Shown here piece after piece: positions 1-64,000 of a DNA stretch of 64,000 nucleotides. The position numbers and the translations under genes are program-made. The DNA lies in assembly GCA_037178675.1 (NCBI GenBank), contig JAYMGJ010000161.1, positions 31,622-95,621 of the forward strand, written 5' to 3'. Every line of letters starts with the position of its first letter. Positions within the stretch are counted from its first letter, which is position 1. The notes below the pieces were generated by a model. The model was not told where the DNA came from. It made no database searches and saw only the letters and a program-made list of their open reading frames with translations. This DNA is from Scleroderma bovista (lineage: Eukaryota; Basidiomycota; Agaricomycetes; Boletales; Sclerodermataceae).

Positions 1-194
1 ATCTGGCATGCGAACGGGGTCGTTACTATCTCAATGATTTTCTCTGTGCAGATGACAAGTCGAGCACCATAGTATCCAAGAAGGGTTCGAGGGCGTCGAA
101 GGAGGAAGCGGAGAGGAAAGTATACGATGATGCGCTGGAGTGGTGGGGCCAAGGCGTGCACCAGCAATTGAAGCATTCCATGTTTTACATCTGA
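1..194 (+). CDS. 3' end of an unidentified gene (partial)
   Basis: The window opens inside a gene. After an acceptor-like CTCTGTGCAG near base 50, one frame stays open to a TGA at 192-194 and encodes about 46 residues rich in Lys, Glu and Ser, ending in HSMFYI. The bases before 50 look like the end of an intron. The fragment is too short to assign a family, and I do not recognise it. It is followed by AT-rich sequence up to the end of the convergent EOS1-like gene, as expected for a shared 3' intergenic region. Confidence 0.5.
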   Translation, partial: LACERGRYYLNDFLCADDKSSTIVSKKGSRASKEEAERKVYDDALEWWGQGVHQQLKHSMFYI

Positions 195-410
195 TTCTGT
201 TACTTCTTTTCGTGGTTTGTCGGTGTACTATACAATCCTACAAAGCTCGTTCATCCATGCGATCAATGCCGTGCTCAATGTGCACCTGTTAATAATTGCT
301 CCGTACCATACAATGTAATGCATTCAACTCAAGGTCCACTGCAATAAGTTAACATACCGACGACGTGGGCCAGAAAAAAGGGAGGAAGAACTGAAGCAAA
401 TAACATAAAG

Positions 411-1613
411 TCAATAACAACTCCCGACCTCCCGTCTCCATGCGCCGATCCACGCCATCAATAGGTATAAGAGGCCTGCGGGGAGCATACACACTCTGGC
501 TACGATCCCCCAATTCCACCTACGTCCACTGAGCATCCTCACCTTTTCGCCCGCGTTCTTCTTAGTCTTCGGCCACAGGCGGTCTGCAACGACCCCCGGT
601 ATAATGCCAAATCCTGGCAATGGCAGTAAATTGCTCGTTACCCATATCTGAACACTCCGTGAAATGCAGGTCGTAGTGCCTATGATGGCCCAACAAACAT
701 CAGGTCGGACCGTGGTCCAACGAAGGAGCGTCACCTCGAGTGTACTTAAACTACTGTTGTCTAAGATGTAGTTGGCTCCGAAATTTCCAACGATATTGAG
801 GGTGAAATGAGTGGCTGGCCAGCAGATAGCCTGAAGAGCAAGGAGGCGAATCAGTGTGGACAATGGCTGATAGTATGCTTTCCAGCGGTGCAAGAGGCCT
901 GTTGTCAGCTTAAGACACTGATGTGCTGTAAGAAGTGCCTAAATCCGATGAGAAGTGTATTAGAGCGCTTGACGAGAAATGATTCCGACGACTTACCCAC
1001 AAGACAGCAATAGAATAGTCACCCCTATCTGGAAGAGTTCTTCGACCCCATGCTTCTGTGCAGGGAGCCACGTTGCGGTATTTGTCGTGGACAACGGACG
1101 TATGTCCCGGTGGACTCCAAAAACACCATGCATTGACGAGCGCGCCTACGAGCGCGGGAACTACCGACAAAAGTCGGGACGCTTCAAAGAGGAGCGTTAT
1201 GAGCATGCTTGGTGGCATGAGAGGCTCAGATGCAGGCCGAATCCTGGTGGTCGGAAGGTGTTTTGGCTGGAAAAAATGTTCAGACCGTGGCACCGTGAAG
1301 GAGGAACTTCGACGCTACTCACCGGTTCGTCAGCTTCAGTTTCAGTCTCACCAGCGCCGAGATGACCAGGAGTTGTCGTGATCTGAGCGCTCTTTGGTTT
1401 GCGCAAGCCCAATCCCTGGCCGAGGAGGACACGCAAACTGGGAGTGCGGGGCGTGCCTGGAGCTCGTTGAATAGATCTTAGGTCATGAGAGCTTTTGGTG
1501 CGCCGTGCAGTATAGATCCTGTCGTCACCTTCGTAGCTTGCATCGCTGTCGCGACTTGTTGCTGTCGTGACTTTGAGATGTTGGGTTTCGGGATAATACC
1601 TGGGCATGGTCAA
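411..1613 (-). CDS. EOS1: EOS1-like N-glycosylation-associated membrane protein
   Basis: Three exons (1613-1323, 1224-997, 917-411) splice in frame to 341 residues. The N terminus is a Ser/Thr/Arg-rich cytosolic stretch. It is followed by several hydrophobic segments. Signatures I associate with the fungal EOS1 family are LSTLIRLLALQAICWP, then CWAIIGTTTCISRS and IQ/VQIWVTSNL. In yeast, EOS1 is an ER membrane protein needed for normal N-glycosylation and oxidant tolerance; its biochemical role is not settled. The third exon contains a segment (roughly residues YILDNSS to TLLRW) that could be an unremoved short intron. The family call is from motif memory and is moderately certain; a multi-pass membrane protein is certain. 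Confidence 0.6.
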
Positions 1614-1844
1614 GTAAAACTGGCAGGGGCGAACGTGTCCTTATGTGGCCCACACGAAGCCGTCACATATGCGGCGCACTTGTTATCAGCTCCAGAGTTT
1701 GAAATTTATATGTTGCGGAACTTCACTGAAGTGAAATTGACTCATCCAAAATCCAATCTTCAGCGCTTCAATCCAAAGGCGGAAAAATAAGAAATGGTAC
1801 ACTATAATTACAATATTGTAGCTAGGTTCAATGTAGACTGCCTA

Positions 1845-5690
<3,846 letters not shown>

Positions 5691-8483
5691 CCGAGTCGAC
5701 GTTTGCACCAATAAGACTGGCTCCGTGTGACAACATGTAGATGCCGTCACACTGAGTTTGTCACAGCCAACAAAATATCTTCTTCCCTCAGACCAGCGAA
5801 TGCCCAAGAAAGAACGTTTCTTACACAACAGTCAGTGCTATCCAACTTTAACAATGAATAGTTCAAGATCTACAGAAATCTGATATTGATGGGCGCATCT
5901 TACCAGCTGAATTTGGATTCAAGGTTCACGAGGGGCCATTGCAAGTACCTATTATAAGGTGCGTTTAATGGTGCGGCTACTATGCAACACGTGTCTCGTC
6001 TCCTTCCTTAGGGTGCAAAGCCAGAGTGCTATATTGTAGAAGGAATGTCCTTTTTCTTCGTGTCATACCTTTTATTGCCGAACTGGTCTAAGATAATAAC
6101 AACAGCCAGTTATATTAGGGTCTAATCTTATCGATGTTGACTGCAGTTGAATTATGTATCATATGGTACGTGTGATCTTTGGACGAGAAACTGGTAGGTT
6201 CTACGCCCATCTGCACCTATAGGTCAAACGGCCTACGGTACAAGGAGATAAACGCGATCTACACCACCCAGGACAAGGGAGTGCATACTTTTTTCTTATC
6301 CCCGGCCATTTATCCCCTTCATGATGTCTATCACATGCACAGGTGAAGAATCTGGGCTGTTTCCATAACAATAGGGAGAAGCACTATTCTCCTTTAACAC
6401 TTAACAGATTTCTCAGCATGTATCACTTTCAGAAAAAAAGTTCAATGGTCTCAGAGGGCATAGTGGGTTGTACTAGGTTCGTACTTGGCATTCACAAGCA
6501 CCTAACACACGTTATTCAAGGGACAGTTTACCACACCCGAGAGTATCAAGATTATTTGTACCTGAACCTTGTGTTCAGAGCACTCTCAACAGGATATGAT
6601 AGATACGGTCCCTGTTCCACCACCGTCACGAAAAGTGAATGACTGAAGGTTGTTTTGACACACTCCATTCCAGTCCACAAATGCCCTGATATTGCTGGGT
6701 TGTGCATGAATAATCTAGAGCCTGGCGTGTATACAATTTGACGTTGCGGCGACAACTGTGGGTCAAGCAAAGACACAGGATCACGGGAACACCAGACCGG
6801 CGAGGGGTGGCTCCTCCGTGTGCGGAGTTTCACGGAGACCTATCAGAGTCTGCCATTGGGAGCTGGCCGTGCAAACAGTCCGATTCACTATCCATGCCCG
6901 ACGGAAAACGTTTCCCGGACGGCCTGGCGTGGACCTCCGGTATGCGATACGCTCTTCCTCCGCAAACGCTTCCATTCCCATTAAATGCATCACCCAGGTG
7001 CATATGTAGTTCTTCGACACCTACCCTGAATAACAAACGCCTGACTCGCTTCTGCGTGTGCACTGTCCTTGGGGGGGTTGAGGGGCTCAGGACGACACGG
7101 CATCATTAACGGGAACTCCCCTACAGGAGCAGTAAATTACCTCCCTGCAATGGGCATCGATGGCCCTCCCAAGTTATTTAATGAAGGCCCACTTTCGACG
7201 ATGATACGATGGCATCGTGCCCCTCACGTCACACACTGGTCGCTGTTGGGAGCAATCCACTTGAAACTCAAGGGGAGCTACATATCACGTTGAGTAGCCA
7301 GCAGTGTCCTCTCCAGCTCCTCGGCATCACTTCCCCGCACTAAAATCATCGAGGGAGGGCGCATGCTATATCAAGTCGCTTGAGGGGTCCTCGAGAGCCT
7401 GGACGAGATCCACTGCGGGGGCGAAGTGGACCACGCACTGTGTCGGTGTTCAAACGTTCTCTGGATGGATTCGGGCTCGTTTCCACGTCGATGACGACGA
7501 CCCCCTGAGCAGCCGAGACATGCTCGACAGACTGCAGCTGCCAAGGGTCTCGCTACCGTTCCTTGTCTGCCACAGGATACATATTTGTGCACGCTGTCTG
7601 GGTGTGTAATGCGCATTGCAACCGTACATCTTCCTCGGTCCCTCTTTGCAGTGCAGGGGTCCTGTCCACTTCATCACTGTGATCATATATACGTACGTAC
7701 ACATCATCTATGATGCGCAATAACCTCAGTTTTGGTCGGATGATGACATGAGCAAGCGCAGAACGTTCATCAAGTTGTCATTCATCATTAAAACCCGCTA
7801 CACAATGGTCATAGGGTATCCCAGGCGCCGTACTCGTATGAAAGAAAATGAACTAAAAAAAGAGTTCGTGTCCATATGCGTACTTCCCAGCAGGTAGCTG
7901 TCTGTCCAGCGTTGTCCGTGGGGAGAGTTGCTAAGTGACTAGTTCGTTGCGTAGATGGGTAACCGGGGAGAGTATTAGATAGGTACCCACACAGGAGAGC
8001 GTCATATGTTGCACCAATAGCGCATGAAAAGTATAAAGGCACGTGTCATGTCCTGGAGATGGGGGCAAGGAATGACAATGCGTGTCTGGGTGGGAATGAA
8101 TGTAGTTGCGTGGATGAGTAAACGAGTTACTTGAGAGGGGTTTCAAGTAAACTAGAGCGGAAGCGTGCTTTCCTACACGGAAAGTACACCGCTTGTCACG
8201 AATTACCGATAGCGGGGTAAAAGTAAAAAGAAGCTCTGCAACAGTCGAAGGATAAGCCGGCGTCGACAGTGGGAAAAGCGGCAACTGGGGTAAAACGGGG
8301 CGGAGAGAAAGTCAGAATCTGAGAAGCACAGATGCAGTACCACTACACGGCAAAGGATGCAACAACAGGGGGGAAGGCAGGGACTGCAAACGCAGACAAG
8401 GTATCCGAACAAATATTTCGACCGACCATGAGAACCAATCTTCAAATAAAATAAAAAAGTAAACGCGTACAGGAAACCTGGGG
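5691..8483. other. 2.8-kb stretch with no supported gene
   Basis: This lies between the divergent 5' end of PRP2 and the 3' end of a minus-strand membrane protein gene. The left few hundred bases are AT-richer and probably contain the PRP2 promoter. The right part (about 7.8-8.48 kb) probably includes the 3' UTR of the next gene. Open frames exist on both strands between 6.5 and 7.7 kb, but they overlap each other antisense, lack splice-consistent extensions and resemble no family I know. A short unknown gene or decayed repeat cannot be excluded. Confidence 0.5.
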
Positions 8484-9952
8484 TTAGTGATTTTGCGCCT
8501 GATCACCAGTATCACTCAAGGTTTCCACTCTAACGCCCCGCGAGGAGCCGACGCTGCGAATGTCCCTGCCCTCTTCTGCCAGTTCACGATTTATGACATC
8601 GTCCTTTCTATCTTCGTTTTCTTCCACGGGTGATCCTGCAAAATCAGGTTTTCGCAAAGCCTTCCGGAAGGCATCGGCCATAATCGCTGCGTCGGCGCCT
8701 GAAAAGAACGGCACGGAATCGCCAGCTGAATGTGCTCGCGATACTTCCGACACACCGTCCGGGGAGACGACTGACGGGGGCCGGTGATCCGAGGAAGGCC
8801 GTCCCGTTGTACCACCAGGCCCAGCGCCTACTAGGAGAGGGAGTTTGGGCGAGTGCTGGTGATGAGCATCTGCCATCATGGGAGAAGCGGAGCCCATGGA
8901 CCCACGGTTCGATTGTCTTTCCCGTCTTCGTAGACGCCGGAGAATAAGCCATGCCAATACACCACCTGCAACGATCGCGAGGAACCCGAGCACGACGATG
9001 ACCGCGATTGCCCAGTGAGGAAAAACGGAGTTGTTCTGGGGTTGTTGAATGCTGCCAGGGGTGGAAATTGTGTTTGGGGATACCGAAGCGACAGAAGCAG
9101 TTGATAACGTTGAATGGACAGAAAGAGTCGACTGGACGGAAACAGACGATACAGAAGACGACGAATGAAGCATGGTCGACACCACCGAGTCAGCATATGT
9201 CGTTTCTGGGCGCATGTTAATCAAGCGAGAACCAGAAATCAAAGCTTTGACGTACGGACTGCGTAGAATGTCGGATTGGTTGTCTGTGAACCATCGAGGC
9301 CATTCTGGTTGGTGACAATCCAAAAGAAGGGATAAGACATATTCTGGCCAGGTTGCCAAGATCCCCCACTTGTTCCGAACCAACTATCGTTGACAGGTAG
9401 ATTGTATTGTCCAGCTGTGCCTGTCGGATTTGTAACGTTGATGATGGAAAACAGAGGCTCCTGAGTATCAGCGTTGTAGAGGTAAAGATTGACGAGGTTA
9501 AACTGGGTGAGTTGTGGTCGCCTGCTGTTCCCTGTAGGGGATTGTATATGAAATGGAATGAGTGCGCATGAAGCGAGTAACGTACAAACGACTGCTGCCC
9601 ACTGGTGCTGATACACCTTTTCGCCAGCTGGAGGGAAACACGTCACGTTGTTGTTATTAGCAAACACTTGGCAGTCGTATTTTGCCGCCTCTGTGGAAGG
9701 GAGGTGAGGTGAGTACCACGGTTGAGGATCGTCGTTAGGTGGGAATACGGAGGTGAAGAGTGAATGAGATAACGCACCAACTGCAGAAGCATCTGAAATA
9801 GTGGTTCCGTCTTGGCGCCTTCGGAGGGAAGAAGGTAAGTCGGGTGGGGCATCGGGTTCCGCCATTCTCTTTGATCTCTGCGCTGGTGGTGGGGGGGTCC
9901 GTCTTGGCCAGGGTGCAGCGGGACTGGGATCACTGTGCGACATGACTGGCAA
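8484..9952 (-). CDS. Conserved single-pass (type I) membrane protein, Ser/Thr-rich stalk
   Basis: Three splice-consistent exons are seen (9952-9586, 9531-9256, 9205-8484); the true 5' end probably lies farther upstream, toward 10.26 kb, and was not resolved. The extracellular part contains YDCQVFANNNN/VTCFPP, QWAAVVWNSRRPQLTQ, NVTNPTGTAG and SYPFFWIV, which suggests a beta-sandwich-like domain with several N-glycosylation sequons. It is followed by a Ser/Val/Thr-rich stalk and one hydrophobic helix (WAIAVIVVLGFLAIVAGGVLA), then a basic stop-transfer RRLRRRER. The cytosolic tail has a conserved-looking block GADAAIMADAFRKALRKPDF and ends SVGSSRGVRVETLSDTGD. I recall similar proteins across Agaricomycetes but no named function. 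A surface sensor or cell-wall-linked receptor is inference only. Confidence 0.7.
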
Positions 9953-10360
9953 TCCGAAGGTGGGCTATATCGACGAATTTTCGCAGGTGCTACGAGGGTA
10001 TTGCAGCGAAGTATGTATATGGAACGGGGAGCAGGGAGAGGGGTGGACGATATTAGCGTTGTGTGCAGAATCACGAGGTGGGATCGTCCACGGAAAAGGG
10101 GAGATGCACCACGGCAGCGCCAAACACGACGGCGACGGCGACACGCTCTGCAAAGTCGGGAATGGCGGCGACGACAAGTGCAGAGGACGGGCAGAGACGG
10201 TGGACGGGCGAGCAACGAGTCGCAAGGTCAGTTGCAGTTTCTCAAAGACACCTGCCACCATAATTATGTAATACTCGAAATGCGGAGATAATTCTCCGTT
10301 TACCGAAAGACAGACGCCAGTGGCTCATGTCGGACCACCCCGCGAGGGGTTGCATAGCTT

Positions 10361-10370
10361 TATTTATATA
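10361..10370. promoter_or_regulatory. TATA-like element between divergent genes
   Basis: TATTTATATA reads as a TATA-like box on the minus strand (TATATAAATA), about 100 bases upstream of candidate first codons of the minus-strand membrane protein gene and 125 bases before the PEX8 start. The 10.27-10.49 kb spacer is the only space for both promoters. It is a sequence match only. Confidence 0.3.
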
Positions 10371-10493
10371 ATTAGCCTCAAATAATTACCACCTCCGCGG
10401 AGTCGATTTCCGCAAATATCTTATCCCAGGTAACCGTGGGAATCCAAGTCAGGTTATTCCGAATAATTTGCAGGTGGCGGTGTCACCACCTCC

Positions 10494-12875
10494 ATGTCAG
10501 AACGAGGGTATTCAGTGCTGCTGAGTTCGCTTCACCGGGCATCGGATTCTGCTCTACCAATACCAGCTCTTCAAGGCCTCATTGTCCACTACCTGGCCCA
10601 ACTATCACCATCCCCAACTCCCCTAGCAGCGACCATCGTCGCAAGTCCGCTCTTCAGACCATTCTCGCTCACCAAGCTCGATGCACTTAAGACCGCCTTT
10701 CGACATGCAGTGCACGCAAAACTCCAGTTATTAAAGGGGGCTCCTGGCGGATTATTCGTGCCCAGCCTCAAGGTACAATTGAACGCTTGGCTGTCGGCGA
10801 TACTCAGGGGTTTGGAAGGTGGTCATGCAATAACACGCTTAGCTTGTTGCAGTGGTTTGCTTCTGGGAATCGAAGACGTTCTGCACAACCTGCCATCAAA
10901 CCAACGCGACGTAGAGAGTTCTGTACATAACGAAATTGTTCTTGCTTTTGCGGACGTCGTCGACCTATTTACCTCCTCGGATTCATGGGGAAAAGAATTC
11001 CGACCTCAGACAGAGGATGGAGGTACGGGAAACAAAATGATCCTTCGCTTGCAGTTCTGAGCCTACTCTAGAGGATGCACTTACCCTTTCACTGATAGCG
11101 TCTGCCCAACCACTTTTACTCGTTCCACCAAACAAGTTCATTGCTCTGCCGCTACCGGTCAGGGATGTGTCCATCTGCACTGATCACATCGCTGACAGTC
11201 TACCAGCAAACGTTGGCCTTACTTGTTCACACCATAAACAAGGCGTTTATGTCTGGAACGTTCCTTGCGTCCTTTGCGTCCTCCCTGGTGTACCATTCTG
11301 AATACAAGATTCATGTTGAGGTACGTTACAGAAGCTATGACATTATAGTTATGAACTTACTCGATCTCATCAGCACGACTCTCCTATTTTCCAAGACATG
11401 GATGCGCTGTCGGCATCGCATGCCATGGCTAACATGGGCTCTCTATCCAGGTTGTGCTCCAGGAGCATATCATTATTTGTCGAGCATCATCCGAAGCTTG
11501 CACTTCCACATGTTCAAGAGACGTTCCTTTGCTTGGAATCTATAGCACGCAATGTAGAACTAGGCTGGCTGTCGAGCAACTTGGCCGAAGCAACGGACGA
11601 GTCCGTTGGTACATAATTCAACCTCTATTCAAATGCAACCCTCACGACCCTAATAGCTCCCGAAATGCGCCCACTTACTCAATCCATATGGACCATCCTG
11701 AAGACGCTGCTCTTCACGACCATCATGGTTACTGAAGCTGGTCTCTCAGGTCTGGTATATGTCCCGCCAACCCTCGGTCACATGGCCCCGTCACTCGCTC
11801 TTGCCGTGTTGCGCAGCCTTTCACACCTTGCCTTTGTAATTCAGAAATTCGGCGGTGCAGGACATGGTGCATTCATGGAGCTCAAGCGCGCGTTCTACCT
11901 TACCCTTGACATCCTAGCAGTACATACGGCTGAGAGCCAGCACTTCGTGCAACAATTATGCGAAGGATGGTGGTCGAACGCACATGATCTGTCACATCCC
12001 GTTCAACAAGCCAAAAAAGCCTTTGCGCTGTCTGCAATTGAGCAGCTTGTCTCGGGACTTAGCATATCAACCATCGAAACGTTTGTTTTACCTTTCTGCT
12101 CACCGTAAGATTCTATTTATCCTTGTAATGTCTGTGATTGACCCCCTCTATCAGCCATTTGGGTGATACAAGTCATCGAGAAATATACGAGGCCGCACAC
12201 AGCGTCATCCTCGCCATCTTTTCTCGCTGCGGTCAGAAACCTGTTGAGATTTCCCCATCCACACCACCATCTGATACCCAACATGAGCGGGAAGGATCAT
12301 TTATTGCGAGTATGGTCCCTTTCTATGCACAGTGTCTCATCGAAGTGGGTCTCATCTACATCTTGTCGTGCTTTCCTAATCCCTGCCCCCCTTAGAACTC
12401 TGCAGAAGGCAAACTCAACGTCGTACAGCTACGCCTTGCCTTCGCTGCCCTAGTCAAGAGTGCGTGTTCATGCGGCGACCACGCACTTGCGTGGTTCTGC
12501 ATCGATTCTCTACTTTCCGCATGCGAGACATCATCGTTCGCAACAGACGGAGAGCGAATACACCGTTTGCGCCTAGCTCTCGTGGCTTCTGTATCATCCG
12601 TGCCTCTCGTGCTACTCCCGCAGGTACTATTGGCGGTGAATGACATCATGGGGGATACAGATATGGACGATATGAAGCGCAGCGAGCTTCTAGAAGCGTT
12701 ATTCCAGGAGCTTATGAACAATATTGGGGACACCGAGAAAGCGTTTGCGGTGCGCTGGTGGAATGAACAGCGCGTTAAATGGCCGCATCCACGGGTGGCT
12801 GATGTAGGTCCAGGGACAAGGACTACCGAGGTAAGGGGTGTAGATCAGCGATCGGGAGAGTTATCGAAACTCTGA
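10494..12875 (+). CDS. PEX8: Peroxin-8 (peroxisomal matrix protein import), C-terminal PTS1 SKL
   Basis: Seven exons (10494-11022, 11072-11157, 11207-11320, 11374-11608, 11657-12104, 12155-12344, 12396-12875) close in frame at 693 residues. The protein is largely alpha-helical. Blocks resembling fungal PEX8 include the SHREIYEAAHSVILAIFS region, the following helix with a FYAQCLIE core, the QLRLAFAALVKSA segment and the late AFAVRWWNEQR block. The last codons give Ser-Lys-Leu, a canonical PTS1; yeast Pex8 also ends in SKL and sits on the inner face of the peroxisomal membrane, where it links the docking and RING importomer subcomplexes and helps release cargo from Pex5. The second acceptor (CTCTAG, 11070) was chosen because the nearer one brings an in-frame stop. 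Two SKL ligases lie downstream. Confidence 0.78.
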
Positions 12876-13127
12876 CGCAAGTGCTACATTCCTGTTCCTG
12901 ATTGGCCTGCCTTTGCTGCCATCCGTACAACACAGCCATGATACAGCAAATGTTTGGTAGTTTGATGACTCGTACAATAGTTGGATCGTAATGAGATATC
13001 CAACCGTCACATTCTACCCGCCAGTATGCTGAACCCAGTGCCTTCCGACGAGTCCAAGTTTCTCATTTTCATTGAACCAGGCTGTATACAGTATGCATCA
13101 CTCCAATAAGGTCCAGACACAACCATT

Positions 13128-13976
13128 TCATGTATGGGACATCCAGGGAGGAACTGCGACACGAAGAGGCAACGCCACATCCTCGACAGGATTATCAAGG
13201 GAATGTCGGCGCCCTGTGTTGTCACTTGCTTCGCGCACTGAGACCAGCTTGTAAAGAGGATAATACCTCCGCTGTGCGCTGCTGTCTGCCCCAGCTTTAA
13301 AATCACCCGTCTGATTGCTCCGTACCCACTTTGGAGCTGTCTGTGCAGATGGACTTCCCGAGCTCGACGAATTCAAGCCGATCACAATGTCTTTTGTATG
13401 CGAGGAAGCGAGGTATCGCGCGTAAGAGGTGCAACGGTGCACCTCTGAAACGACGACGTGATCACGGAGGGTTTTGACTTCTAGTAGCCGTCTGAGGCTG
13501 CTGGCAGGGTTGATCATCGTTACCGAATCGTTGACCATGAGAAGGACCGCTCCTCCCCCAGGTGAAAACTGAAAACCTGCTTTTACTGAGCACTCCGCTA
13601 ATTCAGGGGTCTGGCTGTCAACAAACCGTTAGAACCCATCATCTCGACAAACGCAAAATGACAAGACGCACTTCTCCATGCTCACGGAGATATCCATGTC
13701 TTGTGCATTCAGCGACGTGGACCACGTCAAGCCACTGGGCACCTCCTCCCCGAGAACTGTAGGCTGGGGAATTCCACACTCCTCCGCGATGTTGTCCCTG
13801 TAGATGTTTCCCTCTTTCACAAAAACACTCCTTTTGGCCCGCCAAAATGCCCACCAGGGACGTCCCGTGGTGATTTTACCCCAGTCGCCGATTTCCACTG
13901 GTTTCTCCGGGTCCCAACTGGCAAACTTTTTTGACGCACGAAAGAGGAGGTCGACATACTGCCGCTCGCTAGACAT
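13128..13976 (-). CDS. Conserved basidiomycete protein of unknown function
   Basis: Two exons (13976-13672 and 13614-13128) splice in frame to 263 residues; the acceptor TTGACAG was selected because alternatives give a stop. The N-terminal half carries ERQYVDLLFRASKKFASWDP, a basic RAKRS patch and EGNIYRDNIAEECGIP. The second half has a compact block of alternating hydrophobic residues (GGGAVLLMVNDSVTMINP), then DHVVVSEVHRCTSYARYLAS and RRYYPLYKLVSVRE. I have seen relatives in other Agaricomycetes, but none with a known job. There is no signal peptide or membrane helix. The alternating beta-like pattern would suit a pore-former or lipid-binding fold, but this is speculation and no function is claimed. 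Confidence 0.65.
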
Positions 13977-14794
13977 CGGTGAAACTTTGAAAGGCTCTGA
14001 AGGAGAAGCAAGGTGGGTTGGTGGCGATGGGGCTAAGCTTCCACTGAAGTCCTCGAGCGGCCTATTATATATCTACCAGCATTTCTTGGGTGGCACCACG
14101 GCATGAGGCGCTGCCTCGCTCAAACCAGCTGGTGTGTTCCAGCTCTGAGACTGCCAGCGCAGATTTTCATTCCCGTTGGCGTTACCGTCCAGTCCAGTGC
14201 CGTTGACAAGGTGTCCACCTTGCGCTAAATATGGGTTTCCCATTCATTGCAGCCGCGCACCTGCGTTTGGTGTGGGTGGTTATGTAGTTCGACATGCGGG
14301 CCCAGAGAGACGAGGACTGTAAGCTTCTTGTAAGAAAGATATGCATGAATAGTTTCAGGAAACAAGCATGCGACATCGACGAGGCTGCGAGTGAATGGAC
14401 CTGCACCCACTCCAGGGATGGGTCGGTGGATGGACATCGTCACCAGTAACTTGCATAGTACATACCTGCTGGCTTTTGGCAATTCCCGTGTGTAGCTGGT
14501 GACGTCGCCCAACACAATTGGCACGTGGCGCATCGATCCTTGCACAACCACACTCTTAGGAAGGAGAATGAATCGTTTCCTCTAATTCAGTCGGGTGCAG
14601 CGCTTCAATTGAAGCCCAGTGAGGGATATCTTTGGACTCAAGGACCCTGTGTCATGTGAACTTGGACTGGAGAGCCGCGCGCCGTGCCAGTACCTTGATG
14701 CATTATTGCATAAACGATACAGCGGACGAAGTTGGGCCGCATCTACATACTGGCAATTTTCTAGCGCTGCCTCTTCTTCTGCTATCACCACACA
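13977..14794. other. Intergenic stretch: divergent promoters, no supported gene
   Basis: This separates the minus-strand unknown gene from the first ligase. Minus-strand open frames near 14.2-14.55 kb exist but match nothing. The last ~160 bases (for example TGTCATGTGAAC near 14.65 kb and TTTCTAGCGC near 14.76 kb) reappear, diverged, in front of the second ligase, so the duplication copied part of the promoter. Confidence 0.5.
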
Positions 14795-17462
14795 ATGGCC
14801 GAGTTCGACTTGCTTTCAGAAATCTTTCCTCCGATCCCAGATGATTTGACACTTGCACAGTTCATTCTAGATTCCCAACACCCCTTGAGGCCAGCTCAAG
14901 TACATGGCGCGCCATGGATAATCGAGGACGAAACCGGAGTGACACGAGGATTGGATGAAGTGAGTCCATTCATCTCGTGCGCGCCATTCACAGGGGAAAT
15001 TTGGGATTGAATTCTGTCTGCGTGCCGCTGTCGGTGGCTTGGTGTCGAAAAAACTAACTGCGAGGGTTGGTTATGTAGTTACGGGAAAGGACGTCCGGCC
15101 TTGCGAACGGGTTACGCGTCAGGTTTAATATCAGTACGTATGATGCAGATCATTTATTACGGTTTGTTCTGACCACTTGCAGAGGAGGATGACGTCGGTG
15201 AGATGTTCTGCTGGAATGCTTCATTTGCGTACTGAACTCGTGTTAGCCCTTGTATTCAGTCCGAATCATCTTGGTGCGCTGTAACCTCCAAACACTAAAC
15301 ACACGAGATATACTTATTGTGTAATGTACAGATTATCTTGTCGTCGTCTGGGCTATCCATAGATTGGGTGGCATCATGTCGTGAGTTCCTGCATCACACT
15401 TGAAATAGGTCCGACCGCACACGGCCTCATTATTGCGCAGTGGCGCAAATCCCGCCTTCACTCCAGCTGAGCTGGTATATCAAATACAAGTGACAAAGGC
15501 CTCTTTCCTCGTCACTCATCCAGATGGTTTACCAGTTGCACTATCTGCTGCCCGAACTGCCAAGCTGCCGACAGATCGCATCATCTTGTTTGATGACAAA
15601 GGCTTAAAGCCGATGCAGAGGACACACCCGACGGTACAGGATTTAATTAATCAGGGATCGGCTCTCCCTCCCTTCCGTGACAGAAAGTTGAGTCCAGGGG
15701 AAGGAAAAACGAAGATAGCATTTTTCAAAATTTCCAGCGGAACTACTGGGCGACCAAAGGCAAGTCACACGTGGCGCGAGCTAGGTCTTAGATGATCTGA
15801 TTCCGGAACCATAGGCAGTCGCTATTCCTCATTATGCCCCTATAGCCAACATTATTCAGCACGCTGTTCATCAGAAAGTGAATGATGACTATACTGGATG
15901 GGAAGACCAAAGATTCCGACCGGGTGATATCTGCGGCGCGGGTGAGAACTCATATATAGAGCTCGTTGAGTCTAATTGATTGACCCTTTGAAATAGCTTT
16001 ACCCTTATATCGTGAGTGTCGACCGCTAGCCCTGCTATAAAGCTTTGATCAACGCCAGCCAGATATATATGGCATGGTGACTACTGTAAATTCCACCATT
16101 GACTGTCTCGAAATAATATCATTCATTCGCTTTCGATAGACCCATTTTATGTTCTTTTGTGGAGTTCGTGGAGTTTCCCTTCTATTGCATGGAGTTAATA
16201 CATACCTCAGATGGCTACGGTTCTAACCACCACCCGGTTCAACTTCCTGGATTTTATGCGGAGTATCATGAAACACCGCATCACACACCTCTTGTCAGTA
16301 AACATTTCTTCCGTGACATTTAATGCGCAACTATAGTTCTTCGAACAGCCTCGTGCCTCCACAGGTGGTCATGTTCTGCAAGGTGGCTGGTCTCACTTCA
16401 TTCAAATGTTTCGTTAACTCTTTCATTTAGCACCCTGCAGTCTCGCAGTACGACTTCAGTCATGTCCGATACGTGGGTTCGGGCGCAGCACCTCTCTCCA
16501 GGGAATTGATGAACCGACTTGTTGAGGTCTTCCCCAATGCAAGCATAGGACAGAGTTATGGTTCGTATATTCCCGTGACCCTGTTTCCCTTAAGTCACTC
16601 TGCGAGTTTAGGATCTACAGAGGGCGCTTTGATCTCGTCTTGGCCGGTTGACAAGAAACGCGAGCTGAGTGGAAGTGCCGGTCGAATTTTACCTGGTATT
16701 GCTGCCAGAGTTGAGAAGCATGATGGGACACTTGCTCGATTCGATGAACCGGGTGAGTTGGTGGTCAAAACACCATCATCAGCGTTGGGATACTTTGGAA
16801 ACCCCGAAGCGTATGTCGTACTTCAAATGTTTGTTTTCAACTGATGATTCGCCATCCAGCACACGGGAGACATTTGTAAATGGGTAAGTACGGTGTTTTC
16901 ATATCCCGCTTCCGGATGACTGTTTCGTAGCTGGCTTCGCACAGGCGATGAGGTTAAGATGAACAAACACGGAGAGATATTTGTCCTCGATCGCCTCAAG
17001 GTTAGCATACTCAATTCGATGTGACTGGGTGCTAACGTCAATACAAGGAAATATTAAAAGTGAAAGGTTTTCAAGTTGCTCCAGCAGAACTCGAAGGCTG
17101 CATCCTTGATCACCCTGATGTCGAGGACGCATGCGTCGTCGGGGTTCCAGACGAGTATAGCGGGGAACTTCCCTTAGCCTTTGTCGTTCTCCGCCAGGAG
17201 GCAGTCAAGCGGACGAAAGAAAGTCCCGGTGCCGGGGATGAAATAAAACGGTCTATTACCAAAGTGCGTTTGGCATTGCTAGCTAAAGCGTTTTTGGTCA
17301 CTAACCGTGCTCGATAACTAGTATGTAGTTGACAATAAAGCTCCATACAAGCAACTGGCGGGAGGCGTGGAATTTGTTGATTCTATTCCGAAGAACCCGA
17401 GCGGAAAGCTTCTCAGGCGTGTGCTTAGAGATAAAGCTCGACGCCTACAATCGAAGCTGTAG
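14795..17462 (+). CDS. 4-coumarate-CoA-ligase-like adenylate-forming enzyme, PTS1 SKL (copy 1)
   Basis: About 18 exons, some as short as 15 nt, encode an ANL-superfamily acyl/aryl-CoA synthetase. In order: the N-terminal [10 protein letters not shown] and [24 protein letters not shown]-loop [47 protein letters not shown]; the adenine motif [30 protein letters not shown] hinge region; and [11 protein letters not shown] with the catalytic lysine. It ends SKL, a peroxisomal targeting signal. The family activates carboxylic acids to acyl-AMP and then CoA thioesters; the substrate (phenylpropanoid, fatty acid or other) cannot be read. The donor after the P-loop is GCAAGT at 15760, a GC-AG intron; copy 2 has GTAAGC there. 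All core motifs are present. Confidence 0.88.
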
Positions 17463-18135
17463 ATAACGTTGATGGAATTCGATGGTGTAATCTCGATCCT
17501 ATCGTGCCTTCTACATCACATGGCAAATGCATTCCCTCTCATTGCCAAAGGTCTGTATTTCCTCTCAATGCCCTCGTAGTGCCCCGGCAGGCTGCATGGA
17601 CGTGCCTCCACCGGGCCCCCAGGAGTGGTCATGCGTACCAATACGGTCACTAGTGGTCACCAACCTTAAAAGTTAACCAGCGGTAGTCTCCCCTAGGCAT
17701 ACCTACAAGATAAATACTTCGTAGTCGTATCCTGTATAACCATCGCGTTTGGACCTGGTTCACACCCATCCACCCATCGTGGTCACCCCGATCGCCCCAG
17801 CTTGCGAATTCTAACACAGACCTCAAAGATATGTCAATCATAGACTATAGTGTACACAGTGACATACCTGCTCGTTTAAATTGTTGGTAAGACACATGGT
17901 GGGTTTCCCTGCACAATCGCTCAAGACTTGAAGTTTCTGAAGGCCTGGGCGAAGAGTGCTTTGAAGTTTCAATTTGAATTTACTTGGTGGGGCAGCGCTT
18001 CGACTAAACCCTAACTACATAGGCCATCTCGGATATTTGTGTTAGACCCTATGTCATGTGAACCGTTTCAACGTAAATCCGGCAGTTTTCTAGCGCCGTT
18101 CCTTCGTCTGCTATCAACCTAGTGTCAACGGCGAA
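17463..18135. other. Spacer between tandem ligase copies
   Basis: No gene seen. The last ~100 bases share blocks with the sequence before copy 1 (CATGTGAAC and TTTCTAGCGC), marking the 5' limit of the tandem duplication. The rest, including a 17.65-17.84 kb minus-strand open frame, has no recognisable coding signal. Confidence 0.5.
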
Positions 18136-20792
18136 ATGGCTGAGCTCGAGTCGCCTTCAGGAACCCTTCCTCCGATCCCAGATGACTTGACCCTCGCACA
18201 GTTCATTCTAGATTCCTGGCACCCCTCGAGGCCCGCTCAAGCACATGGTGTGCCGTGGATAATCGAGGATCATACTGGAGTGAGTCGGGGATTGGACGAG
18301 GTGAGTTTGTTCGACCCCATTAACAGGGGTGTTGGCGCTACGCGCCTTGGTCGGTGTCTTGGGTAGGAAAAACTAACTAGGGAGGTTGGTTGTGCAGTTA
18401 CGCGAAAGAACCTCATGCCTTGCGAACGGGTTGAGTTTCAGGTTTAATATCAGTACGTGTCAAACCGTAGATCATCTATTATGGTTAGCTCTGATCATTC
18501 GTAGAGGAAGATGACATCGGTAACTCAAGACATTCCTTCGGGCTGTTTCATTTCCGTACTGAGCCATACCATAGTCCTCGTATTCAGTCCAAATCATCTT
18601 GGTTTGTTTTGAATGTACCCTCTGGAGAGATGCGAAATACTCATTGTATGCACAGATTATCTAGTCGTTACCTGGGCCACCCACAGGCTGGGTTCCATCA
18701 TGTCGTGAGTTACTTGATCATATTTGACATATGGAAGTCTCATGATTGCACAGTGGTGCAAACCCGTCCTTCACACCAGCTGAGCTAGCATACCAGATAC
18801 AAGCGACTAAAGCCTCTTTGCTTGTCACTCACCCAGATACTTTATCTGTCGCACTGTCTGCTCTCCGAACTGCCAAGCTACCTACAGACCGCGTCGTCGT
18901 TTTTGATGGTGAAAGTCCATCGCCGACGAAGAAGACATACCCGACGGTCCAGGATTTAATTAACCAGGGGCTATCGACACCTGCCTTCCGTGACAGAAAG
19001 TTAAGTCCGGGGGAAGGTAAAACGAAGATAGCCTTCCTCAACTTTTCCAGTGGAACCACTGGGCGACCGAAGGTAAGCCAGATGCGTAACGCGTTTGATA
19101 TTAGATGATTTGATTCTGGAACGATAGGCGGTTGCTATTCCTCATTATGCCCCCATAGCCAACATTATTCAACTTGCTGTTCATCACAAGGTGAATGAGG
19201 ACTACACTCGATGGGAAGACCAAAGATTTCGACCTAGTGATATCTGTAGCGCTGGTGAGTACCCCATCTTTAGAACCTGTTGGTGGATGATCAGGAAATA
19301 TTGGGCCAGTGTTACCCCTATATCGTGAGTGTTAACTGTTAACCCTGCGCCGAAGCTTTGAATGACGCAAGTCAGATATCTATGGCATGGTGTTTAATGT
19401 AAATTCCACGATTGACTCTCGAATTAATACCACATGGTTCATTCCCTTTTCATAGACCCACTATATTTTCTTTTGCGGAGTCCGTGATTTCCCTGCTGTT
19501 TTACAAAGTTAACATGTGCTTCAGATGACCGCGGTTCTAACCACCACCCGTTTCAACTTCCTGGATCTCCTGCATAGCATCGTGAAATACCGTATCACAC
19601 ACCTCATGTGAGTAAAAAAATTATCCTCTGTTTACCTTTATATGTAAACATGGTGCTTCAAACAGGCTTGTGCCTCCACAGGTGGTCATGTTCTGCAAGG
19701 TACATAACTCTGACGTCACTTCATTCAACGGTTTCGTTAATTTGTGGGATGTTTAGCACCCTGCTGTCTCACAGTACGACTTTAGTCATGTCCGATACGT
19801 GACTTCTGGCGCGGCACCTCTTTCCTGGGAATTGATGAACCGACTTGTTGAGATTTTCCCTAACGCCAACATAGGGCAGAGCTATGGTTCGTACATTCTC
19901 GTGTCCAATATTGCCTAGGTCATCTTGTTGATTATAGGAACTACGGAGTCGTGCACTGTGATCACGACTTGCTCGATTGATAAACAACGCGACCTGAGTG
20001 GAAGTACTGGTCAGATTCTACCCGGTATTACTGCCAGAATCGAGAAAAGTGATGGGACGCTTGCTCGCTTCGATGAACCGGGTGAGTTGGTGGTCAAAAC
20101 ACCATCACTAGCGTTGGAATACGCAGGAAACCCCAAAGCGTATGTCATTTTTAATATCTGGTTTTCAGTTGATGTATTCGTCGTCCAGCACACGGGAGAC
20201 ATTTGTGAATGGGTAAGTACAGCATCCTCATTTCCCGAATATGACTGACAATTTCTTAGCTGGCTTCGTACAGGGGACGAGGTTAAAATGAACAAACACG
20301 GAGAGATATTTGTGCTCGATCGTCTAAAGGTTAGTAAACCCAATTCGATGCGACCGAATGCTAATGCCAATACAAGGAAATGTTAAAAGTGAAAGGTTTT
20401 CAAGTTGCTCCAGCAGAACTCGAAGGCTGCATCCTTGGTCACCCCGATGTCGAGGATGCATGCGTCGTGGGCGTTCCAGACGAGTATAGTGGGGAGCTTC
20501 CCTTAGCCTTTGTCGTTCTCCGCCAGGAAACAGCCATGCGGACGAAAGGAAGCTCGAATACCGGGGATGAAATAAAACGGTCTATTGCCAAGGTGTGTTT
20601 GGTATCCCTAGCCAAACCGTTTTTGGATCTCAACCACCACTCAAAAACTAGCATGTAGCTGATAATAAAGCTTCATACAAGCAATTGGCAGGAGGCGTGG
20701 AATTTGTTGATTCTATTCCGAAGAATCCGAGCGGAAAGCTGCTCAGGCGTGTGCTTAGAGACAATGCTCGACGCCTACGATCGAAGCTGTAG
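18136..20792 (+). CDS. 4-coumarate-CoA-ligase-like adenylate-forming enzyme, PTS1 SKL (copy 2)
   Basis: This is a tandem paralogue of the upstream gene with the same exon layout, nearly identical exon ends and the same motifs: [42 protein letters not shown] and PKNPSGKLL with the catalytic lysine, ending SKL. The most divergent coding stretch follows the adenine motif: copy 1 reads [20 protein letters not shown], this copy YGTTESCTVITTCSIDKQ. Around the A5-like block it has VTSGAAPLSWEL instead of [12 protein letters not shown]. These lie near the acyl pocket of the family, so the copies may differ in substrate; this is inference. No frameshift or stop was found when spliced by analogy with copy 1, so it looks functional. 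Confidence 0.87.
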
Positions 20793-20945
20793 ATGACGTG
20801 GACGTAGTCAACCGTGTAATCTAGATTGATCTTGTAGTGTGGGATCTACCTCTACATAGCATCGCAAGGCGCATACGCGTCCCAGTCATAGCCAAACAGT
20901 TTGCCTCTCACCTGAACGTTCCCGTATTCGTCTTGGGGTTGCTGA

Positions 20946-23317
20946 ATGTCCACTCGAGTGCAGCTTTACGTCTACGATCTCAGCAATGGCTTAGCTGGAC
21001 AATTGTCCATGCAAATGACTGGGCGACAGATCGATGGTATTTGGTTAGTGGGGCTTTATGTGTTCGGTTCGCTGTTATAACTGTGAATTTACTTTGAAGG
21101 CATACGTCCGTCGTTGTCTTTGGGAAAGAGATCTTCTATGGCCAGGGTATTAGCATTACACCTCCTGGCCAATCCCATGTACGTGAGCGAAGCTCTCTCA
21201 TTCTAGCAAAAATGTCGACCTGTCGTTAGCTCGGACAGCCGCTTAGAGTCATTGAAATAGGAGAAACTGCCATAGACGAAGAGACTTTTGAACAATACCT
21301 CATGGAGATCCGTGAACAATACACGTCAGAGAAGGTCAGTGATCGATTTGCGGCTCTCTACTATGGCGTGCTAACTTTCCATCCCCACCTGCAGTATCAC
21401 TTGCTAGGTGAGAAACATATTCATTGAAGCTATCGAGCGTTTTCTGGACAGCCATCAGACTTCAATTGCAACACCTTTAGCAACGACTGCGTTGACTTCT
21501 TGACGGGGCAAAGCATACCCGAATATATTAAATGTGATTCCCCGAATACTAGCTATGATCCATGGAATTCGGTATGACTAACGAATCACTTTAGCCCTTC
21601 CAGCGGACTTCCTTTCGACGCCTTTCGGAGCAGCACTTAGGCCAAGCATAGATGCCATGTTTCGCCGCGGGGCAGTTTCAGAGATCCCTACCCCACCCCC
21701 AGAAGCGACTCGTGCTGCTGCTGCTGTCTCACCGAATCCAGCTCTCGCAACTAGCCTCCTTCAGAGTGTGGCAGCGCACGCTTCCACTCACGGTTTATCG
21801 AGACCATCTGGTTCATACCCTACCCCTGCACCGACCTCTCCACCTACTCCCTCTAATGTAATGCAAGTTAGGAATTGCAGCGATCCTACATCCTTTCAGT
21901 CCCTCCTCAGAAATAACCGTGCTGTCATCGCCTTCTTTACCAGCGCCAATTGTGGTCCTTGTCGCATGATCGAGCCGGTATTTGAGGATCTTGCAAAGAA
22001 CAAAAGCAAGCCTGGTGCGGTTGCATTTGTCAAGGTAGACTTAGCAGTTGGGATGAGTGCTGCTGTCGCTGCCCCATATGGAGTTCGCGCTACCCCCAGT
22101 TTCATTTTCTTTTTGGATGGAGGAAAGGTGAGGGAGTAGAAAATGGGGTGCTCCACAGTCAGTTGATTGGATCTTTTTACAGACGCATGAGTTCAGAGGA
22201 GCAAACGTACTAGAATTACGAACCCAAGTGGATTTGCTTATTTATGCAGCATTTCCCCGTGAGTATACTTTGATTCCCGATGATACAGGCTCACCACGTT
22301 CGCGATTCAGCCCACCACCACACAACACTGTCTCTTCCAGCGGTAGAGTCCATATCACTCAATCCCATACTCTTCACGCAAGTTCCCAAACTTGACACCT
22401 TGCTAGCCAAACTCAACGAGTTCATTGATTCGGCGCCCTCTTGGACCAGTCCAGTTACTCAGGCGCAGGTCAAGCAGGTTCTAGCGAAGACTATCATTCC
22501 TTTCCTGAAAGCATCTTTTACTACTCCACCGCCACCGCAGCCACCAACGGCACCGTTTGATTCTTGGTCAGCCCTTGCAGCAAGTTTGGTGTCAAACCTG
22601 CCAATTAGTAATCTGTTCCCATTGGTCGACATTTGGCGTGTCGCGCTGCTCAACCCCAAATTCTCTGAGTGGAACAGCAACAGGAATGCATCCAAAAATA
22701 CAATTGGCGTGCTTTTGTCGAGGACCCTTGAATCAAAGGGTGTTCCTCGGAATTACCAGCTTACTGTCCTCAGAATGCTCTCGAATGTGTTCTCTAACAC
22801 GAATTTAGCACGGCAGTGCGTTGTATCCATGCGGAGTGACCTCACTTCACTTCTCGTATCAGCATTGCTGCATGAGGACGCGGGAGTCAGGACGGCTGCT
22901 GCAAGTCTGGCCTTCAATGTCGCTAGTTACCTCCAGAAGCTGAGGCTCGAGAAGATGAAGTCATCATGCAACAGCAGTATCGACCCTGACGAAGACGCAG
23001 AGTGGGAAGTTGAGATAGTCAGTGCGATTCTCGAAGCAATTGGGCAAGAGAACACGAGTGGGGACTCGGGTAAGTTGAGTCTATCTCTGATGGCCCCTCA
23101 GTGTGATCTTTCTGTGACAGTCCATCGTCTCGTGGCCTCGCTGGCCTTGCTTCTGCGCTTCTCGCCGTTTATGGAGCACCTGACTGCTTTGATGGATGTG
23201 TTACAGTCTCGCAGCATCTTAACTGCGAAATTGTCGGATGGGGATGGCACTGGCCATCCCAAGCCAGAGGTTCGCAAGCTGATTTCGGAGGTTGCAGAGA
23301 AGCTTTGTCCTCCATAG
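20946..23317 (+). CDS. DeSI/PPPDE isopeptidase - thioredoxin - PUL domain fusion protein
   Basis: The start MSTRVQLYVYDLSNGLA opens a PPPDE (DeSI-type) cysteine protease domain: the catalytic His lies in the WHTS block completed across the first intron (exon end 21043) and the Cys in FNCNTFSNDCVDFL. A proline/alanine linker follows, then a thioredoxin domain with the active site CGPC and the cis-proline block ATPSFIFF. The C terminus, from about 22.3 kb, is an all-helical PUL domain (ILFTQVPKLDTL, FPLVDIWRVALL, RNYQLTVLRMLSN, AGVRTAAASLAFNVA). PUL domains bind the C-terminal tail of Cdc48/p97, and DeSI proteins remove SUMO or ubiquitin-like modifiers. The combination suggests a redox-sensitive deconjugating cofactor of Cdc48; that is inference. 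Similar fusions occur in other fungi. The last intron (starting 23070, GTAAGT) reads through in frame if retained. Confidence 0.85.
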
Positions 23318-23608
23318 ATGTAACTATCTCTGTACTTGCTCGGTCATACATAGAATCTGTGTCACGGCCCGCTATATCCGGCACCGTGTTTGTCTGCGAA
23401 ATCACAGGCTAGGACTCATGCAGTTACCGGTCATCGACAATCACGGTGGGCCCTTTGAGCCTTACAGCCTCCCACCATCAACACCTTTCGCTGCAGGTGT
23501 CGATTTCATATCCTCTCTAACTCCATTTCATAAATACGCTGATCTCGGGGTCGTGGAAGTGCAGTGGCTCACCCATTGCACAATAACACTCGAGTATCAG
23601 TCTACCGC

Positions 23609-26109
23609 ATGCTTAGATTGCCCAGCAGGAATCTGGCCCATCGCTCGTCGCGTGCGCCGGTACGTAAATCAAACCCTACTATGCACTATTCACAATCTAG
23701 TTCCCGACTCACGCGTTCTCCAGCCCACACATCATATGGCATCTCGTTCTGTGAAGTCATCTGCGCCACGCAGATCCCAACAACAGACCCCAGAAAGCTA
23801 TGTTTCGGACCCATCTGCTGGGAATATGTTACGTTTCCAAGCTTCGTTACCCCGGCTTCCAGTACCCCCCCTTTCCACTACAGTTAGCAAATATCTCGAT
23901 ACCGTGAAACCCCATCTCACCGAAATAGAATATACCGCTACGCAAGCTAGTGCACAAGATTTCCTCAGCTCACCCCAAGCTGCTGAGCTTCAAGCGCGTC
24001 TCGAAGCACGCGCAGCAGACCCTTCCATCAAGAATTGGCTAGCCGACTGGTGGAATGAAGTGGCTTACATGGGGTATCGCGATCCTGTGGTCGTCTACGT
24101 CAGCTACTTCTATGTTCATATCGACGATCAAAGGAGGCGCGACCCTGCAAAGAGGGCAGCTGGTCTTATCAAGGCCATGCTTCCTTTTAGACACCTGGTC
24201 GAGTCGTGAGTGTGCCACCTACCAAGGGTCTTGGCCTGTTCTTATTAATGATCCAACCGTAGAAAGGAGCTTGAACCCGACAAAGCCAAGGGAGCACCAC
24301 TCTGCATGGAGTCATACAAATGGCTGTAAGTAACGAGTCCATTTCCGGTGAAGGACCCTTGTTCAATCCACTTGTGCAGGTTCCACTCGAGTCGATACCC
24401 GGTTAACCCGTCTGACAAGGCCAAGAAATTCGATCCTACAGCTCATAATCATGTCGTCTTTGTGAGGAGGAACAAGTTTTTCGAGGTGCCCTTGGTGACC
24501 GAGGAAGGCAGGGAACTTAGTGCCGCTGAACTTGAAGTGTGGGTAGTTTACACGTTGAACTTAACATCCGTGGAGTTAACCTTGCTACTCGTACAGTCAG
24601 GTCGAACGTGTCATCCGACTGGCCGGAAATGATACCAGCGTACCTGTGGGGGCTCTAACAAGCGAGAACCGTGACACCTGGGCTGATGTAAGTCTTCAGA
24701 TCCATTGAGACCTGTGATTGACGTGGTTCCTACCACCACCACACGAATTAGGCACGTGAAGTGCTGCTGGCTGCCTCGCCCCTTAATGCCGAATCGCTCG
24801 AACGAATCGAGTCTGCAGCCATAGTAGTATGTCTGGATGATACCAAACCTGTGACTCGAGAAGATATCTCGTGGGCATGTTGGGTGGGAGACGGACGCAA
24901 CCGCTTTTATGACAAACATCAACGTAGGAGAATATATTACCTTTCATCTTCCAATGAAGCTGACGACTTCACAGTGATTGTGTTTGATAATGGACGTTCC
25001 GGTTTCCTTGGAGAGCACTCGTGTATGGATGGGACTCCAACTCTCCGCTTTAATGAATTCATGCTTGCCAGCTTGGCCGCGGATAAGGTGGACCTTGGGC
25101 CACCACGCACCACGTCCACAGGCGCGGGCCTTCCACAGCCCACGGAGTTGAAGTTCGAGTTAGATGCAAGATGCATGACCTACGTCGGTGAGGCATGCAA
25201 ACATTTTGATGAGCTTGTGGGAAAGCACGACATGGAAGTAAGTATAGCTCTTCGATTGACATATGAAGTTCGCGAGGCTTATCCATACTCCATTTCTTAG
25301 GTGTTGCATTATGAAGGTTATGGGAAAGAAATGATAAAGAAGTTTAGGGTGTTGCCTGATACATGGGTACAGTTAGTGAAGCAGCTCGCATTCCACAAGA
25401 TGTTTAATCGCCCGGGGGTAACGTATGAGAGTTGCCAAACGCGGAAGTATCAATTGGGTAGGACAGAGGTCATTCGAAGTGCAAGTTCTGAGAGTAAAGC
25501 GTGGGCGGAGGCTATGCTGGACCCTGACGAAACTGTGAGTGCTGCCTCACCCTTGATAGACCTCCCACGTGAATATTCATATGACTGACTTGGAAATGGT
25601 GTTCACTAAATGATCTGACATCTCCATACCCAGGATCAGAATCGGAGTGTGCTGTTCCGGCAAGCTGCTGCGCGCCATCTTCAGTATGTGACATGGGCGA
25701 TCGAGGGAGAAGGTGTTGATAGACACCTCTTCGGACTGAAGAAGATGCTACGGGAAGGCGAGCCGATACCCGAATTTTTCTCTGATCCGGCCTATGGGAG
25801 GACTAACCACTGGGAGCTGTCGACATCCCAGCTCTCTTCCAAGCTAATAGATGGATGGGGTTACGGGGAGGGTGAGTGATTAATTCTGTGCATGCACTCG
25901 TCGACTGACAGTTGTTAGTTGTACCGGATGGTTATGGCCTTTCTTACTCGATTGGCGATCACTACATTCGCTGGACCATAACCTCGCTCAAGAGGGGAAC
26001 CAGGGAGTTGAAGCATTACCTAGCAGAAGCTGCTACGGAGACACGGTTCATGCTTGATCGGGCCGCAGCGGCTAGGGAGAAGGCGGACGGCGGTAAGACA
26101 AAGCTTTAA
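23609..26109 (+). CDS. CAT2: Carnitine O-acetyltransferase
   Basis: A choline/carnitine acyltransferase-family protein in at least eight exons. The N-terminal core starts MLRFQASLPRLPVPPLSTTV; WWNEVAYMGYRDPVV, the catalytic-His block GEHSCMDGTPTLRFNE and the distal STSQLSS and VPDGYGLSYSIGDHYI are all present. The enzyme exchanges acetyl groups between CoA and carnitine, shuttling acetyl units between peroxisome, cytosol and mitochondrion. Two starts are plausible. ATG 23609 gives MLRLPSRNLAHRSSRAP, an Arg-rich, acid-free presequence, joined over a 64-nt intron (donor 23660, acceptor before 23724). ATG 23736 lies after that intron and would omit it. The C terminus is KTKL, a weak PTS1-like tripeptide where yeast Cat2 has AKL. 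Dual targeting is therefore likely but not proven. Confidence 0.9.
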
Positions 26110-27072
26110 TGATGTCCGCCCAATGTCTGTCGTGTTGGTAATCCAAGAGTTACATGTTTCATTTGCGAAGGAGCTTTTCACTCGCCTCGGATACGAGCAC
26201 ATAAGCATCGCCACCGCAGTCTGATTGAAGTTATATGCGTGTACCCTGCCAGGGATGCCAGGGAACCCTGAGCCAAACCTGCAGCCAATGGGAACGTTAA
26301 CTTCCATCCACGTTACAGCACTTTTGGTGACGTTGACTGATCGAGATAGTCGGCCGCCCTCTCTCTTGATGCGCAGGATGCTCATGATGCAACATTCTCT
26401 CGAGACGACGTCCCTAGTCAGTAGAATTTCCTTTCGAAAAAGAGGGGAAAGACAAGATGAGCACCCGCGGTGCAGTGGCCGCCCACGGGAATGCTCCATT
26501 GTTCTTCCCAAGGCAAGTCACACCTGGCTCCGCATGGAACTTGACTGTGCATGAAAGGTTTGCAACGAACGGCCTATTCCCGATGTGGCTTGCACCAGTG
26601 CATAGTTGTAAATCCTGGTTCGGCAGTTGGGTGTAGAGGACTTGGTCACGATCACTTGGACTGGCTATGAATGGATCCAGGCTGGTCATGCACCTTCCTC
26701 CTTGAAATCGCCTGGTGGGAATGGCGAACGGTTTTGCTTGATCAGTGTGGGTGTGACGTATGCGTGTCCTATCCGCTCGGACGATAAGGGACATGCAGGA
26801 AAATGGGGGGACGATGGCCACGACTCGTCTGGTGAAGATTCAGCTGGTCCATTTCCGTCGTGTGGCAGCATCTATGACCAGCAGAGTTGAGTTTACTTTC
26901 CAGTGGGCCTTGGATCGCGATTTGGCGTCTCAAAGGTCTGCCGTGGGCGTCTGTGGTTAATATAATTCCTTTGGCCTGAGCCCCCCTTGTCCGTTCAATT
27001 CGGGCCTCTTCTTGCACCTCCGTCCTTATCATACACAGACTTCACCCAACCTCCCCCGTCTCACTATTAGAA
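26110..27072. other. Intergenic, no supported gene
   Basis: This covers the 3' end of the acetyltransferase and the promoter of the transcription factor. Overlapping open frames on both strands at 26.2-26.9 kb have no family resemblance and no splice-consistent partners. The CT-rich run before 27073 is typical of a fungal core promoter or 5' UTR. Confidence 0.5.
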
Positions 27073-30000
27073 ATGTACCCAAATGCATCCCCTGCATCGT
27101 CACTCCGTGCCCCCAAACGCGCCAGGAATGCTCCAGAGTTTGCCTTGGACAATCACGACGCACACCCGACCCCTGATGATCCCCTCCCATCCACCAGAAA
27201 GACTCATCACAAAAAACAGCCATTATCATGTGCAGAATGTCGCAGGTATGTGTGTCATCCCCGTGTTGCATCCCGCTGAACCAGTCCTTTCATAGGCTCA
27301 AGCTCAAGGTGCGCGCCCTTTTACACTATCTATACTTACTGTAGCGACCAAATGTTGCTATAGTGTGACCGTGTATTTCCATGTCAATCGTGCTCCAAGC
27401 GTGGATGCGCCGAAATATGTCCCGATGGTAATGCCGCCATGTTCATCAATCTGAAATACTCCCGTTGATCATCCTCTAGGTGCTCTCACATCAGGCAAAG
27501 GGAGCAGGTCCGTCTTCCAAATCATCCTTCAGAGACGTCTCGGATGACATAGTATAACAGGTTCATACTCGCCAACACGGAGCAACTTCACGCAAAAATC
27601 ATACAAATGAGCGATCGAATCAGACAACTCGAAGACGCACTTGGAAAGTGTGCTTCAGACCCCCATCCCCTTCTACAGAAAGGCTTGCTGCAAATAAAAA
27701 ACTCCCTTGAACTTTATAGCCCACTACATACCACATCACGATCTCCCCACTTTGATACCGTCCCCCCCCAACCTACAGGGAGCATTCACCAACATTCCCG
27801 GCGGTCCGAGGTACCCTCTCCCGAATATCCCTTCTTTTATCCGCTGATGTGTCCCCTTGCTCCAGGAAGACACCAGCTCAACAGAGAATATGATATTAGA
27901 TGAACCAGGCCGGCTTTCTCCCGAAATCGAGAAGCTCAGCCAAACATTCCCATATCCCTGGTTACTCAACAATCCCATGCGTGACCGCATTTACGAAATG
28001 CTGCCACCTCGCGAGGATGCAGAATACCTATGCACACAGGCTCGCCTCAATGTCCTTTGGCAGTACGTTCCTCTCATCCCTGTCCTTCGTAATCCTTTGT
28101 CACACGTACCAGGTACAACTTAGATCCGAGCGAAACTTGGCTCCCAAATCTGGTTCATCACGTATACACTACACCTGTCAAGGACATTTCTTTCCGCAGG
28201 CTTTCCTTACTATTTATAATGATGGCAATAGGGACCCTCGTCGACCTCAATCAACCAAATGACTCCCCTAGAGCGGAAGTATATCATCGACTTGCGCGTG
28301 CATCTCTCTGTGAAATGAATTTGATGGATGAGCCCAGTTTCGACCTTCTCCAGACATTGGTGCGTCTGTCGCTCTCCGTTCACTCTATACTGCTTCATAT
28401 GACCCAGTTTTACATGATTTGGTATCTCTTGATCTTCTCAGACAAAAGCCAAGGAGTCGCATATGCATGGAGTATTATGGGACTTGCCGTGAAGTTGGCA
28501 CAGAGTGTGAGTTTTCTGCATCTTGTTCCTTACATCCATCAACATAACTTGGCTGTTAGTTAGGCCTACGTGCGTGAGGCAAGTCTTTGGCATCCTACCG
28601 CTTGACAGCTACGTTTTGCAGACCGTGAGGGTAACAGGAAAGTCATACCAGAAGAGTCTGAACGTCGAAGAATGCTCTTCTGGGAACTTCTTAGTTTGGA
28701 CGCGCGTCTGGTGCGTAAGGCAGCTGCGCTTTCTTTCGATCTTCCTGAATGATTACAAAGGCCCTCTCCCTTGGACGTCCGCCCTCGATTTGTTTAGACC
28801 ATGTAGACTGCAAACGCCCCTCTTATACTGTCCTCGATGTGCACTCTGCTGGTGGACGCAGGTCTTGTATGTGATGCGTCATCCTCCGACGTTGATGTTA
28901 AAGGACATGACCATGTAGATCATGAATGGAAGCATGGCTTCTTCCTTCACTGCTTGACACCTGTATTGAATACAGCAATATCTGCACAACCGCAACCATA
29001 CCCAAAAGTCCTCGATGTCGATCGAGCCGTTCGAAGCTATTCCATTCCTCCAATCCTTGACATATTCAGCCATGAAGCGGTTGCCAATAGTCGGCAGCTA
29101 GGTATGCAGCAGGTCCTGGCATCCTCTGGTCGCGAAATAGGTGCTCATTCGGCTGTATGAACCTTCCGAGAGCCATAACTCACACCTGTTGACAGTCCTG
29201 CTCCAACTGCACAGAAATTTCTTCACCGAGGCTCTTAACAATTATGATGCCTTCTCCTATCAACACAAACTTGCACCATCTGTCGTAGCGACCTACTTCA
29301 GTGCTACGCGTCTCATCGCTACCTTGAAAACCATGGAGGAGCGAGAACCGCTATTGAGCAAACGCTTCATGTGTTTCTGGTTCAACGCATTCTCGGGGGC
29401 TGTAAGTATATATATGGTGCCCTTGATACGAGCGACTGACTTTGGTTGTTAGGTTGTTTTGTCACTGATAGTGTCTAGGACCCCCTTCCTCAGCTTAGCA
29501 CCCTGGGCCCTCCAAGAACTTAGTGTTGTGCACCACTTATTTGCAAAAGTTGCCGAGAAGTGTTCCCAGGTTGCCCAAGCACTGGTTACGTCTTTTTCAA
29601 CAATCCTAGTTCTTGCTCACTTATCTCCTTAAATTCCAGCCCTTACTGACCAAGATTGTCGAGAAGTCTTGGAGATCCTATGTTCAATGGCGGAACGCAA
29701 CAGAGGATCGCTCGGCAATGGTAGTTGATGGGCTCGACAAACCCGCAAGAAACAAGCGGGTGTTAACGAGCCAGGGAACGCCGTCATTTGATGCCGCCCA
29801 CCCTGACTTGCTTCGATGTCTTCAAGACATTGAAAAACAACCTTGTCCGCCAGTACATGAATTGCCACCGTTTGTATCAAAAACGAGGCCGGATCCGTCA
29901 AACGCATGGTGCGACTCGGACGTGCGTCCAGAACAGTCTGCTGCCCATGACTTGTCAGCAGATATGTTGGCCCTTGCACTCGGGCGGAACGCTGAGTTGA

Positions 30001-30140
30001 AATCTGTGAAACATGTGTCTGACTCCACAACATCAGGTGCAGGGTCACAGAGGGTAGGGAATCACACATTCAATTTCGACTTTGGCGCACTGGCATCCAA
30101 CGTGGAAAACCAGAGCAACACGTACATGACCTGGTTCTAG
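27073..30140 (+). CDS. Zn(II)2Cys6 fungal transcription factor
   Basis: The N terminus is basic with a Pro-rich lead, then a binuclear zinc cluster split by two introns: CAEC, RRLKLK, CDRVFPCQSC, SKRGCAEIC, which gives six correctly spaced cysteines. A linker and short coiled coil follow (EQLHAKIIQMSDRIRQLEDAL). The middle homology region of the Fungal_trans family is visible: RLSLLFIMMAIGTLVDL, YHLARASLC-like segment, QGVAYAWSIMGLAVKLAQSLGLHRD, ERRRMLFWELLSLDARLALSLGRPPSI and YHEWKHGFF. A 52-nt intron (GTATGT..., 28866-28917) is needed to reach the last block. The C terminus is low-complexity and ends TYMTWF. Such proteins bind CGG-type half-sites as dimers and regulate metabolic genes; target genes cannot be read here. 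Exon limits in the 3' third are only partly resolved. Confidence 0.88.
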
Positions 30141-30275
30141 ATTAGTAGCGAGGACTTGTATGTATTTATGAGACGCTTACATAATATGTGTTTCTTTGAC
30201 GCTTTGGGTGGCGGGCACTCGGCAGACCACGACCACCGCCGCTAGCGAACAAACTTTACAGTAGGGGCTCCCAGC

Positions 30276-31575
30276 ATGTCTCGAATACGAGAAGTATGGG
30301 CACCCAATCTCGAAGCAGAAATGCGGACAATCCGAAACATGATAGATCGATATTCATATGTCGCAATGGTGTGCTTCTACCACAGGAATATCCATCCAAT
30401 GCCATTGATCCATACCTGCTATGCAGGATACTGAGTTCCCAGGAGTTGTTGCGAGGCCTATCGGTACTTTCAAGACCTCCTCGGATTACCACTACCAGAC
30501 CATGCGATGTAATGTCGACCTCCTGAAACTCATTCAGATCGGGATCACACTTGCAGACGAGGAGGGAAACTTTCCTCAAGACGTCACGACGTGGCAATTC
30601 AACTTCAAGTTCAGCATCGGGTGCGGATATTATTTTCTTGCTGGAGCTGCGCAAGTTCTGACGGCTTGCCTATAGCGAGGACATGTATGCACCGGAATCG
30701 ATCGAACTCCTTCAGAAGTCGGGTTTCGACTTCCAACGACATGAAGAGATGGGAATAACACCAAATGACTTTGCCGAGCTTTTGATCACTTCGGGGCTGG
30801 TGTTGAATTCGGATGCCAAATGGATATCATTCCACAGGTGAGGCGTGTTCCGCTGAGGTGACATCCGTTTGTACATTTCAATGACACGAATGCATTCCGC
30901 GGTTATTTGTGTCATGCTTTACAGTGGATATGACTTTGGTTATCTGGTCAAGCTGTTGACTGGCGCCTCGCTACCGATGTCAGAAGACGTCTTCTTCGAG
31001 TATCTTCAAACTTGGTTCCCATGTTGTTACGACATCAAGTTCATGATGCGCGCTTGCAAGTCGCTCAAAGGAGGATTGCAAGAGGTTGCAGATGACCTTG
31101 GTGTATGTTCCTCTCCTTTCCTTCAAGATTGCCATTGACCGTGTCGTAGGTCTTGCGGATAGGGACCTCACACCAGGCTGGCTCGGATTCCCTTTTAACA
31201 GCTTCCACGCTTTTTAAGATGAAGGAATTGTATTTCAATGACGCCCTCGACGATGCGGAGTATAACGGCAAGCTGTATGGTCTTGGTCAGACGTTTTCGG
31301 CGTCGAATGGCATCACTGATCCTACGCGAGGGGGTGCAACAATAGCGGAGCGCGAGGATAGGAGTGTTCCTAGGGAGTCACAGAATCAAACGCCTGGACT
31401 AAACGCGACGAACGGCATACAAAGCCAAAACACAATCCTAGGTGTTGGTGTACCTATTCCAACGCCAGTGCTGAGTAGTACGTTACCCACTCCACTCTCA
31501 TCCGGTACATCCTATGGTCCCATGGGGACTAACGGTCCGTATATACGTACAACTATCGGTGTTGGAGGGCGATAA
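30276..31575 (+). CDS. POP2: CCR4-NOT complex deadenylase CAF1/POP2 (CNOT7/8)
   Basis: Five exons (30276-30368, 30427-30620, 30676-30837, 30925-31102, 31150-31575) give 350 residues. The DEDDh exonuclease residues are visible: DTEFPG (Asp, Glu), HSGYDFGYL (Asp), and [10 protein letters not shown] (His, Asp). The start [16 protein letters not shown] and the WQFNFKF and FHSGYDFGY blocks are typical of CAF1. The enzyme shortens mRNA poly(A) tails in the cytoplasm, bound to NOT1 and CCR4. The last ~100 residues are a low-complexity Thr/Pro/Gly tail that varies between fungi. The splicing is unambiguous and the gene looks intact. Confidence 0.95.
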
Positions 31576-33735
31576 CCTGCAGTGTTACTATTTTATCTGT
31601 CGCATTGGACAATCACTGTGTTTTGTGTAATTATTCAATTGTATCGACACTGTTCTTTTCATGTTCACCAGTGGAACCCGGCCAGTGACTCGACGCAGCG
31701 CCGTGTGTGGTGCTCCATTGTTGTTAGTGAGCGGCTCCGTTGACATTGTTTTGTCTTGTGATTTCTGCCTCACCCACTTTCATTCCACAGGGGTTTCGCG
31801 TATTACCGGTTAGATCCTTCCATAAGAGATCTAAGACAGAACGCCAATACAACGGGGATTCTACTGGCGAAGAGGTCACGTATTTTAGCACACTGGTGCA
31901 CGGATACTAATCTGAAAGGTGGACGAATTACGCTATGCGCTTGCTGCAGTTTTCGAATTCTTTGAGTGCTTGGCAAGCACCGTTACTCAACTCGGCATGC
32001 AAGCGTTGAAACACAACACTTGCGTTTTGTAGATGGGCCGGCCCTATGACCAATTAATGGCTGACATTTGAGCGATAGGAAGGAGGCACTTTAGAAGCAG
32101 GGATTTCGGGGCGCACATCAGCTAATTCCAGAGGATCGACGTCGCAGTCATCCATCGCAAGAGTACTGGAGCTAACTTGTCCGACAGAACCAAGGTTCGC
32201 GGGCAGTACTCGATGCGTGGGCCTGCGTCGACGATGCAGAGGACCCTTTGTGTTGGCCTGGAAAATCCAATGCTCCAATGTGTTTTGGACACAAGGCAAC
32301 CTTGGTCTGACTGTCAGGATGTTCTGCACACCGTGCTTTTATAGCGAGGATAGTCCTCTCTGCGGTTCGCTTCGCCCGTGATGGAAAGACCAGGTCGTTG
32401 TTCCGCCGATTCTTCTGACTGTTCTGATTTTCATGTAGGGAACTGTTAGCGGCCGTTTGGATTCTTCGGGAACCAGTAAGTGGGTTCATGCACGCCTTTC
32501 ATTGATCCTGATCAATGTCATGTTCCAGACTATACAAAAAAAATGGTGCCCCTCTCCCATCTCTGGAGGTGACAGGAAACACGCCGTGTGCATGCACACG
32601 GGCATCACCGCTTTGTCTCAATTCTTGGATTGCCCGTCTCATCATAGAGGAACCTGGTGTTGTCCGCAGAACGCCATTGGGAAAAGTGGAGTGGGCTTGT
32701 CGTTCACTTGTGGGTCCTCACGCTTCGCAAGGTAAGGGCAAGTTCAATCGCCGTGAGATCGCAATCGCCCACCCCCGAATGCCACTGAGGTGTTCTCGAT
32801 CCATGTGCGTTGATTTATTCCGTTATTGTGGGTCTCTGAGACACGGGCTCTCCGCTTGTGGTTGCAAGCCAGGAATACAGTGGTGCGATGTTCTAACCAG
32901 ATCGCCGGAAGCTGCATTTCACACCGAGAGGGTTATATGCTATGACACTGACCATAGACTGATATATTAATGTTACCTTCAGGCAGCAGAGTGGCAGCGG
33001 CCACCACAATTGTTCATTAGGTCCGGCTCCAGGAAAGTGGTAATTACAACGTGTTTGATTTTTTGCACAATATGGCAGGGTCTGAGAAGCGCGAAGAGGA
33101 GATCAAAATAATTTTCCCCTCGCCTAACTTGCTCCAGTCGAATGCTCGACACCCCATGGCCTATAACCACCATAAAATGGGCCGTATGATGCAGCAGTTT
33201 TCTCGTTTGATCAGTGTCGACACTCATACAGTGCTGGCAGCCGCGGATGTACTGGAACACAGATGAATTTGGAATCTTCACCTATATTTGTCGTGGTGGG
33301 ACTCATCACCGTGTTTCAACTGCACCGCCGGGCCCCACTAATGTAACCGATAACAACAATGTCCCTTGAGAATGAGTTCCCGATAGATGGTACTGTCCGG
33401 TACCTGCCGCGGCTCTGCGATGATCACATTTTAGCTTCAATCTACTTTTGTTAGTAGAACACGTTCCCCAACCGCCGTCACACGGAAACACCACAACACT
33501 TAGCCATGTACGAACTGAACGAATTATTAGATGGATTCAAATCCTAACGTGTTAAACAAATGATTAAGACCTGCATGATTTCAGGATTTATTATAGTCAT
33601 CGAGACATTAACCATGATGAACGAACTAGTCTGGTATAAGGCCTTCCATTTACAGAAAAAGCGATACGGGGCTCTGAGTCTTCGTAAATCTACATAGAAA
33701 ATGACCAAAGCGGTCTAGACTCTATCAGATAATTT
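31576..33735. other. 2.2-kb stretch with no supported gene
   Basis: This lies between the convergent 3' ends of CAF1 and BZZ1. A minus-strand frame ending at 32054 (TLAMDDCDVDPLELADVRPE) has a protein-like composition but no recognisable partner exons. A plus-strand frame at 32.5-32.97 kb is Cys-rich and unlikely. The rest is AT-rich. Decayed repeat or a short lineage-specific gene are both possible. Confidence 0.4.
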
Positions 33736-35416
33736 TCACCTGGTAGGTACGCTCATAACTCCGCTTTCGAATATGTGAGGCACACCTACATAATTGCTGG
33801 GGAATATCCCCTTCTTTCTGTCAATCGAATACCCTAAATTTGTAGCAGACATCCAGACTGTCTCAAAAGTCCTCCAAGTCCTGCTCACCTTCCCACCAGG
33901 CCTCTGCATAGTTCTGGCCACCGCATGGACCTGAAGAAAGCTCAAGCACCTCACCTTCGACAATAGTCAGTTCGTGTGGCCCTTGCGCTTGGTAATCAAA
34001 CAACACTCGTGCTAGACTCCACTGTAAACCGAGGGAATAGCCTTAAGCGAAGCGAATCAGCTCACCAAACTGGCCATTAGATGTCGCGGATCCCTGTCCT
34101 AGTATACCCTTCATTTCCGAGAGATCTGAAGACCCTGCTTCGGAGATGGCGAGGTACGAAGCCGGGACAAACCCCTTCCCACCATGGTCATCTACAACCT
34201 TTACCCAGCCAGAGCCACCGTCTTCTTCGAGCACATGTACGGTTGCCCCTTCTGTAAATTCGTGGGAACGTGGCCATTTCAATGATCCCATGCCACGAAC
34301 CGGAAATACTCAGCTCGAACGACGAAGTCGCGAAGAAATCATACATCATAACGGCTGAGGAAAGTGGCTCTTCCACAAGCATTTCATTCTCACGCGCAGG
34401 AGCTTCTATAATGCCATCGACACATGGCTCTGCGCAGTGGTGTATGTGCCGTCGGGAAGAATTCAACTAATTTACTCACGAGTGATCTGAGATGGAGTTA
34501 ACCTAGGGGACTCCATTGTTGCAGCCTTGTAATCACCGGGGGACCCAGTACATTCCGCTGGGAGCTATGTTGGAGTTGGAACGGAATGATGCAAGATCAG
34601 AGTGTGATCGAGTTCCCACCTTTAACTCGCATTGTGTATGGACAGACAAACGACACGCTTTACATGTTTTGCCTAACTTTCGCAACCCCCAAATAGAAAA
34701 CTGATCAAGAAACGATGAGTGGCTGTTCGGACTTGAGTGGTCGGAATGTCACACCCACACCACAATAACTACATGTAATTGCAACTGGAAACGAGGAGCT
34801 CTTGAATGAGTGTGGTGTCGAGCCGCCTTCATCGTCTGTACAGACGTCAATTTTGGGCAAGCGGCGCTACCCAGAACGCACCTCCCATGGCGGCGATAAT
34901 AACATCTATCTCTGACTGGAAGGCCAGTATCGATGTCGCTACCAGCATTTCTAGCTTCTTAGCGTCTAGATAACACTAAGACAATCAAAGGGGTTCAAAA
35001 ACAACCCAAGCGCCCCTACATTGATAGCATCATCAACGCTCCCAAGGGTAGTTTCAATGGACCGTGCCGAGACAAGCTCGATATATCTCTCGACTTCGAT
35101 GCCTTTCACACCCTAGTGTCAAGCCACTGATAACCCTGGAATACACTTACGTTTTGCACAAAGAACCGTCTCCGCTTTTTGCAGCTTCGTACGAGATTGC
35201 AAAAGCATGTTTTGCAAGCATACTTTGGGCGTGTGCTCCAAACTCATTTCACCCTAGGACGAGTGCCACAGATGATAATCCGGATGCGTCCGAGAGAGTA
35301 AGAACGCACAGCATCATAACAAGTTGCATGTCCCTCGAAAGCAAAGTCATCCGACACGCTGAATGGTTTGGCGGTAAAATCGAAGAATAAGCTTTGGTCC
35401 TTAATAGGTTGTACGT

Positions 35417-35424
35417 CGTCCAAC
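35417..35424. repeat. Left target-site duplication of the hAT element
   Basis: CGTCCAAC immediately precedes the first base of the element. It is identical to 36876-36883. Eight bases is the hallmark length for hAT transposition. Confidence 0.92.
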
Positions 35425-36875
35425 TAGGGAACCGCACGGGTACGGGTAACACCGCGGTTTTCTGTAAACGGGTTCTGCGGGTACGGGTGCGGTGTAGATT
35501 AGCTGTACCCGTGCATATACCGTACCCTTTTACCGCGGGTTGACGGTGTTTGGCGGGTTTCTCGGGCCACAACTTGGAGCCATTTGTAATCACTGCAACC
35601 AACTTCAAATGGAGTTACCGCTGCTTCCTGATACTTCCTATATACTACTGTCGTTGACTGGCAGTAATGTGAATCATGGAGAATCGCAACCCACCGTTCA
35701 ATGTATCGAGCGAAGTTGTTGTTATCTCCGTGGACGTGGCAGCTCTCCTTGAATCAAGTGAAGTATAAAGGGTTTGTTGGATTGGAAGAAGGTCAGTACA
35801 CTCGTCGTGCAGAAATGCCCACTATCAAAATTAAGCCTCTTGCCAAAAAAACCTCTGATGCTAGTACACCCTCTATATCTCGTGTATCATCGACTCAATC
35901 TGTTGATCTGACTCTATTCTCGGAGTCGGAACTCAATGAGGCGTCAACCCAAGGCCCATCGGATTCCAGCAGTGGCACCCCTCAAAGTGACAAAGTGGAC
36001 TCCACAGTCACTGACCTTGGTAAGTCAAAATCGTTATCATACTCGGATTGAAACAGCCGAGGAACTGGTTTACATGGAGTTTAACAACAAATACAAGAAG
36101 GACGTGCCTGACACAGAGCTTGATGGCGGCACGCTAACAACCACTGTGGACTTGGTGTGTACTACTACAGTGCTCTACTAATCTATTACAACGCTCAACG
36201 CTCATGATATTGTCTTGCAAGGATGATGACTTCGGTGATTATGCTCTTGGTAGTACCTCATCTGCCTCAACCATTAGTGAGCTGGATGAGTACCTTCGTC
36301 TCCCCACTGTTAAGACCAACGACCCACTTGCATGGTGGCAAGACAACTGCTGCACATACCCCATGCTGCACCAGATGGCCCTCGACTTCCTATCTGTCCC
36401 AGGTTGGTACTTCATTCATATTTGACTTGATCTGCCAGGGGCTCATTACTCCACAGCAACATCAACGGCTGTAGAACGTGTCTTTTCACAAGGGCGTCAA
36501 CTCCTTCACTTCACCCATAACCGGCTGTCCCCATCTACTATCCATGCATATCTTTGCCTTGGTGCTTGGGGAAGGTGCAACCTGCTTTTCGAAGACCTTT
36601 TGGCAGCCGTTACAAGCCGGAAACGCAGGCAGAGTGAGAGGGAAACTGAGGATATAGAGTAAATAGAATGGTGTATTGTTATTTACGACCTCAAGCAGAG
36701 TATCTTGGGGTAACCCGTACATAGAACCCGCGGTGTTCAGAGCTACCGCGGTGTCAGCGGTGACACCGTCATGTCCACGGGTCGGTGTATACCCATACCC
36801 GGTACGGGTACGGTGTGTGCGGGTACGGGTACGGTACTCAAATTTTGGCTTACGGTGTTACCCGTGCGGAACCCT
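35425..36875 (+). mobile_element. hAT DNA transposon, internally deleted, 1,451 bp
   Basis: The left end is TAGGGAACCGCACGGGTA and the reverse complement of the right end is TAGGGTTCCGCACGGGTA, so the terminal inverted repeats match at 16 of 18 positions and continue toward AACACCG after one extra CGGGTA unit on the left. Both ends carry several CGGGTA/GGTACG subterminal repeats, the sort of sites bound by hAT transposases. A perfect 8-bp duplication (CGTCCAAC) flanks it. The interior keeps only the C-terminal part of a transposase, so the copy is non-autonomous. It sits in the F-BAR exon of BZZ1, and its transposase fragment lies on the strand opposite to that gene. The exact duplication suggests a recent insertion. 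Confidence 0.92.
35701..36662 (+). pseudogene. hAT transposase C-terminal fragment (dimerisation domain)
   Basis: The recognisable part is ELDEYLRLPTVK, LAWWQDNC, YPMLHQMALDFLSVP, then after a short intron-like gap ATSTAVERVFSQGRQLLHF, NRLSPSTIHAYLCLGAW and a stop at 36660-36662. This is the hAT family C-terminal dimerisation region. Upstream is a Ser/Thr-rich stretch (MPTIKIKPLAKKTSDAST). The BED zinc finger and most of the RNase H-like catalytic core expected of a full transposase are absent, consistent with the small element size. A transposase made elsewhere would be needed for movement. Confidence 0.82.
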
Positions 36876-36883
36876 ACGTCCAA
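36876..36883. repeat. Right target-site duplication of the hAT element
   Basis: CGTCCAAC follows the last base of the element and matches 35417-35424 exactly. One copy is original BZZ1 coding sequence. Confidence 0.92.
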
Positions 36884-38089
36884 CGCCATGCTTATGAGGG
36901 CTAGCTGATCCTTGGAGACATCGTGATGCATTATTTGTGCGGCTTGTGCTTGTTTCAATATGGTCACACAATCCTCAACAAGGCGAGTTTGCAGGTCCTC
37001 TAAATGACCATGTGAATGCCATATGAGAAACAACAATGTACTAACTGTAGATCTGGAATTGAACAATAAACGTATCCTTCGGGACAATTAATAACGGAGG
37101 ATTTGTACCCACATTTTCGAAGTTGGGAATGTCTTCCTTATAAAATTTAACCTTGATGCGGTTGGCAACCGCAATGGCTACCACGTACATGCTTGAGATG
37201 CACTTTGAGCTCTTGTGCAGAACGATCGATTTGACTGACTTTTTGCTCGCTAGCATGTCGCTTCTCTTTTGTTCATATTCTCTCACGGCTGGGTCTGAGC
37301 TTCGATCCTGCAATGAACACGATCCTGGTAGACCGACCTTGGGAAACAAAGCAACTTCGTTACCTTTTTCTGGCAGCTCTCGACTTTGGCGCAATCATCG
37401 TGGTACTGAGAGACGTGATTTCTAGCAAAACGACAGGGGCCATTACCTGACAAACCTTCCGCTTTTTCTGTTGGAATCAAATCATCATCCTCTGTTTGAA
37501 AGGAGCAGGGGAGAGCTGACTGTCGTGCAGTCTTGGTAATAGTGATCCCGTTCCGATAGTAGTTTCTGATAAAATTGTGTTTGCTTTGGAAAGATACTAA
37601 GCGACCGCGCCTCAGGCAACACAGTTGGGTGTACCTTTTTCTTTTGGTCCTCACCCCGACGTCCCAGCGCCCCAAGAGGCTCAACGATTTCTGAGGCAAG
37701 CCTGTTGGCGAGAGCAACGTGGTCCTGGGCTGTGCGAGACAATGCGGACGTTAGCTGAACAAATGCGTGGTTGAGTGTTCTAGTGTGATCCTATTTTAAG
37801 ACAAATGGTGGATCGAGCAGCTGGACATGGACGGACTTCTGCTTGATGGTGTTTTCCGTGTTGCTCCCGACCACGAGTGGCGCAACTGCCTTGAGTCTTT
37901 TCTCGGTAACCTTCCTAGCAAGCAGCTCAAGTTTTGTGGCATATTCACGTTCCAGCGCTGCCCTGTCGCAGTAGAAGTCGCGGAGCTGAGGAGATCGACA
38001 GCAGTATGACCATGATCCACGTTCACGAGGGTTGTGCGTACATCGGCAACCCACCCGAGATGCGCATCAAAAACGCTGTCCACCTGGAC

Positions 38090-38685
38090 CTGCAAGCCCG
38101 TACGAAAACAACGTCGATGGGGGCTTGGCGTTACCAGGAGACTTTGGCCGTGTTTTACCAGCTGTTCCATTCTCACCTTGCTTCAAGTTTGAAAGCAGGG
38201 GTTGTTATGGTCACCAACAGTCATTGTGTGCTCGGTAAGTGCTTATTACTCTGCCAAGTTCCAAACGACACAATAGGTGTATTGTAATACGTAGTGAAAG
38301 CGGCAGAATTTCCTGCGGCGGCCCTCTCCTCCGAGGGTCACCCTGGCCGTCGACTTCATCGCGGGTGAAGAACCAATCCGGCCACAAGGCATGTGACCCA
38401 TCTTATTGCCACACAGCCGCACTTGCCCCTTGCAATATCCGCGTGTCTTTGTTCCCTTTGACTCCGTCCGCCCCGGGGCTAATGGCCGAAGGCTGGTATT
38501 ATGTACTCCCGTTTGTTTGACGTCTCACCGCAGCTCAATTATCGCAATCGGCATGTGCTTCCCGCCAGGCAGACATTTCCGCGTATAAAAGACACACCAA
38601 AATCCGTCTTCAGATGGCGCACTGTCCACATCCCGTTCCCCCCACTCCCATACCCTGCACGTGTCCAACCCCTGTATCTCTCACA
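38090..38685. other. Divergent promoter region between BZZ1 and the secreted protein gene
   Basis: The BZZ1 first exon probably lies near 38.09-38.25 kb but could not be fixed. The right side contains GCGTATAAAAGAC at 38,581-38,593, a good TATA box about 100 bases before the ATG at 38686, followed by a CT-rich leader typical of strongly expressed fungal genes. Confidence 0.55.
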
Positions 38686-39222
38686 ATGTATCAGTTCACA
38701 ACCATCCTCACTACCTTGTGTGCACTCTTTTTGTCCACCCTCGCAGCGCCTCTGCCTGCAGACGCGTCTGTACCACACAAACGTTGGAACCACACAGGCC
38801 GGGTGAGTGTAACCTCCAGTTCCGTCGATCCCTCCAACTGACACCATTCACAAGGGCACTTATTACTATCCAGGGTATGGTGCATGTGGGTACACGAACG
38901 GCAACAATGACCCTGTCGTCGCAATGAGCGTTCAAAGCTTCAACACTGGTTGGTGTGGTCAGGTAAGGGTAGATATCTCAGCCTCTTCCAACGAAGACTG
39001 AGGTTTCCTTATAGTGGGTGTACATCTACAACCCTGCAAACGGCAAAGGTGCCTCCGCACAAATAGTCGATGCATGTGAATCTTGCGATACCAACAGTTT
39101 GGGTGTGTTACTTTCTTTCATCATTCTCCCAGCTCTCATCCGATCTACTTCCAGACATGTCACCTGGCATCTTTCAGCAACTCGCTCCGTTGTCCGAGGG
39201 CGTCATCCAAATAGAATGGTAG
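38686..39222 (+). CDS. Small secreted RlpA-like double-psi beta-barrel protein
   Basis: Four exons (38686-38802, 38855-38962, 39015-39102, 39155-39222) give 126 residues. The start MYQFTTILTTLCALFLSTLA is a clear signal peptide with cleavage after AAPLPA or nearby. The mature part has GTYYYPGYGACGYTN, DPVVAMSVQSFN, CGQWVYIYNP, AQIVDACESCDTNSLDMSPG and ends LSEGVIQIEW. This is the six-stranded double-psi barrel found in barwin-like and expansin-like proteins. Members are secreted, bind carbohydrate or inhibit proteases, and in plant-associated fungi some are effectors; none of these is demonstrable here. Cysteines (CG, WCGQ, DACESC) allow two disulfides. A TATAAAA box and CT-rich leader precede the start. 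Confidence 0.9.
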
Positions 39223-42200
39223 CCTTGGACAAGCACCAGCGCCCTCGAACCTAATGAACACCACGCGTTTAAAAACCCATGCAGCCCTCTCCTCTTCTTC
39301 ATTTTGATCGCGGTATTGACGACCACTCGCACTCGCACTTCGTTAGGAAGTGTTGATCCGATGAGAAGCTATTATTCAGATCTTTGTCATTATAGATTTT
39401 CTTGAATTCGGCTCAAGTAGCCAATCTGCACCTCAGGAGGTGTATACTACATAATTAATCTATCACTGTGTCGTTAGACCAAATTTTGTCATTTCTAGTA
39501 TGTACTTGTTTACTGGAACTACAATCCTATCCACTTTAGACCCACTGGATTCCAGAATTCCTAAATGACTTCATAATGGGAAGCGAAGTTCTCCTTCGGG
39601 TATGTAAATAACTTATCCCCTGCAATTCCTCGGGGGTAACCCGAATGGGATGAGCTAAAACAAGTTAGTGTATTTGATATTTCCGCTGTCCCTTTTATTT
39701 TTTACGCTCGACGCCGTGCAGTGGAGGCACTGATCATGATCATGATGGTTACTAACCCGACGTTGACGTCCAATGTGTTTACCAGCGACCATCATGACCT
39801 ACTGATCGGGTTGGAGGCACTGCTTCATAGTACCAGTCTCGGTGTACGACCCACGCTTCAAGTGCACACACCTTCCGTAATTTCACGCTTTTAACAGCAG
39901 GATGAGGTGAGTCCATTGACATCGGGTGACTGACGCCCCTAGTAATTCAGGCACTCTGAGACCTCCCCGCCGACCGACTGGGGTATAGACCAGAGGAGAT
40001 ATCGGTAATTATCAGTTGATGGACAATCTGGACTTGAGGATGCAGCAAGGATCGCGAACCTGATGTCGCAACCCTGCTGTCCTCGGCCGTCCTATCATCG
40101 CATCGGTGGCATGCACAACCCTATGTCGAGTTTAATAAATTTTCAGCGCCTCGTCATACCCTGGTTCGGAGCGGGCATTAAGCGTACAACTGCACACATT
40201 TCGGCATGCCGAATGATCACACTACTAGGAAGCTTTTCGGCCGAATGACGAAGGGGGATGCGAGTATTTGCACCTCGAAACTTGATGCCCTTCGCGGGCT
40301 GGAAAATGTCACCATAACCACCCCAAAAGATGCTTGAATACAATTGGACACAAAAATCTCGCGAATAGCAGGCTTCCAAGAGGCCTCCGCCCATTTCGCC
40401 GGCGTGGAGCTATTAGCCATACCCCCCGAGTCGAGGTTGCAGGATGCCAGTAATCTCAGCATTCGAATGACATCCGAACTTGTGCCAACCAGCGTCAAAC
40501 TAATGGCTCACGATAAGCTTTGCCATACCACACCTTGGGAAACTCACCGACCTGCGTGAGATTTTAATATGGTAGTTACTGTTCGAGGTGACAGGTTGGA
40601 CTACTATTAGCACTCTTCGGGCACTTACTACGCCCTCACAAATTCAATAGCAGCAACGACCCCTACTAGTAATCCAGCACTAACACCCTGGCTTTTCCGA
40701 TCATTTCTCACACCATTCTGAGATACATACCGCAGCCTGAGCGCTGATGTTGCTCAGTGATCAATCAGTCCGTGCACCCCTCCACAGCCTCGTTAATTCG
40801 AAACTGTTCGCGTATATTTACAGGGGACTATCGCTGAGACACATTACCTGCCAGTGCGTCGAAGGTGGGGGTGACGTGGAAGCTATAAGTAAGGCCGATC
40901 AACGTTTCAACGTTGGCCCGTGGTCGCTAGGCGTAATCCTTGGACGCCGCTTCCCCAGTGCTCCACATCGTCATTGCCCGCTTATAATGGGCAGTTAGTA
41001 TGAACATTTTCCCTCGGACCGCACTTCTTGCACCCTTTTCGATTCCCTTGGTTGACGAGTTCCGAATTCGCGTTACAAACAGTTGCACATGAAGCATCAA
41101 CATCGAATTCCACCAACTTATAAGGGACCGAAGAAGGGACGCGCTACGTAGTACTTTGAACACGTGTAAACGCACTACACATGGACATAAGGCAGGACCA
41201 CCATTGGGCGCCCTCTCGATGAAGCGGATACACATCCAATCGCTGTCTACGGGCAAGTTCAAGTTCTCGTTGAAGGTCACCTTTGCAGTCGTCTTATACC
41301 ATTCATTCCTTCACCGAAGACTTGACCATTCCGAAAAAGGACGGGCCGAAAGCGAGTGACTTCTTCGTAGGTCTGAACTTCCCCCCCGAGAAGACGACAC
41401 ATACCATGTCCATCACCTCGTGCAGTGACGGGGCCTATAGGGACAAGTTTCCAAGGCTCCAGAATCCTGTGGCAAAGTTCTTTCAGAAGAAACTGTGCGA
41501 TGCTTCTTCAGCAAGGCAGCCCCGGACTGATTTCAAGTAGGTCAAGCAACATTTTGAGTCACTTTTTTTTTGTTGGACAAACATCAATATCGACATAACC
41601 ACTATACATATCGGAGGCCTGAAATGACATCTGGTTGGAGGAGAAATGTTCTTACACACTGCCCGTCAAGGATGGGGGGTGTGGGACTTTCTGAGCCTAC
41701 TACTGGTGAACCCATTGTAAGCACCTGGTAGGCATTTTATACTGACTAAAACCCTCAGGTTGGGGGAGGGGGGGTGAGCATCTTACAAGGGGAGACAGCA
41801 TCGCAGTAAACTGTCACATGAAATAGTAGTATTGACTGTGTAGTCGGTTCATGTTCTTTGGTTGGTCTTTGGTGCATTCAAGGGATGTCTACACAATTGG
41901 GTAGAACAATTTGTGAGTATGCGGTTGCTAAGTTTGCCAGTCTGGCATTACTCGTGTGTTTTGGTCCACTTCATGACTGAGATGCGTTGTTCTGGGGGGA
42001 ACAGTGGTGTTCTGTGTGCTTTTATCGTTCAGCTGTCGTAGCGTGAAAAAACCGACCATGGTCGTGGTCCCCCAGTCCCCTAGACTGTTCTCCGTTTGGA
42101 AGGACATGCTCTTTTGCGCTCACTTAGATGTTCTACGGTAGGCCAATGAGAAGCTCCATCAAGTACAAGAGAAGTACTGCCAAACAGCCAGCCCGCTTGT

Positions 42201-42695
42201 TGTGTTGTTCCCTTGCTCTCCAAGCAAGGGTTCTGGGAATACCTTAAGAATATGTCGGTTTATTTCGAAAAATTGGCTGGTGGCGATGCTGGGGAGTTGT
42301 CAATCTGCCAGCCACAGTGTCGGAGCTGCGAGAGCGGAAACGGCCGTGCCGTGGAGCTGACGGGCGCTGACGACACCAGCGTCCTCGATCGTGCTCGATC
42401 GCGGCGTGGGAGGGTGACCCTCGTGATGCGGAACCCAAACATCAGCAACTCGAACAAGCGGGCCGCTTGACTTACCGTCGCTTGAACACTTATGATACTT
42501 ACGTTCTGTGAGAGAAACACATCTGATTGGTCGACAGACCGTCATCTCCGTCGTTGGGCCAATGATCACAATCAGCCATGATAATGCTCTACTGATAGTA
42601 TTAAGATCTTACGATAACAGGTAGACATCATACTATCTCTATTTAAAAGGAACTACAAATACACTGGTATACTACTACGACTAGTACTTGCTCAG
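39223..42695. other. 3.5-kb stretch without a recognisable gene
   Basis: After the secreted protein gene the sequence becomes AT-rich, with scattered open frames on both strands (for example minus 40.2-40.5 and 40.9-41.3 kb, plus 41.28-41.54 kb). Some have protein-like composition but none joins into a family I recognise. It ends at the 3' end of a Plavaka transposase gene, so the right part may belong to that element; I found no convincing terminal repeats. Confidence 0.4.
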
Positions 42696-45600
42696 TCAGA
42701 AATTATCAACAGGATTCTCAACCTCCATGCATCCATGAAGTATGTTATAGATCTCTTTATCTGCAAAATGATTGAGGAAAAAGCAGTCAAATAACTCTTG
42801 AGATGTCACAGACGTTATGGTGGCAGGCACGTTATCACTGCCAAACACCAGGACAAGTTCCACTGCATGTGACACCCAGCTAATGGGGATAATCAGGCCC
42901 TCCCTTGTAGTCTGTCCAGCCTCTGCACGGAGAATGTTCCTCTCCACTATCCACATCTGCAATTCTGGCTGCTGGTCTGGGGTGCTAACAACATGGAAAG
43001 GTTGTACATAGACGAGTGGTTTGTCAAGATATGGAGGGACTTGCAGTCTGGAACATGAAGGTGTGCAAGGCTGGAATACGGTGCGCACTTATGCCACATA
43101 ACTTGCACCTGCGTGTGCAATATATTAGTACACGATCAGAACATAAGCCAGGATTGCATACCATTATTAGGGGGGCTGATTAAAACAGCATCGCAGTGTC
43201 CATAAGGGAAGTCTTGCGAAGGAGCTCTCACTTGAATGGCCTGACTCGGCATGACCTTAGAAGAGCAGAAAGTGGGCTGCAGCTGAACACGGAATTTGTA
43301 CCACAGAGCGATGCAGTTGAAAGCGAGAGAGTGGGTACCATGGGAGTGCAACCAGAGGAATTCCATGTAGCGAGTTTCAAAGTCAGGAAGGCAATACTGC
43401 ACAGCAATATCATTCAGCGACAAATTGACTTCATCTGGACGTGTCGTGACGTGGAGAGCGGTTTGTGTGTTATTAGCAAGCATGCCAGTGATGAAGTAGT
43501 TGCGGACTGGACGGGGACCTTGGACTTGCCATTGCTCTTCAGGCAAGACACGTGCAACCCATGCAAGCGTTGGGTCCATTGTAGTTGCTTCCTCCTCCTC
43601 CGCGCAAATGGTGTTGATAAGTGGTATATTACCGGAACGTAGCAACGTGTAGATGTCGAACTGCCACATAGCTTCTTCGCGATCAAGGATTTGGACAATT
43701 TGTTCTGCGAAGTCTTTATTTTTGCTGGTGCGCTTGAATGGGTGTTTGCAGTGAGTCATTAGTAAACGTTCACTAACATCTGCAGTATGATATATTAGCG
43801 CACCGCTATTATGAACTGCCGTTGTGAAGCTCTGAAAGAGCTCTAATTTTGGGATATAGAAGTCAGTTTTGGTGCCAGCCGCTTTTGTCTTTCTGGCCCC
43901 CGCTGAAAAGATAACAATGTGCTTGGGTGGCTGCTCCCTCAGATGAGGTGCATTCGACCCAGGGACTTCTGGAGGTCTGGCAAGGCTCCCAAGGACTAAG
44001 GAGACTAAGAAACTAGAGAGTGGAAGGGTGGTTCAGTCACTCCAAGACTGAGCTCAAAGATATACACTGAAGAGAAGGATCTTGCTTAGTAAGCTAAGTA
44101 CAAGCCTACATAGCTAAGGTAAGAGTCCAGTATCAGTACTACCAATCTACACACCCAGAGACAGGACTGTCTCTACACCACCTCGATAATTGCATCCTTG
44201 TGGTCATGAAATTCACGTAGCGAGGACTCCATTGCCTTGATGGAAGCATCCATGTACACAGGGCTCTGTGCCTGGTAGATAAAATCAACAAGAGCGCGTA
44301 TGGCGTGGAGGAATCGTGGGGGAACGCGGCCAGCAATCATGGCGACAATCGTACATTGGATATCGCAGTGTTCTCTGCCTGTCATCTGTTTGACATGCGA
44401 AATGCCACCCGCAAAGTGCCTTGTCCCAGTGCGTTTATGATGACACTTGAACCACGCGTCAAGTTCAGCACCGAGTAACTCTTTGCACCACGGGAGGATG
44501 TGGTTGAAGAAGAATTTATGGCACGCATGAAGAATTTCAGGTAGAAGGAAAATGGATGGGTCCATGAATCGCCAGTTTCTCCAAAATGGAAAGTGGATAC
44601 CGCTAAGGTACAGTGCTTTCGCAAATTTTAGGAAGTGGGGCAGGTTCCATGGGTCGGCCTTCTCCAAGGCTTGGCTGATGCGCTTGAGTGTGAGCTTGCC
44701 TGCACGAGGCAAATGATGGTGAGCATCACCGAACTGCTTGTGAGTTGCCTCCGTGACGGGGGAAGCACTCTTTGAAACACATGCGAGCATTTGTTGTTCA
44801 GGGAGGTTGGCAGTCCATGCCACTAGTGGTGTAAAACAGTGCCATAGGTATCCATGGGGATCCGACATGAAGGATCCAGTCTGTGCAATGTGTTTCAAGC
44901 CCACAGTGACAATGTCAGTGCATCTGTGCCAGATCCGAGTCTGCAGGATTGTCTGGTGTGCCTTGGGGGCGTCAAACTTTGGTATTGGCATGAATGCAAC
45001 ACATCGCCATGCATGTGAGGTGGCCGACATGTGAATACGCCCTGGAATATTGCTGATGCTGATGAAGAGGGGGTGCATTTCTAGTCCTCCTGTCATCCTT
45101 GTCACGGGAGTCTTGTCGGATGCTGCAAGAACAGGTATGATTGTTGCTCCCTCTGGAAGGGAGTCCTAACAGCCAGATATCTATTTTTCAGTTCCATGTG
45201 GAGGTGCAGCTCCCAATGGACATACCTGGATATGATGAGCTTCATGCGCCAAAAACCATTCACTATACTCCTGTCCAAGTGGTGACCTGATTTCGATAGG
45301 GTCAAATGCCATGTTGGCACCAAAAATAGGGTCCCCAAACAAGGACCTTACAACTTCCTCCGTGTCGCGCCAAATCAATTGTATGGGACTGACTGTTTTG
45401 TAACCCTTCACTTCTAGGATGGTACTCTGCCACTTCGGCCCTGCAGGAAGAGTATCCATCCATCTGAGTAGCTGCTCCGCGGAAGTAAAGGATGGTCCTG
45501 GATTATCATGAAACTATCACATTGGTCAATGAAATGTGCGATAATTGAGAAAATAAAAAAAAGAATACCCAAGGAAAAGCAAGGAACTTGTTGATCTGAG

Positions 45601-46027
45601 CTTGCGTGAGGTTATCAACGAGAAACTTGGCTAAAGACCACTCTGCTCGGGATCGAAATGGATAGTACAGGTTGATCTCTTGCTCTTGTTTAAAGGGGCC
45701 ACTATTCATTTTCTCGAATGTATTGGGTTCACGACCGAAGGTATACCCCGATCGTTCATGGTACTTAGCTCTTGAGTTCGATCGTCCATATGAAGGTGGA
45801 TGAGAATCTTGAGTTGTCAACGAAGGCCACGAGAAAGATGAATGACATGAATTAATATGCTGGATCAACACATCGTGGGTCTCGAAGGGCACTTGGCAAG
45901 TTGGACACCAATACCTGGAACTCGACCGGTAAGTAAAACCTTCAATCAGCATCGTCGATACAAACCCTCCAGGATTGGGGACTTCATAAATATAAGCCTG
46001 CTCGGGTGGTATGCTCTCTGTCTCCAT
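42696..46027 (-). CDS. Plavaka-type transposase
   Basis: The start METESIPPEQAYIYEVPNP leads to a C2H2 finger (CPTC ... HINSCH). It is followed by NLYYPFRSRAEWSLAKFL, IQLIWRDTEEVVRSL, the long block with GRIHMSATSHAWRCVAFMPIPKF, PEILHACHKFFF, KRTGTRHFAGGISHVKQMTG, FIYQAQSPVYMDASI, then IPKLELFQSFTTAVHNSGAL and ADVSERLLMTHCKHPF. The end has YVQPFHVV, WVSHAVELVLVFG and TSQELFDCFFLNHFADKE. These are blocks I know from Plavaka proteins, a CACTA-related DNA transposon group common in Agaricomycetes. Between 43905 and 44172 the frame is lost: a stop follows EVV, and KTKAAG resumes about 265 bases later with no phase-consistent intron. The copy may thus be defective. Terminal repeats were not identified. 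Confidence 0.82.
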
Positions 46028-46171
46028 CGTAAATGTTGACCTCTGGCCTCCGTGATGAGTCCGTGGCTGAAGGAATAGACAAAATTTGTCTAAGTGCTTC
46101 AAACTCCGACAAGCCTGCGCTCTCCACCCCCCCCCCAAGTATCAGTCACAGATTGAGGAATGTCACTTACA

Positions 46172-46956
46172 ATGATTCAATCTGAATCCCCTTCCAGTTC
46201 AATAACAACACCCTATGGTCTTTCTAGGTCTTCCCCGCTTGCCACCTTCCCCTCCTCGCCTCCCTCTTCAACCTTTGCTTCCTCACCCAGCTCTGGACAT
46301 ACTGTCGACAAACCTAAGAGGGCCATATGAAGTCTTTCGGAAATTTCAGCCCTAGCACGCAGAAAGTTTTTACCGTATCCCAGGCCAAATATGCCTGAAG
46401 CTTTGGAGCTGTGCTTCACCGAGAAGTCCTTGAAAGGTGGCGCTGGTGTTGGTATTGGGCGCGAGGATGCTAAAAGGGTATTATTCCCCCCTGCACTGCA
46501 GAACCATGCTCATTGTCTGTCACAGGGGAAGTACCTTTTTCTTGAAGGTGTTCAGCACCTCTCTACCAAGGCGCTAGAGGAGGCTCTTCAGATGAAACGT
46601 GCTGGTCGTGAAACCAGACGTCTTCGAGCACTAGCTTCAGCTTGGGAAATTAAGGAAGTTGAACATTACTCCAAGCTTATGCGCCACATGCATAAAGCAG
46701 ATTACATGAATTACAAGAAATATGAGGAATACTTGGCGGACGAAGAAGACACGAACACCGTGGACAGCCTCGTGGCTTACAACCATGAGTTGTATAATGA
46801 GCAACTCTTGTCGATAATGCAGACTCGCAGCTTAATCAACTTGAAGAAGTGATGAAGGGCCGCATTGCTTCGATTTCCTCCCCCTACGAAACCGATGGTG
46901 ATAGCGATGAAGATGTGGGATCGGGGGTCGATGATAAGATTGGGGATAGATTGTGA
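46172..46956 (+). CDS. Hypothetical protein, possibly broken
   Basis: Divergent from the Plavaka gene. A first block is a Ser/Pro-rich N terminus (MIQSESPSSSITTPYG) that meets a TGA after KRAI at about 46.33 kb; the same frame then continues as SLSEISALARRKFLPYPRP and ALELCFTEKSLKGGAGVG, a helical, Glu/Lys-rich region (KRAGRETRRLRALASAWEIK, HMHKADYMNYKKYEEYLADE). Near 46.80 kb the frame must shift to reach QLNQLEEVMKGRIASISSPY and the acidic end GDSDEDVGSGVDDKIGDRL. Either two short introns remove the stop and shift, or the gene is decaying. No known family; it might be an accessory protein of the neighbouring element, but nothing shows that. Confidence 0.4.
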
Positions 46957-47233
46957 CTGGGCAGTGCATGGACTGAAAGGGGTAATCGATAATGACCGCG
47001 AGGCATGTAGCACCCTTTTTCTTATTGAATGGCGACTCACATCTAACCGTGGTTCTAGGCGTTCACCTGTTCACAATGTATACATTGTTGTCCATACATT
47101 TCTACGTACAAACCTCTTCTGTTGTACACAGTATCTCGATTTAGCGAATGTGACTGAACTATATCTGTCGAACTTCGTGTGCATCAATGCTCTTTCCCCT
47201 CAATTTCCACCACAAGCTTGACTGCAGTTCGAG

Positions 47234-48802
47234 ATGGCCGCACAATGGGGGGATGCCGCACAGTGGGGGGACGGTGCAGAATTAGAGGACATGGTGAGTG
47301 CTTGGACCATCGGCTCAGCATACTAAGCTAACGGATTGCAGCCTGATGAGATCGCGAGCTTTAGTGCAGGGCGCACCTCATATCTCGACCATCCATCCAC
47401 TTGCCTGCCCTCTGATTATCAGTATCTCTTTCATCCCTCAGCACTCAACAGTGTCGCCCGCACAGATGCTTCCGGATCTACTCATACCCCCTTCGGTTAT
47501 GGACCTGGCTCCATTTTCCCTCCCGATCCCTCAGCACTTGACGGCGTCGCTCGCATGGATCCCTATCACCCTTCCAGATCTGACACTGCACAGTATCCTA
47601 ACCCACCAATCCCCCCCCACCACCCCCCAACCCCACTACACATGGCAGCACTACATTATCACGCCGGGCACCTCGTCGATGCCATCTTTCCAAGGTCTCG
47701 AACAGAATGTTTTATATTGACGTGACCCGCTGCAACTCGGCTATGGCGAACAATTGCCTGCAAATAATGTCACTTCTTCGAATGAATATGTCGGGGAACG
47801 TGTGGAACAACTTTCCATGCCCCTCCACCCTGGGGAAACTGTCCGCAGGGGCGTGCACGATCTGGACATGCATGATCCTGGTATTAATGTCAGGTCTGAG
47901 AAACAGAAATCTATTTGCAAAGCCAGACGTGGTCGTTTGCCTGCTTCCTGGACTGAAACGCCCATGTCATTGGCGGTCTCTGCGGCTTCATCCACTCGCA
48001 TCCAACCCTCTGTTATCACAGCATACAAAAAAGAGCTCAGAGAATGCGCTCGTCAATATGCAATCTTGGAGAAACCCATCCGGAGCGGTAACAAATCAAA
48101 ATATATTGATGACTTGGTAGTCCGCCTCACGAAAGCACACTTCCCAAAGGAAGCCGGTAAGTGAACGATCTACTAGATTAACAATAAAGTAATCGTGATC
48201 GCAGATGCATGGCTACTGGAGAACTCGGCGAATATGAATGAAAGTGTCAAAAGGACATTACAGAGTGTGACGGATTCATTCAAGCAAGTTGCACGCGCTT
48301 TGGTCCAGGAAATTTACGGCCTTCGGATTCCGATCAACCAATCACTGGAGGAGTTCAGTGCCACCAGGGAGACGTGCATCAATGAACTACTTCAACATTG
48401 GAATTATTGTGATGAAGAAATGTTGGTATGTGCCAATATTTTCCCATCTCCCTTCCCTTAAGTCGTTATCTACAGCTTTCGATGGGCGAGCTCTCCCGTG
48501 GCGTCTTTAATCACCCCGCTATCACCTCAACCATTCAAGATGCTGTATGGCCGCAATCCGACAAGTTTTTGAAGCTTATCCCAGAAGGCACCAACAATAT
48601 TGATTGTCTACTTGCGTTTGCCGCGACGATTGTTCGCTGGGCGCTTAAGGCACTGAGGAGAGGCCCGGAAAGTGATTTTGAGGTGGCCATCTATGGCCCT
48701 CACTATGAGGTGGCAATGGGTTGCATCACGGACATCAGGAGCTTGGATCCTAGCGATGCCCGATTGGAGTGCCTCAATACGATAACTTCACAGCTTCTTT
48801 AG
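47234..48802 (+). CDS. DUF6532-like protein
   Basis: A first exon (MAAQWGDAAQWGDGAELEDM) and a Pro/Ser-rich second exon precede the conserved part, which begins around 47.95 kb: QPSVITAYKKELRECARQYA, HFPKEADAWLLENSANMN, QEIYGLRIPINQSLEEFSA, then after an intron HPAITSTIQDAVW, DCLLAFAATIVRWALKALRRG and YEVAMGCITDIRSL. The spacing of HPAI, the alanine-rich helix and the final Tyr/Asp block fits the DUF6532 family abundant in Agaricomycetes, function unknown, often found near transposons. The join between the Pro-rich exon and the domain (about 47.70-47.76 kb) is unresolved: each frame meets a TGA near 47.73 kb, so an intron or a break lies there. Confidence 0.55.
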
Positions 48803-50541
48803 CGTGGAAAGCATCTTGTGGAATTTCGTCAAGTAGTTTTGGATTAGCGATAACATGTAGATACTGTACTAGTAGCAGATTATCACAATGGCATCTGATC
48901 TACTCGCCGTGATAAACCATAGCTGGACATAAAGAAGTTGGCGCAGTATTGTCGTAATGAAACTAACTAAATGGAGACGGTATTGGGCGAATCTTAGTCT
49001 AGTCTAAATGGAGGTTCACATGTGATGCTCTATCCAGCGGGTTATTTTGCAGATGAAGCATGAAGCTTCCGAAGGCTTCTGAAGGGCACGACAGGTGAGT
49101 TATGTTGTCGTCAGGGTCCGGGCGTCGCGTCGCTTGACGAGTCCCCGTCGAGGTCTTCGTTAAACGAATGCCTGCGGAACTGAACGAGCACTAGGAATGG
49201 GGGCCCCGAGCCCACGAAACATTCACGCCGAAGGTCATTTATGATGGGGACGCGATTCCTCACTCCTGGCATCCTGATTCCATTCCCTATGGCAGTGCAG
49301 CCTCAGATCCGTTCAGGGAAGGCGGTGTGCCAGCCTAGTACTACCTAATAAGCAAGTGCAAAACATTTGCACTCGCTTAGCTGATGCGATTTTTCTGAAG
49401 TCCCTTAGTGGTGCTACAAGTCACATTGTCCCAGTGCGTAAGTAGTACCAAGTACGACTTGATTCCCTTGTGTTTAAGAGAAAATAGTCAATGATCCAGG
49501 CATGTGCATGCACTGTGGGTGCATGCGGGGTGTGGCCAACCCATTGCAGCAGTGCAGGCATGTACCATTATAGTGTGTCATTCTGTACGTTCCATGCTGA
49601 CACCACTGAGGCAGGTGACAGGCGTTGCTCGAGCACTGTAATTGGCACCCTGATGCCAAGGCTCTTAGTTTCTTAAAGGGTACTACATGTGGGAGGCCCT
49701 GTGTCCTTTCGTCAAGCCCCTTGACAATCTACTGGTTTACCTTCCAACTTTTGCAGGGTCAGTTGCACATTTTGCACATTACTTTCACTTTACCGACTTT
49801 ACCTCCCTTTGCCAGCACTTTACCGGTACTTTACTGGCTTTCCAATTTCTGCTGCTGGCAACCTGGCCCTCAGATCCGGGCCTCAGCGAGCACATCTCCG
49901 TGTGTCGTACTAGGCCCATGATGTGACGTGACTACATGCATGTGACCACGTGTATGTAGTCCCGCTGATCCCCGAATCCTCAAGTTCCTCGCCCCCTCCA
50001 CCATCACCATCTTTGTCCATCCATCTAGTAGGCTCCAGCATCATACTTGCCATGTCCCATCATATCCTGGCCACTGTCTTCCTCACTGGCTAATGTTGTG
50101 GTTTATGGCAAACCCTGAGCGCCACGCACTGAAGGTGGGGGTTATTGGTACTAGGCTGATCAGGTCAATCGCCTGTCATCGTGTCAACAATGTGTTACAC
50201 ATGCCCTGGTGAGAACAAAACCCTCAATGCACGACCTTGCATCCATGAGGAGCTTTGTCCAAGAGGTACTACTCCACTCCACCTCCTGGACTGCCAGCGT
50301 CGTCCTTCAAGCTACGACATTGTACTCTGGTAGGCCCATTCTGTGGCGGAACAGCTCTTGCTCATCATCCTGTTCCAGACCCTGAAGCAGCCCCCCCCCC
50401 CCACCACCCAACAAGAACTTAGTTATGTCACTCTATGCTGACAGAGTGATTGCACACCTCATTCGAGAACATGAAGCTGTGGGATAGTAAGTTCCAAAAA
50501 ATCATCACATTCGAACCCTTTCTTACTGCAATGAAGAAAGG
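48803..50541. other. 1.7-kb stretch with repeats and a short shared exon-like segment
   Basis: No gene is supported. At about 49,219-49,254 a plus-strand segment reads ETFTPKVIYDGDAI. A close variant recurs at 59.68 kb, so both are probably remnants of one gene family. From about 49.48 kb the sequence is rich in TGCATG-type words and ends in a long palindrome at 49930-49961, with a C-run near 50.39 kb. CA/TG dinucleotides look enriched and CpG scarce, as in methylated, mutated repeat DNA; I did not count them. Confidence 0.4.
49930..49961. repeat. Imperfect palindrome (possible element end)
   Basis: GACTACATGCATGTG, then ACC, then CACGTGTATGTAGTC: the right arm is the reverse complement of the left with two mismatches. 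It lies at the left side of the block holding the PRP19 copy, PIN/XPG-like gene and recombinase, so it could be an element terminus; no partner was found. Confidence 0.45.
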
Positions 50542-51760
50542 TTCTCTTGTGGTGGTATATTGGGTGAGCCTCCTCAGGATGCCATCGTCTATGAATGTCA
50601 TCTCATCCTCAAATATATCAATGACAATGGCACTGATCCCCTCACTGGTGGAAACCCAGAAGAGTCTGACCTCTTGACCATAAAAGCTGGTGCATCCCTT
50701 GAGTCACACGCGTTGAATGTGCTGACCTTTTTTTATCCTGTTCCAGACCCAAAAGCAGCCCCACCTTGCCCCCCAGCAGCCTTGTCCATTCCTGTTCTCT
50801 TGCAAAACCCTTCAAAATGAATGGGACACACTTGTCCTGGAGACCTTTGCTCTCAAACAGCAATACAATAATGCTCAACAAGTTTAGGTAAAATTCTTCT
50901 TGATGCCACAAGCAGAGTAATCGCATGCCTCATACAGTGGAGATGTCAAAATGGCCGAAGAGGATGGCACCGCAGGAGCACCCCAAGGGTGCGCCCTCCC
51001 AAAAGATGTTGTCAATGAGACTGACAGGACTCAGTAGTCTTTGTTTGTTACCTGCAAAAAGTGCAAGATCCCTTCGGGGTACACCTCCCCCTGCCTACAT
51101 GAAAAATTTCACGACAAAATACACCATCCCCTCTCCACTCACCATCTCCAGCTGGGATGACCTCAATCACACTCTTGTGGCTTAGTCCAGGCCAGTTCCT
51201 TACTGGTGGCAATGACAAGGTCATCCAGCTTTATCACCATGGAACGGACAAAGTATTAGCCTCCTTTAAAGGGCATACCAAGCGTGTCAACCACATTGCC
51301 TTCTGCGAGCGTGACGGAGTGCCGACTCTTGTGCTTTCTGCAGGCACAGATGGAGACCGCCAAGGTGTGGGCACATGACACTGCATCTGGGGAATATCAG
51401 CTACGCGCTACAATCCATGCTCACAAAAGCAACCTCACAGGCCTTGCCGTGCATCCGACAATCGACGGTTGTTGTGCTGTCGTCCCTTGACAGGACGTAC
51501 TCGCTCCACGAACTTTCTGGATTTACAGAAGTCTATCATTCTGCTGCATTCGAAGATCTGTTCACCGCACTTGGCATACACCCAACAGGGCATTGTTAGT
51601 GCTGGGCATGCTGATGCGTCATGCAGCCAACATTGATGCTTCATGCACTATTGTCCTCTGGCGGGACATACTCACTCCACGTACAAGTTGGGGGGCTCAC
51701 ACAAGATGCGCTATTCAGAGGATCCAGCATCCCTGTGGCTATGCATAGTGAGCATAGGCA
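50542..51760 (+). pseudogene. Degenerate PRP19 (splicing factor E3 ligase) copy
   Basis: The segment starts GEPPQD then lacks the core of the U-box and resumes LILKYINDNGTDPLTGG and ESDLLTIKAG; a 57-nt intron is still recognisable (GTGCAT to TTCCAG, about 50.69-50.75 kb). PKAAPPCPPAA is followed by a one-base insertion near 50.80 kb that shifts the frame before QNEWDTLVLETFALKQQYNN. Downstream are SRVIACLI, KNFTTKYTIPS, then the WD40 region QFLTGGNDKVIQLY, KVLASFKGHTKRVNHIAF, another frameshift before AKVWAHDTASGEYQL and SLHELSGFTEVYHSA. A shorter repeat of the TYSLH segment follows at about 51.66 kb. Retained introns indicate a DNA-level duplication of PRP19, not a retrocopy. At least three frameshifts and the U-box deletion make it non-functional. 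Confidence 0.82.
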
Positions 51761-51867
51761 TACTTACCGTCTTTGTCAGCTGGATGACACTTTGCATCAG
51801 CAGTGTCACCTTGGCCTCCTTTCTCTCTTCTTACCTTGTAACATTGTTTCCATCCCATATATTGAGA

Positions 51868-53681
51868 ATGGGAATCAGCAGATTATGGAATGTGCGCGTA
51901 CTATTTTCTCCTCCCTTCTATTTTGAATGGTGTGGCTAAGTCATTTAATCTGAAGGTTCTCGCCCCAGCAGCAAAGCGTTGCACGCTGGGTGAGTTTGCC
52001 ATCAATGAGGACTTCAAGCTGTCGCATCAAGAAGGCGTTCCTCGGATTCTCACAGCTGGATTTAATGCCAGGTAGGATCCGTTACCTTGGTGATGTGCAT
52101 GTAGGTGGTACTCATTTTCCTCTCAGCTTGTGGACGCACAATTTGTGCAGTGGGTTCACACAGCGTCTCGTTGGCACTCGAAAGTTGCTGTAGACACGCA
52201 TCATCTTCTCCTGTCTAGTTGCACTCTCGGAGATGGTTTTATGTGCTCACTTTGTTTTCGATGGACCCAGCTGGCCCCAGCCCAAGCCTGGAAAAGAGGC
52301 TAGGGCTGTTCCATCCCTTTTGACACAGCACTTCCAGGAAATGCTCACTGCATTTGGCTTCAGCTGGCATGTGGTAGGTCACCCCTCCATTGCCCTGCTG
52401 TTGTCCTCAGTGAAACCAACCATGCTACAGGTGCCAGGCCTCGCAGATGCCAAGCTTGCCCAGCTCAATGCACAAGGGCTCGTTGATGTCATGGTGACAG
52501 ACAGTGACAGTGCGCTTCTGTTTGGCTCCACCACTGTTCTTCGAAGGTGAGCGCAATGTGTGGGTTTAGTTGCAGGCTGCCTCACCAAGGAAAATCAGTC
52601 CCTCAGGTGCGTACCTTTGAAGATGTGAAGGTCTACACGTCAGACGCCCTTGAGCATGGCATCCACCTCACCCAGGGGGGCCTTGTCCTTGTCGCACTGC
52701 TGTGCAGTGTGGATTACAGTGTAGGCTCCCCTACTTGCAGAAATAGTTCCCCGCTGATGACTGGCATGCAGATAGGGATTCCTGGGTGTGATATAGATGT
52801 TGCCCATCAGGTGGCTGGCTATGGGTTTGGTGAGAGCCTCCTGCAAGCTGCCACCACGCTCCTGTTCCTAGAATTCATGAAATACACGGCCGAGTGGCAT
52901 AGTGATTTATGTGCTGCCCTGTCGACCAACCCTCGTGGTCTCCTACAGCAAAAGCACCTTGGCATTGCTCAGGTTATACAATCGGAGCTCATTCCCTTCC
53001 CTGACCTTGCTGCTGTAGTGTTATATGCTGATCCACTTACATCGTGGTCCAACAGCTGTGTCCCCCCTGAAAACGATCTCATTACGGCTCATCAGCCTGA
53101 TCTTCCCGCCGTCGGGGACTTTTGTTCCCGACATTTTTCTCTGACAGGTGACAGCCTTGCTCACAAACTCAAGGACGTTTGTGCGGGCGTGGTCATGTGT
53201 GCATTGTTGCAGGCAAGTGCCATATTCTGTCTATAATTGTCTTATGGGCTCATTGCGCACCATGGGCCAGCTTCCTGGAAAGGTGGAAAACGTGCTGCGA
53301 GATGTGCACGCTGCGAGCTTCCATGAGCCATCATGGTCCACCCATGCAGTCGCATCATATGAGATTTCCGTGCCGAGCCACCTGCTCCCCATCACTGTGC
53401 CACCTACCGATTTGCCCTGCAGTGCAACCACACTGGGCTGTGATAGTGCAGGTTTCCACACTGTGAACATCCCTGCAGTTGTGCTGGAGTATGCACGACC
53501 CAGTCTGGCACAGAGCCTACTTCTGCTTCCACATGAGACTCCAACATCCAGTGCTGAGCCAGAGTGTGAGCACCTGGAATGTGGTCTGGGCAGTGCATCA
53601 GAAGTGATTGACCTGGCCTTCGAAGGGACTTGTGAACCCCACAGCAGTCAACAGGTGATCGATCTGACAGGTGAGGACTAG
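51868..53681 (+). CDS. PIN/XPG-like nuclease-fold protein, catalytic residues degraded
   Basis: The start MGISRLWNV then LAPAAKRCTLGEFAI matches the XPG-N opening (MGIPGLW...). FVFDGPSWPQPK and AFGFSWHV lead, over an intron ending CTACAG near 52.43 kb, to PGLADAKLAQLNAQGLVDVMVTDSDSALLFGSTTVL split by that intron. Relatives have PGEAEAE and TDDSDALLFG; here two acidic positions have become Leu and Lys and the Asp pattern is altered. The usual GIDAS motif after the N block is also not recognisable. The middle (GGLVLVALLCSVDYS, YGFGESLLQAATT) and the end are open. The C terminus has two VIDL motifs, VIDLAFE and the final VIDLTGED, like SUMO-interaction motifs. Large families of such PIN-domain genes occur in Agaricomycetes. 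Probably not an active nuclease; possibly a decaying gene. Confidence 0.6.
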
Positions 53682-53969
53682 GTACCATGTGAACTGCAGA
53701 GTTGGTCGGTTGATGCTGTTTGGTTTCCTCTTTTCTTTCTGGACTTGTATGTACAATATGTCAATGTAATAGTGAATGCTAGCCTGAATGCCCTGATTCT
53801 CGTCATGTTGCTGCTATTGGTTGATCATCAGTTGGGTGAGGTGCTACACAAAGGTACATTCCTAGTAGTCGATATAGCATGTGAATGTTCATTCCTTCAT
53901 CACAACCTCCAACCACCACCCCACCTTGTTCTCTGGATGACACCTCCCAGTTAAACACCCATTGTTGTC

Positions 53970-56894
53970 ATGGTGAGGCAACGGACATCCCTCAGCAAGC
54001 AGGTCACCACCCCCAGGAGCCCTGAAAAGCAGAGATGGAAGAGGAAAACACCTACTGAGGTAGAGACGTCAGCCCTAAAAGCAGCCCTCCAGGCCAAGGT
54101 GACTGGTAAGGATGCCCACCTGCATGCCCGAAATACGACGGAGAACTACTCTGGGCACGTCCACCGAGGTTGCAAGTGGCTGAAACATAGTCTGGAAGAC
54201 CCCTTTGCAGACGAAGGGTCTGCTTCTGAAGACACCGGCTGTCACTTCATGGAGGAATTCTACAATGACCCCCTGTCTAAGGACATGTTTGGGCGCATCC
54301 CAAACAAGCACTCCAATGAAGCACTTTCACTCTACCTTGCTTGGAAGGGTTTTTGGGACAATGTGCACAAAAGCACGATCGAAGGCATCCAAGCTGCCTT
54401 CAAGTGGCACTGGGACAGCGCGTGAGTCACATTTAATCAAAAGAAAAGGAAGAGAGAAAAAAACAGACAAACTGGCTTTCAGTGGGGATGCATTCCGAGG
54501 TGAATGGCGCTACAACGAGATGCGGCACGTTGGGAAGGGAATCCTGTCCGATCGGGGGACATTGATGATTTGGTGAAGGCCATCAAGCACAAGATCAGGG
54601 CCAAGGGTGCACCAAGGATGCATTTAGCTGCAATGAAAAAGGAGTACATGGACATGATGCTTACCTGGTCCAAGTCCAAGTGTCCCTTGGACATCGCCTT
54701 TTGGTATATTCAGCTGGCAATGGCTGGGTTGGACGTGCCGCCATCTGGAGAAGTGCTATCAGGACAGGCACACTCAGATACCACAAAGCACCTCGAACGG
54801 CTCGCATTTCACTCCATGGCATGGATGCTGTGGACAAGGTGAGCGCTTCCACTGCAGGCAGTGCTTCAAATGCTCGTGACTTACATGAGTTGATGACCCA
54901 GGAACAGTGAGCTAGTCAAGCTGAGGCGACAAGACATCGTAATTGAAAGCGCCCCAGCTGTGGATACCGTGTTAGTCAAGTACCTGGATGGCAAAGAGGG
55001 CTCACTGACAGTGAGTGAGCAGTGGACCTCTTTCTGGGTCCATCTGCAAAACAGGAAGGGCTGGCAGAAGAAAATGGACAAGGGAACATGAGAAATCAAC
55101 TTACGAAGTACGTCCATTTGCTCCTCGTCATCTGGTACTATGGAAACTGAAGTAGTATCATATTGTGCTCAATCACACTCGATCTCTGGCAGACAACCAG
55201 TACCAGCTCTATCTGCGCCCAGGGACGCCTTCATGCGATCCATTTCTGTGGCTGGTACTTTGGATCAAATGGGTTGAATACATGCATCTTGGACATTTGA
55301 TGGCCAGGACAGATTTTGTGTTCTCTACACTGAGCACAAATGGTGTCTTGCAGCCAGGGCTGCCACTTTCGCATGAGGCCGTTCAGAAGCAACTGAACGA
55401 GGCCACAACCGAGGCTAGCATCCCAGGGAACTTCTCGACGCACTGTTTTCGGTGTGGTGGGGCACAGTATTGCTTCATGCTCGCCCCAAAACCGTGGCTC
55501 TTGACACGGGTTCATTGGTGGGGCGGATGGGCCGAAGGCGAGCAGGTGAGCCCTTTTCATTTTTATGAGATGGTGCGCATGGCCCCGCATCATGCCTTCC
55601 TATCTGGGGCGGCAGACGTGCTGACTGATCTTTGTTTTCTTTTTCTTTTTCCTTCTTCCTTTCCCCCATTACCTTTGCACTTGCAGAAGGATACGCTCAT
55701 GAAGTACCTGCTCAACGAGCTCCATGCTCATGAAAATGATCACTCCAATGCTCTTGCACCAACCTCATGGGAAGCAGAGCAGCTACCTGCTGGAGAAGCC
55801 ACCCTTGCACGACCAGACACCACTACCGAAGCTCTCCAGGCAGCTCATCATGCAGCGCTGACAGCGGACATGCGGGTACTGCAAGCGTCAGTGGACAAAA
55901 TGAGCACGTTGCAGCTGGCAATGTCAGACGACATAAGGGGCCTGCGACAACAGTTCGGCAATATGGCCAACTGCTCAGTATTGAACCACGCATGCCCAGG
56001 CACTTGGGGCTTCTCGAACCCATACCTTCCATCCATTCAGAGTGGCAACGGTGTGTGTGTTCCATCAAAATCTAACAATTGTTGCATCCCAGCCCCAACT
56101 AACTTTCCATCACCCCACTCACAGTGCCCCAGCAATTTGCATTCACACCACCGCCACGTGCGGAGGCACCCACTGACTGCACCCGGCCAACACCCCCAGC
56201 GTTTCACCAGCCATCCTTCCATCCCAACCCGGTGAACCGCCCCACTCCGCTCCCTTCCCAAGTAGTAGGGCAGCACTCAGCGCTGTCGCCACCCCCGCTG
56301 TCATCACTGTCGCAGTTGGCGTCGACAGGATCGAATGGTGTCACCACCTTGAGAACGACCCCTCCTCATATGAGGAACGGGAGGGCTGCGCGAGCTGCAA
56401 TGCCAGAGACCGGTCTGTGCATCCCCAACATCCCCGTCCTGCTCGAGGATGGGGTGACGATGACGCCGAAATCGGAGTCCTGGCGGGAGATCGTGCGCCA
56501 CTGGAACGAGGGCGCACCACGGCTTGGCCTTATCACACCTCTGAAGGACTGGCCTCATAAACACTACAACGGGGCCAACCGGCGGTTCAACCAGAAGTAC
56601 CTCCAGCGCAAGGCGATCGCGATGGAATTCCTCGACGAGTAAGCCAGTTCCCCCCCCCATGTATCGTAGCCTACTGCTAATGTAACTTGAACCCACTCCC
56701 CGGATGCTGTAACTATTGCTACCAGATTCGAAGCGAACGAGGAAAATTTCCTCCGTGCCTACGGCCGCGCCGCTGAGGAAGGGCACACCGCCGTCCTCAA
56801 TGCGGTCAAGGCAGCGTGCAAACGATACAGGGGGCGTGGAGAGCGCCGCCGTGTCACGTTGGACGGGACGGCCATCCTCGACGCAGATCCTTAG
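53970..56894 (+). CDS. Crypton-type tyrosine recombinase with GCR1_C-like C terminus
   Basis: A basic start (MVRQRTSLSKQVTTP) precedes an N-terminal helical core-binding region (NTTENYSGHVHRGCKWLKHS, PLSLYLAWKGFWDN-like block). The catalytic domain shows RNSELVKLRRQDIVI (first Arg), FSTHCFRCGGAQYCFM (His-x-x-Arg), WWGGWAEGEQ and, after an intron (55546-55686), KDTLMKYLLNELH, where the Tyr is the likely nucleophile. A helical segment and a Pro-rich linker follow. The last part, IPVLLEDGVTM, SWREIVRHWNEG, LKDWPHKHYNGANRRFNQKY, QRKAIAMEFLDEFEANE, matches the GCR1_C DNA-binding domain carried by fungal Cryptons. Several introns at 54.4-55.2 kb are assigned by eye, so intactness is likely but unproven. 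Cryptons insert by recombination and lack long inverted repeats. Confidence 0.75.
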
Positions 56895-57760
56895 CTAAGA
56901 CTTACCACCCCGTTAGCTAATAGCTAATCCGACCGCACCTTGGCAACGTCATCGCCTGTCATCGCCCCCCCGCCTCGGGGCAGTCGCGGACCCTGACGTG
57001 ACGGCACCCACGGCACGTCCGGGCGCAGCTGTCAGAGCCTGTCAGAGCCAGTCCCACGCCCCCCAACCCTCTCATACCTGGCAATCCGACCCGCCCGGCG
57101 CTGCCAATTTCTCGAACTAAGTCACTTTTGAAAGTCCTTCCTTTCCTGGCCGAGCGTGTGAATTTGGAATGCGACCTCTGCGGTGGTCGGTTTCGTCCTT
57201 CGGCGTTGTCTAGTATCTTCGTATGTTTGGACTTGGTTATTGCTTTACAATAGCTGTAATTTTGAACTTGGGCCATTCCCGCCAAGCAAGGGTTCTGCCG
57301 ACGCAGGCGGCATTTCGAATGCAGATCAGTGATATAAAAGCATGACGTGTCAGACGTGCCCAAAAACAAACAAGCAATAACAAGCAATCCACGAGGACTT
57401 TCACTCTGAGTCTAGGGATCCTGTGTGCAGAGGCTGCAGCATCACTGAGTGGCAGGCAGAGCAATTCTATCTTATGTTCACAGAAACTCACTCATAGGAT
57501 TAGTCCTTATGTAGCGTGGAAAGAATGGTACTAGTACACATCAACTGCTCGGGTCATTTACAAAGTCACTGATTGACAGGTAGGTGGATCATCATCTCGA
57601 CATCGTCCAACTCCGGCCTACGATAGTCCACTACTGGGTGAAACGTTGATAAGCGTGACATTAGCCAACGGTCCATGAAAAGCGAACACAATTTGACATC
57701 GAAAGAACATTAGAGACCCCCCAGGTATCCTAGGTAAAGGGGCCAGGGCTTAGAGCTGGA
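56895..57760. other. Intergenic, no supported gene
   Basis: The first 250 bases, after the recombinase stop, are GC- and CpG-rich (for example GGCGTGGAGAGCGCCGCC just before it and GCACGTCCGGGCGCAG near 57.02 kb). Minus-strand frames there (57.0-57.49 kb) are unlike any family. The rest is the 3' flank of the GPI-protein gene. Confidence 0.45.
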
Positions 57761-58698
57761 TCACAAAATGAAGACCAGCGACGTAAGTACAAGGCATAAA
57801 GATAAGCCGTAATGCGAGCTGGGAGAATATTTCAACCCAGCCGAGTTTGTTTGCGTCGATGGAGTGGAAGTTGTTGTATGGGTCGTCGACGTGGTCGTTG
57901 AAGATGTTCCGGACGCAGGCGGAACAGTGGGGGTGCTTGTCACTGACATCGAGGAACCCGACGGTGACCCTTGAGGTGATCCTACGTTGGATGTAGGGCC
58001 ACTGTCAGATGGACCCGAAGGCGTTGAACCTGAAGGTGAAGCGGGAGCTGTTGGCGTCCCATTTGCCGTCGGAGCCGATATCGTTGGCGTTCCAGATGAG
58101 GACGAGTCGTTTATAATCGTAAATTGGGGGCTAGCGTTACCAGAGTCCCCGAAAACTATGGACAGGAGTCACAAAATTGACCAGTCACGAAAGGTTTGTG
58201 CACTTACGGACGACGATGTAGTCGTTGCGAGTTGGGACGTTCGGTACCGTGATTTGCGCCTTTCCATCGGCGTAATTAATGTTCGTAGCCAGGGGTGAGC
58301 CTACGTAGAAACGTCACTAGTCAGATATGTTCAAATCATACTGGATTTCGACGCAGGAGCCCAAAACGCAGAAAGATCATAAATGATAGAGAACTTACTG
58401 AGCATGAGGTTCTCACTGTTGTTGAAGAGATAGCCAAGAACCAACATCCCATTGGGATTGGTGACATTAACCGGTAAATTGGCAGTGCTCCTACAGAGAC
58501 AGTGAGGACCCATCGCAGCGCGTTCATCCAGTGCGACTGTATTTCTTACCACGTCACCGTCTGCATCTCGCCGACGTGCCAAACGGCGCCTGCGGTCGGG
58601 CTAGTGATGGGGGGAGCTACCACATCCCTCACAGCTATCGGTACGGCGAATGCACATGACACGAAAGAGACGAGCGAGAAGATGAGGGACGTGAACAT
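57761..58698 (-). CDS. Ser/Thr-rich GPI-anchored protein, Kre9/Knh1-like
   Basis: Four exons (58698-58550, 58490-58399, 58300-58208, 58155-57761) give 242 residues. The start MFTSLIFSLVSFVSCAFA is a signal peptide. The next ~100 residues form the immunoglobulin-like Kre9/Knh1 N-terminal domain: ITSPTAGAVWHVGEMQTVTW, LPVNVTNPNGMLVLGYL, TVPNVPTRNDYIVVLFGDSGNASPQFTI. A Ser/Thr/Pro/Gly-rich stalk follows, ending NSAG as a likely omega site, then SHYGLSLCLVLTSLVFIL, the hydrophobic GPI-attachment tail. Such proteins sit on the plasma membrane or in the cell wall and are linked to beta-1,6-glucan assembly in yeast; the role here is unknown. It is a conserved host gene inside the repeat-rich part of the window. 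Confidence 0.88.
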
Positions 58699-59290
58699 CG
58701 TTGGTCTCGCGGTGGGTGCGTGTCTGCTGGTGAGGGGAACACCGTGCAGTCGCAGAGCGTCGCCTGAGGGAAGTGAACGTATGTTGAACCATGGGTTATG
58801 TACCTGCACAGACGTGGGAATTCGTTCCGGTATCTGACATTGGGACCCCCGGTTGTTACCACCTGTATGGCACCACTTATGTCAGCTGTTAGTAACGGTA
58901 CTGTACCACTGTCCCCTCACTAATTAGAGAGAAAGACCTACTACAGCCTACTTCAGCGATTACTGCAGCACTCAGGAGTGACTTCAACAGGGCGGAAAAC
59001 AAGACCCAATTAGATAACCAGATAACGTAGATAAGTGTAGATAAGGTTATGTCAGCATCAACCCAGACCAGGCAGGCCGCTATTCCGGTCGCGCCGTCAT
59101 CGTTTCCCACGACGTCGAACCCCCTTTGCTCATCGTCCCGCACAGTGAGCACGCAACTTCGTCATTTCTCGCTCATTTCTCACGCGCTTTTTTTTGTTCT
59201 TTCACTATATTGAATTACCATGCTATCTATGTAGTTTTCCTGCAGCAATTAGTGACAAACAGCGTAATAATTAGTGCACACTACTCCCGG

Positions 59291-59325
59291 TTGATCAACA
59301 GGCGCGTGACGCGCGTTGTTGATCA
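59291..59325. repeat. GC-rich palindrome
   Basis: TTGATCAACAGGCGCGT, GAC-centred, then GCGCGTTGTTGATCA: near-perfect inverted arms, followed by more ACGCGT words up to 59.36 kb. It might be an element end or a regulatory cruciform; no function is evident. Confidence 0.5.
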
Positions 59326-59885
59326 GCACGTGATGTTTTTCGACGCGTGAACGCGTACTGCCATTTCATTTCAGTAATATTAATTTGTTGACCGGGCTGT
59401 GCAAATCAGCACGTGTCAACTTACTAAGCTCCTTATCGCCTCCTCGTTGCACGCTGCCTCCGTTCCCCTCCACGCTGTCCTCCAGCTGTCCTCCCCGCTG
59501 TCCTCGTTCCTTCTCTCTATTTCTCACTGCCTCGACAGACCGCTTTTCAATCCATGAATCGACCAAAACAAATCTAAGGGCGATATGGAACCGTATGAGA
59601 TGCATACCCAGGTGAAGTCGTTAGTAGCGGCATTTACACTGACCGTTTGCTAGGACTATCAGCTGCTCCAGAAACAGAAACCTTTGTCCCCAAGGTCATT
59701 TATGATGGAGACAAGATTGCCGCACGTCTTACCCTTCGGAGGGTCTCAGTTGGTGAGTTAACCTCATTCAACTGCGATGGACGGCACTCAGCATTGCAGT
59801 TTTAGATTAACGTGTCTGATTGCGGTCCTAGCAAGTGTAGTTGCACCATCACTTTGAGGCCCGTCGATGCGGCTGCCAGCGGCCC

Positions 59886-60150
59886 TATTACACAGCGGAC
59901 GCCCAAGGTGATCTAGACTACCAGCTTATCGTTCGGTAGGCTCCAAATCTGTAAGCGTCTCGTATCACAATCTTCGTCAATTCATCGCTCGCCACATTAC
60001 ACAGCAGGCGCTCCAAGGTGACCTAGGCTATCACCTTACTGCAGCTCATCGCTCGCCATATTACACAGCGGACGTCCAAGGTGATCCAGGCTATCGCCTT
60101 ACTATGACTCCAAACCTGTAAGCATCTCGTATTGCAACTTCAGCACGGAG
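59886..60150 (+). repeat. Three imperfect direct repeats upstream of KDZ transposase
   Basis: The unit ATTACACAGCGGACG, then CCAAGGTGAT and CTAGACTA, starts at about 59887, 59996 and 60060 with a few substitutions. Longer shared flanks (CTCCAAATCTGTAAGC / CTCCAAACCTGTAAGC; CATCGCTCGCCA twice) show that the copies arose by tandem duplication with later deletions. They may be subterminal repeats of the KDZ element or part of its leader. Confidence 0.6.
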
Positions 60151-60460
60151 GACATGACTGATCGTGCTCTTACTAGGTACCAGGAAGGTCACTTCATCGA
60201 TGTAGCGCTCAGTGTCTTAGAAAAAAAGGGTATCATGTTGAAAGGCAGCAAAGTAAGACCTAGCTGTAAGACCTACAGAACTCTGCAACATTTCACCCAT
60301 AATTACATTTGCTCGCAGGACTGTCGGACATCTGGTTTATCAACGATGTTATCGGTGACGGTACGTAATATTAAATATTTTATTGAGTGGGCTATAAGCT
60401 TATTAAGGCTCTCTATAGCTCCCCCGTTGCTCTCCTTCCTTGTTGCTACTCTGTCTCCCA

Positions 60461-63400
60461 ATGCCCCGACAAACATCCCTCCGTTCTACTTCTCGCCAGG
60501 TCAAAATGACTGTAATGGGGCCGAACGGCCCAAGGACAACCATGGCGGGTCTTCTGCGCATCCGACAAGACCGGTTGGCCACTGAGCGGGAGCTCGACCT
60601 GCAGGCACAAGGTATGTTCTTTTGTTATGTTCTCTGATTGCTCTTCTCATTTTCACGCCAATAGAGCAACATGCTGCAATTGTACCTGTAGAAGCGGCGT
60701 TGGAGGTGGGCATCGAGCCCACCTTCCATCATGACGCTGAGCACCCTTACCTCGACCACTCGGAACCGGCCCACAATGATAGCGAGTGGAGTAGTGAGGA
60801 TAGTAGCTCAAGCCATGAAGATGACGAAGTTCAAGCTACTTCTGCATCATCAAGAGCATCGATAAACGTATATTCAGCGTACTCGCGGCTTCAACAAAAG
60901 ACGCAGTACGTTGTACTATCCTCTAACTGTAATGTACACGTTACATGGTTCACTTTAGCACTCGCAGAGCACGTGGAGATCGCCGTAGACGTGACATACG
61001 ATATGCAAGTATGCATTCTGCGTGGGATGCACAACTTCCTTCCCTTGTTGATGCTTATCTGCTTTGGAAACATCGCCCTGCCACTGCACCTGAGGAATCA
61101 CAGGAACGGGTGGAGCATGTTTTCCATGTCACCCATGTAGGTGTGTTCGGTGCGTTTTGTTTCCCCGTCGCATACTACAAGCTAAACTAACCCATGGTAG
61201 ACTCGGATCCAAGGTTTGCGGTTCTCCAGCGGGATAATGAACTTGCAAATATATCTCTCATTCGGAACGGCTTACTCGGATGCACTCCAATGTCGCCCGA
61301 GCTCGCAATCACATTCCAGTGCTTAGAACTGTACCATCAGTTGCGACGGCGCCAATCTTCATTCAGCATCCAGGCTTACACAAAAGTCCTCTGCGTATTG
61401 CATGGGGTAAGTTGACTCAAATCATATGTGGTCGCTGCTGATTTGTATTGAGGTTACATATCGGCCTCACTTTCGCGATCAATTTTCAATGACGTTTGAT
61501 GTGTATCTCGCAATCCTACGCGCCATCCAATGCCGCATCAACCAAGCACTTGGCCGTGACAATCCCAACTGGCGCCTACAACATTATTGTCCTGCGTGCA
61601 CATTCAAGGTATGTTTTCAACATTCCTACCATTCTATCTAACAATTGTATTAGCAACCTGGTGAACCCGTCCTCATTCCTTCAAGTCTCAAGGCTATGGA
61701 TGGCAACAACTCTGCCAAGCGGATGAATCATGCAGGCCATGCAGACCGCCGCATATTCCCCAGTACGTACATGATTTCAAGAGCTGATGTAGACACGTTC
61801 AAAGACGATGTGCGCACGCGACCGGGTCAGCGTGGCAGCGCTGAGCACCATGACGGTGGTGGTTGTGCTGACACATGGCAGGCGGCCAGTGCAGTGGATG
61901 AAGATACTGTCAAGGTGTTCGAACAAACTGGCATCTTCCTCTCTGCCTGTAGACATGGCATCATATTGACGTGTGCAGAAATGCTGCGCAGTGGGGAGCT
62001 GTGCGTGTCCGAACGTAACACCAAATTCATTGTTACTGACTGTGTTTTCATAGCGCCAAGTATCCCTTAGCAACAGTCAACAAACTTATTAGCGTGCACG
62101 GTAACGATCAGGCGATTGGAAGTGACATCGGGTGCAGTCTCTCTGCCACCTTAGCTGCGAGCTCAATTGCACAGGCGGCGAGGGTTGCGAACGTGCAACT
62201 CGTCGTGAACGCATTCCATGGGCATGCGCACAACCGTATGTGCCAGCTCCAATACCATCCTCTTTATCTTCCTGGGACAGGTCTCGAAGACTTTGAGACC
62301 TGTGAACGTGTTTTCTCCAGCTCAAACGCCACTGCTGCTCTCATCCGTCATGCTTCTTATTTTCATTATATCCAGTACCTTGACCTTCATTTCAGTCAAT
62401 GGGATGCTGACAAGTATGCAGAGCTTAGTACGTTGCTTCTATTTCGCTTGGTCCGACAGTTAATTTGGTTCCAGGTCGCTTCCTCCTTAACAACTACAAG
62501 CAGGCTCTCAGGATCATCTCCACAAACACGGCAGAACTTGATGCATATTGTGCGCTGCATCCAAATGAAACCCTAGACTTCGGGTCATGGGCAGCAGAAG
62601 AACTCGCTTATCTGAAGGCGGTCGAATTTGAACCAAAGCAAGATGTGCTAAGAGTGGCGTACGTGGAGGAATTAGAGAAGCTTGCTAAACTTGAGTATGA
62701 TATTGTGAAATCTGCTGTGGTGATACCACTGATACATTTCACAGAAATGCTCTCCAATCGTCTCGAGACGATAATTTCCTCTCCTACAATCAATTGTCAT
62801 TTACACCAGGCTCAGGTCTCAGTCACATGGCCTCTACAGCTACGAAACGAAGTCATGCAGCGCGACGTGCAGCTGAGCGCCGGGTTAGAAGCCAACAGGA
62901 CAGAGTCGAAGACCTAGAGGAACAGCTTGGCATTGAGCCAACAGATCGTTGGACCGTGGATCGGCATGAATATGCGGAAATGCTTGAATACAGTCGACAC
63001 CGTCAATTTATTCGTGCAGTAGAAGAACTCGAAAACTTGGTTGTCCAGCGTCTCTTTGAACTTTCCAAGGCAAATCTAGCATCTACAGGTGAGGTTGACT
63101 CATATTGTGCAATAAGGTGCTAATACTCGGTAGGTTACAAGCTCCGTAAGCAAATTTCTAAAGCTATTGTTCGACGGTCTGCGGCTGTGCGAAATGCCCT
63201 TGAAAGGTACAACAAACTTGCCGTCAAACAAAGCCCTCCACGACCCGTGTTGCAGTACAGTGAAGTGTTATCCTATGCAACATTGGGTGATTTTGATCTA
63301 CTTAAACACTCTCGGCACGATGTTCTAGCTAGGCCATGGTCAAATACCATGCACCGCCAGATGGCGGTCAAATACTTCAAGTTACTCAGAGCACATGAAG

Positions 63401-63717
63401 AAATAAACCGGCTTAATGTTGAGGTTAGGCGGCTACAGGCTTGGGTAGACAACGAGACCACGGAAATCAAGCAGATCGCGGCAGAACTTTCTGCACAGAA
63501 CCCCCTGCTTAGTGCAGAACTTCGGGTCTTATTCCATCATCAACAACGCGTCAATATTCAACATCAACTGCGGCTACAACGTATATACGACCTCGGAGGA
63601 TATTCAGGAGTGCGGCCAATTGTAGAACATGACAGGGGAGGGGAGGACGAGGACGAGGAGCCTGAGGGCGACGAAGCACTTAGATTAGATGCCTGCATGA
63701 ATGTAATGTCGCGCTAA
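60461..63717 (+). CDS. KDZ (Kyakuja-Dileera-Zisupton) transposase
   Basis: From ATG 60461 the spliced frame is open to TAA at 63715-63717 through about nine introns. Early blocks: TRRARGDRRRRDIRYA and WDAQLPSLVDAYLLWKHR. The core shows SDPRFAVLQRDNELANISLI, LELYHQLRRRQSSFSIQAYT, RINQALGRDNPNWRL, CPACTFK, then AMDGNNSAKRM (the DGNNSxKR signature), TGIFLSACRHGIIL, RSGELAKYPLATVNKL, SDIGCSL, NAFHGHAHNRMCQLQYHP, GLEDFETCERVFS and NNYKQAL. The C-terminal third is helical: GYKLRKQISKAI, FDLLKHSRHDVLARPW, EEINRLNVEVRRLQAWV and an acidic tail. Zinc-binding Cys/His pairs and the RNase H-like core blocks are present. No disabling break was seen, so this copy may be active. Terminal repeats were not identified. 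Confidence 0.85.
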
Positions 63718-64000
63718 TCAGTTGGTTGTAATCCATAGTCTCACTCCAATCCAGACGTGATATATGAGATCACAATCTTTTCGAACAGTCCTAGCTACGT
63801 AGTACTGGTAGATACAACTGTGGCACCTGCGTTTGTTCCATTTACCATTGAATCCTTGGAGCAGACGCACGATATGTCCGTTGCAAAAAAATATATTGCT
63901 GGCCTAGTGTACAGGGCTGGTAGATACTGAAAGACAAGAATCAACGGTCGGAAAGATACCTGGGGCGAGTATCAGCAATACACACATCACGCTCTGGTTC

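What the first reader, a model, noticed from the sequence alone, without database searches (positions are those of the whole stretch)
35417..36883. hAT element inserted in the F-BAR exon of BZZ1 with a perfect 8-bp duplication
The element borders are base-precise: TAGGG-type inverted repeats and CGTCCAAC on both sides. The BZZ1 reading frame on each side of the insertion is continuous (MALDV before, PIKDQSLFFDF after), and the C1 and both SH3 domains downstream remain open. This looks like a recent, possibly polymorphic knockout of a conserved endocytic/actin adaptor, or one haplotype of a dikaryon.
Basis: seen in the sequence. Interest (0 to 1): 0.8.

Follow-up and report, generated by a model that had tools for sequence, protein, structure and literature searches.

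The report
Defective hAT transposon disrupts fungal BZZ1
In this mushroom-forming fungus (probably close to Scleroderma) a crippled jumping gene has recently landed inside the only BZZ1 gene found, which helps cells take up material, and has probably switched it off; it is a clean example of an ordinary kind of event.

Summary
Observation confirmed. A 1,452-bp element (35425-36876) has an exact 8-bp duplication on both sides and 16/18-bp inverted repeats. It is a non-autonomous hAT: spliced, it would encode a 229-aa transposase stub with the whole dimerisation domain but without the middle part that a 3,441-bp relative on contig C513 carries. Two more damaged copies are in the assembly.

The host gene, antisense to the element, is the only BZZ1 found in the genome. 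Apart from the insert it reads as a 644-aa frame with 19 GT-AG introns and no disablement; of simulated neutral copies 1 of 18 stayed clean at 1% divergence and 0 of 18 at 2%. So the gene was constrained until recently.

Most likely this is a recent loss of function: read-through stops 44 residues after leaving the BZZ1 frame, inside the F-BAR and before C1 and SH3. Polymorphism or a second nucleus cannot be tested here.

An unforeseen rival: the borders form an in-frame GT...AG pair, so the element could be spliced out as reported for maize Ds1; at 1,454 nt and with a weak branch site this is unlikely. A new member of a known kind.

The parts
35417..35424 (.). left copy of the 8-bp target-site duplication (CGTCCAAC)
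   Evidence: identical to 36877-36884
35425..36876 (+). non-autonomous hAT element, 1,452 bp
   Evidence: inverted ends, duplication, other copies, full-length relative
35425..35442 (+). left terminal inverted repeat
   Evidence: I2, 16/18 complementary
36859..36876 (-). right terminal inverted repeat
   Evidence: I2
35815..36019 (+). putative transposase stub exon 1 (MPTIKIKPLAKK..., N-terminal segment)
   Evidence: no Pfam hit alone; similar by eye to the N-terminus of the C513 transposase
36057..36154 (+). putative transposase stub exon 2 (AEELVYMEFNNKY...)
   Evidence: splice ends read, inferred
36222..36402 (+). putative transposase stub exon 3, first half of the hAT dimerisation region
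   Evidence: C161:67900-68022; 55% aa identity to C513 over 56 aa
36457..36662 (+). putative transposase stub exon 4, second half of the hAT dimerisation region and stop
   Evidence: PF05699 below cut-off alone; PF05699 5.8e-19 over the spliced 229 aa; 52% over 67 aa
36877..36884 (.). right copy of the 8-bp target-site duplication
36877..38170 (-). BZZ1 5' part: start codon to insertion, 9 introns, codons 1-256
33736..35424 (-). BZZ1 3' part: end of F-BAR, C1, two SH3 domains, stop; 10 introns
35424..36877 (-). potential 1,454-nt GT-AG intron formed by the element plus one base of each duplication (GTAGGG...CCCTAG); splicing not shown

Best explanation
A non-autonomous, internally deleted hAT transposon inserted, by cut-and-paste carried out by a transposase made elsewhere in the genome, into the F-BAR-coding part of the BZZ1 gene of a Scleroderma-like Boletales fungus. 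Staggered cutting of the target duplicated 8 bp. The element lies antisense to BZZ1, so BZZ1 transcription runs into it: translation leaves the BZZ1 frame after codon 256 and stops after 44 further residues inside the element, losing the end of the F-BAR domain, the C1 domain and both SH3 domains. The allele is therefore most likely a recent loss-of-function allele. Shown here: element, borders, duplication, missing middle part, otherwise intact host gene. Inferred: trans-mobilisation, loss of function, recency in time.
For: Exact duplication and 16/18 TIR; other copies sharing the borders; PF05699 5.8e-19 over the spliced stub; 3,441-bp relative with duplication GCAGCGAC whose ends match at 73-77% and whose last two exons match at 52-55% aa; BZZ1 domains FCH 4.2e-9, C1 1.2e-10, two SH3; 644-aa frame, 19 of 19 introns GT-AG; splice-aware alignment with 0 frameshifts and 0 stops, against 1 of 18 clean simulations at 1% neutral divergence and 0 of 18 each at 2, 5 and 10%; no second BZZ1 found; read-through stop.
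Against: No transcript or read data. The element borders make an in-frame GT-AG pair, so function may survive by splicing. The constraint seen in BZZ1 would also fit an older insertion that is spliced, or an insertion in one nucleus only. With a first set of costs the alignment reported 2 frameshifts and 1 stop, which vanish only when introns and gaps are made cheaper.
Confidence: 0.85

Rival explanations
1. The insertion is tolerated because the element is spliced out of BZZ1 mRNA like an intron: the last base of the first duplication plus TAGGG gives GTAGGG, and CCCTA plus the first base of the second gives CCCTAG. Removal of 1,454 nt adds only two codons (LD) in frame.
For: The splice-aware alignment chose this junction as a GT-AG intron in both settings; the product is in frame; GTAGGG is also the donor of native intron 12 of this gene; maize Ds1, a hAT, is spliced from exons (titles in the reference list of PMC3260210); TSD/TIR introners that add codons are described (PMC9860276); host frame fully constrained.
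Against: The alignment choice follows from the border letters and from a lower charge for GT-AG than for other gaps, and is no evidence of splicing. Native introns here are 44-109 nt, this one 1,454. The CTAAT branch-like site near the end is followed first by CGCAG and TTTACAG, and an in-frame product that keeps the element's end meets TAG (letters, reasoning by hand). Border Gs arise by chance in about 1 of 16 insertions per orientation (by hand).
Confidence: 0.08
2. BZZ1 was already a decaying relic before the element came.
For: The window BZZ1 has a long branch: 0.72 against 0.095 for Hydnomerulius, while one control gene of the same window gives 0.378 against 0.12, about 2.4 times more acceleration.
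Against: No stop, frameshift or broken splice site in 1,932 coding bases; expected number at 2% neutral divergence about 5.6, and 0 of 18 simulations at 2% were clean. Relaxed constraint is possible, death before insertion is not supported.
Confidence: 0.05
3. Only one nucleus or some isolates carry the insertion; the fungus as a whole keeps BZZ1 function. (Does not exclude the best explanation, which concerns this allele.)
For: Mushroom hAT elements transpose in monokaryons and give mosaic insertions (Marasmius oreades, PMC9674265, passages). The intact frame fits.
Against: Only one version of the flanks was found in the assembly; this does not distinguish a monokaryon from a collapsed dikaryon.
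Confidence: 0.3
4. Assembly artefact.
For: No reads could be checked.
Against: A misjoin would not make an exact 8-bp duplication at base-precise ends shared with other copies; the insert differs from each other copy found.
Confidence: 0.02

Closest known systems
MarorhAT-4/-11/-12 with autonomous MarorhAT-10 (Marasmius oreades, PMC9674265, passages seen)
   Same: Non-autonomous mushroom hAT elements that share ends with a 3,396-bp autonomous element and lack its internal part; insertions that defined the autonomous element hold a hAT C-terminal dimerisation region
   Different: Those are 597-631 bp and were seen moving; the present 1,452-bp element still carries a putative stub with the whole dimerisation domain, and movement was not observed
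Ac/Ds of maize, Ds-del and Ds1 (PMC3260210, passages seen; abstract start)
   Same: hAT, 8-bp duplication, deletion derivatives; Ds1 reported as spliced from exons (reference titles only)
   Different: Different TIR; splicing untested here
scooter of Schizophyllum commune (recalled; no paper read)
   Same: Small hAT-like element disrupting genes in a mushroom (recalled)
   Different: Different species, element and genes
TSD/TIR introners (PMC9860276, passages seen)
   Same: Transposon ends and duplications supply splice sites, sometimes adding codons
   Different: Introners are families found repeatedly as introns; here one coincidental case without RNA evidence. The ascomycete introners in that paper lack TSDs and TIRs

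Membership tests
hAT superfamily | 8-bp target-site duplication | tested here: met
   relative on C513 has GCAGCGAC on both sides
hAT superfamily | short terminal inverted repeats | tested here: met
   16/18
hAT superfamily | C-terminal dimerisation region in the encoded protein | tested here: met
   PF05699 E 5.8e-19, positions 1-83 of 84, on the spliced model; the unspliced last exon alone scores 20.1 bits, under the cut-off of 21.4
hAT superfamily (autonomous member) | BED zinc finger and RNase H-like catalytic domain | tested here: not met
   the 229-aa stub has only PF05699; compared with C513, the stretch between N-terminus and dimerisation part is missing. Pfam gave no BED or catalytic name for the C513 pieces tested either, so those two names rest on reading by eye
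non-autonomous deletion derivative | shares ends with a longer coding relative | tested here: met
   left end 73% over 140 positions, right end 77% over 88
non-autonomous deletion derivative | mobilised in trans | not testable with these tools
   needs excision or transposition assay
BZZ1 (F-BAR, C1, SH3-SH3) | FCH, C1 and two SH3 domains in order | tested here: met
BZZ1 | groups with Boletales orthologues | tested here: met
   tree of 10 rows, 5-row clade at 100/100; only BZZ1 locus found
introner / spliced transposon | in-frame splice sites at the element borders | tested here: met
introner / spliced transposon | actual splicing in transcripts | not testable with these tools
   no RNA data
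introner / spliced transposon | repeated occurrence of the family as introns | not tested
   only three family copies recognised; the sites of the other two were not annotated

The most novel reading that the evidence does not exclude
The hAT insertion is a nascent intron caught at birth: duplication-derived G bases on both sides turn TA...TA ends into GT...AG, so a 1.45-kb transposon can sit in an exon of a single-copy endocytic gene without abolishing it. Because an 8-bp duplication leaves 6 nt after such splicing, any hAT insertion with a G-flanked duplication and such ends would be frame-neutral.
Probability: 0.07. Interest if true: 0.6.

Novelty: new member of a known kind. Interest (0 to 1): 0.27.

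Why it matters
As it stands it is a clean example, with an upper limit on its age, of a hAT element breaking a conserved gene in what appears to be an ectomycorrhizal lineage, with a full-length relative in the same genome that could be the mobiliser. If the element is spliced, it would show a simple, general rule by which hAT insertions in exons become frame-neutral introns. The accelerated BZZ1, and the lack of rows named Pisolithus or Scleroderma among the BZZ1 hits listed, hint at a lineage in which this endocytic adaptor is becoming dispensable.

Tried and rejected
At first sight BZZ1 looked full of stops and frameshifts; each could be placed in an intron with GT-AG ends. A first splice-aware alignment still reported two frameshifts and one stop. 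With cheaper introns and gaps and dearer frameshifts and stops they vanished. This depends on alignment settings, so the simulation control was run with the same settings. Intron 7 differs between the model (37363-37308; 37384-37338); both are GT-AG and leave the frame open. Introns 9, 11 and 17 also have in-frame alternatives by eye.

F-BAR loci on C385 and C4 were examined as possible second BZZ1 copies and rejected by eye: C4 has a long linker and one SH3-like end in the ORFs listed, and C385 looks like an F-BAR/RhoGAP-type protein. No Pfam scan was run on them. A search with the Hydnomerulius BZZ1 finds 6 matches, 5 on C161 and one SH3-region match on C583.

The 7-kb interval in copy C264 was considered as the missing internal part of an autonomous element. 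No hAT exon was recognised by eye there and it holds a mariner-like ORF, so it was taken as a nested insertion. C410 was considered as an autonomous copy: it is the left 202 bp of this family broken by a different hAT.

The idea that this kind of end systematically makes introns was not supported. Of 7 duplications seen or inferred (window, C264, C410, C513, and three related elements, one of them with one mismatch), only the window's begins and ends with G, counting both orientations (by hand). One search looked at 30 loci of the TIR scan; 25 gave no bounded element. The TIR scan itself gave 51 forward and 48 reverse matches at up to 3 mismatches against 28 and 20 for the reversed control pattern, so the weak matches say little.

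The literature searches showed no report of this insertion in the listings seen: BZZ1; hAT in basidiomycetes and Boletales; Scleroderma, Pisolithus; introners. Passages were seen of PMC9860276, PMC9674265, PMC3260210 and PMC10066745; of all others only the listing.

Full report
WHERE. The window is C161:31622-95621 of a 51.8-Mb, 850-contig assembly. BZZ1 proteins of Hydnomerulius and Paxillus are the best hits of the host gene (51% each). A control gene of the window, a PUL/thioredoxin protein at about 21.6-23.3 kb, is closest to Scleroderma citrinum (70%) and groups with it in a tree of 13 rows (100/99). The organism is therefore taken as a Boletales fungus close to Scleroderma. This is an inference from proteins; no name is given by the tools.

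THE ELEMENT. CGTCCAAC stands at 35417-35424 and 36877-36884. Between them lie 1,452 bp with inverted ends matching at 16 of 18 bases. A whole-genome DNA search gave 11 matches. They include the window copy; three pieces on C264, 672 bp at 97% and an alignment of 688 at 93% on either side of a nested ~7-kb block, plus 76 bp at 97%; and C410, where 206 bp of the left end match at 99% before a different hAT interrupts. The remaining six are short matches, some to relatives. C410 starts at the same base as the window copy; C264 ends at the same base.

CODING. On its + strand the element holds four putative exons. Spliced, they give 229 aa with the hAT dimerisation region complete (PF05699, 5.8e-19, profile 1-83 of 84). 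Exon borders are inferred from GT-AG ends; one of the introns would be only 37 nt. On C513 a 3,441-bp relative is bounded by GCAGCGAC duplications. Its ends match the window element at 73% (left, 140 positions) and 77% (right, 88 positions), and its last two exons match at 55% (56 aa) and 52% (67 aa). Between its N-terminal and dimerisation parts it has long frames that the window element lacks. The window element is thus a deletion derivative, comparable to MarorhAT-4 versus MarorhAT-10 in Marasmius (PMC9674265, passages) or Ds-del versus Ac. C513 was not shown to be active, and Pfam did not name a catalytic or BED domain in the pieces of it that were tested.

THE HOST GENE. On the minus strand, ATG at 38170 to stop at 33738-33736, a model with 19 introns (44-109 nt, 19 of 19 GT-AG) gives 644 aa when the empty site is considered. 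Pfam finds FCH, C1 and two SH3 domains. It is the only BZZ1 locus found in the genome. The insertion follows codon 256 plus one base, residue 272 of the Hydnomerulius protein, in which residues 62-302 align to the Cip4 structure 2efk. It therefore lies inside the F-BAR, about 30 residues before the end of that match.

IS THE GENE OTHERWISE INTACT? With one set of costs the splice-aware alignment reported 2 frameshifts and 1 stop. With other costs (cheaper introns and gaps, dearer frameshifts and stops) it gave 0 and 0, with 20 introns, the element counted as one. With the same settings, copies of the region mutated at random (indels at 10% of substitutions) were clean in 1 of 18 cases at 1%, and in 0 of 18 at each of 2%, 5% and 10%. 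An analytic estimate gives a chance of 0.06 at 1% and 0.004 at 2%. BZZ1 was therefore under constraint until about 1-2% neutral divergence ago at most. The match to C410 (2 mismatches in 206, one of them in the flanking bases, by eye) fits a young family, though on little sequence; C264 is more distant.

RATE. The window BZZ1 branch is 0.72 changes per site against 0.095 for Hydnomerulius. In the control gene the corresponding path is 0.378 against 0.12. BZZ1 is thus faster than the lineage's own rate by about 2.4 times, based on one control gene. No row named Scleroderma or Pisolithus is among the 60 hits to the window protein or the 120 listed of 313 hits to the Hydnomerulius protein (14 listed rows are unnamed; weaker hits were not listed). 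Their control-gene proteins are present (1 and 3 rows of the 120 listed of 318). These searches score only the candidates sharing most words, and only proteins of 0.55-1.75 times the query length. This is a lead towards relaxed constraint or loss in Sclerodermatineae, not a demonstration.

CONSEQUENCE. Reading through the insertion gives ...ISMALD followed by 44 residues and a stop. C1 and both SH3 domains are lost. From established knowledge of yeast Bzz1 (recalled), the SH3 domains bind the WASP homologue, so the fragment should not do the protein's work. Loss of bzz1 is tolerated in yeasts (recalled), so such an allele can survive.

THE UNEXPECTED RIVAL. In the BZZ1 sense the duplication is GTTGGACG and the element begins TAGGG and ends CCCTA. 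The borders thus read GTTGGAC|GTAGGG...CCCTAG|TTGGACG, a GT-AG pair that leaves two codons (LD) in frame. The alignment program picked it in both settings, but only because of those letters and because it charges less for GT-AG than for other gaps. Ds1 of maize is reported as spliced (titles in the references of PMC3260210), and introners with duplications are known (PMC9860276, passages). Against it: 1,454 nt among introns of 44-109 nt, a weak branch site near the terminal acceptor, better acceptors upstream that leave an in-frame TAG (by hand), and a chance of about 1 in 16 for such borders in a given orientation.

VERDICT. A real, recent, probably disabling insertion of a non-autonomous hAT element in the only BZZ1 found; an ordinary kind of event, well resolved. 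Knockout, polymorphism and splicing all need RNA or population data.

Noticed in passing
window 43136-46141: Plavaka-type transposase (PF18759, 2.6e-62) with a DUF6830 ORF and a zinc-finger-like ORF beside it.
   Followed up: partly
window 35815-36662: The element's putative stub protein keeps the dimerisation domain without the catalytic part; such stubs could in principle act as repressors of the full transposase (inference).
   Followed up: no
window 33736-38170: BZZ1 evolves about 2.4 times faster than one control gene relative to Hydnomerulius, and no row named Pisolithus or Scleroderma was seen among the BZZ1 hits listed.
   Followed up: partly
G000 C264:35653-44035 (L012): Sister copy with a nested ~7-kb block holding a 289-aa mariner-like ORF (label by eye); its left end seems to have lost about 18 bp, perhaps between GGG repeats; right flank AATGGGAC.
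   Followed up: partly
G000 C513:41477-44917 (L015, L082): 3,441-bp hAT relative with intact 8-bp duplication and long transposase frames; candidate mobiliser.
   Followed up: partly
window 38686-39222: Small, probably secreted protein gene head to head with BZZ1, barwin/expansin-like by eye; Pfam gave no hit for the two ORF pieces tested.
   Followed up: partly
G000, genome-wide: 81 matches to the hAT dimerisation family, among them two sets of five with equal scores, so hAT elements are numerous and some may have multiplied recently.
   Followed up: no
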